A DNA stretch of 35,445 nucleotides from a virus: positions 1 to 35,445 of the IMG/VR virus record IMGVR_UViG_3300025120_000007. One strand, 5' to 3'. Of this stretch, positions 1 through 35,445 are shown piece after piece; positions within the stretch are counted from its first letter, which is position 1, and the number at the start of each line of letters is the position of its first letter. The notes beneath the pieces are model-generated. The model ran no database searches. It saw only the letters and a list, made by a program, of their open reading frames with translations, and was not told the DNA's origin. A program made the translations under genes and the position numbers.

Positions 1-127
1 GAATGTAACGGATATCCCAGAGGCTGTATTGATCGCTAAGTATCTTATGATACAGAAGCGTATAGCTCAGGTACAAAGTTGGTTAGAGGCTGTTAAAGAC
101 GATGGTAGGGTACATGGTTACGTTAAT
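1..127. repeat. Direct terminal repeat, left copy (contig closure)
   Basis: Bases 1-127 are identical to 35319-35445. The repeat lies inside the DNA polymerase coding sequence and the reading frame runs through it without a break, so the two ends are the same piece of DNA read twice. The length of 127 equals a common largest k-mer of short-read assemblers, so I read it as an assembly overlap marking a circular or circularly permuted genome of 35,318 bp, not as a physical phage terminal repeat. Confidence 0.95.
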
Positions 128-880
128 TCTATAGGTGCTATAACTTCTAGGATGACTCATTCTAATCCTAACATGGGCCAAGTACCTGCGTCCTCTTCTC
201 CTTATGGTAAAGAGTGCCGACAGTGTTGGACAGTACCCAAAGGTTATTCTTTAGTAGGTATGGATGCTAGTGGTTTAGAGTTACGAATGTTAGCTCATTA
301 CATGAACGATGAGGAGTATACCAATGAAATACTCAATGGTGATGTACACACAGCAAATCAAACTGCTGCAAGACTTAGAACAAGAGATCAAGCTAAAACT
401 TTTATTTATGCTTTCTTATACGGTGCCGGAGATGCTAAGATCGGCGCAATCGTCGGAGGAGATGCATCGACAGGTAGAGAACTTAAAGAACAGTTCCTTA
501 GAAATACGCCATCACTTGCAAAACTTCGAGAGCGAGTTGGATCAAACGCTACAAGAGGCTATCTTCGCGGATTGGACGGGAGAAGGGTCATTGTACGATC
601 AGAACACAGTGCATTAAACACCTTGTTGCAATCAGCAGGTGCCATTGTTATGAAGAAAGCACTGTGCCTGTTGGATCAGTATGCGACTTTACATAAACTT
701 GACTATCACTTTATAGGGAATATTCACGATGAGATCCAATCGGAAGTCAGACAGGAGATGGCACAACAGTTCGGACACCTTGCAACAGCCTGTATGGAAG
801 CAGCAGGAAATCACTTTAACCTCAGATGTCCCCTTGCCGGAGAATTCAAAGTTGGAGATAACTGGGCAAGTACCCACTAA
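1..880 (+). CDS. DNA polymerase, family A (T7 gp5-like), C-terminal part
   Basis: This is the 3' part of the polymerase gene that begins at 34432. Joined across the contig ends the protein is 588 residues, against 704 in T7 gp5. The polymerase domain shows motif A (MDASGLELR, Asp about residue 384), motif B (RDQAKTFIY..LYG, Arg424, Lys428, Tyr432) and motif C (HDE, 538-540). The residue equivalent to E. coli Pol I Phe762 and T7 Tyr526 is Tyr. The C-terminus (NWASTH) resembles that of T7 gp5, so the protein is not truncated. It should replicate the phage genome with the primase-helicase and SSB encoded just upstream. The reading frame is open from base 2; there is no real start inside this piece. 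Confidence 0.97.
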   Translation, partial: NVTDIPEAVLIAKYLMIQKRIAQVQSWLEAVKDDGRVHGYVNSIGAITSRMTHSNPNMGQVPASSSPYGKECRQCWTVPKGYSLVGMDASGLELRMLAHYMNDEEYTNEILNGDVHTANQTAARLRTRDQAKTFIYAFLYGAGDAKIGAIVGGDASTGRELKEQFLRNTPSLAKLRERVGSNATRGYLRGLDGRRVIVRSEHSALNTLLQSAGAIVMKKALCLLDQYATLHKLDYHFIGNIHDEIQSEVRQEMAQQFGHLATACMEAAGNHFNLRCPLAGEFKVGDNWASTH

Positions 881-1388
881 CCCTTTTAAAGCCAGAAAAA
901 AAAATACTTACTTTTTTAAAGACGGTGAGTGGTGGATTATGCATAATGACGGTGTAGGGAGGAGAGCGGTAACTCGAAAAAAAATTAATGATAATAGAAT
1001 GTATGTTAATGGTAAATATATCAGCAAGTCACATCCTTTATTTAAAGCCGGAAAATACAAAAGTTTTGAAGAAGCGGCATTTAGCTCTTTAGAGAACTTT
1101 AACACAAAACCAGAGGGAGAGGTATATGTAATAACTAACCCCGCGTGGCCTGAGTGGATAAAGGTAGGGATGGCTGTAGATTCATCTGACAGGCTTAAAA
1201 ATTATCAAACCTGCTCACCCTTTAGAGATTACAATATACTCTACTCCTACAAAGTGAAGGATAGAAGAGCAGAGGAAAATAAAGTACACGAAAGACTTGC
1301 CAAAGAATGTAATAACATTAATGAATGGTTTAAGTTAAAACCTGCTGTAGCTAATGACTTAATATTGGAAGTTATCCATGAAGACTAA
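852..1388 (+). CDS. GIY-YIG (T5orf172/MUG113-type) nuclease
   Basis: A protein of about 178 residues if it starts at TTG 852, which has GGAG 9 bases upstream and overlaps the polymerase end by 29 bases. An in-frame ATG at 939 would remove conserved-looking sequence. The C-terminal half (about residues 88-170) reads as a GIY-YIG fold of the T5orf172 kind: VYVI for the GIY strand, KVGMA for the YIG strand, then an Arg in DRLKNYQ and a Glu in ENKVHERL at the expected catalytic places. The N-terminal part is basic with aromatic residues and may bind DNA. Its position directly after the polymerase gene fits a free-standing homing-type endonuclease, but a role in host DNA degradation or recombination is equally possible. 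Confidence 0.75.
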   Translation: MEITGQVPTNPFKARKKNTYFFKDGEWWIMHNDGVGRRAVTRKKINDNRMYVNGKYISKSHPLFKAGKYKSFEEAAFSSLENFNTKPEGEVYVITNPAWPEWIKVGMAVDSSDRLKNYQTCSPFRDYNILYSYKVKDRRAEENKVHERLAKECNNINEWFKLKPAVANDLILEVIHED

Positions 1389-2139
1389 ACCAAAAGGAAG
1401 ACCCTTTGACAAATGCTTTATTGATGCTGATTCAATTATCTACAGGATAGCACTTAAAGACATTACTCTTGACCTAGCTAAGAAATATTATGATGAAGAA
1501 ATTGAAAATATTGGTTGGGATACGTGTAGTTCTGATATAGCGGTAGCTGTAAAAGGGGAAAACAACTTCCGTTATAACATAGAAGAAAATTATAAAGGCA
1601 AACTTAAACTCAAGGAAGAGAAAAAGGAAGACCCAAACCCTAAATTAACAGAAAGACGAAAAGACCTCAATGAGTATGCTTATAGTTTAGGACACTTTAA
1701 GTCTGATAACTGTGAAGCAGATGATGTAGTAAGTATATGGGCGCAAGAGGCTTTAGACGCTAAGGAACATTTTGTTATAGCTCATATAGATAAAGACATT
1801 GATATGGTAGAAGGTTGGCACTATAACTTTAACAAAGAAACTTTATATTATGTGTGTAAAGACCAAGGTTACTATAATATGTGTATACAGATGCTTACAG
1901 GAGACTCTACTGACAACATTCAAGGTCTTGTGGGCGTTGGTAAGATAACCGCGAAGAAGATACTAACTGATGTCCGTAAGCCTGATATGCTTGCTAAGGT
2001 ACAGGAAGAGTGGCAGAAGGCTCATCCGGACGATTGGAAAGAACGTCTAGAAACTTGTTGGAACTTGGTTTATATGCGTAGGGATTGGCAAAGTTTCCAT
2101 AGGTTGAACTTAGAGGATACTTTAAATGTCTCAGTTTAG
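1378..2139 (+). CDS. 5'-3' exonuclease (T7 gp6-like, FEN family)
   Basis: This 253-residue protein has the acidic metal-binding motifs of the 5'-3' exonuclease/flap nuclease family: FIDADS near the N-terminus (Asp16, Asp18), NCEADDVV near residue 105, HIDKDID, and a helix-three-turn-helix block with TGDSTDNIQGLVGVGKITAKKIL features near 180-200. In T7 the homologue removes RNA primers and degrades host DNA. The ATG overlaps the end of the nuclease gene by 11 bases, and its own end overlaps endonuclease I, so these genes are translationally coupled. Length is slightly below T7 gp6 (300). Confidence 0.9.
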   Translation: MKTKPKGRPFDKCFIDADSIIYRIALKDITLDLAKKYYDEEIENIGWDTCSSDIAVAVKGENNFRYNIEENYKGKLKLKEEKKEDPNPKLTERRKDLNEYAYSLGHFKSDNCEADDVVSIWAQEALDAKEHFVIAHIDKDIDMVEGWHYNFNKETLYYVCKDQGYYNMCIQMLTGDSTDNIQGLVGVGKITAKKILTDVRKPDMLAKVQEEWQKAHPDDWKERLETCWNLVYMRRDWQSFHRLNLEDTLNVSV

Positions 2140-2509
2140 ATCTGGCTTAGAGGAACAAGTAGGCCACCACTTAGGAATAGACAAGAAAGGCACAGAGTAT
2201 CTTTATGAGCCATTTAGATTGCCCTATGTTACCCACAGACACTATGTTCCAGACTTTGTACATGAAGGTAAAAGAGTTTTAATAGAGTGCAAGGGTTTCT
2301 TTAGGGCCGGAGACACACAGAAGTACAAAGCTATTAGAGACTCTATGCCTACTTGGGAATTAGTTTTTATTGTGACTAGTAAAAAGAAGAAAGTAAGGAA
2401 AAATAGTAAGACAACAATGGAAGAATGGTGTGACAAAGAAGGATTTTTGTGCTATACTGCACATGAAACAAAGGACTTGGTGAAATACATAAAAGGAAAG
2501 AGGGTATGA
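2126..2509 (+). CDS. Endonuclease I, Holliday junction resolvase (T7 gp3-like)
   Basis: This 127-residue protein aligns in pattern with T7 endonuclease I. It starts with FRSGLEEQV, contains YEPFRLPYV, then HYVPDF and VLIECKG. The catalytic set Glu20, Asp55, Glu65, Lys67 of T7 corresponds here to Glu9, Asp43, Glu54 and Lys56, with nearly the same spacing. It should resolve branched DNA before packaging and help degrade host DNA alongside the exonuclease. It overlaps both neighbours (14 bases upstream, 4 bases downstream), as expected for a coupled DNA-metabolism block. Confidence 0.9.
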   Translation: MSQFRSGLEEQVGHHLGIDKKGTEYLYEPFRLPYVTHRHYVPDFVHEGKRVLIECKGFFRAGDTQKYKAIRDSMPTWELVFIVTSKKKKVRKNSKTTMEEWCDKEGFLCYTAHETKDLVKYIKGKRV

Positions 2510-2676
2510 TACTCACATTTGAAGAACTCAAAGAAGATATAGAAAAAGAGTACGATGTGACATTGGTATGTGAAGCATTAAGTATAACAGTAGAAGACTT
2601 GCTTGTGGCTTTTGAGGACAGGCTAATGCTTTACCAAGACAAATTCATAGAGGACTTAGAGACACATGAGACTTAA
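2506..2676 (+). CDS. Small acidic hypothetical protein
   Basis: A 56-residue acidic protein whose ATG overlaps the endonuclease I stop (ATGA) and whose end overlaps the DUF3310 gene by 11 bases. The sequence reads as two amphipathic helices with a helix-turn-helix-like middle (LVCEALSITVEDLLVAF). No enzyme motif is visible. Its tight packing between two phage genes and the GGGT just upstream support it being translated. Function unknown; a small DNA-binding or partner protein is possible. Confidence 0.7.
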   Translation: MILTFEELKEDIEKEYDVTLVCEALSITVEDLLVAFEDRLMLYQDKFIEDLETHET

Positions 2677-2980
2677 CGATGTTAGCCCTAAACAATGGGA
2701 CAAGATGTTAAAGGATAAGTTAAAAGCCGACAGCCAAGATGCTTACCAAAAAGGTAACGAAGTTGTTATTGAAGATTTAGTAAACTCCCCTAAGCATTAC
2801 AACACTGGGGGCATTGAGTGTATAGAAGCAATACAAGCGTCTATGTCCAAGTTAGAGTTTGCAGGATACCTTAAAGGTAACTTGTCTAAGTACATTTGGC
2901 GATATAATTATAAAGGCAAACCAATAGAGGATCTTAATAAAGCCAAATGGTATTTAGATCGTCTTTTAGAAATTACATAG
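2666..2980 (+). CDS. DUF3310 protein (T7 gp1.7-related domain)
   Basis: A 104-residue protein with the DUF3310 signature in its second half: NSPKHYNTGGIECIEAI near residues 41-57, then KGNLSKYIWRY and a final KAKWYLDRLL helix. In T7 the related gp1.7 is a nucleotide kinase that also shapes sensitivity to dideoxynucleotides; that activity is known for T7 and only inferred here. The neighbouring ribonucleotide reductase and polymerase fit a role in nucleotide supply. The first 40 residues are lysine- and aspartate-rich and not conserved in an obvious way. Confidence 0.85.
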   Translation: MRLNDVSPKQWDKMLKDKLKADSQDAYQKGNEVVIEDLVNSPKHYNTGGIECIEAIQASMSKLEFAGYLKGNLSKYIWRYNYKGKPIEDLNKAKWYLDRLLEIT

Positions 2981-2995
2981 GAGATTTAAAATTGA

Positions 2996-3166
2996 ATGAT
3001 CCGTAAGTTTTGGAAAATATGGAAACACGCTTTAGGTTCTTTTGATGAAGAAGACGGCTATGACTCAGCAAACGAAAACTACATATCTTACATTAGAACA
3101 TTTATTGTTCTTTCAAATTTAATTTGTGCTTATGTTATAATGATTAATATAATAAGACACTGGTAA
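2996..3166 (+). CDS. Small single-pass membrane protein
   Basis: A 56-residue protein with a basic, aromatic N-terminus (MIRKFWKIWKHALG), an acidic patch, and one hydrophobic segment near residues 34-53 (IVLSNLICAYVIMINII). AGGAG at 2979-2983 lies 12 bases before the ATG, slightly far but usable. It sits in the gap between the DUF3310 gene and the reductase, so it is part of the same message. The topology suggests an inner-membrane peptide; the role is unknown. Confidence 0.6.
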   Translation: MIRKFWKIWKHALGSFDEEDGYDSANENYISYIRTFIVLSNLICAYVIMINIIRHW

Positions 3167-3182
3167 CACTTAGGAGACAGAA

Positions 3183-5060
3183 ATGGATCAGTACCAACAG
3201 TTTATACACAAGTCACGCTATGCACGTTGGATTCCAGAAGAGAATCGTAGGGAGACTTGGGAAGAGACAGTAACACGTTATGTTAACTTCTGGGTCGAGA
3301 GAGAGCAGATTAACACAAGCACCGCTAAAGAACTTTGGGAGGCTATTTACAATCTTGATGTTATGCCCTCTATGCGTTGTATGATGACAGCAGGTAAGGC
3401 GTTGGATAAAGACAACGTAGCAGGGTTTAACTGCTCCTACCTTCACATAGATCATCCTAGAGCCTTTGATGAACTAATGTATGTGCTGATGTGTGGTACT
3501 GGTGTTGGCTTTAGTGTCGAGCGTAACTTTATAAATAAACTACCAGACATAGCAGAGACATTTCACGTTACCGACACTACCATTGTTGTGTCCGATAGTA
3601 AGATAGGGTGGGCTAGTTCGTTCAGAGAACTTATAAGCCTATTGTATGCCGGTAAGATTCCTAACTGGAACATGGGCCGCATACGACCTGCCGGAGCAAG
3701 ACTAAAGACCTTTGGCGGTCGAGCGTCAGGCCCAGAACCTTTGATTGATTTGTTTAACTTTTGTGTAGAGATATTCCAAAAGGCCAAAGGTCGCAAGCTA
3801 ACGTCCATTGAATGTCACGACATATGCTGTAAGATTGCAGACATTGTTGTCGTAGGCGGTGTCCGTAGGTCAGCCCTTATTAGCTTGTCTAACCTTAGTG
3901 ACCAACGTATGCGGAAAGCTAAAGCAGGTCAATGGTGGGTCGATGAAGGACACCGTAGGTTAGCTAATAACTCTGTAGCGTACACTGAGAAACCTGACTT
4001 TGAGTCGTTCTTAGCTGAAATGCAATCTATGTACGAGAGCAAAGCAGGGGAGCGTGGTATCTTTAGTCGTGTAGCGGCACAAAGAATAGCCGCTAGGAAC
4101 GGAAGGAGAGATGCTACTAAAGAGTTTGGAACTAACCCATGCTCTGAGATTATCTTGAGGAGCAACCAATTCTGCAACCTATCAGAAGTTATTGTACGAC
4201 CAGAGGATACATTAGAAAGCCTTAAGAACAAGATACGTATAGCTACCATCATAGGGACGCTACAGTCCACCTTAACGGAATTCAGATACTTACGGCATAT
4301 GTGGAAGTTTAATACGGAACAAGAGGCATTGCTTGGTGTTTCCTTGACAGGCATTATGGATCATAAGATGCTAGGAAATCACTCTGATAAGCTAGAGATG
4401 TGGCTTATGGAGATGAGACAAATCAGTATAGAAACTAACAAGAAGTGGGCTAAACATTTAGGTGTTAACCAAGCTACCGCTATTACCTGTGTCAAGCCTA
4501 GCGGCACCGTTAGTCAGCTTACAGACACTGCATCTGGTATACACCCTAGGTTCTCTAGTCAGTACATCAGGCGTGTTAGGTCAGACAAACAAGACCCATT
4601 AGCAACTTTTATGACTGACAAAGGTTTTCCTGTAGAACAGGACGTTATGTCTCCCAGTTCCTTAGTGTTTAGTTTTCCAATTAAGTCACCTAAAACTAGC
4701 ACTACAGTAAAGCAAGTGGGAGCTATGGAACAGTTGCAGTTATGGAAGACGTATCAAAACTTCTGGTGTGAACATAAACCTAGCATAACGGTCTACTATA
4801 CCGACGATGAGTTTCTACAGGTAGCTCAATGGATCTGGGATAACTTTGAAATATGCTCTGGTATATCTTTGTTGCCTTACAGTGACCATGTATACCAACA
4901 GGCTCCCTATGAAGAGATAGACCCTGAGAAGTACAAAGAACTGCTAAAGGCCATGCCTAAAAACGTAGACTGGGATGATCTAGAGAACTTTGAGTCAGAA
5001 GACAATACCACAGGCTCCCAAGAACTAGCGTGTACTGGTGGAGCCTGTGAGATAGTGTAA
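3183..5060 (+). CDS. nrdJ: Class II (adenosylcobalamin-dependent) ribonucleoside-triphosphate reductase
   Basis: A 625-residue monomeric-type class II reductase that converts ribonucleotides to deoxyribonucleotides using adenosylcobalamin. Visible features are PSMRCMMTAG and CGTGVGFSVE near the N-terminus, the active-site NPCSEI (Cys320, Glu322), FCNLSEV, KPSGTVSQL in the loop that reads the base, and a C-terminal Cys pair (Cys617 and Cys622) that relays electrons from thioredoxin or glutaredoxin. There is no small subunit gene, which agrees with class II. The ATG follows a strong AGGAGA site. It is the last rightward gene and is followed at once by a terminator. The family is typical of marine podoviruses such as SIO1 and cobaviruses, and it implies a host that has or imports B12. 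Confidence 0.93.
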   Translation: MDQYQQFIHKSRYARWIPEENRRETWEETVTRYVNFWVEREQINTSTAKELWEAIYNLDVMPSMRCMMTAGKALDKDNVAGFNCSYLHIDHPRAFDELMYVLMCGTGVGFSVERNFINKLPDIAETFHVTDTTIVVSDSKIGWASSFRELISLLYAGKIPNWNMGRIRPAGARLKTFGGRASGPEPLIDLFNFCVEIFQKAKGRKLTSIECHDICCKIADIVVVGGVRRSALISLSNLSDQRMRKAKAGQWWVDEGHRRLANNSVAYTEKPDFESFLAEMQSMYESKAGERGIFSRVAAQRIAARNGRRDATKEFGTNPCSEIILRSNQFCNLSEVIVRPEDTLESLKNKIRIATIIGTLQSTLTEFRYLRHMWKFNTEQEALLGVSLTGIMDHKMLGNHSDKLEMWLMEMRQISIETNKKWAKHLGVNQATAITCVKPSGTVSQLTDTASGIHPRFSSQYIRRVRSDKQDPLATFMTDKGFPVEQDVMSPSSLVFSFPIKSPKTSTTVKQVGAMEQLQLWKTYQNFWCEHKPSITVYYTDDEFLQVAQWIWDNFEICSGISLLPYSDHVYQQAPYEEIDPEKYKELLKAMPKNVDWDDLENFESEDNTTGSQELACTGGACEIV

Positions 5061-5078
5061 TTCTCCTGTGTAGCCTTA

Positions 5079-5100
5079 GAGCCAAGGATGGCTCCTTTTT
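5079..5100 (+). terminator. Rho-independent terminator at the convergence point
   Basis: GAGCC (5079-5083), loop AAGGAT, GGCTC (5090-5094), then CTTTTT. It lies 18 bases after the reductase stop and ends rightward transcription. The leftward gene stops at 5099-5101, so the T tract overlaps its stop codon. No comparable T tract follows the hairpin in the leftward direction, so termination of the leftward arm here is less clear. Confidence 0.8.
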
Positions 5101-7129
5101 AGTTTTCTTGGTTAAAAACACCCAACCCTAAACCTACTCGTTGTCCAACCATAACTTGTTTTATTGTGTCTTGTATACGGTTTGTAGGTGAGTTTCTCTT
5201 AGACGCTTCTGAAGCTGCTTTTACACTAGAAATTAAAGAGTCTATTTTTTTAGGACTAATAGCTTCTTTAGCTAACATGGAAGGGAGTAAATTAATTACT
5301 AAAGAAGTTACACTCCCTTTTACAGCACTACTAACAGCAGAAATTTCTCTGGAAGGAATAGCTAAACTTAAACCTCCACCAGAAGCACTTTCTACTCTTT
5401 GTAATATTTCAACTTCGTCAATTAACTGTATAATTTTTTTATGATAATTTGTTCCTTTAAACAACTCATTATACGTCTGTATAAAAAAAGGATCTCTTAA
5501 ATTGTTTTTTAAACTAGATAACGAAGAAATACTATCTGACCCGCCTTTTTGCAATAAAGCCTGTAAAAACCCTTTCCTTATTCCCTCAATAGGGTCTAAC
5601 TCTAAATCAGATAGTTTAAGTTTGCTATTTTTTGATAGTTGTGTTTTAGCTAGTTGGGTCTTGTACTCTCTAGCTAATTTCATAAGTTCTTTTATTTCTG
5701 TTACACCAACAGTTAATCCTTCTTTACCTGTATCTCCTCCTACAAAAAGACCGCCTACTTGCACAGGGTCTAACACTTTTAATGCTTTTTCTAAATAAGC
5801 AGCAGAAACAACTTTTTTACCTTTTGCGTAGTAAGCTGTTACGTTCTTATATTCTTTTAACAGTTGTGGGCTTAGGTTTTCTGCTGCTCCGTCCATAGCC
5901 TCTTCTAGTATTTGCTTATGTTCTCCTAGAACATTTAATAACCCTCTATTGTCTCCCCCACTGGGACTAGTCGATACAGAATGAATTCTTGCTTTTAATT
6001 TAGAAAGCCTTTCATGCGCCTCAAAAAAACTAAGATTAGAAGGTATTTTTCTTAAAACTTCTATAGCTTCACCTTCGGCAGCAGTATCATATTTCCAACG
6101 AGGTGTTTCTTTTCCTGTTTTTGGGTCTATTTTTGGTTCTGATCTATATATTCCTTTTTGTACTTTCTTGACATAATCTAAAGCGGCTGTTCTTGCATCT
6201 ACAATAACTCCTTTACCTTTTGCGTCAATGGATTTATAAATAGGAGAAACAATTTCACTAAGCGCATTATCTGTTTGACTAATTAAAGACTGTAATACTT
6301 TTCCTTGTGACGTAGGATCTCCGGCAGGAAATGTTGAAATAAGTTTAGATATCTGGTTTCCCATAAACTCAGGATAACCTTCTAAAAGGTTTTGAACTGT
6401 AGTTTTTGTAACATTAGAAACTTTTGCTATGTTTGTTAAAGCACTTTGAATTTTACTGTTTTTAGCAACAGAGGTAGGTAACAAAGTTAAAGGGCCGCCT
6501 TTAAAATCATAATTCTTTAATGCTTTTTGCAGATTTATAATTGTTTCAATGTTGTCTGGATCAGGAACATTAAGTTTTCCTGCTAATGTTCGCGCACCGT
6601 CTGCTGTATACTTAGCTATTTTACCAGCAACTGGAAAAAGTAAACCAAATCCTGTAGCGTAGATTGCTTCTGTTTGTGCAGCATCTACAGCAGCAGTAAA
6701 TGCCTTATCGGGGTTAAACTCTCTTCCTTCAACTAAATCTTCTATACCTTCTCCGGCGTAAACAGCGGGAAAAGCAGCGGTTGCTCCTGCTATTACTCCT
6801 GATCCAAGAGTAGCCGCCCCAACAACGTAAGGGTTAGTTCTTAGAGGAGTACGCATTATAGATTCAAGACCTTTTTGGCCCCCATATATACTTGCGCTTA
6901 TGGTCGCTCCCAACTCTAACGACGGTGTTATCCAATCAGCGTAAGTATCTATGTCTCTTACAGCACCCATGTTTTGCAATACAGAGTAATCCGTCTGGTC
7001 TTCACCCGAAGGATACATTTCGTTTAAACGAGAAAGAGTCTCTTTATCAATACCTTCTGAAGTAAAAGAAGAATTAAAATATTTATCGTTTAACTTTTGT
7101 ATAGTTTCAGGATCTGTAATTTCTTGCAT
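5099..7129 (-). CDS. Putative internal virion (ejection) protein, 676 aa
   Basis: Last gene of the leftward structural operon. The protein is largely alpha-helical, with a Gly/Ala-rich hydrophobic stretch near residues 85-125 that could insert in a membrane, and Lys/Glu/Leu-rich helical segments in the rest. A second apolar stretch lies near 610-635. No lysozyme or transglycosylase motif is seen. Position at the end of the tail block, size and composition match the internal core or ejection proteins of podoviruses, which leave the capsid with the DNA and form a channel. This is inference from context; no family was recognised directly. Confidence 0.6.
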   Translation of the reverse strand: MQEITDPETIQKLNDKYFNSSFTSEGIDKETLSRLNEMYPSGEDQTDYSVLQNMGAVRDIDTYADWITPSLELGATISASIYGGQKGLESIMRTPLRTNPYVVGAATLGSGVIAGATAAFPAVYAGEGIEDLVEGREFNPDKAFTAAVDAAQTEAIYATGFGLLFPVAGKIAKYTADGARTLAGKLNVPDPDNIETIINLQKALKNYDFKGGPLTLLPTSVAKNSKIQSALTNIAKVSNVTKTTVQNLLEGYPEFMGNQISKLISTFPAGDPTSQGKVLQSLISQTDNALSEIVSPIYKSIDAKGKGVIVDARTAALDYVKKVQKGIYRSEPKIDPKTGKETPRWKYDTAAEGEAIEVLRKIPSNLSFFEAHERLSKLKARIHSVSTSPSGGDNRGLLNVLGEHKQILEEAMDGAAENLSPQLLKEYKNVTAYYAKGKKVVSAAYLEKALKVLDPVQVGGLFVGGDTGKEGLTVGVTEIKELMKLAREYKTQLAKTQLSKNSKLKLSDLELDPIEGIRKGFLQALLQKGGSDSISSLSSLKNNLRDPFFIQTYNELFKGTNYHKKIIQLIDEVEILQRVESASGGGLSLAIPSREISAVSSAVKGSVTSLVINLLPSMLAKEAISPKKIDSLISSVKAASEASKRNSPTNRIQDTIKQVMVGQRVGLGLGVFNQEN

Positions 7130-7144
7130 AATTAATTCCTTAAC

Positions 7145-8689
7145 TTATTCAGGTGCGACAACCCAACCACCTGTTTGATTGTTTCGTATGAACCATTTAC
7201 CGTCCAATTTCCGTAAAAAACGACCTGAATTTGTTTCACCTGTCTTTTGCATTTCTTCTTTACTTAATAATTTAACATCATTATAAGAAGAATCATTATA
7301 ATTAGGAGAAACAGAGACACCTAATAAAGAGCTTCTAAAGTTTTTATAATGTCGTTCAACTCTTTTTAACTGTTCGTTAAATCTTTCTTCTCCTAAAGAA
7401 GGATCAAGAGCAACTACAGCCGCGCTTAATAAACCAATTTCAACATTAGTAACTTGTCCTAAACCAGAACTACCATTAGCACTGTTTCTTCTCATTTCTT
7501 GTAGCTTACCAAAAGTTAATTCCGATTTTAAAGTTGTTAATACGTTTGCTAGTTCTCTTGAATCTGTCGCAAAAGGGAGGTTACTTATTATAGTATACAG
7601 ACCAGTTACACTAGCTGCGTTTTCTTCTAAACCTAATTTTCTAGCTAGTCCTACTAATCCCATGTTTGTTTCTAGTTGAATTAAAGAAGCATTAGTAGCT
7701 TGTTGCTTGGCTAACAACTTCTGTGCTGATTCAAGAGTATCCACAGGTTCCCCAAGTATTCCTGTTATTGGGTTAAATAATTGGAACCTGCCGTCTGACA
7801 TTGATTGTATTTCCAAAGTTGGTAATTTTGTAATTCCTAAATCACGGACAGTTTCCCCTGTGTTAGCGTCTATTATTGAAGTAGTTTCTGCTCCCTCTGG
7901 GGTCATATTAGTTACTGTTATTAATTCCCTATTTTCATCTTTCATGTATTGTGCAAAAGAGGGATAAGCTAGAGGGTTTTCAGCATTTAATTCATTAAAA
8001 AGTCTTCTTTGGGAAGAAAGTTTATCTTGAGATATAAAATCTCCATAAGGCATGGTAGGTTTACCAATAGAGTCATTTGCGTCTACAAGAGCTTGATAGT
8101 CTAATTGATTTTTAGTTTTTTTATCAACAACTACTTTTTTTGTTCTTAAATCAACTAACTTACCGTCAACAACTATAAAATTATCTTTTATACTTCCTGT
8201 TCCTTGTAAATAATCTTTAATGTTAGCTGATGTAATAACTCCACTGTCTATTAAAGGAACTAAAGCTTGTTGTCCTTGTGCATTAGCAAAGTCTTTAAGT
8301 GCTGTTTTTTGCTGTGTTTCTTTATCTTGTTTTGCCTTCTGAATATTAAGTTGTTGTCGCACTCCTGCTGCCCTCATAGGGTCAACCTTAGCAAGTTGAG
8401 TTAACAACTGTGCTTGATACTCAGGAGAGTTAGGGTCTAACTGACCAATAGCCTCTCTGGACTTAGCTCCTTGGGTTCTTATATCAAAGTCTTGACCAGT
8501 AAGGGTAGACATAAGACCGCCTACAGACTGTCGCAGCCTAGCTTCGTTTTCTGGCTGATAACGTGCTAACGTCCTACTTATAGCACTAGAGTTAGCAGGT
8601 AAATTAGCCGCATTTATACGCCCTTGCGTCATAGGATCTTGTAACGAAGGTATGCCTGTTAATAATCCTGCTATGTCTACATTTGCCAT
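7145..8689 (-). CDS. Putative internal virion protein, 514 aa
   Basis: A helical protein rich in Gln, Asn and Ala. The N-terminal 150 residues look like long amphipathic helices (many Gln/Lys-rich heptads). A region near 365-440 containing TFGKLQEMRRNS and GLGQVTNVEIGLL resembles a segment I know from many phage ejection or tail-lumen proteins, in which a conserved L-Q-x-M-R precedes a Gly-rich turn and GQV. It has a ribosome site AGGAGA before its ATG and sits between two other large virion-type genes. Likely packaged in the head and injected with the genome; no enzymatic motif is visible. Confidence 0.6.
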   Translation of the reverse strand: MANVDIAGLLTGIPSLQDPMTQGRINAANLPANSSAISRTLARYQPENEARLRQSVGGLMSTLTGQDFDIRTQGAKSREAIGQLDPNSPEYQAQLLTQLAKVDPMRAAGVRQQLNIQKAKQDKETQQKTALKDFANAQGQQALVPLIDSGVITSANIKDYLQGTGSIKDNFIVVDGKLVDLRTKKVVVDKKTKNQLDYQALVDANDSIGKPTMPYGDFISQDKLSSQRRLFNELNAENPLAYPSFAQYMKDENRELITVTNMTPEGAETTSIIDANTGETVRDLGITKLPTLEIQSMSDGRFQLFNPITGILGEPVDTLESAQKLLAKQQATNASLIQLETNMGLVGLARKLGLEENAASVTGLYTIISNLPFATDSRELANVLTTLKSELTFGKLQEMRRNSANGSSGLGQVTNVEIGLLSAAVVALDPSLGEERFNEQLKRVERHYKNFRSSLLGVSVSPNYNDSSYNDVKLLSKEEMQKTGETNSGRFLRKLDGKWFIRNNQTGGWVVAPE

Positions 8690-8721
8690 GTAGTGTCTCC
8701 TGTTGTATATAGTTTACTTAA

Positions 8722-9762
8722 TTAGCTAAAAGGATTAAAACGATCTAAAATATTGTCAATACCGCCATCAATTAAATTCCCAGCCGAATCAAAAAGTTTT
8801 CCTGTAATATAATCTTGTATACTTGGGCCTTGTCCAGAAGCACCACTATTTCCTGTAAGTAGCCCAGCGTACAATTGGTTTCTTTGCATTGTAGCATTGG
8901 CTAGATCTTTTTGAGACTGAATGTAACCTTCAAGTCCTTTAGAACCTAAGTTAACTCCTGCTGACATTCTATTTTGAGCTAAAGTATTAGGGAACTGAGC
9001 AACACCACGACCTGCATCAATTAAATTAAGTGCCTGTTCTTGTGGAGCGTATCCTTGATCTAACAAACCAGTACCTAAAGTTAACGCATTAGAGCGTTCT
9101 GTTCCTACTTGGCCCATAGCATATAAAGCATCTCTTGACTGTTGTTCTTGTACAGCTTTAGACAACGCTAGTTGCTCTGGTGTGCCGCCATAAGCGTCTG
9201 TACGCAACCCTGCACGGCCTTGACCATACAACTGGTTGTCTAAGAAAGACTGTTCACGTTCTTGCTCTGGCATACGCATGGTCTGTAGGCGATTATATAT
9301 TTCTTGTTCTCTAGTTGCCCTGTCTACTCCTATTTCTCCAAAAGCACTACCAGCAGCGGTCATTAAGTTACTTTGAAGAGCCTCTTGTTCGGGGCTTAAA
9401 TTTACATTAAACCCACCTTCAGCAGTAGTAACAGGGGTTGCTAGTTTACTAGTGACAGTAAAAGGTTTAAACTCGCCCCTAGTAACCGCTTGGTCTGTTA
9501 ACACATCTGCCATGTTTACTACGTTTTGTCCGTAATCTTCTATAGCATCCATGTTTACGTTCTGAAGATAAGCACTAGAGCCTGTGTTAAACAAGTCTGA
9601 AAAAAGACCAGACCAACTAAAATCTTCATTAGTTGCCCCTCCTCCTCCGCTTTGTGACGCGGCAACAAAAGCTGCATTAGCAACTCTTGTAGCGTCTTCT
9701 ACACTAGCACCTGCTGCTATTGCATTATCATATTGTTTTTGATATGCTTCTTGGGGACTCAT
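8722..9762 (-). CDS. Putative internal virion or tail-lumen protein, 346 aa
   Basis: A Gln/Ala/Gly-rich protein with a central motif (EREQSFLDNQLYGQGRAGL, near residues 170-190, then GGTPEQLALSKA) of a type that recurs in podovirus internal or tail-associated proteins, where L-x-x-Q-L-x-x-Q-G-R is followed by a Gly-rich turn. A Gly tract occurs near residue 40. The C-terminus (ILDRFNPFS) is short and apolar. AGAGG precedes the ATG. Its place directly before the other two ejection-type genes supports a shared role in genome delivery. Molecular function is not established by the sequence. Confidence 0.58.
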   Translation of the reverse strand: MSPQEAYQKQYDNAIAAGASVEDATRVANAAFVAASQSGGGGATNEDFSWSGLFSDLFNTGSSAYLQNVNMDAIEDYGQNVVNMADVLTDQAVTRGEFKPFTVTSKLATPVTTAEGGFNVNLSPEQEALQSNLMTAAGSAFGEIGVDRATREQEIYNRLQTMRMPEQEREQSFLDNQLYGQGRAGLRTDAYGGTPEQLALSKAVQEQQSRDALYAMGQVGTERSNALTLGTGLLDQGYAPQEQALNLIDAGRGVAQFPNTLAQNRMSAGVNLGSKGLEGYIQSQKDLANATMQRNQLYAGLLTGNSGASGQGPSIQDYITGKLFDSAGNLIDGGIDNILDRFNPFS

Positions 9763-9774
9763 TATATACCTCTT

Positions 9775-9957
9775 TTAAATAAACTTAGCTAATGCTAATG
9801 TAGCTATTATAAATGGATAAATGCCCCATGTAAGAGCCTCTATTCTATTGAACCTACCAGCGTGTTCGTCTAAGATACGATTAATGTTATCATAACGAAC
9901 TAAGCACTCTTTTTCATGTGCTTCTAGTTTAATTACCGCTTCTTCTACTGTTTTCAT
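9775..9957 (-). CDS. Small coiled-coil protein with C-terminal membrane anchor
   Basis: A 60-residue protein. Residues 1-42 are charged and helical (EEAVIKLEAHEKECLVRYD, then NRIEAL), followed by one membrane segment near 43-59 (TWGIYPFIIATLALAKFI). The plan, soluble helix then one membrane helix, resembles XhlA-type proteins of phage lysis cassettes, but the holin candidate with clear family features is at 19184-19534. Its ATG overlaps the stop of the preceding gene (ATGA), so the two are coupled and may form a pair. Confidence 0.65.
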   Translation of the reverse strand: MKTVEEAVIKLEAHEKECLVRYDNINRILDEHAGRFNRIEALTWGIYPFIIATLALAKFI

Positions 9958-10247
9958 TTTTCAGTTGGAACTCGTTGATTAGATAAGATAGTTAAAATAG
10001 TTTTAGTGTCTGCTCTAACATCTCCAATATCTTCTGCTACGTTTGATAGTTGTATTTCAGTTTTAGTCATTTTCTGTTGTAGCTCAGAGATATCATCTTC
10101 AACTTCTTCAACCTGCTCTATTACATCTTCAATATCTTCAGAGTTTTCAGACGCTGCTGCTTCTAAACTAGCGTAGGAAAATAAAGCTCCACTCGCTACC
10201 ATAACGACAGGCAAAAGACCCAATAAACTTGTTGCTTTAATTTCCAT
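9954..10247 (-). CDS. Membrane-anchored coiled-coil protein (possible spanin or holin partner)
   Basis: A 97-residue protein with an N-terminal hydrophobic segment near 6-30 (LLGLLPVVMVASGALFSYASL) and a long acidic coiled coil (repeated Glu/Asp/Ile/Val at heptad spacing, about 35-85). This is the mirror image of the coupled downstream gene, which has its coiled coil first and membrane helix last. The layout is like an inner-membrane spanin, but no lipoprotein partner (outer-membrane spanin with a Cys lipobox) is seen, so lysis function is only a possibility. Confidence 0.6.
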   Translation of the reverse strand: MEIKATSLLGLLPVVMVASGALFSYASLEAAASENSEDIEDVIEQVEEVEDDISELQQKMTKTEIQLSNVAEDIGDVRADTKTILTILSNQRVPTEK

Positions 10248-10249
10248 AA

Positions 10250-10315
10250 TTACTTACACTCACAAGTAGGCGTACAAAGACAAGGATCACAAGTACAGTT
10301 TTCGTTAGTACACAT
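10250..10315 (-). CDS. Tiny cysteine-rich peptide (21 aa, 7 Cys)
   Basis: A very short frame of 21 residues with Cys at 2, 7, 9, 12, 14, 18 and 20, including three C-x-C pairs, in a pattern like metallothioneins or small metal-binding peptides. AGGAGA ends 7 bases before its ATG, as strong as for the capsid-region genes, and the frame exactly fills the gap between two genes. It sits just upstream of the coiled-coil membrane protein. I think it is translated. It could bind Zn or Fe-S or be cross-linked in the virion; nothing shows which. Confidence 0.6.
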   Translation of the reverse strand: MCTNENCTCDPCLCTPTCECK

Positions 10316-10325
10316 TAGTCTTCTC

Positions 10326-10625
10326 CTAAAGTGTAGGTTTAGTATCTGGGAAATCTGACGTACTAGGCCAATCTCTCAATGCTGTGCGGTACAAAAGTAT
10401 GTTATCGCGGTTAGGCCAATCCGGTGTTTGACTTGCTTTATCGGTTGACGAAAGCTCCATATTGCGCCACATACGCGCCTCTTGTTCCGCTGTAAGCTCT
10501 GGTGCTGTTGGCGGTACAAACGCTTCAACATAATTAAAATTAGCTTTGACCCACGACTCTTCGCCGCGAATGCAAGGGTTAGTTACATTGCCGTCAGCGT
10601 CTTTAATAATCCATAAATTACTCAT
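10326..10625 (-). CDS. Tail fibre assembly chaperone-like protein (copy 1)
   Basis: A 99-residue protein with an N-terminal variable part and a C-terminal block YRTALRDWPSTSDFP..KP. This block is typical of small phage proteins annotated as tail assembly chaperones that follow tail fibre or adhesin genes. A paralogue with the same C-terminal block lies at 11832-12128. Each copy follows a fibre-type gene, here the Gly-rich adhesin, which suggests each helps fold or attach its own fibre. A virion-bound role is also possible. Confidence 0.7.
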   Translation of the reverse strand: MSNLWIIKDADGNVTNPCIRGEESWVKANFNYVEAFVPPTAPELTAEQEARMWRNMELSSTDKASQTPDWPNRDNILLYRTALRDWPSTSDFPDTKPTL

Positions 10626-10636
10626 ATTATTCTCCT

Positions 10637-11431
10637 TTACGATGGCAAGTATTGGATTAGTACAAGGCCATCGCCACCTGCACCGCTGATGGCATAATTA
10701 GCGGATGCTGCATTTTTTGCTGAACCGCCACCCGCTCCAATGCCTCCATTGCCGCCAACCACAGTATTGTATAAAGCCGTACTACTGGCCGCCCCACCGC
10801 CACTCAAAGGGCCGCCATTTTCTGGCCCACTCATTGCACCATCGTCATCGCCAAAATAAAGGAATGAACCGGCATTACCGCCTGTAATGTGACCAAACCC
10901 TGATAATCCAATTCCGTCTGCTGCCGCATCAGATTGCCCCGCAACTCTATTGCTAGTCCCCGCATTGCCGGTTCCATAAACTCCTACCGCTCCTCCACCC
11001 CCTTGGTCTATTCCTGCGCCGCCGGTGTTATTAACGTCTCCGTTAGAGGCCGAGCCTCCTGCTCCCTGTCCTGAACCACTGGCAGAACCGCCATTAGCTG
11101 TTAACGTGCTTGACAGCCCAGTACCCGCTACCGTTGAATTTCCCCCCGAACTAGGAGCTGCGCCAGCGGTGTTTCGTGGTCCACCTACTCCAACTACAAC
11201 CGTATAACTGCCACTTGTAGTTACTGCAAGGCTGTTTTTTTTGCAATAACCGCCAGCACCTCCAGAATAATGAGTTGAATTACTAGTATCTCCCGCCCCA
11301 CCCGCTCCAATCACATGAATACAAATATTTCCATCTTGAGGAGGCACCCAAGTTTGACTTTGAGTTAATGCAATTTGCGGTAAAGCACCACCACCGCCAC
11401 CTGCTGAAATTAGTCCTGATAATGTTGACAT
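10637..11431 (-). CDS. Glycine-rich tail adhesin / receptor-binding protein
   Basis: A 264-residue protein dominated by Gly, Ala, Ser and Asn. It opens with a short Gly run, then a beta segment (WVPPQDGNICIHVIGAGGAG), many GG-rich turns (GGAGG, GGGG, GGNGG), and closes with GGDGLVLIQY. This is the plan of the phage glycine-rich domain family seen in receptor-binding tail proteins. The gene is more GC-rich than most of the genome because of Gly codons. It is followed by a chaperone-like gene, matching the adhesin and helper arrangement. It is likely the host-range determinant. Confidence 0.7.
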   Translation of the reverse strand: MSTLSGLISAGGGGGALPQIALTQSQTWVPPQDGNICIHVIGAGGAGDTSNSTHYSGGAGGYCKKNSLAVTTSGSYTVVVGVGGPRNTAGAAPSSGGNSTVAGTGLSSTLTANGGSASGSGQGAGGSASNGDVNNTGGAGIDQGGGGAVGVYGTGNAGTSNRVAGQSDAAADGIGLSGFGHITGGNAGSFLYFGDDDGAMSGPENGGPLSGGGAASSTALYNTVVGGNGGIGAGGGSAKNAASANYAISGAGGDGLVLIQYLPS

Positions 11432-11447
11432 TTATATTGTCTCCTTT

Positions 11448-11828
11448 TTAATAAATAGCCCAGCCGTAAGTGCTTCCGGTGTATACACACGTTAACCCTA
11501 CACGCGCTACGTCGATTGTCATGTCTTCTGCCGTTCCTTCGATCTTCTGGCTGTTCCTTGCAAGGATAGCTGTAGCAAAGTTACCTACCGCAACCATAAC
11601 TTGATCGCCAAGCGACGGAGAAGCGGGAAGCGTTAAAGTGCAAGCAGACGATATAAAATGGTTCTGACCTGTTGTAGCCGTTGCGCTACTTGAAACAACA
11701 GTTGTAGTTACGCCGCCGTTTACTTGCGCTGCCGTTAAAGCTCCTGTCATAACTATGCTATTGTCTAGCTTTGCGCTAGTAACTGCATCGTCGGCAATAC
11801 CCGTGGTTTTAATCTGTGTAATTGCCAT
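11448..11828 (-). CDS. Short tail fibre module protein
   Basis: A 126-residue beta-rich protein. The start (IADDAVTSAKLDNSI) matches a segment inside the 558-residue tail fibre (VDDSVTSAKLSHSL), and the end (TLTLPASPSLGDQV ... YGWAIY) matches the fibre's C-terminal end (TLTLPSSPSAGAVV ... IGWTTI). It therefore appears to be a stand-alone duplicate of the fibre's distal module. The gene lies between a chaperone-like gene and the Gly-rich adhesin. It may trimerise on the fibre tip or form a separate short spike. Confidence 0.65.
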   Translation of the reverse strand: MAITQIKTTGIADDAVTSAKLDNSIVMTGALTAAQVNGGVTTTVVSSSATATTGQNHFISSACTLTLPASPSLGDQVMVAVGNFATAILARNSQKIEGTAEDMTIDVARVGLTCVYTGSTYGWAIY

Positions 11829-11831
11829 TGT

Positions 11832-12128
11832 TTAGCTCCCTAGTGTGGGCTTAGTGCCAGACGGAAATTCAGAGGTGCTAGGCCAGTCGCGGAGTGCCGT
11901 GCGGTACGTTAGGTACGCTGCGCGTTGCGGATGATCTGTGATTGCAGGGATGTTGTCAGTTGCTTGAAGCTGTGAATCTCTCCATGCTCTTGCGTCTGCT
12001 GCTATCTCTTCAGAAGACGGAGTAATGAATTCATGTATTTGTTTGTCAATATATGACCCATCTGCAAATAAAAACCTGCTTAAAAGTGACCCATCATTTA
12101 ATTTAGTAGTGCTTATTAAGTTGCTCAT
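11832..12128 (-). CDS. Tail fibre assembly chaperone-like protein (copy 2)
   Basis: A 98-residue paralogue of the protein at 10326-10625. The first 60 residues differ, but the C-terminal block YRTALRDWPSTSEFP is nearly identical, followed by TKPTL in both. It follows the 230-residue fibre-associated gene, and only three bases separate it from the next gene. The shared block probably contacts a conserved partner and the variable part a specific fibre. Family assignment rests on this block. Confidence 0.7.
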   Translation of the reverse strand: MSNLISTTKLNDGSLLSRFLFADGSYIDKQIHEFITPSSEEIAADARAWRDSQLQATDNIPAITDHPQRAAYLTYRTALRDWPSTSEFPSGTKPTLGS

Positions 12129-12137
12129 TTTTATCTC

Positions 12138-12830
12138 CTATGAATCAAGAACGTAAATAACACCAGAAGTGCGATGGGTAGCGTCTGTGACGGCAATAGT
12201 GCCAGCAACAGTAACTGTTAAACTATTTTCAAAACGCACAACTGAAGACGGATATTCATGGATCGCATGAAACGGGTCTAAAACCCTACGGTTATGGCTA
12301 TTTGCGTCATTGTACATTCCTTGATTTAACGTCTGATGCTCTTCATTCCACGTTTGGTAACTTGCATTATTATTATTTGCTATCCAAGCACCGTTTGTTA
12401 ATCCATTATTGTAGCCACCTGCGCTGTGACTATTTAACATTAATCCTAAAAAACCGGAGCCAGAATTATTTTGACCGCCAAGATCTAATTGATCTGAGCC
12501 ATCAGCATTGACAGCTATAGTTGTTGCAACACCATCTACGGTAACAACAAATGTTGTTGCTTGAGAAGCTGCTGCGGGGCCAAATGCAAAAGTTAACCAG
12601 CCTGACTTTCCGCTGACATTAACAATAGTTCTTGCTGTATTAGAAACAGCATTGCTTGTTATTGCAGTTATATAATCAGTGTTAGTTAGAGTGGTTGCTG
12701 TGTTAAGACGAAGTATCTGTATATCCGAAGAAGCAGACCCAATGAACGTTTGATATGTTTCGCCATAAGTTCTTGGCATTTTTGCAGGATCACGATTCCA
12801 AAATCCTTTACTACCTATTACTGCCGCCAT
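12138..12830 (-). CDS. Putative tail fibre-associated / receptor-binding protein, 230 aa
   Basis: A beta-rich protein with many Thr, Ser, Asn and Gly residues and no recognised enzyme motif. It starts MAAVIGSKGFWNRDP and has an Asn-rich centre with a NNNN run near residue 150. His, Trp and Tyr are concentrated near 155-200. It lies directly after the tail fibre gene and before a chaperone-like gene, which suggests a distal fibre or receptor-binding component. Confidence in the exact role is low; that it is a real virion-operon gene is well supported by spacing and its AGGAGA ribosome site. Confidence 0.6.
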   Translation of the reverse strand: MAAVIGSKGFWNRDPAKMPRTYGETYQTFIGSASSDIQILRLNTATTLTNTDYITAITSNAVSNTARTIVNVSGKSGWLTFAFGPAAASQATTFVVTVDGVATTIAVNADGSDQLDLGGQNNSGSGFLGLMLNSHSAGGYNNGLTNGAWIANNNNASYQTWNEEHQTLNQGMYNDANSHNRRVLDPFHAIHEYPSSVVRFENSLTVTVAGTIAVTDATHRTSGVIYVLDS

Positions 12831-12842
12831 TTTTAAATCTCC

Positions 12843-14519
12843 TTAAATTGTTGTCCAGCCAATGGTACTATCGACGTAGACAAGCGTAGCCGCATTGTCT
12901 TTTGGCAACAGAGCATCTCCAGCTACCGAATTTATATTTGATGAATTGCGCCCAATTGTTATCAGGGCTGCCCCAACATTTTTTACAGTGACAACAGCAC
13001 CTGCACTTGGTGAGCTTGGAAGCGTCAAAGTAAAAGCGGTGGATGCATGGTTACCTATGATTTGGTCGCCGCTTGCCATTGTGAAATTAGCGGTCTTTAC
13101 TAGCCAATCGTTATACAAGCCTCCTGCTGCGGCCCACGACATTACTCCAGAGCCGTTACTTTGCAAGAACTGTCCTGCGTCGCCATCTGATGCGGGAAGC
13201 GTAAGCGTAATGTTTCCTGAGTAACTGCTATGCGGGGCTGCTTGTATTCTTGTGTAGTGTGCGTTAGATGACTCGCAATAGAAATCAATCTTAGACTGTG
13301 TGCCAGAGTTCTTTAGCGCAATAGCTCCGTTAGTTATTGCTACGCCATTACTAGCACCGCCAATGGTTAAACCTGTTACAACGTCTAATGAATGAGATAA
13401 TTTGGCGCTTGTAACGCTGTCATCTACTAGTTTAGCTGTGGTAACACTTGTGTCTGCTGGGGTTGTACTTGCAGCAACTGTAAGAAGATTTATTGCTTCT
13501 ACTTTAACGCCGCTTGCAGGTGCTGTAGAGAATGTAAGTGTAGTTCCGCTAAAGCTAAAAGTATCTTTGTGTTGATAAACACCATCAAAATAAACTTGAA
13601 GTGCGTTTTCAGACGGAGGTGCTGCTGACAATGTAAGAGTAGTATCGCTACCGTCACCCGTCATTGTGCTAATTGTTATAGTAGCTTCACCACCACCAAT
13701 GTCACCCCAAGCATCTGTGTATCCTTCAAACTTGCCTGTAGTGTTGTTGTATCTTAACAAACCTGCTGCGTTACTAGGTCGTTGTCCTGTAGACCCTATA
13801 GGAACCTTTATTGCTCCAGTACCGCCAAAACCTGTTAAAGTTGCTAAACCACTAGAAGGGTTATAGCTAAGACCTGTATCTGTTTCTATTCCTTGTGAGC
13901 CTGTAGCTCCATCTACAAAAGTTAAATAAACTGTTTCATCAGCAGTGTTATTAGCTGTAACTGTAACTTCATTAGAAGCAGCAACTGTACCTACTACAAA
14001 ATCTAAAGTATTGTCATTATCATCATAAGTAACTGAAATATTTGTTTCAGTATTATTTGTTACCATTGCTCCAACAGTGTCTGCAATAGTTTCTGAAAGA
14101 CTTACACCGTTAACTGTAAATGCGTCTGCTTCTACTGTCCCATCAAAAAATGCATTTTTAAACTGTAGTGAACCAGTACCTAAGTCAACATCATTAGTAG
14201 TTACTGGGGCAATAAGACCATCAGCAAAAGTTACCTGAGCAGTTCCTCCGGCAGTATAAGCTATAGTATCTGCGGCACTAAAGAACAAACCACAGTTTGT
14301 GTCCCCTGTGTTTGTTATTGCTGGAGAAGTAGCAGTACCATCAGGAAACGAAACAGCATTGGTAAACACAGCACCACTTGAGTTTAGTTTGGTTGCAACG
14401 GCTGTAGCAATATTATTAAATTCTGTATCAATCTCTGACCCTCTAACAACCTTATTAGAGTTGCCTGTACTTAGGCTGTCCTTAGCGGCAAAGTTAACCG
14501 TCTTAGTATAGTCTGTCAT
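12843..14519 (-). CDS. Tail fibre protein
   Basis: A 558-residue protein. The N-terminus (TKTVNFAAKDSLSTGNSNKV then GSEIDTEFNNI) is the typical tail-attachment segment of marine podovirus fibres. The middle has repeated beta modules rich in Thr and Ala (for example AINLLTVAASTTPADTSVTTAKL) and a LQVYFDGVYQ module common in phage fibres. The C-terminus ends IGWTTI. The ATG overlaps the end of the tail nozzle gene (ATGA). It carries no visible peptidase or pectate lyase motif, so it is a binding fibre and not an obvious depolymerase. Confidence 0.85.
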   Translation of the reverse strand: MTDYTKTVNFAAKDSLSTGNSNKVVRGSEIDTEFNNIATAVATKLNSSGAVFTNAVSFPDGTATSPAITNTGDTNCGLFFSAADTIAYTAGGTAQVTFADGLIAPVTTNDVDLGTGSLQFKNAFFDGTVEADAFTVNGVSLSETIADTVGAMVTNNTETNISVTYDDNDNTLDFVVGTVAASNEVTVTANNTADETVYLTFVDGATGSQGIETDTGLSYNPSSGLATLTGFGGTGAIKVPIGSTGQRPSNAAGLLRYNNTTGKFEGYTDAWGDIGGGEATITISTMTGDGSDTTLTLSAAPPSENALQVYFDGVYQHKDTFSFSGTTLTFSTAPASGVKVEAINLLTVAASTTPADTSVTTAKLVDDSVTSAKLSHSLDVVTGLTIGGASNGVAITNGAIALKNSGTQSKIDFYCESSNAHYTRIQAAPHSSYSGNITLTLPASDGDAGQFLQSNGSGVMSWAAAGGLYNDWLVKTANFTMASGDQIIGNHASTAFTLTLPSSPSAGAVVTVKNVGAALITIGRNSSNINSVAGDALLPKDNAATLVYVDSTIGWTTI

Positions 14520-16045
14520 AGTATGCGTCCCATTAGTGCAAGTATGTCAATCTTTTGGATAGAGAAAGAAGCACCTTCGATGTGTGCTTCTAAACCTACA
14601 GTAACAACCTCTCCACCTCCTGTAGCATTTATTTTGGGAGTGTTTACCAAAAGACTAGCTGTGTATTCTGCGCTACCGCCATATTCGCTTATGCCGTATT
14701 GAGCAGCACTTGAAGAGCCAATAGTAAAATCTTGGCTAGTATATTGTTCTGTGTAATCGTATCCCCATTTAAACGTAACTGCTGTAGAAGCACCACCAAT
14801 AATTGTAAGGTTAAACTTTTTTAAGAATTTTAAGTTAGCCGGAGAGCCAAAAGCCAAAGGATTACTAAAGTAACTTATTTGATAAGTAGCTTCGTTATCT
14901 AAAAAACCTGTGTATTTACAAATTCCTTCTGATCTACCAAAGAAAAGAGTACCGTCAACACCTCTAGCAAAACTACGAGGATTTATGCTTGACCATGTTG
15001 TAGCTCTAAACGCTCCTGTTTCTAAAGACCTAGTAGTGTCAAATACAAAGACTTTTTCAGAGGTAGGTAAACTTAACAAATAGAAAGATTCTTCGGGGCT
15101 ATAAACTGCTTTAATTATTCCTGTTTGTATAGCCATTTCATCTAATAAATCATTTCTTACGTTCTGGCTTACGTCACCAATAGCTGCTGATTTTTCTTGT
15201 ATTGTCCTTCCTAACGATCTTACACCTGAGTCTGACAAAAACAACAAGTCTGTACCTGTGCTTACTACAGAGTCTCTAGCAATGCAACCTATTCCTACTA
15301 CGGTGTCTTCTAATACCATAGTAGCTGGGTTAGTTGGCCCTGAGTATATAAGAATAGTGTTCTTACAGAATATTATTAACTTACCGTTATGTGCCGCTAG
15401 AGCTACAATATCATCAGCACCGTTAGGTAACACACTAGTAATGTCCAAGGAACCTGATGATCCTCCTGACCATTGGTATCCAGTAGAAAGGTGGCTAAAG
15501 AAAATTGTATGTTTGTTTCCTGTAACATCAGCCGCCCACAACCTACCAAAGCCTGATAAAATTTCATTAGCTTGTGGTGCTGTTCCCGACTCTCCACTAA
15601 AACCACTAAAGGTTGTTAATGCCCCAGATCCGCTAGAATCGGTATAAATTAAAGACTCATGGCCCCTTTGGAATCCATAAGCATGGTTGTTAAGATTAGC
15701 CCACTTCCAGTTGTTTGCTGTAGGAGTATAACCAGAGGGTGTTATTTCTGTAAGTGTTGTAGTTCCAGAAAACAACCTGTTGTTACCTGCGGATAATACA
15801 GTAACGTCACCGCTCTGATCTACAAACTCAAATATGCTTTGTGTAAAAGATGCTCCTAAAGCTGCATTACCGTTTGTCGTTAATACTTCAAATCCTTTCC
15901 TAGCACCAATTCGACCATAGCGGTCAAAAACACAGTTGTCTGCAATAGACGCATAAGAAGGGTCTAAATCAATAGGCGAATCTTGGGTATTAATACCAGA
16001 AAACGCAGGTGCTGATATAGTTACATTTTGCAGTTGTTGAGCCAT
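14516..16045 (-). CDS. Tail nozzle protein (T7 gp12-like tail tubular protein B)
   Basis: About 509 residues. I choose ATG 16045, because it overlaps the preceding stop in TAATG; an in-frame ATG 15 bases upstream would add five residues. The start (SAPAFSGINTQDSPIDLDPSYASIADNCVFDRYGRIGARKG pattern) is typical of podovirus tail nozzle or stabilisation proteins. The rest is beta-propeller-like with repeated aromatic and Gly residues. It should form the lower tail tube together with the protein encoded just upstream. Shorter than T7 gp12 (794), as in many marine podoviruses. Confidence 0.8.
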   Translation of the reverse strand: MAQQLQNVTISAPAFSGINTQDSPIDLDPSYASIADNCVFDRYGRIGARKGFEVLTTNGNAALGASFTQSIFEFVDQSGDVTVLSAGNNRLFSGTTTLTEITPSGYTPTANNWKWANLNNHAYGFQRGHESLIYTDSSGSGALTTFSGFSGESGTAPQANEILSGFGRLWAADVTGNKHTIFFSHLSTGYQWSGGSSGSLDITSVLPNGADDIVALAAHNGKLIIFCKNTILIYSGPTNPATMVLEDTVVGIGCIARDSVVSTGTDLLFLSDSGVRSLGRTIQEKSAAIGDVSQNVRNDLLDEMAIQTGIIKAVYSPEESFYLLSLPTSEKVFVFDTTRSLETGAFRATTWSSINPRSFARGVDGTLFFGRSEGICKYTGFLDNEATYQISYFSNPLAFGSPANLKFLKKFNLTIIGGASTAVTFKWGYDYTEQYTSQDFTIGSSSAAQYGISEYGGSAEYTASLLVNTPKINATGGGEVVTVGLEAHIEGASFSIQKIDILALMGRIL

Positions 16046-16692
16046 TACAAAACGCGCCACACAAGTTCTTCGGGATATTTAGCAGCATCAAAAGCTATTG
16101 CATCTGACAGTGTTTTGTCTGATAAAGCAAAGTGTTCTGCTGCTGCTGTGCCTCCTGTTTCTCCACGCTCTCTAGCGGCTAACGCGGTAGCCATTTGTAT
16201 TACAGGAGCAGAAGGTACTAAAAGAGTGTCAGAAGCTCCTGTAAGGTCTACAGGACGTTTAACGGCGGTAAAAGATAAAGCATAGGTAGCGTCAGGAGTA
16301 GGATACACATCTACCTTTGTGTCTCCGTTACTGTCAATACCGCTGTAAGTAAAGTAAAAAGGTGATCCGGTTTGAGCGGTGTTTAGTTTTGTAAAGTTTC
16401 TAAACTGTGCTGAAGTTTCATAGCACATTCTTTTTTTAGACGTTGTGTTAATTGCATCTAAAACTGTAGGTCTGTCTCCACTACCTGTAAGCGCATAAGT
16501 AACAGTTCCTGATGTAGCATTAAAGTTTATGTCGGCTCTTAGTCCTGACCAATCCCACGCGCTTTCTACTGTTCTTTTAGCTTCATTAACTAACTCACCA
16601 ATTAACGCAGAGTAAGCAGTTGCGCTTATAGACGTTACTTCTGTTTCTCTCATACGCCTTAACACAGCGTTTACTAAGTTTAGGTATGTCAT
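16045..16692 (-). CDS. Tail tube adaptor (T7 gp11-like tail tubular protein A)
   Basis: A 215-residue protein whose N-terminus (TYLNLVNAVLRRMRETEV, later LVNEAKRTVESAWDWSGLR) is the hallmark of podovirus tail tubular protein A / connector adaptors. It should bind the portal and form the upper tail ring onto which the nozzle protein assembles. The start overlaps the stop of the cysteine-rich gene by 4 bases and the end overlaps the nozzle start, so all three are coupled. T7 gp11 has 196 residues, a close match in length. Confidence 0.85.
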   Translation of the reverse strand: MTYLNLVNAVLRRMRETEVTSISATAYSALIGELVNEAKRTVESAWDWSGLRADINFNATSGTVTYALTGSGDRPTVLDAINTTSKKRMCYETSAQFRNFTKLNTAQTGSPFYFTYSGIDSNGDTKVDVYPTPDATYALSFTAVKRPVDLTGASDTLLVPSAPVIQMATALAARERGETGGTAAAEHFALSDKTLSDAIAFDAAKYPEELVWRVL

Positions 16693-19181
16693 ACATTGTA
16701 CCTTTTTCTCATGTACTTTTCTAGTTCGCTAAATTCTAAATCAGGAGTTTTAAATTTAAACAATTCGTCACTAAATAAACCGTCTGTTGTTGCTGTTGGA
16801 GAAATAGAATAACCACCCATTAACCCTTCTTCAGCAGGACATTTTCCTGTTATAGGATCTCTTGTAGCTCCATTAGGACAAGGTTCTTCTTCTTGAATTG
16901 GATTTTCTGTTCTGTCGCAACTACCGTCAAGATTAGGAGGTTGTCCATCAGGACAAAGAACAGTATCAGGAACACAACGATCTAAATTAGTATCATAAGT
17001 AGAACCGGCAGGGCATGGATTTTCTTTTTCTACACAGTTACCATAAATATCTCTTTCTTGTCCTTCTGGGCAAGGAACAATATCTATAATATTAGGAACA
17101 CATTTATCTTCTTCTATGCTGTAAGTAGAACCGGCAGGACAAGGGTTAGGGTTTATTATTGTTTTACAATTACCGTTAACATCTCTTTCCTGTCCTTCTG
17201 GACATGGCTCTACAGAAGTAGTTGTTTCTATAATATCAGGAACACAAATACCATTAATATCTTGAGTTCCTGCGGGACACTCGCATTCTCCACTTGTTCC
17301 TAATACTTTTCCTCCAGTACAAGGGTTTAATGGCTCTGGTTCAGGTTCTGGTTCAGGCGGTGGTGGAGGCTCTGGAATAGCAACACAAACACCATTAATA
17401 TCTTGAGTTCCTTCGGGACATTCACATTCTCCAGATTCGCCTAATACTTTTCCTCCAGTACAAGGGTTTGGTGGCGGCTCTACTTGATTTTTAGTACAAA
17501 CTCCATCTACTCTAGTAAACCCTTCTTCACAAGTAGGAACACACTCTCCGTTTATTTCTTCAGTACCTGCGGGACAACCACATTCTCCATTTTGCCCTCT
17601 TATTTTACCTCCTTTACAACCTTCAATTCGTTCTTCAACACAAATACCGTTAGCATCTCTAATAAAACCTTCGTTTTCACAGGGGTTTGCTCTACATTCT
17701 CCGTTTTCTCCTCTGGTTTCCCAAGAATTAGGACAAGGAGGAGGCTCTACTTGATCTTTAGTACAAACTCCATCTACTAAACTATAACCTTCGCCACACT
17801 TCGGAACACATTGGCCCCCTATATCTTCAAAACCTTCATTACATTCACAGGAGTCTGAAGCAGAGTTATAGGTAGAGTTAGGCTTATTTAAGCAAGGATC
17901 AACAGGCTCTGGATCTTTAGTACAAACTCCATCTACTCTAGTAAATCCTTCGCCACACTTCGGAACACATTGGCCCCCTATATCTTCAAAACCTTCATTA
18001 CATTCACAGGAGTCTGAAGCAGAGTTATAGGTAGAGTTAGGCTTATTTAAGCAAGGATCAACAGGCTCTGGATCTTTAGTACAAACGCCATCTACTCTAG
18101 TAAATCCTTCGCCACAAATAGGAACACATTGGCCCCCTATATCTTCAAAACCTTCATTACATTCACAGGAGTCTGAAGCAGAGTTATAGGTAGAGTTAGG
18201 CTTATTTAAGCAAGGGTCTTCTGGCTCTGGCTTTGTATCTTCAGTACAAATTCCATTTATTCTAGTAAAACCTTCTTCACACTTAGGAACACAAACACCG
18301 TTTATTCTTTCTGTTCCTTCTTCGCAAGGGTTGTCCCTGTCATAACCGTCTGTATCAAAAGTGTTAGGCCATATAATTACACGACCATCTGGATACGTTG
18401 TTGTTGAAGTTCCATTGCCATTATCTTTTGTTTGTGGTGTGCCTTGATTATCTGGTGCCGGAGGGGGCCAAGGAACATTAGGAATAACCCTACCGTCTGG
18501 AATACATTGCCCTGCAACACTATCCCAAATTTCATAATTATCACAAAAAGGCAAACTATAAGCGTCTGGCGTGTCATTAGGAGAATCTTCCCAAGGGTAC
18601 TGATCTAAAGTTTCAAACTCAGCCCAATCGTCAGGATATACAAGTTCATTAGGATTAGGGTCAAAAAAATCAGGAATGCCATCTCCATCAGCATCTCTAT
18701 TGTCACCGTCCCATACAGGTTCAGGTTCAGGCTCAGGTTCAGGCTCTGGTTCTGGTTCTGGCTCTGGTTCTTCAGTACGGGGAGGTGTTAAAGGCTCTAC
18801 AGAAGCAGGTGGCCCTACATATACGTCAGTATTTTCTGGGTTAAAAGGGTTAGGTATGTCAACTTTATTACCGGCAGGGCCAATTACAATAACAGTCGCG
18901 TCTGTGCTATTAAAACCCTCTGGTGGGTTATCAAAAAAATCATCTGGTATAGGAAAAGGTATTTCTATAACGGTTCCGTTAGGAAGTTCAAAAGTTATAG
19001 AATCTGGATACTCAGCTTCTTCTGGAGGTCTGTCTCCTTGTCCTCTACGGACTGTTTCTCCCGAAGACCTATTTGGCCTATTACCATATACTTCTAAAAG
19101 AGCTTCCCAAATATCTCTAGTTGGATTTATATAACTTTCTTCTCGTTGGCTACTTTGAGGTAGACGATCTTCTAATGCCAT
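16689..19181 (-). CDS. Large cysteine-rich repeat protein in the virion operon, 830 aa
   Basis: Not recognised as a known virion protein. In order: an acidic Pro/Glu N-terminal third with a (PE)n tract near residue 140-155; an Asp-rich DADGDGIPDFFDPNPN block near 165 that looks like a thrombospondin type 3 calcium site; then cysteine-rich repeats to about residue 770, including three near-identical 53-residue units of six Cys each and related G-x-C-x-C and CPEGQERD..GNC units. I count about 54 Cys. The last 50 residues (from about MGGYSISPTATT) lack Cys and may anchor it to the virion. Repeats resemble EGF-like or trypsin-inhibitor-like folds. Its place between holin and tail adaptor suggests a tail or head decoration protein that binds surfaces. 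Confidence 0.7.
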   Translation of the reverse strand: MALEDRLPQSSQREESYINPTRDIWEALLEVYGNRPNRSSGETVRRGQGDRPPEEAEYPDSITFELPNGTVIEIPFPIPDDFFDNPPEGFNSTDATVIVIGPAGNKVDIPNPFNPENTDVYVGPPASVEPLTPPRTEEPEPEPEPEPEPEPEPEPVWDGDNRDADGDGIPDFFDPNPNELVYPDDWAEFETLDQYPWEDSPNDTPDAYSLPFCDNYEIWDSVAGQCIPDGRVIPNVPWPPPAPDNQGTPQTKDNGNGTSTTTYPDGRVIIWPNTFDTDGYDRDNPCEEGTERINGVCVPKCEEGFTRINGICTEDTKPEPEDPCLNKPNSTYNSASDSCECNEGFEDIGGQCVPICGEGFTRVDGVCTKDPEPVDPCLNKPNSTYNSASDSCECNEGFEDIGGQCVPKCGEGFTRVDGVCTKDPEPVDPCLNKPNSTYNSASDSCECNEGFEDIGGQCVPKCGEGYSLVDGVCTKDQVEPPPCPNSWETRGENGECRANPCENEGFIRDANGICVEERIEGCKGGKIRGQNGECGCPAGTEEINGECVPTCEEGFTRVDGVCTKNQVEPPPNPCTGGKVLGESGECECPEGTQDINGVCVAIPEPPPPPEPEPEPEPLNPCTGGKVLGTSGECECPAGTQDINGICVPDIIETTTSVEPCPEGQERDVNGNCKTIINPNPCPAGSTYSIEEDKCVPNIIDIVPCPEGQERDIYGNCVEKENPCPAGSTYDTNLDRCVPDTVLCPDGQPPNLDGSCDRTENPIQEEEPCPNGATRDPITGKCPAEEGLMGGYSISPTATTDGLFSDELFKFKTPDLEFSELEKYMRKRYNV
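17753..18216 (-). repeat. Three tandem 159-bp coding repeats
   Basis: The same 159-bp unit starts at 17753, 17912 and 18071; the third copy loses identity near 18216. Each encodes 53 residues with Cys at unit positions 10, 25, 27, 38, 42 and 53. The copies differ by only a few bases, clustered around the end that encodes GEGYSLVDG versus GEGFTRVDG. Such identity at DNA level, including third codon positions, means recent duplication or ongoing gene conversion, so copy number may vary between related phages. Confidence 0.9.
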
Positions 19182-19183
19182 CT

Positions 19184-19534
19184 TTATTTCTTCCAGTTAG
19201 CTAGGCTTTTAATGCCAAAACTAGCGGCTATAGCGGCCCCTAGGAATGCTTTGTAAAACTCTGGCATTTCAGCTAACACAATAAAACCTTCCTTAACATA
19301 TGGAACCATGCTTGGAACAAACGCGCCAATCATAGGTATGCTTAATAAAAAAACAAACCACTCGTCCTTGAGTGAGTTGTTAGAGTTCTTGGCTTGTGCT
19401 TCATCCCAAGACGCTTCGTTTTCTATTTGAGTTAGTTTTCTTTGATGGACAGCCTGTTTTTCTTCGGCTTTGTTTTTTAGGTGGGTAGTTACTACATTGG
19501 CAAGAGGAGATATAATTAAAGATAAAAAGTTCAC
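19184..19534 (-). CDS. Holin (GTA_holin_3TM-like)
   Basis: A 116-residue membrane protein resembling the three-transmembrane holin family first named from gene transfer agents. N-terminal apolar segment (LSLIISPLANVV), a Lys/Glu/Gln-rich middle, then SLKDEWFVFLLSIPMIGAFVP near 54-74 and a final segment with AEMPEFYKAFLGAAIAASFGI. The DEW and MPE-(F/W)-Y-K motifs are family features. It should permeabilise the inner membrane so the endolysin (26583-27005) can reach the cell wall. Unusually it is 7 kb from the endolysin, between capsid and cysteine-rich genes. Confidence 0.75.
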   Translation of the reverse strand: MNFLSLIISPLANVVTTHLKNKAEEKQAVHQRKLTQIENEASWDEAQAKNSNNSLKDEWFVFLLSIPMIGAFVPSMVPYVKEGFIVLAEMPEFYKAFLGAAIAASFGIKSLANWKK

Positions 19535-19552
19535 TTTAAACCTCTTTGAAAG

Positions 19553-19584
19553 AACGAGGGTAACCGTCCTTGGAAACCCTCGTT
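19553..19584 (-). terminator. Hairpin after the major capsid gene
   Basis: A perfect 9-bp inverted repeat, AACGAGGGT and ACCCTCGTT, with a 14-base loop, placed 11 bases after the capsid stop in the leftward direction. It is followed by CTTTC, which is only a weak T tract, so it is likely a partial terminator or RNA-stabilising stem that raises capsid expression over downstream tail genes. Confidence 0.6.
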
Positions 19585-19594
19585 TGTTACCAGC

Positions 19595-20584
19595 TTATAC
19601 AGCGAGAATAAAACCAGTCTCTGAACGAAGAGGCTCAACACCGTAGAGGCGATCAGCGGTCATTAGAGTGGCAAGATACTCTTGCTTGTAGCTAGTTTGA
19701 GTGCGAACACCCTGTTGCTCAACAAGAACCATAGTGTCGCTGTGTGCAAGCATAGCGGCCTTAAGGTCTACAGAACTAGCTGAGTTATCACCTGCGGCAG
19801 TGTGGACAGGACAGTTGTTTGATACATAGATATCAATACCGTACAAGTTACCAATAAGTCCATTCTGAACAGTCTGGCTCGATACAAAATCAGCAGAGGT
19901 ATAACGATCAATACCCATGATAGTGTTACGAACTGAGGGTGGAATAACAAAGAAACGGTTATCCATTGGAGTGTCTGCTTCGTCCTGCTTCTGAATCAAA
20001 GAACGGAAACCAGCATCAGTAAATACGTCAGTACCACCAACAACTGTGTTTGCTGCGTTAAGAGTCAGACCATTAGTAGCGTCAATGAAGTAAGAGTTAC
20101 TGTGAATATAGTCAGTAGCACTTGCATTACCTTGGTCACCAAAGTTCTTACCAAGAGCATGGAGAGCGTTGTCTACTTGAGTAGCCAAAGCGTAACCAGC
20201 GTCAGAAGTGTAGAACTGTCGCAAAGAAGCAAGAGCTTGAGTTTCAGCAATATCGTCAATCAAACGAGAGTACTCGTAGTGTTGATCGATAGCAACTACA
20301 ACTTCGGTTGAAGTACCGTGCAAGATGTTAACCAAAGCACCTTCTACTTTAGCTCCTGCGGCTCCACGGTCAGGAGAAGGAATGTGAATAGTGTCACCTT
20401 TTTTTCCTTGCATGGACATTTTCTTAACGAGATTAGCAAGAACTAAACTTTTCTCATAGGATGCAACAATCTCATCCGACCAAATTTCGGGGATAAACGA
20501 TGCTGCTTCAGTTGCGCTAATTGCTTTAGCGGCTGTTCCGAATGCGCCGGAACTAGACGTTACATATGCGGGTTGTGTAGCCAT
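19595..20584 (-). CDS. Major capsid protein
   Basis: A 329-residue protein of the podovirus capsid type (HK97 fold expected). It has a Ala/Ser/Thr-rich N-terminus, FIPEIWSDEIVASYEKSLVLANLV near 30-55, GDTIHIPSPDRG (E-loop side), and a C-terminal LMTADRLYGVEPLRSETG segment that fits this capsid family in marine podoviruses. It follows the scaffold gene and precedes a strong hairpin, the usual arrangement for a highly expressed capsid gene. Codon use is more regular (many GTA, GCA, TCT) than in neighbours, in keeping with high expression. Confidence 0.85.
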   Translation of the reverse strand: MATQPAYVTSSSGAFGTAAKAISATEAASFIPEIWSDEIVASYEKSLVLANLVKKMSMQGKKGDTIHIPSPDRGAAGAKVEGALVNILHGTSTEVVVAIDQHYEYSRLIDDIAETQALASLRQFYTSDAGYALATQVDNALHALGKNFGDQGNASATDYIHSNSYFIDATNGLTLNAANTVVGGTDVFTDAGFRSLIQKQDEADTPMDNRFFVIPPSVRNTIMGIDRYTSADFVSSQTVQNGLIGNLYGIDIYVSNNCPVHTAAGDNSASSVDLKAAMLAHSDTMVLVEQQGVRTQTSYKQEYLATLMTADRLYGVEPLRSETGFILAV

Positions 20585-20615
20585 GATATAATACCTTTAA
20601 TAAGAAATTCCAAAG

Positions 20616-21398
20616 TTAACGGACTCTCTTCTCTGCGTATGCTCTTGTGATCTCGTCAGCAAGAGAAAGGTAGCGTTGAGGATCGTCCTTCATAAGTTTA
20701 ATAATGTCAGCACGACGATAAATTTTCTTAGAAGATGGGGCTGATGATCCTTTGTTTGTCCCTACAGATGCATTTTTAACCGTTTGTTTACGATCTAACT
20801 TTTCACTGCTTGCAGTTTGCTGAACAGCGGTTTGTCGATCCTTCCAAAGGTTTAAAAGCTCATCCGCAGTTTCATAATCATACAACTTATCTGCTTGATG
20901 AAAAAGTTTTTGTCGTACTTTAGAGGCAGTTACCCACTCTTGAAACTTTGTGTCCTGTATAATGTTTCCCATGTCAGGATGTAGTTTCTGAAGTTGAGCT
21001 TTAGCAGTCGCTTGTTTATATTCACGATTTACTTTTTCTGCTTCCAGTATTGAAGGGTGCCTAGAAATCTGTTGTTGAATAGCTTTCTCTGGTTCAGAAA
21101 AGAAATCTATTTCTTCAACTTCAGTTTGTGCTTGGTTCCCTTGATCGAGTTGTGTTTGCCCTTGAATGTAAGTATCAACTACCTTACGCAACTCACCAAC
21201 CTCAGAACTCTGCCTACCTAGGAGCTTTTCAGCTTCTTGGTGCATCTGTACAATCTCAGCAGTGCTTTTTCCTTGATATTTATCAGGGAGTGCCTGTTGT
21301 GGTTCTTCAGATACTTGTTCTTGGGTTATAACTTCTTCGTTTATTGAAGAAATCTCTTCGTCAGTTTCGGGTGAACGCTCGTCTACTAATTGACCCAT
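20616..21398 (-). CDS. Capsid scaffolding protein
   Basis: A 260-residue highly charged, helical protein. The first 35 residues are acidic (Glu-rich), the middle has Gln/Glu coiled-coil character (EIVQMHQEAEKLLGRQSSEVGELRKVV pattern), and the C-terminal 50 residues are basic with KKIYRRADIIKLM and a final ITRAYAEKRVR. Such a basic C-terminal helix binds the inside of the procapsid in known scaffolds. Position directly before the capsid gene confirms it. It should leave or be degraded on packaging. Confidence 0.85.
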   Translation of the reverse strand: MGQLVDERSPETDEEISSINEEVITQEQVSEEPQQALPDKYQGKSTAEIVQMHQEAEKLLGRQSSEVGELRKVVDTYIQGQTQLDQGNQAQTEVEEIDFFSEPEKAIQQQISRHPSILEAEKVNREYKQATAKAQLQKLHPDMGNIIQDTKFQEWVTASKVRQKLFHQADKLYDYETADELLNLWKDRQTAVQQTASSEKLDRKQTVKNASVGTNKGSSAPSSKKIYRRADIIKLMKDDPQRYLSLADEITRAYAEKRVR

Positions 21399-21448
21399 TA
21401 TTAACTCCGTCTTATGATTATGGAACAGGGTATTGTGTTATCAGGACT

Positions 21449-21682
21449 CTAAGAGTTTGCCTGTTTTCTTTCTTCTTTAATTTTTATTTCTCTGTGTTTA
21501 GCCCATTTGTCAGTTGCACTAGGAAAGTGACCAGATATAGGATCAAGAGAAAAGTTTACTGCACTAATAATTTTAAACGCTTGTTCATTGCACATTGGAC
21601 ACTGAATAGAAACTACAGAAGAATCAATAATTCTTTCATGTATGTGTCCGTTGGGACATTTAAAGTCAAACAAAACAGCCAT
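21449..21682 (-). CDS. Small zinc-ribbon protein (FmdB-like)
   Basis: A 77-residue protein with CPNGH near the N-terminus and CPMC near residue 28-31, a zinc-ribbon arrangement like the FmdB/CxxC regulatory family that often sits in phage capsid operons. The C-terminal half is basic and charged (KWAKHREIKIKEERK). It lies between a conserved small gene and the scaffold gene. Function is unknown; a structural or assembly role is more likely than regulation given the position. Confidence 0.65.
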   Translation of the reverse strand: MAVLFDFKCPNGHIHERIIDSSVVSIQCPMCNEQAFKIISAVNFSLDPISGHFPSATDKWAKHREIKIKEERKQANS

Positions 21683-21694
21683 TATTTTCTACCT

Positions 21695-21955
21695 CTAACC
21701 TTCTTGACTGTTATTATAAAATTCGTCTTCCAAAGTTTTAACTTGATCTGGAAGGTTAAGAATATTATTGATAACCGCAAGTTGACCTTTTCTATAATAG
21801 AGATCGTTTTCGTCTTTAGCTGTTTCCACGCTATTGATAAGTTCATAACTATCAGACAAGTCTTCACACAGAGTCTTCCAACCAACCATGTTAAACAGTT
21901 CTCTAAGAGATCCGTAGTATTCTTCCAAAGCAGTTGTATTCTCTTCATGTCTCAT
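21695..21955 (-). CDS. Conserved podovirus protein of the head operon, 86 aa
   Basis: An acidic helical protein (starts MRHEENTTALEEYYGSLREL, contains GWKTLCEDL and KDENDLYYRKGQLAVI). Small proteins with this plan, Y-x-S-L-R-E-L-F ... G-W-K-x-L and a later Y-x-x-K-G-Q-L, occur between portal and scaffold genes in marine podoviruses. An overlapping frame on the same strand (21682-21948) is a shadow, since it lacks this pattern. It is the first gene after the internal late promoter. A scaffold or connector partner is possible. Confidence 0.65.
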   Translation of the reverse strand: MRHEENTTALEEYYGSLRELFNMVGWKTLCEDLSDSYELINSVETAKDENDLYYRKGQLAVINNILNLPDQVKTLEDEFYNNSQEG

Positions 21956-22013
21956 TTCCTGTTTCTCCTATAATAGGACAGTTAGTGATTAAACTAATAA
22001 TAGCTCTGACCCT

Positions 22014-22042
22014 AGACTAACACATTTTTAACTAAATGTCAA
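22014..22042 (-). promoter_or_regulatory. Internal late promoter, sigma-70 type
   Basis: Leftward TTGACA (22042-22037), 17-base spacer, TAGTCT (22019-22014), with TG one base before the -10. The spacer and -10 share most bases with the promoter at 27553-27581. The -35 overlaps the glutaredoxin stop codon. It would feed the scaffold and capsid genes separately. Confidence 0.6.
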
Positions 22043-22311
22043 GCTATTTTTTTACTTTTTAAAGAATAAATAAAAGTAAGATATTTTATTATTTCATTTG
22101 ATTCGTAAATCCAATTATCAGAACCGTTAGAAAACGTAACGTGTAAACAAGGAACTTGAGAACTTCCTCCTTGATTTATTAGTTTTTGTTTGCTGTCTGG
22201 ATCTTCTTTTATATCTTTTAGTTCTATATTCATATTATTTTCATTTAAAAAACGGCAAACTTTAATGCAAAAAGGACAATTTTTAAAATGATAAAGAACT
22301 AAATAATTCAT
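22039..22311 (-). CDS. Glutaredoxin
   Basis: A 90-residue thioredoxin-fold protein with the CPFC active site (Cys12, Cys15), a cis-proline in SQVPC (Pro54), and a C-terminal helix. It should pass electrons from glutathione to target disulfides. In phages such proteins often serve ribonucleotide reductase, but here the reductase is in the other arm and the glutaredoxin is in the head operon, so it may instead act on the many cysteine-rich proteins of this phage. Start overlaps the previous stop in TAATG. Confidence 0.85.
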   Translation of the reverse strand: MNYLVLYHFKNCPFCIKVCRFLNENNMNIELKDIKEDPDSKQKLINQGGSSQVPCLHVTFSNGSDNWIYESNEIIKYLTFIYSLKSKKIA

Positions 22312-22427
22312 TAGTAGGCGCTTCTAACTTTCTTAACCTTATTTTTTCTAGCAGCAGTAGAGGGTGCCTTTTTTTTCTTAGGCGGCCGTCCTTTTGTATT
22401 TCCGTATGTTCCTTTTCCCATTGGCAT
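22311..22427 (-). CDS. Small basic protein, 38 aa
   Basis: A Lys/Arg-rich peptide (GRPPKKKK near residues 13-20, then many Lys, Arg and Ala) with GAGGAAA before the ATG and an overlap with the glutaredoxin start. GRP followed by lysines resembles an AT-hook, and the small terminase of this phage carries similar motifs. One of several small basic head-operon peptides. Likely binds DNA or neutralises charge inside the capsid; function unknown. Confidence 0.6.
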   Translation of the reverse strand: MPMGKGTYGNTKGRPPKKKKAPSTAARKNKVKKVRSAY

Positions 22428-22429
22428 AA

Positions 22430-22576
22430 TTATTTCCTCTTTTTAGCAGTTTTGGCGGCTTTTTTAAATTGTTTAGCAGTAGGTGCGCCTTTAGCTCCTG
22501 CTTTCCTCATTTTTTCTTTGCTACCTGCGGCTATTCGTTTGCGTTTAGCGTGTATATTATCGTAAAGACCTGCCAT
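22430..22576 (-). CDS. Conserved small basic phage protein, 48 aa
   Basis: The sequence (MAGLYDNIHAKRKRIAAGSK, then KMRKAGAKGAPTAKQFKKAAKT) is of a type I recognise in many podovirus and other tailed-phage genomes, near the portal gene. It is very basic with few hydrophobic residues. AAGGAGC lies before the ATG. No function is established; a DNA-binding structural peptide is plausible. Confidence 0.7.
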   Translation of the reverse strand: MAGLYDNIHAKRKRIAAGSKEKMRKAGAKGAPTAKQFKKAAKTAKKRK

Positions 22577-22586
22577 AAATTGCTCC

Positions 22587-22751
22587 TTATTTAGCGTTTC
22601 TTTGTGCTTTCTTTGAAAGGTCTTTAAAATGAAATAGTTTTACACTAGTTTTTCCATGTGTTTTACCAGAGTGTAGGCTTCCATCAGGCATTTTGTGAGT
22701 ATTGCCTGTAAACACTGTTCCGTCTCTTTTGTAGTGCTTTACACCTTTCAT
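22587..22751 (-). CDS. Conserved small basic phage protein, 54 aa
   Basis: It starts MKGVKHYKRDGTVFTGNTHK and continues MPDGSLHSGKTH, a pattern seen in small phage head-operon genes where the repeated H-K-M-P-D-G and H-S-G-K-T-H are conserved. Lys- and His-rich. It sits in a run of five small genes between portal and glutaredoxin. Possibly a minor head component. Its ATG lies 12 bases after the previous stop and lacks a strong AGGAGG, so translation may be by re-initiation. Confidence 0.65.
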   Translation of the reverse strand: MKGVKHYKRDGTVFTGNTHKMPDGSLHSGKTHGKTSVKLFHFKDLSKKAQRNAK

Positions 22752-22762
22752 ATTAAATTACT

Positions 22763-22921
22763 CTATTGTTTTTGATCTTTTAGTTGAAGCTCTAAACGCT
22801 TTGCAAGAGCAGTTATTTGTTTAGCCTGTGTTTCTATTTCTTCTTTTTGAGAAGTAACACGAATATTCAAATACTCAATAGGATTATTAGGTTCTTTTTT
22901 TGTAGGAAACTGTAAAATCAT
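22763..22921 (-). CDS. Small coiled-coil protein, 52 aa
   Basis: A peptide with a short N-terminal arm (MILQFPTKKEPNNPIEYLN) followed by a charged helix of Gln, Glu and Lys that could form a coiled coil to the end. A strong AGGAGA precedes the ATG. It lies directly after the conserved 96-residue gene. Not recognised; it may be a minor virion or assembly factor. Confidence 0.6.
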   Translation of the reverse strand: MILQFPTKKEPNNPIEYLNIRVTSQKEEIETQAKQITALAKRLELQLKDQKQ

Positions 22922-22935
22922 GAGTTCTCCTTTAT

Positions 22936-23226
22936 CTACCACTTACAGCGATCAGCCCAGTAAGCCGCTGACATTTTTCCTTTGGCTATGTTTTTACCGT
23001 GTCGAGCCTTAAAAGACTTACGTTTAGCTTTCATTTTGTCTGACTCTCCGTCTTTTGGTTTTCCCGCAGTTTTAGCCCCTTGCTCTCCAAATCTAATAGT
23101 TTTAACTTTGTCTCCTTCTTTCGCCACAACCACATGACTTTTCTTCGGGTGATTTGGTGTACGTTTGCATTGGTTATAGCGACTTACTCCTGCTCTGGCT
23201 AGTCTAGGGTCTTTTTTTGTGGGCAT
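22936..23226 (-). CDS. Conserved phage protein (DUF6321-like), 96 aa
   Basis: A basic protein with a core I recognise from marine podoviruses and other tailed phages: NQCKRTPNHPKKSHVVV, then GDKVKTIRFGEQGAKTAG and a C-terminal KARHGKNIAKGKMSAAYWAD block. The family has been given a domain-of-unknown-function name, DUF6321 to my memory. It sits directly after the portal gene, its ATG overlapping the portal stop by one base. Conserved placement suggests a head or connector role. Confidence 0.7.
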   Translation of the reverse strand: MPTKKDPRLARAGVSRYNQCKRTPNHPKKSHVVVAKEGDKVKTIRFGEQGAKTAGKPKDGESDKMKAKRKSFKARHGKNIAKGKMSAAYWADRCKW

Positions 23227-25289
23227 TAGGGAGTACCTGTTCTCGTAGGAGCCGTAGGAGTACGAGGAATTGCCTGTAACGGCCTTTGAGCTTGTGGCTG
23301 TTGCGTAGGTGCTTGCGGAGCAGTAGGCGGCCTTACAGGAGGAGCGGGGGCGTTTTCTTGTACTGCAATGGCCCTTTCCTTAAGTAGCTGCTCAGACATT
23401 TTGATTCTACGCTCAAACTCTTTGTCATCTTCAGTACCTGCTTTAAGATTAGTAGTAATGGCTTTAATCCTATCAATCTCAACTTCTTGCGGTATAACTT
23501 GAGTTTCCATAGACAACTTAGCGGCCCTAGCTTGTGATTCTTGTGCTTGACCATTAAGCGCAGCAGATTGTGACGCTTGGAAAGCAAGCTGAGTCTGCTG
23601 TACTGCTTGTTGTGCTTCAGCAGCTTGTGGATCAGGTTGCACAGCCTGACGCATTTGCTCAATTAGTTTTTCTCTGTTGCTTAGGCTCATATTGTCAAGG
23701 ATAGCTTCTAACAATACATTTTTTACGGGAGAGTCGCCCATTGTTGTTAGTAACTGTGTTAATTGAGCTATTTCGTACTCTCTGGCAACGACACCTAATG
23801 AACTAGAAGCTGTAAACTTGTAATCTGACACAGGATAAATTTCTGGCTCAAACTGCATATACCTGTGTGCGGCTTTAGTAACAAAAGGTACTAGAAAACT
23901 ATCTTGGAAATTTACTAAAGTTCTTTTGTGTCGTTTAATTATAGCGCCCATACCCATAGAAAAACCAGCGGCAGAGCGTGTATCGGAACCGGCGTTTGTG
24001 CCGTTAGGGTCAATAGCGCCTGTTGATGCTTGTACCATTTGTTGTAAAGCGTTTGCCTGTTCAAACGTAATCTGGGATACTTGACCAAAGTTAAAGGGTT
24101 GTAATACTTCAGAAGGATTGCCATTAGTTAGAATAATCTTACCTGACCTAACTTCTGGCCTAGATCCTCTTGGCATTCTGGATGCATCCATAGCCAACAT
24201 TGGGTGTACGGTAAGAGCCAAAGCGTCTATTCTGGCTCGTATTTCAGCATCTAACGCCTTTTGTGAGTTGTATCCTTTCTCACATACACCTCTGCCCCAG
24301 AAACGGCTAGGAACCGTATCAAAAGCAAAAGCAACTATAGGACGATCCTGCATCATGTAGGGATTTTCTTCTGCTTTTAAAAGAACCCCGCCGTTACCTA
24401 TAACTACAATAGCTTCGACATAATAGCTGCTGTTATCTTCTTCTTCTGTATCTACTAATGGCTCTACAATTTCTACTTCGTCATCTGCTTCCATCCTAGC
24501 TTTTTCTAAAAGATAACGAGGAACTAAACCATAGTAAGTAGTTTTTCTAACTTTGTTTTCATCATAGACGTTAGATAAGTTAGGGTCAGCCTCTAGGTCT
24601 TGGTCGTGAGCAGCCGTTTCTAAATCTGAGTCATAATAGACACCTTCTTCCTGTAGCATTTCTATTGAGTGTTTAGGTACAAACTCGTCAATAGCAACGC
24701 CTAGTGCTTCATCTACAGAGGTAGCTACAGGGTCTATAAGAAAGTTTTGTGGTAGTATAGGGCGTAGTTTGCAAACTGTGCGGTCTTGTATAGTAACACC
24801 AACTGCTGTTAGGTCACCCCCCATAACGGGTTCTGTAGCAGGAGCCATTTCTTTTTCATTAGAAAGAGTAATCTCTGCAATTCCTGTACCAAAAATAGCA
24901 GAATTAAGTATACACTCTCCAATAGCCTTGCGTACTTTGTTTTTTGTAAAGTCTTCGTTAAGTTTTTCTCTAAGGAGTGCAATATCCATAGGGTTTTGGT
25001 CAGCAATGTCATCTTTAATGTCAAAGAAACGTCCTCTGCCAAACGTAGCCTCTTCAATCTCTGCTACAGTAGACTCTACGGCCTGTTGTAACGCAGGAGC
25101 AACAATTCTGGAACGCTCTGAAGCTCTTGTTTTATCTTCAGTAGACCAAATGCCTCTAAATAAACGATAATACTCGTCAAAATCTTGTTGGTAATTAGAT
25201 TCAAAGTGTTCACGCCACTCGCTACACTTAGTTATTACCCATTCTTCAATGTTTTGCTCTCTAAAATCTTCTTCTCGTAGTTCGTCCAT
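23226..25289 (-). CDS. Portal protein
   Basis: About 687 residues. I choose ATG 25289, directly after the large terminase stop (an upstream ATG at 25322 would overlap it by 32 bases). The N-terminal half has WREHFESNYQQDFDEYYRLFRG and SRIVAPALQQAVESTVAEIEE, typical for podovirus portals; the centre has VPSRFWGRGVCEKGYNSQKALD, and a long Gln/Ala/Pro-rich C-terminal tail ends in PxAP repeats. It forms the dodecameric ring through which DNA enters and to which the tail adaptor binds. Longer than T7 gp8 (536) because of the tail. Confidence 0.88.
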   Translation of the reverse strand: MDELREEDFREQNIEEWVITKCSEWREHFESNYQQDFDEYYRLFRGIWSTEDKTRASERSRIVAPALQQAVESTVAEIEEATFGRGRFFDIKDDIADQNPMDIALLREKLNEDFTKNKVRKAIGECILNSAIFGTGIAEITLSNEKEMAPATEPVMGGDLTAVGVTIQDRTVCKLRPILPQNFLIDPVATSVDEALGVAIDEFVPKHSIEMLQEEGVYYDSDLETAAHDQDLEADPNLSNVYDENKVRKTTYYGLVPRYLLEKARMEADDEVEIVEPLVDTEEEDNSSYYVEAIVVIGNGGVLLKAEENPYMMQDRPIVAFAFDTVPSRFWGRGVCEKGYNSQKALDAEIRARIDALALTVHPMLAMDASRMPRGSRPEVRSGKIILTNGNPSEVLQPFNFGQVSQITFEQANALQQMVQASTGAIDPNGTNAGSDTRSAAGFSMGMGAIIKRHKRTLVNFQDSFLVPFVTKAAHRYMQFEPEIYPVSDYKFTASSSLGVVAREYEIAQLTQLLTTMGDSPVKNVLLEAILDNMSLSNREKLIEQMRQAVQPDPQAAEAQQAVQQTQLAFQASQSAALNGQAQESQARAAKLSMETQVIPQEVEIDRIKAITTNLKAGTEDDKEFERRIKMSEQLLKERAIAVQENAPAPPVRPPTAPQAPTQQPQAQRPLQAIPRTPTAPTRTGTP

Positions 25290-25290
25290 T

Positions 25291-26544
25291 TTAATACCCT
25301 GCGTAAGCGTCCATTGGTTCAAATTCGTCTATGTCCATGTCCATGTTGTAGGCTACTTCAGCTAGTTGGTCTATATAAGCTAAAGAATCTATAAGATCGT
25401 CATGTACTAGGGGGTTAGGAAATTGAAATAACTGATCTAAAAAAAGAGCGTTCCAAGAACCTTTAGCTAAAGAAATCTTACCATGTTCAAATCTGCCTTG
25501 TAAAGCCCACACAATACGATCAACTTTCTTTTTGTTACCGTGTGTTAGTTCTTCTATTCTAAAAAATCTATTTTTTTCTTTCATTAAAGTAGTTATGTAG
25601 GGTAAGACCGCGTTCTTAGCTATTCCTTTTTCTATTCCTACTGAAATAGGCTTATAGTCTCTAACTGCTTCAAAGATTCGCCTAGCTGTGTCTTCTACGC
25701 CCCATCGTCCATGTACTATGTCTGCGACCCACCAACCTAGTGTGCTAACTTTAACAATAGATATTGCTGATTCGTCTAAGTGTCGTGTTTTAGTTTTAAC
25801 TTTGTTTACGTCTGTAAAGCCAGCAAGGTCAATGGCAACATAAAACTCTCCTTCATCTGGTTCTTCTTCTAAAAACTTAACGTCTTCTTCTTTGAACAAC
25901 TCGCTACCTTGAGCCTCAAAGGACGCTAAGAACTCTTGTCGAAAGGAGTACCTAGACATTGACTTTTCTGCTGACTGTATTTCTTCTGGGTCTAACAATG
26001 GGTTATCGTAGCTTGTAAAGTGCCAACCGTTAAAGTCTTCGTCTTCTGCTAACTTAGAGTAGTTGTATAGCTCATAGAAATGATTGCGACCCATAGGAGT
26101 ACCTATGAACAACGCATGGCCCTTTTGGTCAGCTAATGCAGGTCTTAGGATCTGCTCCCAGACCGCAGGTTTCATGTCTGCATACTCGTCCATACATAAG
26201 AACTTTAGGGAGACACCACGCATAGTCTCAGGTCTATCGGCACCCTTTAGGGCTATGGTGCAACCGTTGACCAACTTAATCTGAAGATTATTAACATGAC
26301 TAGTAGCAATAACACCGTGTCCAAGCTCCAATAGAAGCGTCCACATAATATCTCTAGCTTGTCCTTGAGTAGGAGCAACATAAAACACCTGACCTGATTT
26401 CTCGCTAAGACCGTTAATTATCAAAAGCCATGCGGCTAGTCTTGACTTACCTGTACGCCGACCTGCTGCAATTACTTTGAAGCGTGTAGGGTCGCTAAAC
26501 ACCTCTTGCTGCCAAGGGAGCAACTGTACGTTTAAGTCAGTCAT
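25291..26544 (-). CDS. Terminase large subunit
   Basis: This 417-residue packaging motor has a Walker A GRRTGKS (residues 28-34), a Walker B FLCMDEYAD near 120, and a C-terminal nuclease domain that begins near YVAIDLAGFTD (Asp about 235) and contains DDLIDSLAY near the end. It should translocate DNA through the portal and cut it. Upstream ribosome site is weak and a 7-bp hairpin lies 15 bases before the start, so translation may be coupled or structured. It is shorter than T7 gp19 (586). Confidence 0.92.
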   Translation of the reverse strand: MTDLNVQLLPWQQEVFSDPTRFKVIAAGRRTGKSRLAAWLLIINGLSEKSGQVFYVAPTQGQARDIMWTLLLELGHGVIATSHVNNLQIKLVNGCTIALKGADRPETMRGVSLKFLCMDEYADMKPAVWEQILRPALADQKGHALFIGTPMGRNHFYELYNYSKLAEDEDFNGWHFTSYDNPLLDPEEIQSAEKSMSRYSFRQEFLASFEAQGSELFKEEDVKFLEEEPDEGEFYVAIDLAGFTDVNKVKTKTRHLDESAISIVKVSTLGWWVADIVHGRWGVEDTARRIFEAVRDYKPISVGIEKGIAKNAVLPYITTLMKEKNRFFRIEELTHGNKKKVDRIVWALQGRFEHGKISLAKGSWNALFLDQLFQFPNPLVHDDLIDSLAYIDQLAEVAYNMDMDIDEFEPMDAYAGY

Positions 26545-26558
26545 GGTCTACTAAAGAA

Positions 26559-26578
26559 TACTTAGGGATAGCTAAGTA
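26559..26578 (-). promoter_or_regulatory. Hairpin upstream of the large terminase gene
   Basis: A perfect 7-bp inverted repeat, TACTTAG and CTAAGTA, with a 6-base loop between the endolysin stop and the terminase start. No T tract follows, so it is not a terminator. It may be an RNA processing or stabilising element, or chance in AT-rich DNA. Confidence 0.35.
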
Positions 26579-26582
26579 CACT

Positions 26583-27005
26583 TTAGTACTTCCACATTAC
26601 ACTAGGGGCATTAGCGTCAGACTCACGGAGATCAACATGGATGAAACTATTAGCCACTCCAATGCCGTTGAACCCCAACGCGATGGCGTGTTTAACAATA
26701 GCATACCTTTGTGCGCCGTTTGCAACTTTAATGTCAGCCGCAATGCCTTGAGAATGAGTACCTGCTTTTTTCTTTTTAATTTCTTCTGGGTGGCTAGGAT
26801 CTCTATAGCCGCTAGTGATAATAAATGGAAAACCACATCTCTCCCTTAGTTCGTCTAGTTTCTCAACTAGTTTTGGTTGGATTTTGTTAAGACCTGTATG
26901 AGAACAATCAAAGTCTTCTATTTTAAAGTATTTGTATTTATTATAGCAATTAAATCTGTTATTAACTAAACTATCAACACAGAATCTTTCTTCATAATTA
27001 GACAT
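26583..27005 (-). CDS. Endolysin, peptidase M15-type (D-Ala-D-Ala carboxypeptidase-like)
   Basis: A 140-residue protein with the zinc-binding pattern of M15 peptidases: HSQGIAADI (His84, Asp91) and FIHVD (His123), plus ITSGYRDP near 63-70. It should cut peptide bonds in peptidoglycan at lysis. There is no signal peptide, so it needs a holin; the candidate is at 19184-19534. It starts within the end of the small terminase gene (8-base overlap), an early place in the late operon for a lysis gene. Confidence 0.85.
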   Translation of the reverse strand: MSNYEERFCVDSLVNNRFNCYNKYKYFKIEDFDCSHTGLNKIQPKLVEKLDELRERCGFPFIITSGYRDPSHPEEIKKKKAGTHSQGIAADIKVANGAQRYAIVKHAIALGFNGIGVANSFIHVDLRESDANAPSVMWKY

Positions 27006-27426
27006 TTGTATAGTCCTCTGTATACTCAGCGTCTAAAGCATCATCTTGAGTGTCATTAGTATCATTAGTACCAGAAGAGATTATTGTCTGCTCTCCACCG
27101 ACACCAGTAATAGATATATTAATAGCACTTTTCCCCCCAGCTACCTTATCTTTCTCAAAGTAACTTAGGGGGACTATACGATCAGCTAAGAGCTTCCAAG
27201 CGGCAGCTTGATGCTTATGTTCGTCATTCAAAGCTGCATCAAAGATAGACTCTAAGACCAACTTAGACTTAGGCGACGTAAGCATACGACCCTTGTATTC
27301 GTTAATGATAGCAGCGTCACCTTTAGGTCGGCCTCTAGGTAAGCCTGTAGCTCCTCTCTTTCGAGACACCATCTCTGTCTTTTTAGGTCGCCCACGCTTC
27401 CTCTTAGGCTTTTCTTCTGTTATCAT
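26998..27426 (-). CDS. Terminase small subunit
   Basis: A 142-residue protein with a very basic N-terminus holding two AT-hook-like motifs (KRGRPKK near 10-16 and PRGRPKG near 30-36), a helical centre (KLVLESIFDAALNDEHKHQAAAWKLLADRI) and an acidic C-terminal tail. This plan and position immediately before endolysin and large terminase identify it as the DNA-recognition subunit. It is the first gene of the leftward operon, about 120 bases from its likely promoter. No strong ribosome site is visible before the ATG. Confidence 0.75.
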   Translation of the reverse strand: MITEEKPKRKRGRPKKTEMVSRKRGATGLPRGRPKGDAAIINEYKGRMLTSPKSKLVLESIFDAALNDEHKHQAAAWKLLADRIVPLSYFEKDKVAGGKSAINISITGVGGEQTIISSGTNDTNDTQDDALDAEYTEDYTNV

Positions 27427-27552
27427 ATGTATACTTATGTAGTTACTAGTAAGTTGCCTTAGAATAACTTTTATGATAAACCTTTAAGAATATCTTTAAT
27501 GAATTATTAAAATATTACTTAGCAATACCAAGCTATCTAAGATTACTTATTT

Positions 27553-27581
27553 ATACTAACATATTTTTAAGCAAAAGTCAA
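27553..27581 (-). promoter_or_regulatory. Late leftward promoter, sigma-70 type
   Basis: Leftward TTGACT (27581-27576), 17-base spacer, TAGTAT (27558-27553), with TG one base before the -10. Transcription would begin near 27546, about 120 bases before the small terminase gene. The spacer (TTTGCTTAAAAATATGT) closely resembles that of the promoter at 22014-22042. Confidence 0.65.
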
Positions 27582-27654
27582 GTCTTTTCTTGTCTTATTT
27601 TATATTGTTAAGAAACGTGTGTATAAGGCCCTATATATACTACCTATGTGGTTA

Positions 27655-27683
27655 TTGTCATACATTTAAGAAATACTTATGAT
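27655..27683 (+). promoter_or_regulatory. Putative rightward sigma-70 promoter
   Basis: TTGTCA (27655-27660), 17-base spacer, TATGAT (27678-27683), one mismatch in each hexamer. A related TGTCATACA element recurs 70 bases downstream (27726). A transcript would cross the iteron array, so it could prime replication or give basal early transcription. Confidence 0.45.
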
Positions 27684-27802
27684 TCTATATTACTAAGGGG
27701 CCAATATAACCAAAAGTTATACTAGTGTCATACACTTATAGCTTTTACTTATGTTAGATTTATTGTCATTTAATGTTCACTTTTGCTCTCCTTTGTATAC
27801 AG

Positions 27803-27814
27803 GTGGGTACCCAC
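27803..27814. repeat. 12-bp perfect palindrome upstream of the iterons
   Basis: GTGGGTACCCAC is a perfect dyad. The half-sites GTGGGT (27953-27958) and ACCCAC (27968-27973) recur on the other side of the DnaA-box block, with 9 bases between them. The paired placement on both flanks suggests a binding site or a cruciform at the array boundary. Confidence 0.5.
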
Positions 27815-27850
27815 AGTAACACAAGGCCCACCGTCCCCTCCCTCCCCCAG

Positions 27851-27944
27851 TTATACACAGGATATACAGAAGTTATCCACAGGATATCCACAGGTTATAC
27901 TTATCCACAGGATATACACAGGTTATACATTAGTTATCCACAGG
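27851..27944 (+). repeat. 11-bp iteron array with DnaA boxes (putative origin)
   Basis: Units start at 27851, 27862, 27873, 27884, then a 6-base partial at 27895, then 27901, 27912, 27923 and 27934. The consensus is WTATMCACAGG. TTATCCACA, the classic DnaA box, occurs exactly at 27873, 27901 and 27934, and TTATACACA at 27851, all in one orientation. Units at 27862 and 27923 are degenerate. One-turn phasing puts all boxes of a block on one face of the helix. Binding by host DnaA, or by a phage initiator, is inferred. Confidence 0.75.
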
Positions 27945-27977
27945 TTAAGTGTGTGGGTCTATACGGTACCCACTATA

Positions 27978-28010
27978 GTATACTCAAGATATACGCAAGC
28001 TATACTCAAG
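27978..28010 (+). repeat. Diverged 11-bp iterons in phase with the DnaA-box array
   Basis: Three units with core TATACTCAAG, TATACGCAAG, TATACTCAAG start (core) at 27979, 27990 and 28001, exactly 11 bases apart. Their unit starts are 44 bases (4 x 11) after the last DnaA-box unit, so the helical phase is kept. The core matches TATACACAGG at 8 of 10 positions, so this looks like a diverged extension of the same array. Confidence 0.6.
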
Positions 28011-28104
28011 TGGTTACATATGCAATAGCTATGCCACATTAGCCAACATAATTAGATTGTTTAGTTATGTTTAACTTATGGTTTATGCTTTAATGTTATA
28101 AGAT

Positions 28105-28141
28105 TGCACCATTGTAGTGCGTTACGCACCATTGTAGTGCA
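28105..28141 (+). promoter_or_regulatory. Tandem NtrC-like enhancer sites 1 and 2
   Basis: Two identical 15-mers GCACCATTGTAGTGC at 28106-28120 and 28126-28140, 20 bases centre to centre (about two turns). The extended site 1 reads TGCACCATTGTAGTGCG. The known enteric NtrC consensus is TGCACCA-N3-TGGTGCA, so this differs by one base in the right half-site plus one flank base. They lie about 170-190 bases before the predicted sigma-54 start, a normal distance for enhancers. Confidence 0.7.
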
Positions 28142-28205
28142 TAGGTAAAAACACTATATATAACAATACATTAGCATATTATTGATTAAATAATAAGCAA
28201 AACAC

Positions 28206-28222
28206 TGCACCATTGTAGTGCG
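28206..28222 (+). promoter_or_regulatory. NtrC-like enhancer site 3
   Basis: A third exact copy of GCACCATTGTAGTGC at 28207-28221, flanked as in site 1, about 87 bases before the predicted start. Between it and the tandem pair, CATATTATTGATT (28175-28187) on the opposite strand is one mismatch from the IHF consensus, which would allow looping; in AT-rich DNA that alone is weak. Confidence 0.65.
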
Positions 28223-28269
28223 TAGGCTTTTTCTAGGTATTAGCTAAACCATTGATTCTATTGGGTTAT

Positions 28270-28293
28270 AAAGTTGGCACGCTGTTTGCATAT
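28270..28293 (+). promoter_or_regulatory. Sigma-54 (RpoN) -24/-12 promoter of the early operon
   Basis: TGGCACG (28275-28281), four bases, TTGCA (28286-28290) matches the published consensus mrNrYTGGCACG-N4-TTGCWNNw at every defined position, including the outer bases. GG and GC are separated by exactly 10 bases as required. Transcription should start near 28301, about 45 bases before the first early gene at 28346. I saw no other such match in the window. Confidence 0.85.
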
Positions 28294-28345
28294 ATATTAG
28301 GGAACCACTCACATAACGCCCTTATGGGCCATAGGAGCTACAGAG

Positions 28346-28537
28346 ATGAACGAGATAGAGTTGAGAAAAGTTAAAAAGGGCGATTCGTTTAAGCGGAAGC
28401 CAAACGCTAACAAGGAATATATTCGCGAACACTATAACCGCAAAGATATGTGGGGTCCGGCTGGTTTCTGCTGTTCAGATTGCGACGATATCGGTCGCAG
28501 TATACAACTCAAGCCATCAACCATTGTTTACGTTTAG
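28346..28537 (+). CDS. First early gene, conserved small phage protein, 63 aa
   Basis: A basic N-terminus (ELRKVKKGDSFKRKPNANKEY) and a C-terminal part with CCSDCDDIGRSIQL. Small phage proteins with the plan K-x-G-D-x-F-K-R-x-x-x-x-K-x-Y-x-R-x-x-Y and a later DD-I are common in T7-like genomes. TAGGAGC lies before the ATG. As the first gene behind the sigma-54 promoter it would be among the first proteins made. Function unknown; a small binding or takeover protein is possible. Confidence 0.65.
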   Translation: MNEIELRKVKKGDSFKRKPNANKEYIREHYNRKDMWGPAGFCCSDCDDIGRSIQLKPSTIVYV

Positions 28538-28549
28538 GGGTGTTTCATA

Positions 28550-29308
28550 ATGAGAAAGTTAACGACCAATAAGCCAAAGAGCAAAGCACCTAAACTGTCT
28601 GGGTTTGTGCTGTACGATGGCCCTAGCGTGCTAGACGGTAAACCCATTGTTGCCATTGCTACGCTATCCACGGCTAACGTTAAAACTGGCCCAATGGCGC
28701 AAGTGTGGATATTACGCGCCGACGTTAACCCAGTAATTGCAAGCAAAACCGGCGACGATGTAAGCATTTGCGGTACTTGTGTACATCGGCACAATACCGG
28801 CGGTAGTTGTTACGTTAATCTAGGCCAAGCACCTAATGCCGTTTATAAATCATATCAAAAGGGCAATTATTTGACATATGATGCTACTATACACGCCGAT
28901 TATTTTGTTGGTCGCAAGGTTCGATTAGGTGCGTATGGCGATCCGGCGGCGGTGCCTTTTGATGTCCTAAACAGCATCGCCAAGGTGTCATTAGGTCACA
29001 CTGGTTACACTCATCAAATACGCCATGTTAACTTCGACAAGCGTTATCTGACCATATGCCAAGTATCAGCCGACAGTCCTAAGCAAGCTCTAAAGTATCA
29101 ATTAATGGGTGCTAAAACCTTTAGAGTAGCAATGGCCGGTGATGCACTAGCAGACGACGAAACAGAGTGCTTAGCAGACAGTAAGGGTATACAGTGTGCC
29201 GATTGCTTGCTATGTGACGGTAACAAGCGTAATATAGCTATAACAGTCCACGGTTCACGGGCTAAAAACTTTAAAACCAGTTTAATACAAACAATCGAGG
29301 TGTCATAA
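28550..29308 (+). CDS. Conserved phage/plasmid protein (DUF7227-like), 252 aa
   Basis: I recognise the family pattern from phages and plasmids: LYDGPSVLDGKPIVAIAT, later QVWILRADVNP, SICGTCVHR, CYVNLGQAP and VRLGAYGDPAAVP, then GYTHQ. It has conserved cysteines (CGTC, later CADCLLC near residue 218-223) that could bind a metal or Fe-S cluster. I believe it has a DUF number (7227). The reaction is unknown. It is the longest protein of the early operon, which suggests a central early role. Start at ATG 28550, 12 bases after the preceding stop. Confidence 0.65.
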   Translation: MRKLTTNKPKSKAPKLSGFVLYDGPSVLDGKPIVAIATLSTANVKTGPMAQVWILRADVNPVIASKTGDDVSICGTCVHRHNTGGSCYVNLGQAPNAVYKSYQKGNYLTYDATIHADYFVGRKVRLGAYGDPAAVPFDVLNSIAKVSLGHTGYTHQIRHVNFDKRYLTICQVSADSPKQALKYQLMGAKTFRVAMAGDALADDETECLADSKGIQCADCLLCDGNKRNIAITVHGSRAKNFKTSLIQTIEVS

Positions 29309-29309
29309 A

Positions 29310-29516
29310 ATGCTAATGTTCCCATACAAATCAAAAAAAGCACTTAAAGCGTCTATTGGCAAGCCTTTAGAATTCATAGAAACCAGTATTTTCGGTAGCG
29401 AATACCGACACAATGGCGTTTTAACTGGGGCCAATAGGCCACACTATACGGGCATAGGTAGAGAATTTTTTGCGAATGTTAAAATGGTTAATGGTTTAAT
29501 TGCGGAGGTGAAGTGA
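29310..29516 (+). CDS. Conserved small phage protein, 68 aa
   Basis: MLMFPYKSKKALKASIGKPL and a C-terminal FFANVKMVNGLIAEV segment form a plan known in phage early regions, where it usually follows the DUF7227-like gene as it does here. Beta-rich and basic. The ATG comes two bases after the previous stop and its own stop overlaps the next ATG. Function unknown; the constant pairing suggests the two act together. Confidence 0.65.
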   Translation: MLMFPYKSKKALKASIGKPLEFIETSIFGSEYRHNGVLTGANRPHYTGIGREFFANVKMVNGLIAEVK

Positions 29517-29677
29517 TGATTAAAAGCTTAAAAAAAACAGCAAAAGCAAACTTAGGTGATTTAACTTCACAAATTATAGACCTAGAGTTGAAAGGCGAGG
29601 GAGACACACCACAATGTAGACTGTTGTGGGACAAAGCTCGCTGTTTAACGTGGCTCATTAGGCAGAGGACATTGTGA
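29516..29677 (+). CDS. Small early protein, 53 aa
   Basis: A basic helical peptide (MIKSLKKTAKANLGD, then QCRLLWDKARCLTWLIRQRTL). A strong GGAGGTG lies 6 bases before the ATG, which overlaps the previous stop (TGATG). Two Cys and two Trp in the C-terminal helix. Not recognised. Its ribosome site is one of the strongest in the early operon, so it may be abundant. Confidence 0.6.
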   Translation: MIKSLKKTAKANLGDLTSQIIDLELKGEGDTPQCRLLWDKARCLTWLIRQRTL

Positions 29678-29729
29678 AAAATACTATTCATACTAGTAAA
29701 TGCGATTTAAACTATAGCGAGGTGGCATG

Positions 29730-29891
29730 ATGAATAAACAGATAATAGAATTTTATTTAGACTGGGTTAATAATTATTTAACTGTTGAAACTATGGCAGA
29801 ACATCACGGGCTAGACGTAGAACACGCACGCACCCTAATAAACATAGGTAGAGACGCACATCAACAATATATAGACGAGGTGATAGCATGA
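29730..29891 (+). CDS. Small early helix-turn-helix-like protein, 53 aa
   Basis: Of two adjacent ATGs (29727 and 29730) the second is 5 bases after GAGGTG and preferred. The sequence (KQIIEFYLDWVNNYLTVETMAEHHGLDVEHARTLI) has helix-turn-helix character and resembles small phage proteins with W-N-N-x-L-T-V-E-x-x-A-x-x-x-G-L. It could be a small DNA-binding regulator of the early region, or a simple helical adaptor. Stop overlaps the next ATG. Confidence 0.6.
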   Translation: MNKQIIEFYLDWVNNYLTVETMAEHHGLDVEHARTLINIGRDAHQQYIDEVIA

Positions 29892-30043
29892 ACATTGAAC
29901 CGTCACATCTTTGGATGGAAATGTACAAAATTGCCCTTCAGATCAATTATGATAGATTTGATGGTGTTGTGCCAAAATCAGAGGACACAGTACGATTGCT
30001 AGAGTTGTTAGACAAGACAATGCCAGAGGAGGCGATAGCATGA
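29888..30043 (+). CDS. Small early protein, 51 aa
   Basis: An acidic peptide with two predicted helices (HLWMEMYKIALQINYD, then SEDTVRLLELLDKTM). ATG overlaps the previous stop (ATGA) and the same ATGA overlap occurs at its end. GAGGTGATAGC and GGAGGCGATAGC precede this and the next ATG, so the two translation sites are near copies of each other. Not recognised. Confidence 0.6.
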   Translation: MNIEPSHLWMEMYKIALQINYDRFDGVVPKSEDTVRLLELLDKTMPEEAIA

Positions 30044-30324
30044 ACATTAATAAATTCTACGGAATGACCGGCGGCGTTATTGTCTGTAATTGGTGCAACG
30101 GCGACTGTCTTGGTGCTTGTGGCGATGTAAGTAGTAAGCGAGGCTTCACCGCGTATTGCTTTGATTGCGACGCGCCATGTACTACCATAGAATTACCTAC
30201 GTCGGGCGCAGGTACACTAGAAGACGCAACAGAACGCACCGCTTTAGACGTATGGCGAGACGCAGCAATGCGGGATAGAGTGCTGCCAGAATATCAACTA
30301 GGATCATTGGGGGAATTAATATGA
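30040..30324 (+). CDS. Cysteine-rich early protein, possible zinc finger (Lar-like?)
   Basis: A 94-residue protein with Cys at CNWC, DCLGAC and YCFDCDAPC near residues 16-47, a zinc-binding arrangement. A helical C-terminal half contains ERTALDVWRDAAM. The layout, Cys pairs followed by an A-x-x-x-W-x-x-x-A helix, is like restriction alleviation (Lar) proteins, but the fit is loose. If true it would protect incoming phage DNA from host restriction. Strong GGAGG precedes the ATG. Confidence 0.55.
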   Translation: MNINKFYGMTGGVIVCNWCNGDCLGACGDVSSKRGFTAYCFDCDAPCTTIELPTSGAGTLEDATERTALDVWRDAAMRDRVLPEYQLGSLGELI

Positions 30325-30488
30325 TGTTTAAAACAGTATCAGAAGACCTATTCCAACGCATGATAGTAAACGCAATTAAAGACGGCCTAACATTCGGCGC
30401 ATATGTACGCAATGGGTGGTATACAATAGAGTATACTGGTGGGTATAATGAAGCTCAAACAGACGACGAGGAAAACGCTAATGAATAA
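30321..30488 (+). CDS. Small early protein, 55 aa
   Basis: Helical N-terminus (SEDLFQRMIVNAIKDGL) followed by aromatic, beta-prone residues (VRNGWYTIEYTGGY) and an acidic end (DDEENANE). GGGGGAA precedes the ATG, which overlaps the previous stop (ATGA). Not recognised; real gene status rests on its coupling and its position in an unbroken series of overlapping genes. Confidence 0.55.
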   Translation: MMFKTVSEDLFQRMIVNAIKDGLTFGAYVRNGWYTIEYTGGYNEAQTDDEENANE

Positions 30489-30741
30489 CGCAATCACAAT
30501 GCCATGTAGCATTTCAGACGGCCAACAATACGACGATAGCCACGGCGTGGGGTTACCCTATCATCCTATGGATTATGATGAGCATGGTTTTATTTATGAG
30601 ATAATCCGAACAATGCGGGGCTATCTAGTGTTACGGCATAGCCACGACCAAAATAGCGACATACTAGAACATTACTTCACAAAGCTATCCGACGCGCATA
30701 GTTTTATTAACGCCAACCCAGAGGGCTATGACGATGATTGA
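30481..30741 (+). CDS. Early protein, 86 aa
   Basis: I choose ATG 30481, which overlaps the previous stop and has GAGGAAAA at the right distance; an in-frame ATG at 30439 lies inside the preceding gene. The protein is acidic with many Asp, His and Tyr (DDSHGVGLPYHPMDYDEHGF) and a C-terminal FTKLSDAHSFINANP helix. The pattern F-x-x-L-x-x-A-x-x-x-I is common in small phage proteins. Unknown function. Confidence 0.55.
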   Translation: MNNAITMPCSISDGQQYDDSHGVGLPYHPMDYDEHGFIYEIIRTMRGYLVLRHSHDQNSDILEHYFTKLSDAHSFINANPEGYDDD

Positions 30742-31018
30742 ACGACGATGGTTGTCCATGGTTAACCATATGGATTTGAGAAAAGGCAGGGATTACTCAA
30801 TAACTCAATTACTGGGCCTAGAGTGTTTTGAGGATATCCCAAGAAAGACGCTATATTCTCGTTTATCCAAAACAGATTGGATATTACCCAAGCACATCAA
30901 ATCACTGACTATGGCTAAACACGGCGACATATGGCCCCAGTTTGAAAGGCCAGACCATAAGCTCTCGTCGTGGTACTTAAGCAAACCTTGGTCGAACATT
31001 GGAGGCGATAGACTGTGA
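30734..31018 (+). CDS. Early basic protein, 94 aa
   Basis: Start at ATG 30734 (9 bases after GAGGG) is preferred to ATG 30728. Basic protein with many Trp (about seven) and a helix-rich core (ITQLLGLECFEDIPRKTLYSRL) that resembles a helix-turn-helix DNA-binding region: a Q-L-x-G pattern followed by P-x-x-T-L-x-x-R-L. It could regulate the early operon. It ends in a GTG overlap with the next gene. Confidence 0.5.
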   Translation: MIERRWLSMVNHMDLRKGRDYSITQLLGLECFEDIPRKTLYSRLSKTDWILPKHIKSLTMAKHGDIWPQFERPDHKLSSWYLSKPWSNIGGDRL

Positions 31019-31215
31019 ACCTGTTTCCCGTAATAGACAAAAGAATAACTAGAGGTGCTACACGACACACTAAAACAGGCTTATGGTATAAAGACCGCAA
31101 ACATCGATATATAGGCTTTTTAGTATCAACAATAGGTTGGTTTAGCGTCGTTATGCTAGGCTTGTGTGGTGCTTTGTTATTCTATATACTAGCTATATTG
31201 CTTTTGAGTTTATAA
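31015..31215 (+). CDS. Early small membrane protein, 66 aa (GTG start)
   Basis: A basic N-terminal half (DKRITRGATRHTKTGLWYKDRKHR) and a long hydrophobic C-terminal half (about residues 33-66) that can span the membrane once or twice. GTG overlaps the previous stop (GTGA), with GGAGGCGATA in front. Early phage membrane peptides often block superinfection or alter the envelope; this is only a possibility here. Confidence 0.6.
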   Translation: MNLFPVIDKRITRGATRHTKTGLWYKDRKHRYIGFLVSTIGWFSVVMLGLCGALLFYILAILLLSL

Positions 31216-31228
31216 AGAGAGGTGAAAC

Positions 31229-31417
31229 ATGACAATAATTGAGATAGTAGACGGTTCTAACGGTTACCACCATAAAATCATACAGGGTGATTTAGATCCC
31301 TATTTAGAAGACATTAGATACGAAACATGGGATGAAGCATTTGACGCTTTAAATCACTTGTTTAAGGACGTTAAGCATCGACAGTTTAACATTGTCACTC
31401 TGGGAGATATCAAATGA
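31229..31417 (+). CDS. Early acidic protein, 62 aa
   Basis: An acidic protein (IEIVDGSNGYHHKIIQGDL, then RYETWDEAFDALNHLFKDV) with beta-alpha character. GAGAGGTG precedes the ATG. Stop overlaps the next ATG (ATGA). The T-W-D-E-A-F-D-A-L helix resembles that of several short phage proteins with no assigned role. Not recognised. Confidence 0.55.
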   Translation: MTIIEIVDGSNGYHHKIIQGDLDPYLEDIRYETWDEAFDALNHLFKDVKHRQFNIVTLGDIK

Positions 31418-31632
31418 ATTTTTGGTTTGGAGAGCTATTGTTAACGATAGAACTACGCAATGGCATAGGCTTAGACATTGAGTCTACCGACAGTAGACCA
31501 GTGTGGGTAATGAATAATAACACGGGCAACCTAACGACCATGTTGTTTAATGGTATGATACTGCTACTGCCTTTTGTAATTATTACTCTGGGTTCAATTT
31601 ACGACGATTACGAGGTGCTAGACGATGAGTAG
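31414..31632 (+). CDS. Early small membrane protein, 72 aa
   Basis: Two hydrophobic stretches, one weak at the N-terminus and one clear near residues 44-60 (MILLLPFVIITLGSIYD), followed by an acidic tail (DDYEVLDDE). This is the second membrane peptide in the early operon, coupled to genes on either side. GGGAGATA is 5 bases before the ATG. Function unknown. Confidence 0.55.
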   Translation: MNFWFGELLLTIELRNGIGLDIESTDSRPVWVMNNNTGNLTTMLFNGMILLLPFVIITLGSIYDDYEVLDDE

Positions 31633-31873
31633 AATAAAAGAAAATTTTATGGGTTACGACGGTCTAAAGTTTGAGTCTAATGACCCGCTGTACACTAGAG
31701 CGATTAATGAGCTAGTCGAGTATGACGTACATTATATGTCGCTAACTGAAATGTATCACATTGTTACAAACGCAAAGCGTGATCATTATGTCGCTATGGA
31801 CAAAAAAGACCTATTGTACTTATGGGACGATTGGTGCATAGAAACCTTGGGAATGGGTGGCGACAATGAGTAG
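31625..31873 (+). CDS. Early acidic protein, 82 aa
   Basis: Acidic, helical protein (RAINELVEYDVHYMSLTEMYHIV, then DKKDLLYLWDDWCIETLGM). GAGGTGCTAGACG lies before the ATG, which overlaps the preceding stop by 8 bases. The combination of a helix and W-D-D-W may form a compact helical domain. Not recognised as a known family. Its end overlaps the next gene by 8 bases. Confidence 0.55.
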   Translation: MSRIKENFMGYDGLKFESNDPLYTRAINELVEYDVHYMSLTEMYHIVTNAKRDHYVAMDKKDLLYLWDDWCIETLGMGGDNE

Positions 31874-32045
31874 CCGTTGTAAGGCTTGTAATGTGCTTTT
31901 AGACTCTGGAGAGGCAAGCAGGTCTGACCCAAGTACTAACCTGTACATAGAATTGTGTACGCCCTGTTATATAGCGTCTGGATATGCCAGAGAATCATTA
32001 GAAGACATATTGTCAGATGATTATGGGGATGAATATGGATACTGA
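31866..32045 (+). CDS. Small zinc-finger protein of T7-like phages, 59 aa
   Basis: Cys pairs CKAC (residues 5-8) and CTPC (near 34-37) form a zinc-binding site in a plan known from many T7-like phages (S-R-C-K-A-C-x-x-x-L ... D-P-x-T-x-x-Y-x-x-L-C-x-x-C). I choose ATG 31866, overlapping the previous stop; a GTG at 31857 would add three residues. The C-terminal tail is acidic (Asp, Glu, Tyr). Role unknown. Confidence 0.65.
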   Translation: MSSRCKACNVLLDSGEASRSDPSTNLYIELCTPCYIASGYARESLEDILSDDYGDEYGY

Positions 32046-32298
32046 TAGTGGGGTATTCGGCATGATGAAGGCAGATGGTTTAAAAGACGCTATTGTCGGT
32101 ATATGCCGTCGATATGGACAAGAAAATGTCATTCTTTACGACGAAGACAAAGTTATTAAGATTCTTATGGATGACGGTATGGATTACGAAGAGGCTGTAG
32201 AGTATTACGAGCATAACATTATCGGTGCTTGGGTAGGCGACGGCACACCGGCCTTTTGTTTTCGCTTGTTAGAAGAGGAGGATAAGTATAATGGATGA
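32035..32298 (+). CDS. Conserved small phage protein, about 87 aa
   Basis: The core (DAIVGICRRYGQENVILYDEDKVIKILM, then EEAVEYYEHNIIGAWVGDGTPAF) matches a family seen in phages and some bacteria, with A-I-V-G-I-x-x-R-x-G and E-A-x-E-Y-x-E-x-N-x-x-G. Several in-frame ATGs exist (32017, 32023, 32029, 32035, 32062); 32035 has GGGGAT in front, and 32062 is also reasonable. Acidic protein with no catalytic motif visible. Confidence 0.65.
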   Translation: MDTDSGVFGMMKADGLKDAIVGICRRYGQENVILYDEDKVIKILMDDGMDYEEAVEYYEHNIIGAWVGDGTPAFCFRLLEEEDKYNG

Positions 32299-32380
32299 AC
32301 TTGAAAGATACGATTTTATATGGTATACTCTTTCAGTATCTTTGGTTATGTTTTATATTTATCTTAAAAGTTTAACCTAA
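32291..32380 (+). CDS. Tiny membrane peptide, 29 aa
   Basis: A short charged N-terminus (DELERYD) followed by one membrane segment (residues 9-24). AGGAGGAT, a near-perfect ribosome site, precedes the ATG, and the gene overlaps the previous one by 8 bases. A promoter-like sequence lies within it. Similar tiny membrane peptides occur across phage early regions; no role is known. Confidence 0.5.
   Translation: MDELERYDFIWYTLSVSLVMFYIYLKSLT
32301..32329 (+). promoter_or_regulatory. Putative sigma-70 promoter before the replication genes
   Basis: TTGAAA (32301-32306), 17-base spacer, TATACT (32324-32329) with TG one base before the -10. It lies inside the tiny membrane peptide gene, about 100 bases before SSB, and would let the replication genes be transcribed independently of the sigma-54 promoter. 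Confidence 0.5.
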
Positions 32381-32426
32381 AGACCAACCACTTATTAATC
32401 ACTAGTATACATTTGGAGATACTACT

Positions 32427-32798
32427 ATGGCAACATTAGAAGGCACGTTAGCATTTGAGAACCTCAATTCACATGAAGAGTACAACGGTCAATCCACGGG
32501 GAAATACTCTGTTGTATTGTCCTTAGATTCAGATGTAGCAGAGTCTCTTAAAACGGAAGGCGTTAAGATGCGCGAGTATGAAGGTACGCCACAGCGCAAG
32601 TTTGCGTCTAAATTCGATGTACCTGTTTTTGATGTAGACGGTACACCTTTTGCGTCCAATGTTATTGGTCGTGGGTCTAAGGTACGCATAGCGTATACCT
32701 TGGGTAAGCCCCACCCTGTACACGGGGTAGCACCTTACTTGAATAAAATCAAGGTGTTGGAAGTAGCAGAAGCATCAGAGGATGATGGTGACTTTTAA
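32427..32798 (+). CDS. Single-stranded DNA-binding protein (T7 gp2.5-like)
   Basis: This 123-residue protein opens with a beta-strand rich segment (MATLEGTLAFENLN) and ends in an acidic tail with a terminal Phe (EASEDDGDF). The acidic C-terminus ending in an aromatic residue is the feature by which T7 gp2.5 contacts polymerase and helicase. The intervening part has OB-fold-like strands. It is half the length of T7 gp2.5 (232). Upstream of primase-helicase and polymerase, it is placed as a replication factor. GGAG lies 9 bases before the ATG. Confidence 0.75.
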   Translation: MATLEGTLAFENLNSHEEYNGQSTGKYSVVLSLDSDVAESLKTEGVKMREYEGTPQRKFASKFDVPVFDVDGTPFASNVIGRGSKVRIAYTLGKPHPVHGVAPYLNKIKVLEVAEASEDDGDF

Positions 32799-32800
32799 CC

Positions 32801-34432
32801 ATGAAGCATCAACATAAAACTGAGTCTAAATTTGTCGGACATGAGCCATGCCCTAAGTGTGGCTCTAAGGACAATCTAGGTAGATACGATGACGGTCATG
32901 CTTTTTGCTATGGCTGTCAATACTATGAATTTGCTGATGACGATAAGAGAGATATATTGTCAGTAGGCATACTACATCGAGGATTAGAGATGACAGGTGT
33001 TGTAGCAGCTATACCTGAGCTTCGTTTATCTAAGGCCACCATGCAGTTGTATGGTGTGACCATAGAATACGATTCAGTGGGTAAGATAGTTAAGCACCAC
33101 TACCCTTACGTTGATAAAGGCACGAATGAAACCACAGGCACCAAGGTGCGAGTATGTGACTCAAAGCAATTCTTTGCTACAGGTGGTTTCCAGAATGTGG
33201 GTCTTTTTGGTCAACAGAAGTTTAAAGGTGGCGGTAGGTACATAACGATAACTGAGGGTGAGAAGGATTGTCTTGCAGTATCGGAGATGTTCGATAACAA
33301 GTGGCCCGTGGTGTCCATAAGATCAGGCGCACCTAACGCTTCTAAGGACATTAAAGAGAACCTAGAGTACCTAGAGTCTTTTGACAATGTTGTTATCTGT
33401 TTTGATAATGATAAGGCGGGACAGGACGCAGCTAATTCAGTGCTAGACCTGTTTACTCCTAACAAGGCAAAGAATGTTTTGTTACCCATGAAGGACGCCG
33501 CAGAGATGCTAGTGGCTAACAAGGTGACTGAGTTCGTCAAGGAGTGGTGGAACGCTAAGACCTATCAACCTGATGGTATTATCTCAGGCGTGGACACATG
33601 GGACATGATAACTGCCAGAGAAGACGTACTGGTATACCCTTACCCTTGGTCTTGTCTTAATGACCTTACATTTGGCTTTAGGGAGCGTGAGCTAGTGACA
33701 ATAACTAGCGGCTCAGGTATGGGTAAGAGTCAGTTAGTGAGAGAGCTAGAGCATTACATCCTAGATGCTACAGAGGACAACATTGGTATTTTAGCGTTAG
33801 AGGAAGATGTACCTAGAACTGCTCTGGGTCTTATGTCCATCGAAGCTAACGCACCCTTGCATCTCAGGGATGACTTTGACATTGAAGCTAAACGTGGTTT
33901 CTGGGAGCGTACTTTAGGTACTGGTAGGGTGTATCTATTCGATCACTGGGGTTCTACATCAGAAGACAATCTGTTAGCCAGAATACGCTACATGGCTAAG
34001 GGTCTTGACTGCAAGTGGATAATCCTAGATCATTTGAGTATAGTAGTTAGCGACCAAGACATAGCAGATGAGCGTAAGGCCATTGACAGCATAATGACCA
34101 ACCTCCGTAAACTGGTACAGGAGACAGGCGTAGGTTTGTTCCTTGTGTCACACTTGCGTAGGCCACAAGGTAAAGCACACGAAGACGGTGGACAAATATC
34201 CCTTGCTGAACTGAGAGGTTCTGCGGCTATCGCTCAGTTGTCCGACATGGTTATTGGTTTAGAGCGAGATCAACAGAACGGCGACCCTAGGATACGAAAC
34301 ACAACTACGGTGAGAGTATTGAAGAATCGCTTTGCTGGGCTTACTGGCCCTGCTTGCTACCTACATTACAATAAGGACACCGGACGTATGGAGGAGACAA
34401 CCTGTCCTCTGGATGATGGGGGTGAGTTTTAA
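32801..34432 (+). CDS. Primase-helicase (T7 gp4-like)
   Basis: A 543-residue bifunctional protein (T7 gp4A has 566). N-terminal zinc ribbon with Cys17, Cys20, Cys36 and Cys39; a TOPRIM primase domain with ITEGEKDCLAV near 147-157 and CFDNDKAGQDAA near 200-211; and a C-terminal RecA-like helicase with Walker A GSGMGKS (304-310), later LALEED and WIILDHLSIVV (Walker B) and an R-finger region near HLRRPQGK. It unwinds the fork and makes primers for the polymerase, whose start overlaps this stop in TAATG. Confidence 0.95.
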   Translation: MKHQHKTESKFVGHEPCPKCGSKDNLGRYDDGHAFCYGCQYYEFADDDKRDILSVGILHRGLEMTGVVAAIPELRLSKATMQLYGVTIEYDSVGKIVKHHYPYVDKGTNETTGTKVRVCDSKQFFATGGFQNVGLFGQQKFKGGGRYITITEGEKDCLAVSEMFDNKWPVVSIRSGAPNASKDIKENLEYLESFDNVVICFDNDKAGQDAANSVLDLFTPNKAKNVLLPMKDAAEMLVANKVTEFVKEWWNAKTYQPDGIISGVDTWDMITAREDVLVYPYPWSCLNDLTFGFRERELVTITSGSGMGKSQLVRELEHYILDATEDNIGILALEEDVPRTALGLMSIEANAPLHLRDDFDIEAKRGFWERTLGTGRVYLFDHWGSTSEDNLLARIRYMAKGLDCKWIILDHLSIVVSDQDIADERKAIDSIMTNLRKLVQETGVGLFLVSHLRRPQGKAHEDGGQISLAELRGSAAIAQLSDMVIGLERDQQNGDPRIRNTTTVRVLKNRFAGLTGPACYLHYNKDTGRMEETTCPLDDGGEF

Positions 34433-35445
34433 TGGTTTCTTCAGACGCTCAGGTCAGAGAGATAATATTTGACATAGAAACTAATGGTCTTGACCCAGAC
34501 GTAGTGCATTGTGTTTGTGCTTTAGAGGGCGAGGTTTCCTTTTGGACTAAAGACCCTATTGAGTTCCAAGCGTACATTACTGAGGGACACTGCCGCTTAG
34601 TGGGCCACAACATCATAGGCTATGACATACCAGTGCTTGAGAAGCTGTGGAACATAGACTTTAGTGGTTGCGAGATAGTGGACACCCTAGTGCTGTCTAG
34701 GTTAGCTAATCCTTCCAGAGAGGGCGGTCACTCTCTTAAGGCATGGGGAGAACGTCTAAGGTTTCCTAAAGGTGACCATAGCGATTGGGATACGTTTACG
34801 CCTGAGATGCTATTGTACTGTCAACAGGACGTTTCGGTTAACAAGAGAGTCTTACAAGAGGTACGTTACGAGCTAAGAGACAACATGAGCTTAAAGTTAA
34901 AAGGGTTCTCTCAGGAATCTATAGACCTAGAGCATGATGTACAACGCATTGTATCAAAGCAGATAGACAAGGGTTGGTTACTAGACCAAGAGAAAGCCTT
35001 TGTATTACTAGCGCAATTAAAGGAGAAGAAGAATGAGTATGAAGACGAAGTACATAAGACTTTCAAACCGTTGCCTACATTCGTTAAGGAGATTCAACCA
35101 AAAGTTAAGAAAGATAAAACGCTCTCTGTTGTCGGACTAAAGTTCCTAGGCGACCAATGGACTAACGTATGCGGTGACTTTAGCAGGATAGACTGGGAAC
35201 AGTTTAACCTAGGTTCTCGTCAGCAGATTGGTAGGTATTTACAATACTTTGGTTGGGTGCCTGAGAAGGACAAGTATACAGAGACAGGTAAGCCTATTGT
35301 AGATGAAAAGACTTTAGAGAATGTAACGGATATCCCAGAGGCTGTATTGATCGCTAAGTATCTTATGATACAGAAGCGTATAGCTCAGGTACAAAGTTGG
35401 TTAGAGGCTGTTAAAGACGATGGTAGGGTACATGGTTACGTTAAT
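34432..35445 (+). CDS. DNA polymerase, family A (T7 gp5-like), N-terminal part
   Basis: First 338 codons of the polymerase; the rest is at 1-880, with 127 bases present twice. The 3'-5' proofreading domain is intact: Exo I FDIETNGL (Asp14, Glu16), Exo II VGHNIIGYD near 65-73, Exo III YCQQDVSVNK near 124. Then the thumb begins (IVSKQIDKGW) and the region that in T7 holds the thioredoxin-binding insert is shorter and has a different sequence, so processivity may rely less on thioredoxin (inference). Start at ATG 34432, overlapping the primase-helicase stop. Confidence 0.95.
   Translation, partial: MVSSDAQVREIIFDIETNGLDPDVVHCVCALEGEVSFWTKDPIEFQAYITEGHCRLVGHNIIGYDIPVLEKLWNIDFSGCEIVDTLVLSRLANPSREGGHSLKAWGERLRFPKGDHSDWDTFTPEMLLYCQQDVSVNKRVLQEVRYELRDNMSLKLKGFSQESIDLEHDVQRIVSKQIDKGWLLDQEKAFVLLAQLKEKKNEYEDEVHKTFKPLPTFVKEIQPKVKKDKTLSVVGLKFLGDQWTNVCGDFSRIDWEQFNLGSRQQIGRYLQYFGWVPEKDKYTETGKPIVDEKTLENVTDIPEAVLIAKYLMIQKRIAQVQSWLEAVKDDGRVHGYVN
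35319..35445. repeat. Direct terminal repeat, right copy (contig closure)
   Basis: Identical to bases 1-127; see the left copy. Removing either copy gives a continuous polymerase reading frame of 588 residues. Confidence 0.95.

Follow-up and report, generated by a model that had tools for sequence, protein, structure and literature searches.

A Putative Nitrogen-Stress Promoter Cassette, Exchanged for Sigma-70-Like Cassettes, before the Early Genes of a Group of Small Uncultured Phages

On balance we lean toward the view that early expression in a large group of uncultured phages is conditioned on host nitrogen limitation by an exchangeable nitrogen-stress cassette, made up of NtrC enhancers, an IHF site and divergent sigma-54 promoters, whose place is taken by a sigma-70 cassette in phages that are otherwise nearly identical. 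The whole stretch of DNA analyzed here (35,445 nucleotides; “the window”) is a complete phage-like genome with 127-bp direct terminal repeats, and the phages of this group are small (about 35 kb). Judging from its sequence, the region from 28106 to 28290 is very probably a host-type nitrogen-regulated promoter.

The plus strand of the window carries genes for a primase/helicase, an A-family DNA polymerase (which spans the ends of the record), an exonuclease, endonuclease I and ribonucleotide reductase, and the minus strand those for endolysin, large terminase (TerL), portal and virion proteins. The promoter region is the divergent intergenic stretch between these two blocks and adjoins a cluster of DnaA-box-like repeats. 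A gene of the T5orf172/MUG113 (GIY-YIG-type endonuclease) kind at 729–1388 adjoins the DNA polymerase gene, and the two largest unassigned ORFs had no Pfam match. The original prediction called this phage T7-like, and the replication set (primase/helicase, polA, exonuclease, endonuclease I) is indeed of T7 type; the label is nonetheless a loose one, since no gene for an RNA polymerase was recognized and the terminase matches among annotated phages all lie below 60% identity. The single-subunit RNA polymerase profile PF00940 had no match in 10 records, in a search where the control was also without a match. Two stretches of the window, used as queries, found no DNA-level relative among annotated phages. 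The features on which the argument rests are as follows.

27850–27958, plus strand: DnaA-box-like TTATCCACA repeat cluster, then the conserved AAGTGTGTG element (27947–27955)
28021–28036, minus strand: divergent sigma-54-like site TGGCATAGCTATTGCA, directed at the structural genes
28106–28120, no strand assigned: NtrC-type dyad 1, an exact copy of GCACCATTGTAGTGC; identical in L066 and L068
28126–28140, no strand assigned: NtrC-type dyad 2, GCACCATTGTAGTGC, 20 bp after dyad 1
28207–28221, no strand assigned: NtrC-type dyad 3, GCACCATTGTAGTGC, 53 nt before the -24 TGG
28245–28257, minus strand: perfect IHF consensus AATCAATGGTTTA, between enhancer and promoter
28274–28290, plus strand: predicted sigma-54 promoter TTGGCACGCTGTTTGCA (-24/-12), with a start predicted near 28301
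28346–28537, plus strand: first early ORF (63 aa), with AGGAG at 28333–28337
28550–29308, plus strand: second early gene, phrog_2554
32801–34432, plus strand: DNA primase/helicase, in the early-gene block that runs on into polA, exonuclease and ribonucleotide reductase

A perfect sigma-54 consensus at 28275–28290, with GG and GC 10 nt apart, had been proposed, and a pattern scan confirmed it: the window contains no exact TGGCAC-N5-TTGCW other than TTGGCACGCTGTTTGCA, which also fits YTGGCACR-N4-TTGCW at that spacing. The looser pattern TGGCAYR-N4-TTGCW occurs twice (28275 on the plus strand and 28036 on the minus strand), against a mean of 0.03 in 300 dinucleotide shuffles of the window. The elements originally described are all present, and what had been overlooked is the divergent minus-strand site (28036–28021) and the patchiness of the arrangement among relatives. 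In one relative, L068, this divergent site keeps its -24 and -12 parts, its spacer has changed and the flanking DNA on the terminase side has diverged. The first ORF preceded by a ribosome-binding site begins at 28346, about 45 nt past the predicted start, and had no Pfam or PHROG match; the phrog_2554 gene that follows it is also found in Klebsiella, Mycobacterium and other phages.

All three dyads are, as predicted, exact copies of one sequence, and the dyad class GCACYANNNTRGTGC to which they belong occurs three times in the window and in none of 300 dinucleotide shuffles of it. The enteric NtrC consensus is TGCACCAnnnTGGTGCA (PMC8743547), and each 17-mer matches it at 12 of 14 defined positions, so that the dyads are close to the enteric site, as had been claimed, without being perfect. 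The IHF-like match placed between dyads and promoter also holds, as a zero-mismatch copy of the consensus WATCAANNNNTTR on the minus strand after dyad 3. NtrC-regulated promoters commonly, though not universally, have an IHF site in this position. Alone this consensus is weak; it gains weight because its position repeats in relatives, a perfect copy lying in the same orientation 30–32 nt upstream of the -24 TGG in 8 of 26 NtrC-type phage regions, where about 0.1 (0.12) would be expected.

The same combination marks nitrogen genes in bacteria. A scan of species genomes from bacteria and archaea, 84,980 in all, for a degenerate dyad followed within 40–70 nt by TGGCAY-N5-TTGC gave 64 loci, nearly all of them in beta- and gammaproteobacteria. 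Fifty-six of these precede nitrogen genes (glutamine synthetase, glnA, in 49; PII in three; nitrate-transporter-like genes in three; an NtrB-like gene in one), as identified from sequence motifs rather than annotation. The gaps between dyad and sigma-54 site peak at 52–53 and 61–63 nt, about one helical turn apart, and the 53 nt of the window fall inside the first peak, that of bacterial glnA-type promoters; the glnA locus of Marinobacterium stanieri even has the exact 15-mer of the window. On this sequence evidence, together with the 12 of 14 match to the published consensus, the dyads of the window are NtrC-type sites. Of the 51 matches to the exact 15-mer in viral contigs, most are single copies with no sigma-54 site nearby, and these were set aside.

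Among relatives whose TerL is about 50–95% identical, 38 contigs carry a dyad together with a sigma-54 site, and 38 of the 41 dyad-linked sites are directed at early genes; of the three that are not, two are the divergent site on the minus strand. Not counted here are joint-pattern matches such as L144, L149, L163, L166 and L176, which contain the motif in many copies and did not match the window in tblastx. A scan of relatives had been proposed as the check on the prediction, and it showed element and dyads conserved while flanks and spacer vary. In L066 and L068 (terminase 94% identical to that of the window) all three dyads are kept at identical spacing, TTGGCAC and TTGCAT are unchanged while all five spacer bases differ, and homology to the window stops just past the promoter. 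The triple-dyad layout recurs in divergent relatives (L006, L041, L050, L150, L168, L184, L204 and others, with terminases about 62–70% identical to that of the window) as two dyads 20–21 bp apart, a third 78–81 bp on and then the sigma-54 site; the remaining DNA has diverged and the dyads stand mostly in the opposite orientation to those of the window. Conserved in this triple-dyad lineage, a second -24/-12-like element lies just upstream of the dyads in the early-promoter direction (L006 13132, L050 3203, L168 456). Gaps between enhancer and promoter vary by lineage, from 9 to 155 nt, with most at 53–70.

In 148 phage elements chosen by GGCA-N7-TGC alone, with the other positions free, the unselected positions (Y at -21, R at -20, T at -16, W at -11) match the bacterial sigma-54 profile; at -11 A is favored among the phages and T in the bacterial set, which is a genuine difference, still within the A/T rule. 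Across 27 records there were 60-odd -24/-12 sites and none of the reversed pattern. The conserved element and dyads, and the same combination at bacterial nitrogen genes, support the original description of the region as a complete bacterial nitrogen-stress promoter.

The presumed partners are the NtrC, IHF and RpoN of the host, since neither the sigma-54 activator domain (PF00158) nor sigma-54 itself (PF04552) was found in any of 27 phage records, some of them fragments, in searches whose controls matched. A search for the host by TerL in 369 genomes of one class gave one match, 48% identical, with no such promoter in the 4 kb covered. When the host is short of nitrogen, the three dyads would be occupied by phosphorylated NtrC and the DNA at 28245–28257 bent by IHF, and the NtrC ATPase would open an RNA polymerase-sigma54 poised at 28274–28290, so that the early (replication) transcript would start near 28301 and be translated from 28346. 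The same enhancers could activate the divergent site at 28036, whose transcript might serve the structural genes or run through the origin. On this mechanism, infection would depend on the nitrogen state of the host.

The cassette is exchanged between phages, and the alternative to it is a sigma-70-like cassette. The window and its sister L063 have identical TerL proteins and DNA that is 96.8% identical over 6.6 kb and then replaced between about 27990 and 29877; the replacement in L063 contains a TTGACA motif together with a sigma-70-like site, TAGACA-N17-TATTAT. Since this sister lacks the whole cassette, the nitrogen cassette is not essential to the family. Another phage, L055, shares the second early gene (protein 94% identical) and has upstream of it a cassette like that of L063 and L067. 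These three nearly identical phages have an alternative early cassette with a conserved TTGACAT..AGACTATTGTGTTACTCGCGC. On a terminase tree (a quick tree, with pattern-selected loci included) the NtrC class needs at least 10–13 changes, and some phages of different classes have identical terminases. In a sample chosen by terminase only (93 dereplicated regions), a forward -24/-12 element was present in 38 regions (shuffles 0–1) and a reverse one in 18, and a dyad upstream of the sigma-54 site in only five (shuffles 0); sigma-54-type elements are therefore common and the full NtrC form a minority.

As a rule, lytic phages rely on strong sigma-70 promoters at the start. Together with the sigma-70-like cassettes of the sister phages, this favors the possibility that the sigma-54 promoter is real but accessory, the main early start being an undetected sigma-70 or other promoter and nitrogen only tuning the outcome. 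We consider this unlikely, though worth weighing: the plus strand has no sigma-70-like site of at least 9/12 between 27684 and 28560, and the best sigma-70 score of the window within 600 nt after the AAGTGTGTG element, 7.0, is among the lowest of the regions scored, its NtrC-type companions being likewise weak (7.0–9.0 with the window included).

A different role for the -24/-12 element is suggested by arrays of it in some relatives. In the window, 27850–27958 is the probable replication origin; the conserved element there reads AAGTGTGTG..GGTACCC and is common to many, not all, relatives. Five relatives (L368, L335, L316, L372 and L373) have -24/-12 arrays of alternating orientation, with a period of about 47 bp and no dyads, and these lie on the terminase side of AAGTGTGTG, upstream of TerL, at the place where the window lineage has its DnaA boxes. 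The largest have up to six plus and three to four minus copies (up to nine elements), and adjacent copies are spaced too tightly for polymerase to occupy all of them simultaneously. Near-consensus sigma-70 promoters lie downstream of the arrays in L335 and L372. The dyad-less arrays may act as promoters that respond to another activator, or may have a role in replication, and the element may thus have a second role in the family. That TTGGCAYR-N4-TTGCW is at bottom an origin iteron, or an operator for another protein, with its sigma-54 likeness secondary, seems improbable to us: the degenerate positions agree with the sigma-54 profile, NtrC dyads and IHF sites stand at distances typical of promoters, and the window-type element occurs singly per direction, directly before early genes. 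The case for a promoter in the window stands despite the arrays because the element there is tied to NtrC and IHF sites, and it may be that some relatives use it as an iteron and others as a promoter.

Three high-similarity sites per genome, presumably multiplied by replication, might also serve as a decoy that titrates host NtrC, but this is very improbable given that the dyads are coupled to sigma-54 sites at a set distance and orientation, which a decoy would not need. Chance resemblance, or a function of the dyads as terminators, we rejected as having next to no likelihood, for although the dyad at 28207 was flagged in a scan as terminator-like on either strand, dyads 1 and 2 are without T runs, the shuffles yielded no dyads and the dyads are conserved with sigma-54 sites across lineages.

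The putative nitrogen-regulated promoter of the window has close counterparts in bacteria. The NtrC-activated sigma-54 promoters of the glnAp2, glnK and glnHp2 type share with the window the -24/-12 element, the IHF site and multiple enhancers (GCAC-N7-GTGC at about 53 nt); the window differs in that these precede the early genes of a phage instead of genes for nitrogen assimilation, and in its extra, divergent -24/-12 site. Among phages, T4-like marine cyanophages have NtcA-type promoters and likewise appear to exploit a nitrogen-stress regulator of the host for phage genes (PMC3037559), but NtcA is a cyanobacterial activator of the CRP family with sites scattered genome-wide, whereas in the window the system is that of sigma-54 and NtrC, dependent on enhancers and confined to one early promoter region. 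We found no phage with an NtrC/sigma-54 early promoter in the open-access literature, which is weak evidence of absence, most subscription journals lying outside that scope. Each component was already known; what appears to be new is their deployment as an exchangeable early promoter in phages.

Sigma-54 promoters require an activated enhancer protein to fire, and early genes placed under sigma-54 would therefore make infection conditional on host physiology. Phage sigma-70 early promoters, such as that of the L063 cassette, occupy the same place before the early genes; the sigma-54 type differs in being silent without its ATP-driven activator, which makes expression conditional. Since the layout recurs in dozens of relatives while near-identical ones carry a different promoter, these phages may tie infection to the nitrogen state of the host. 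If so, nitrogen limitation would be linked to virus production in bacteria besides cyanobacteria, and the sigma-54 and sigma-70 versions of nearly one phage would be natural pairs for a direct test.
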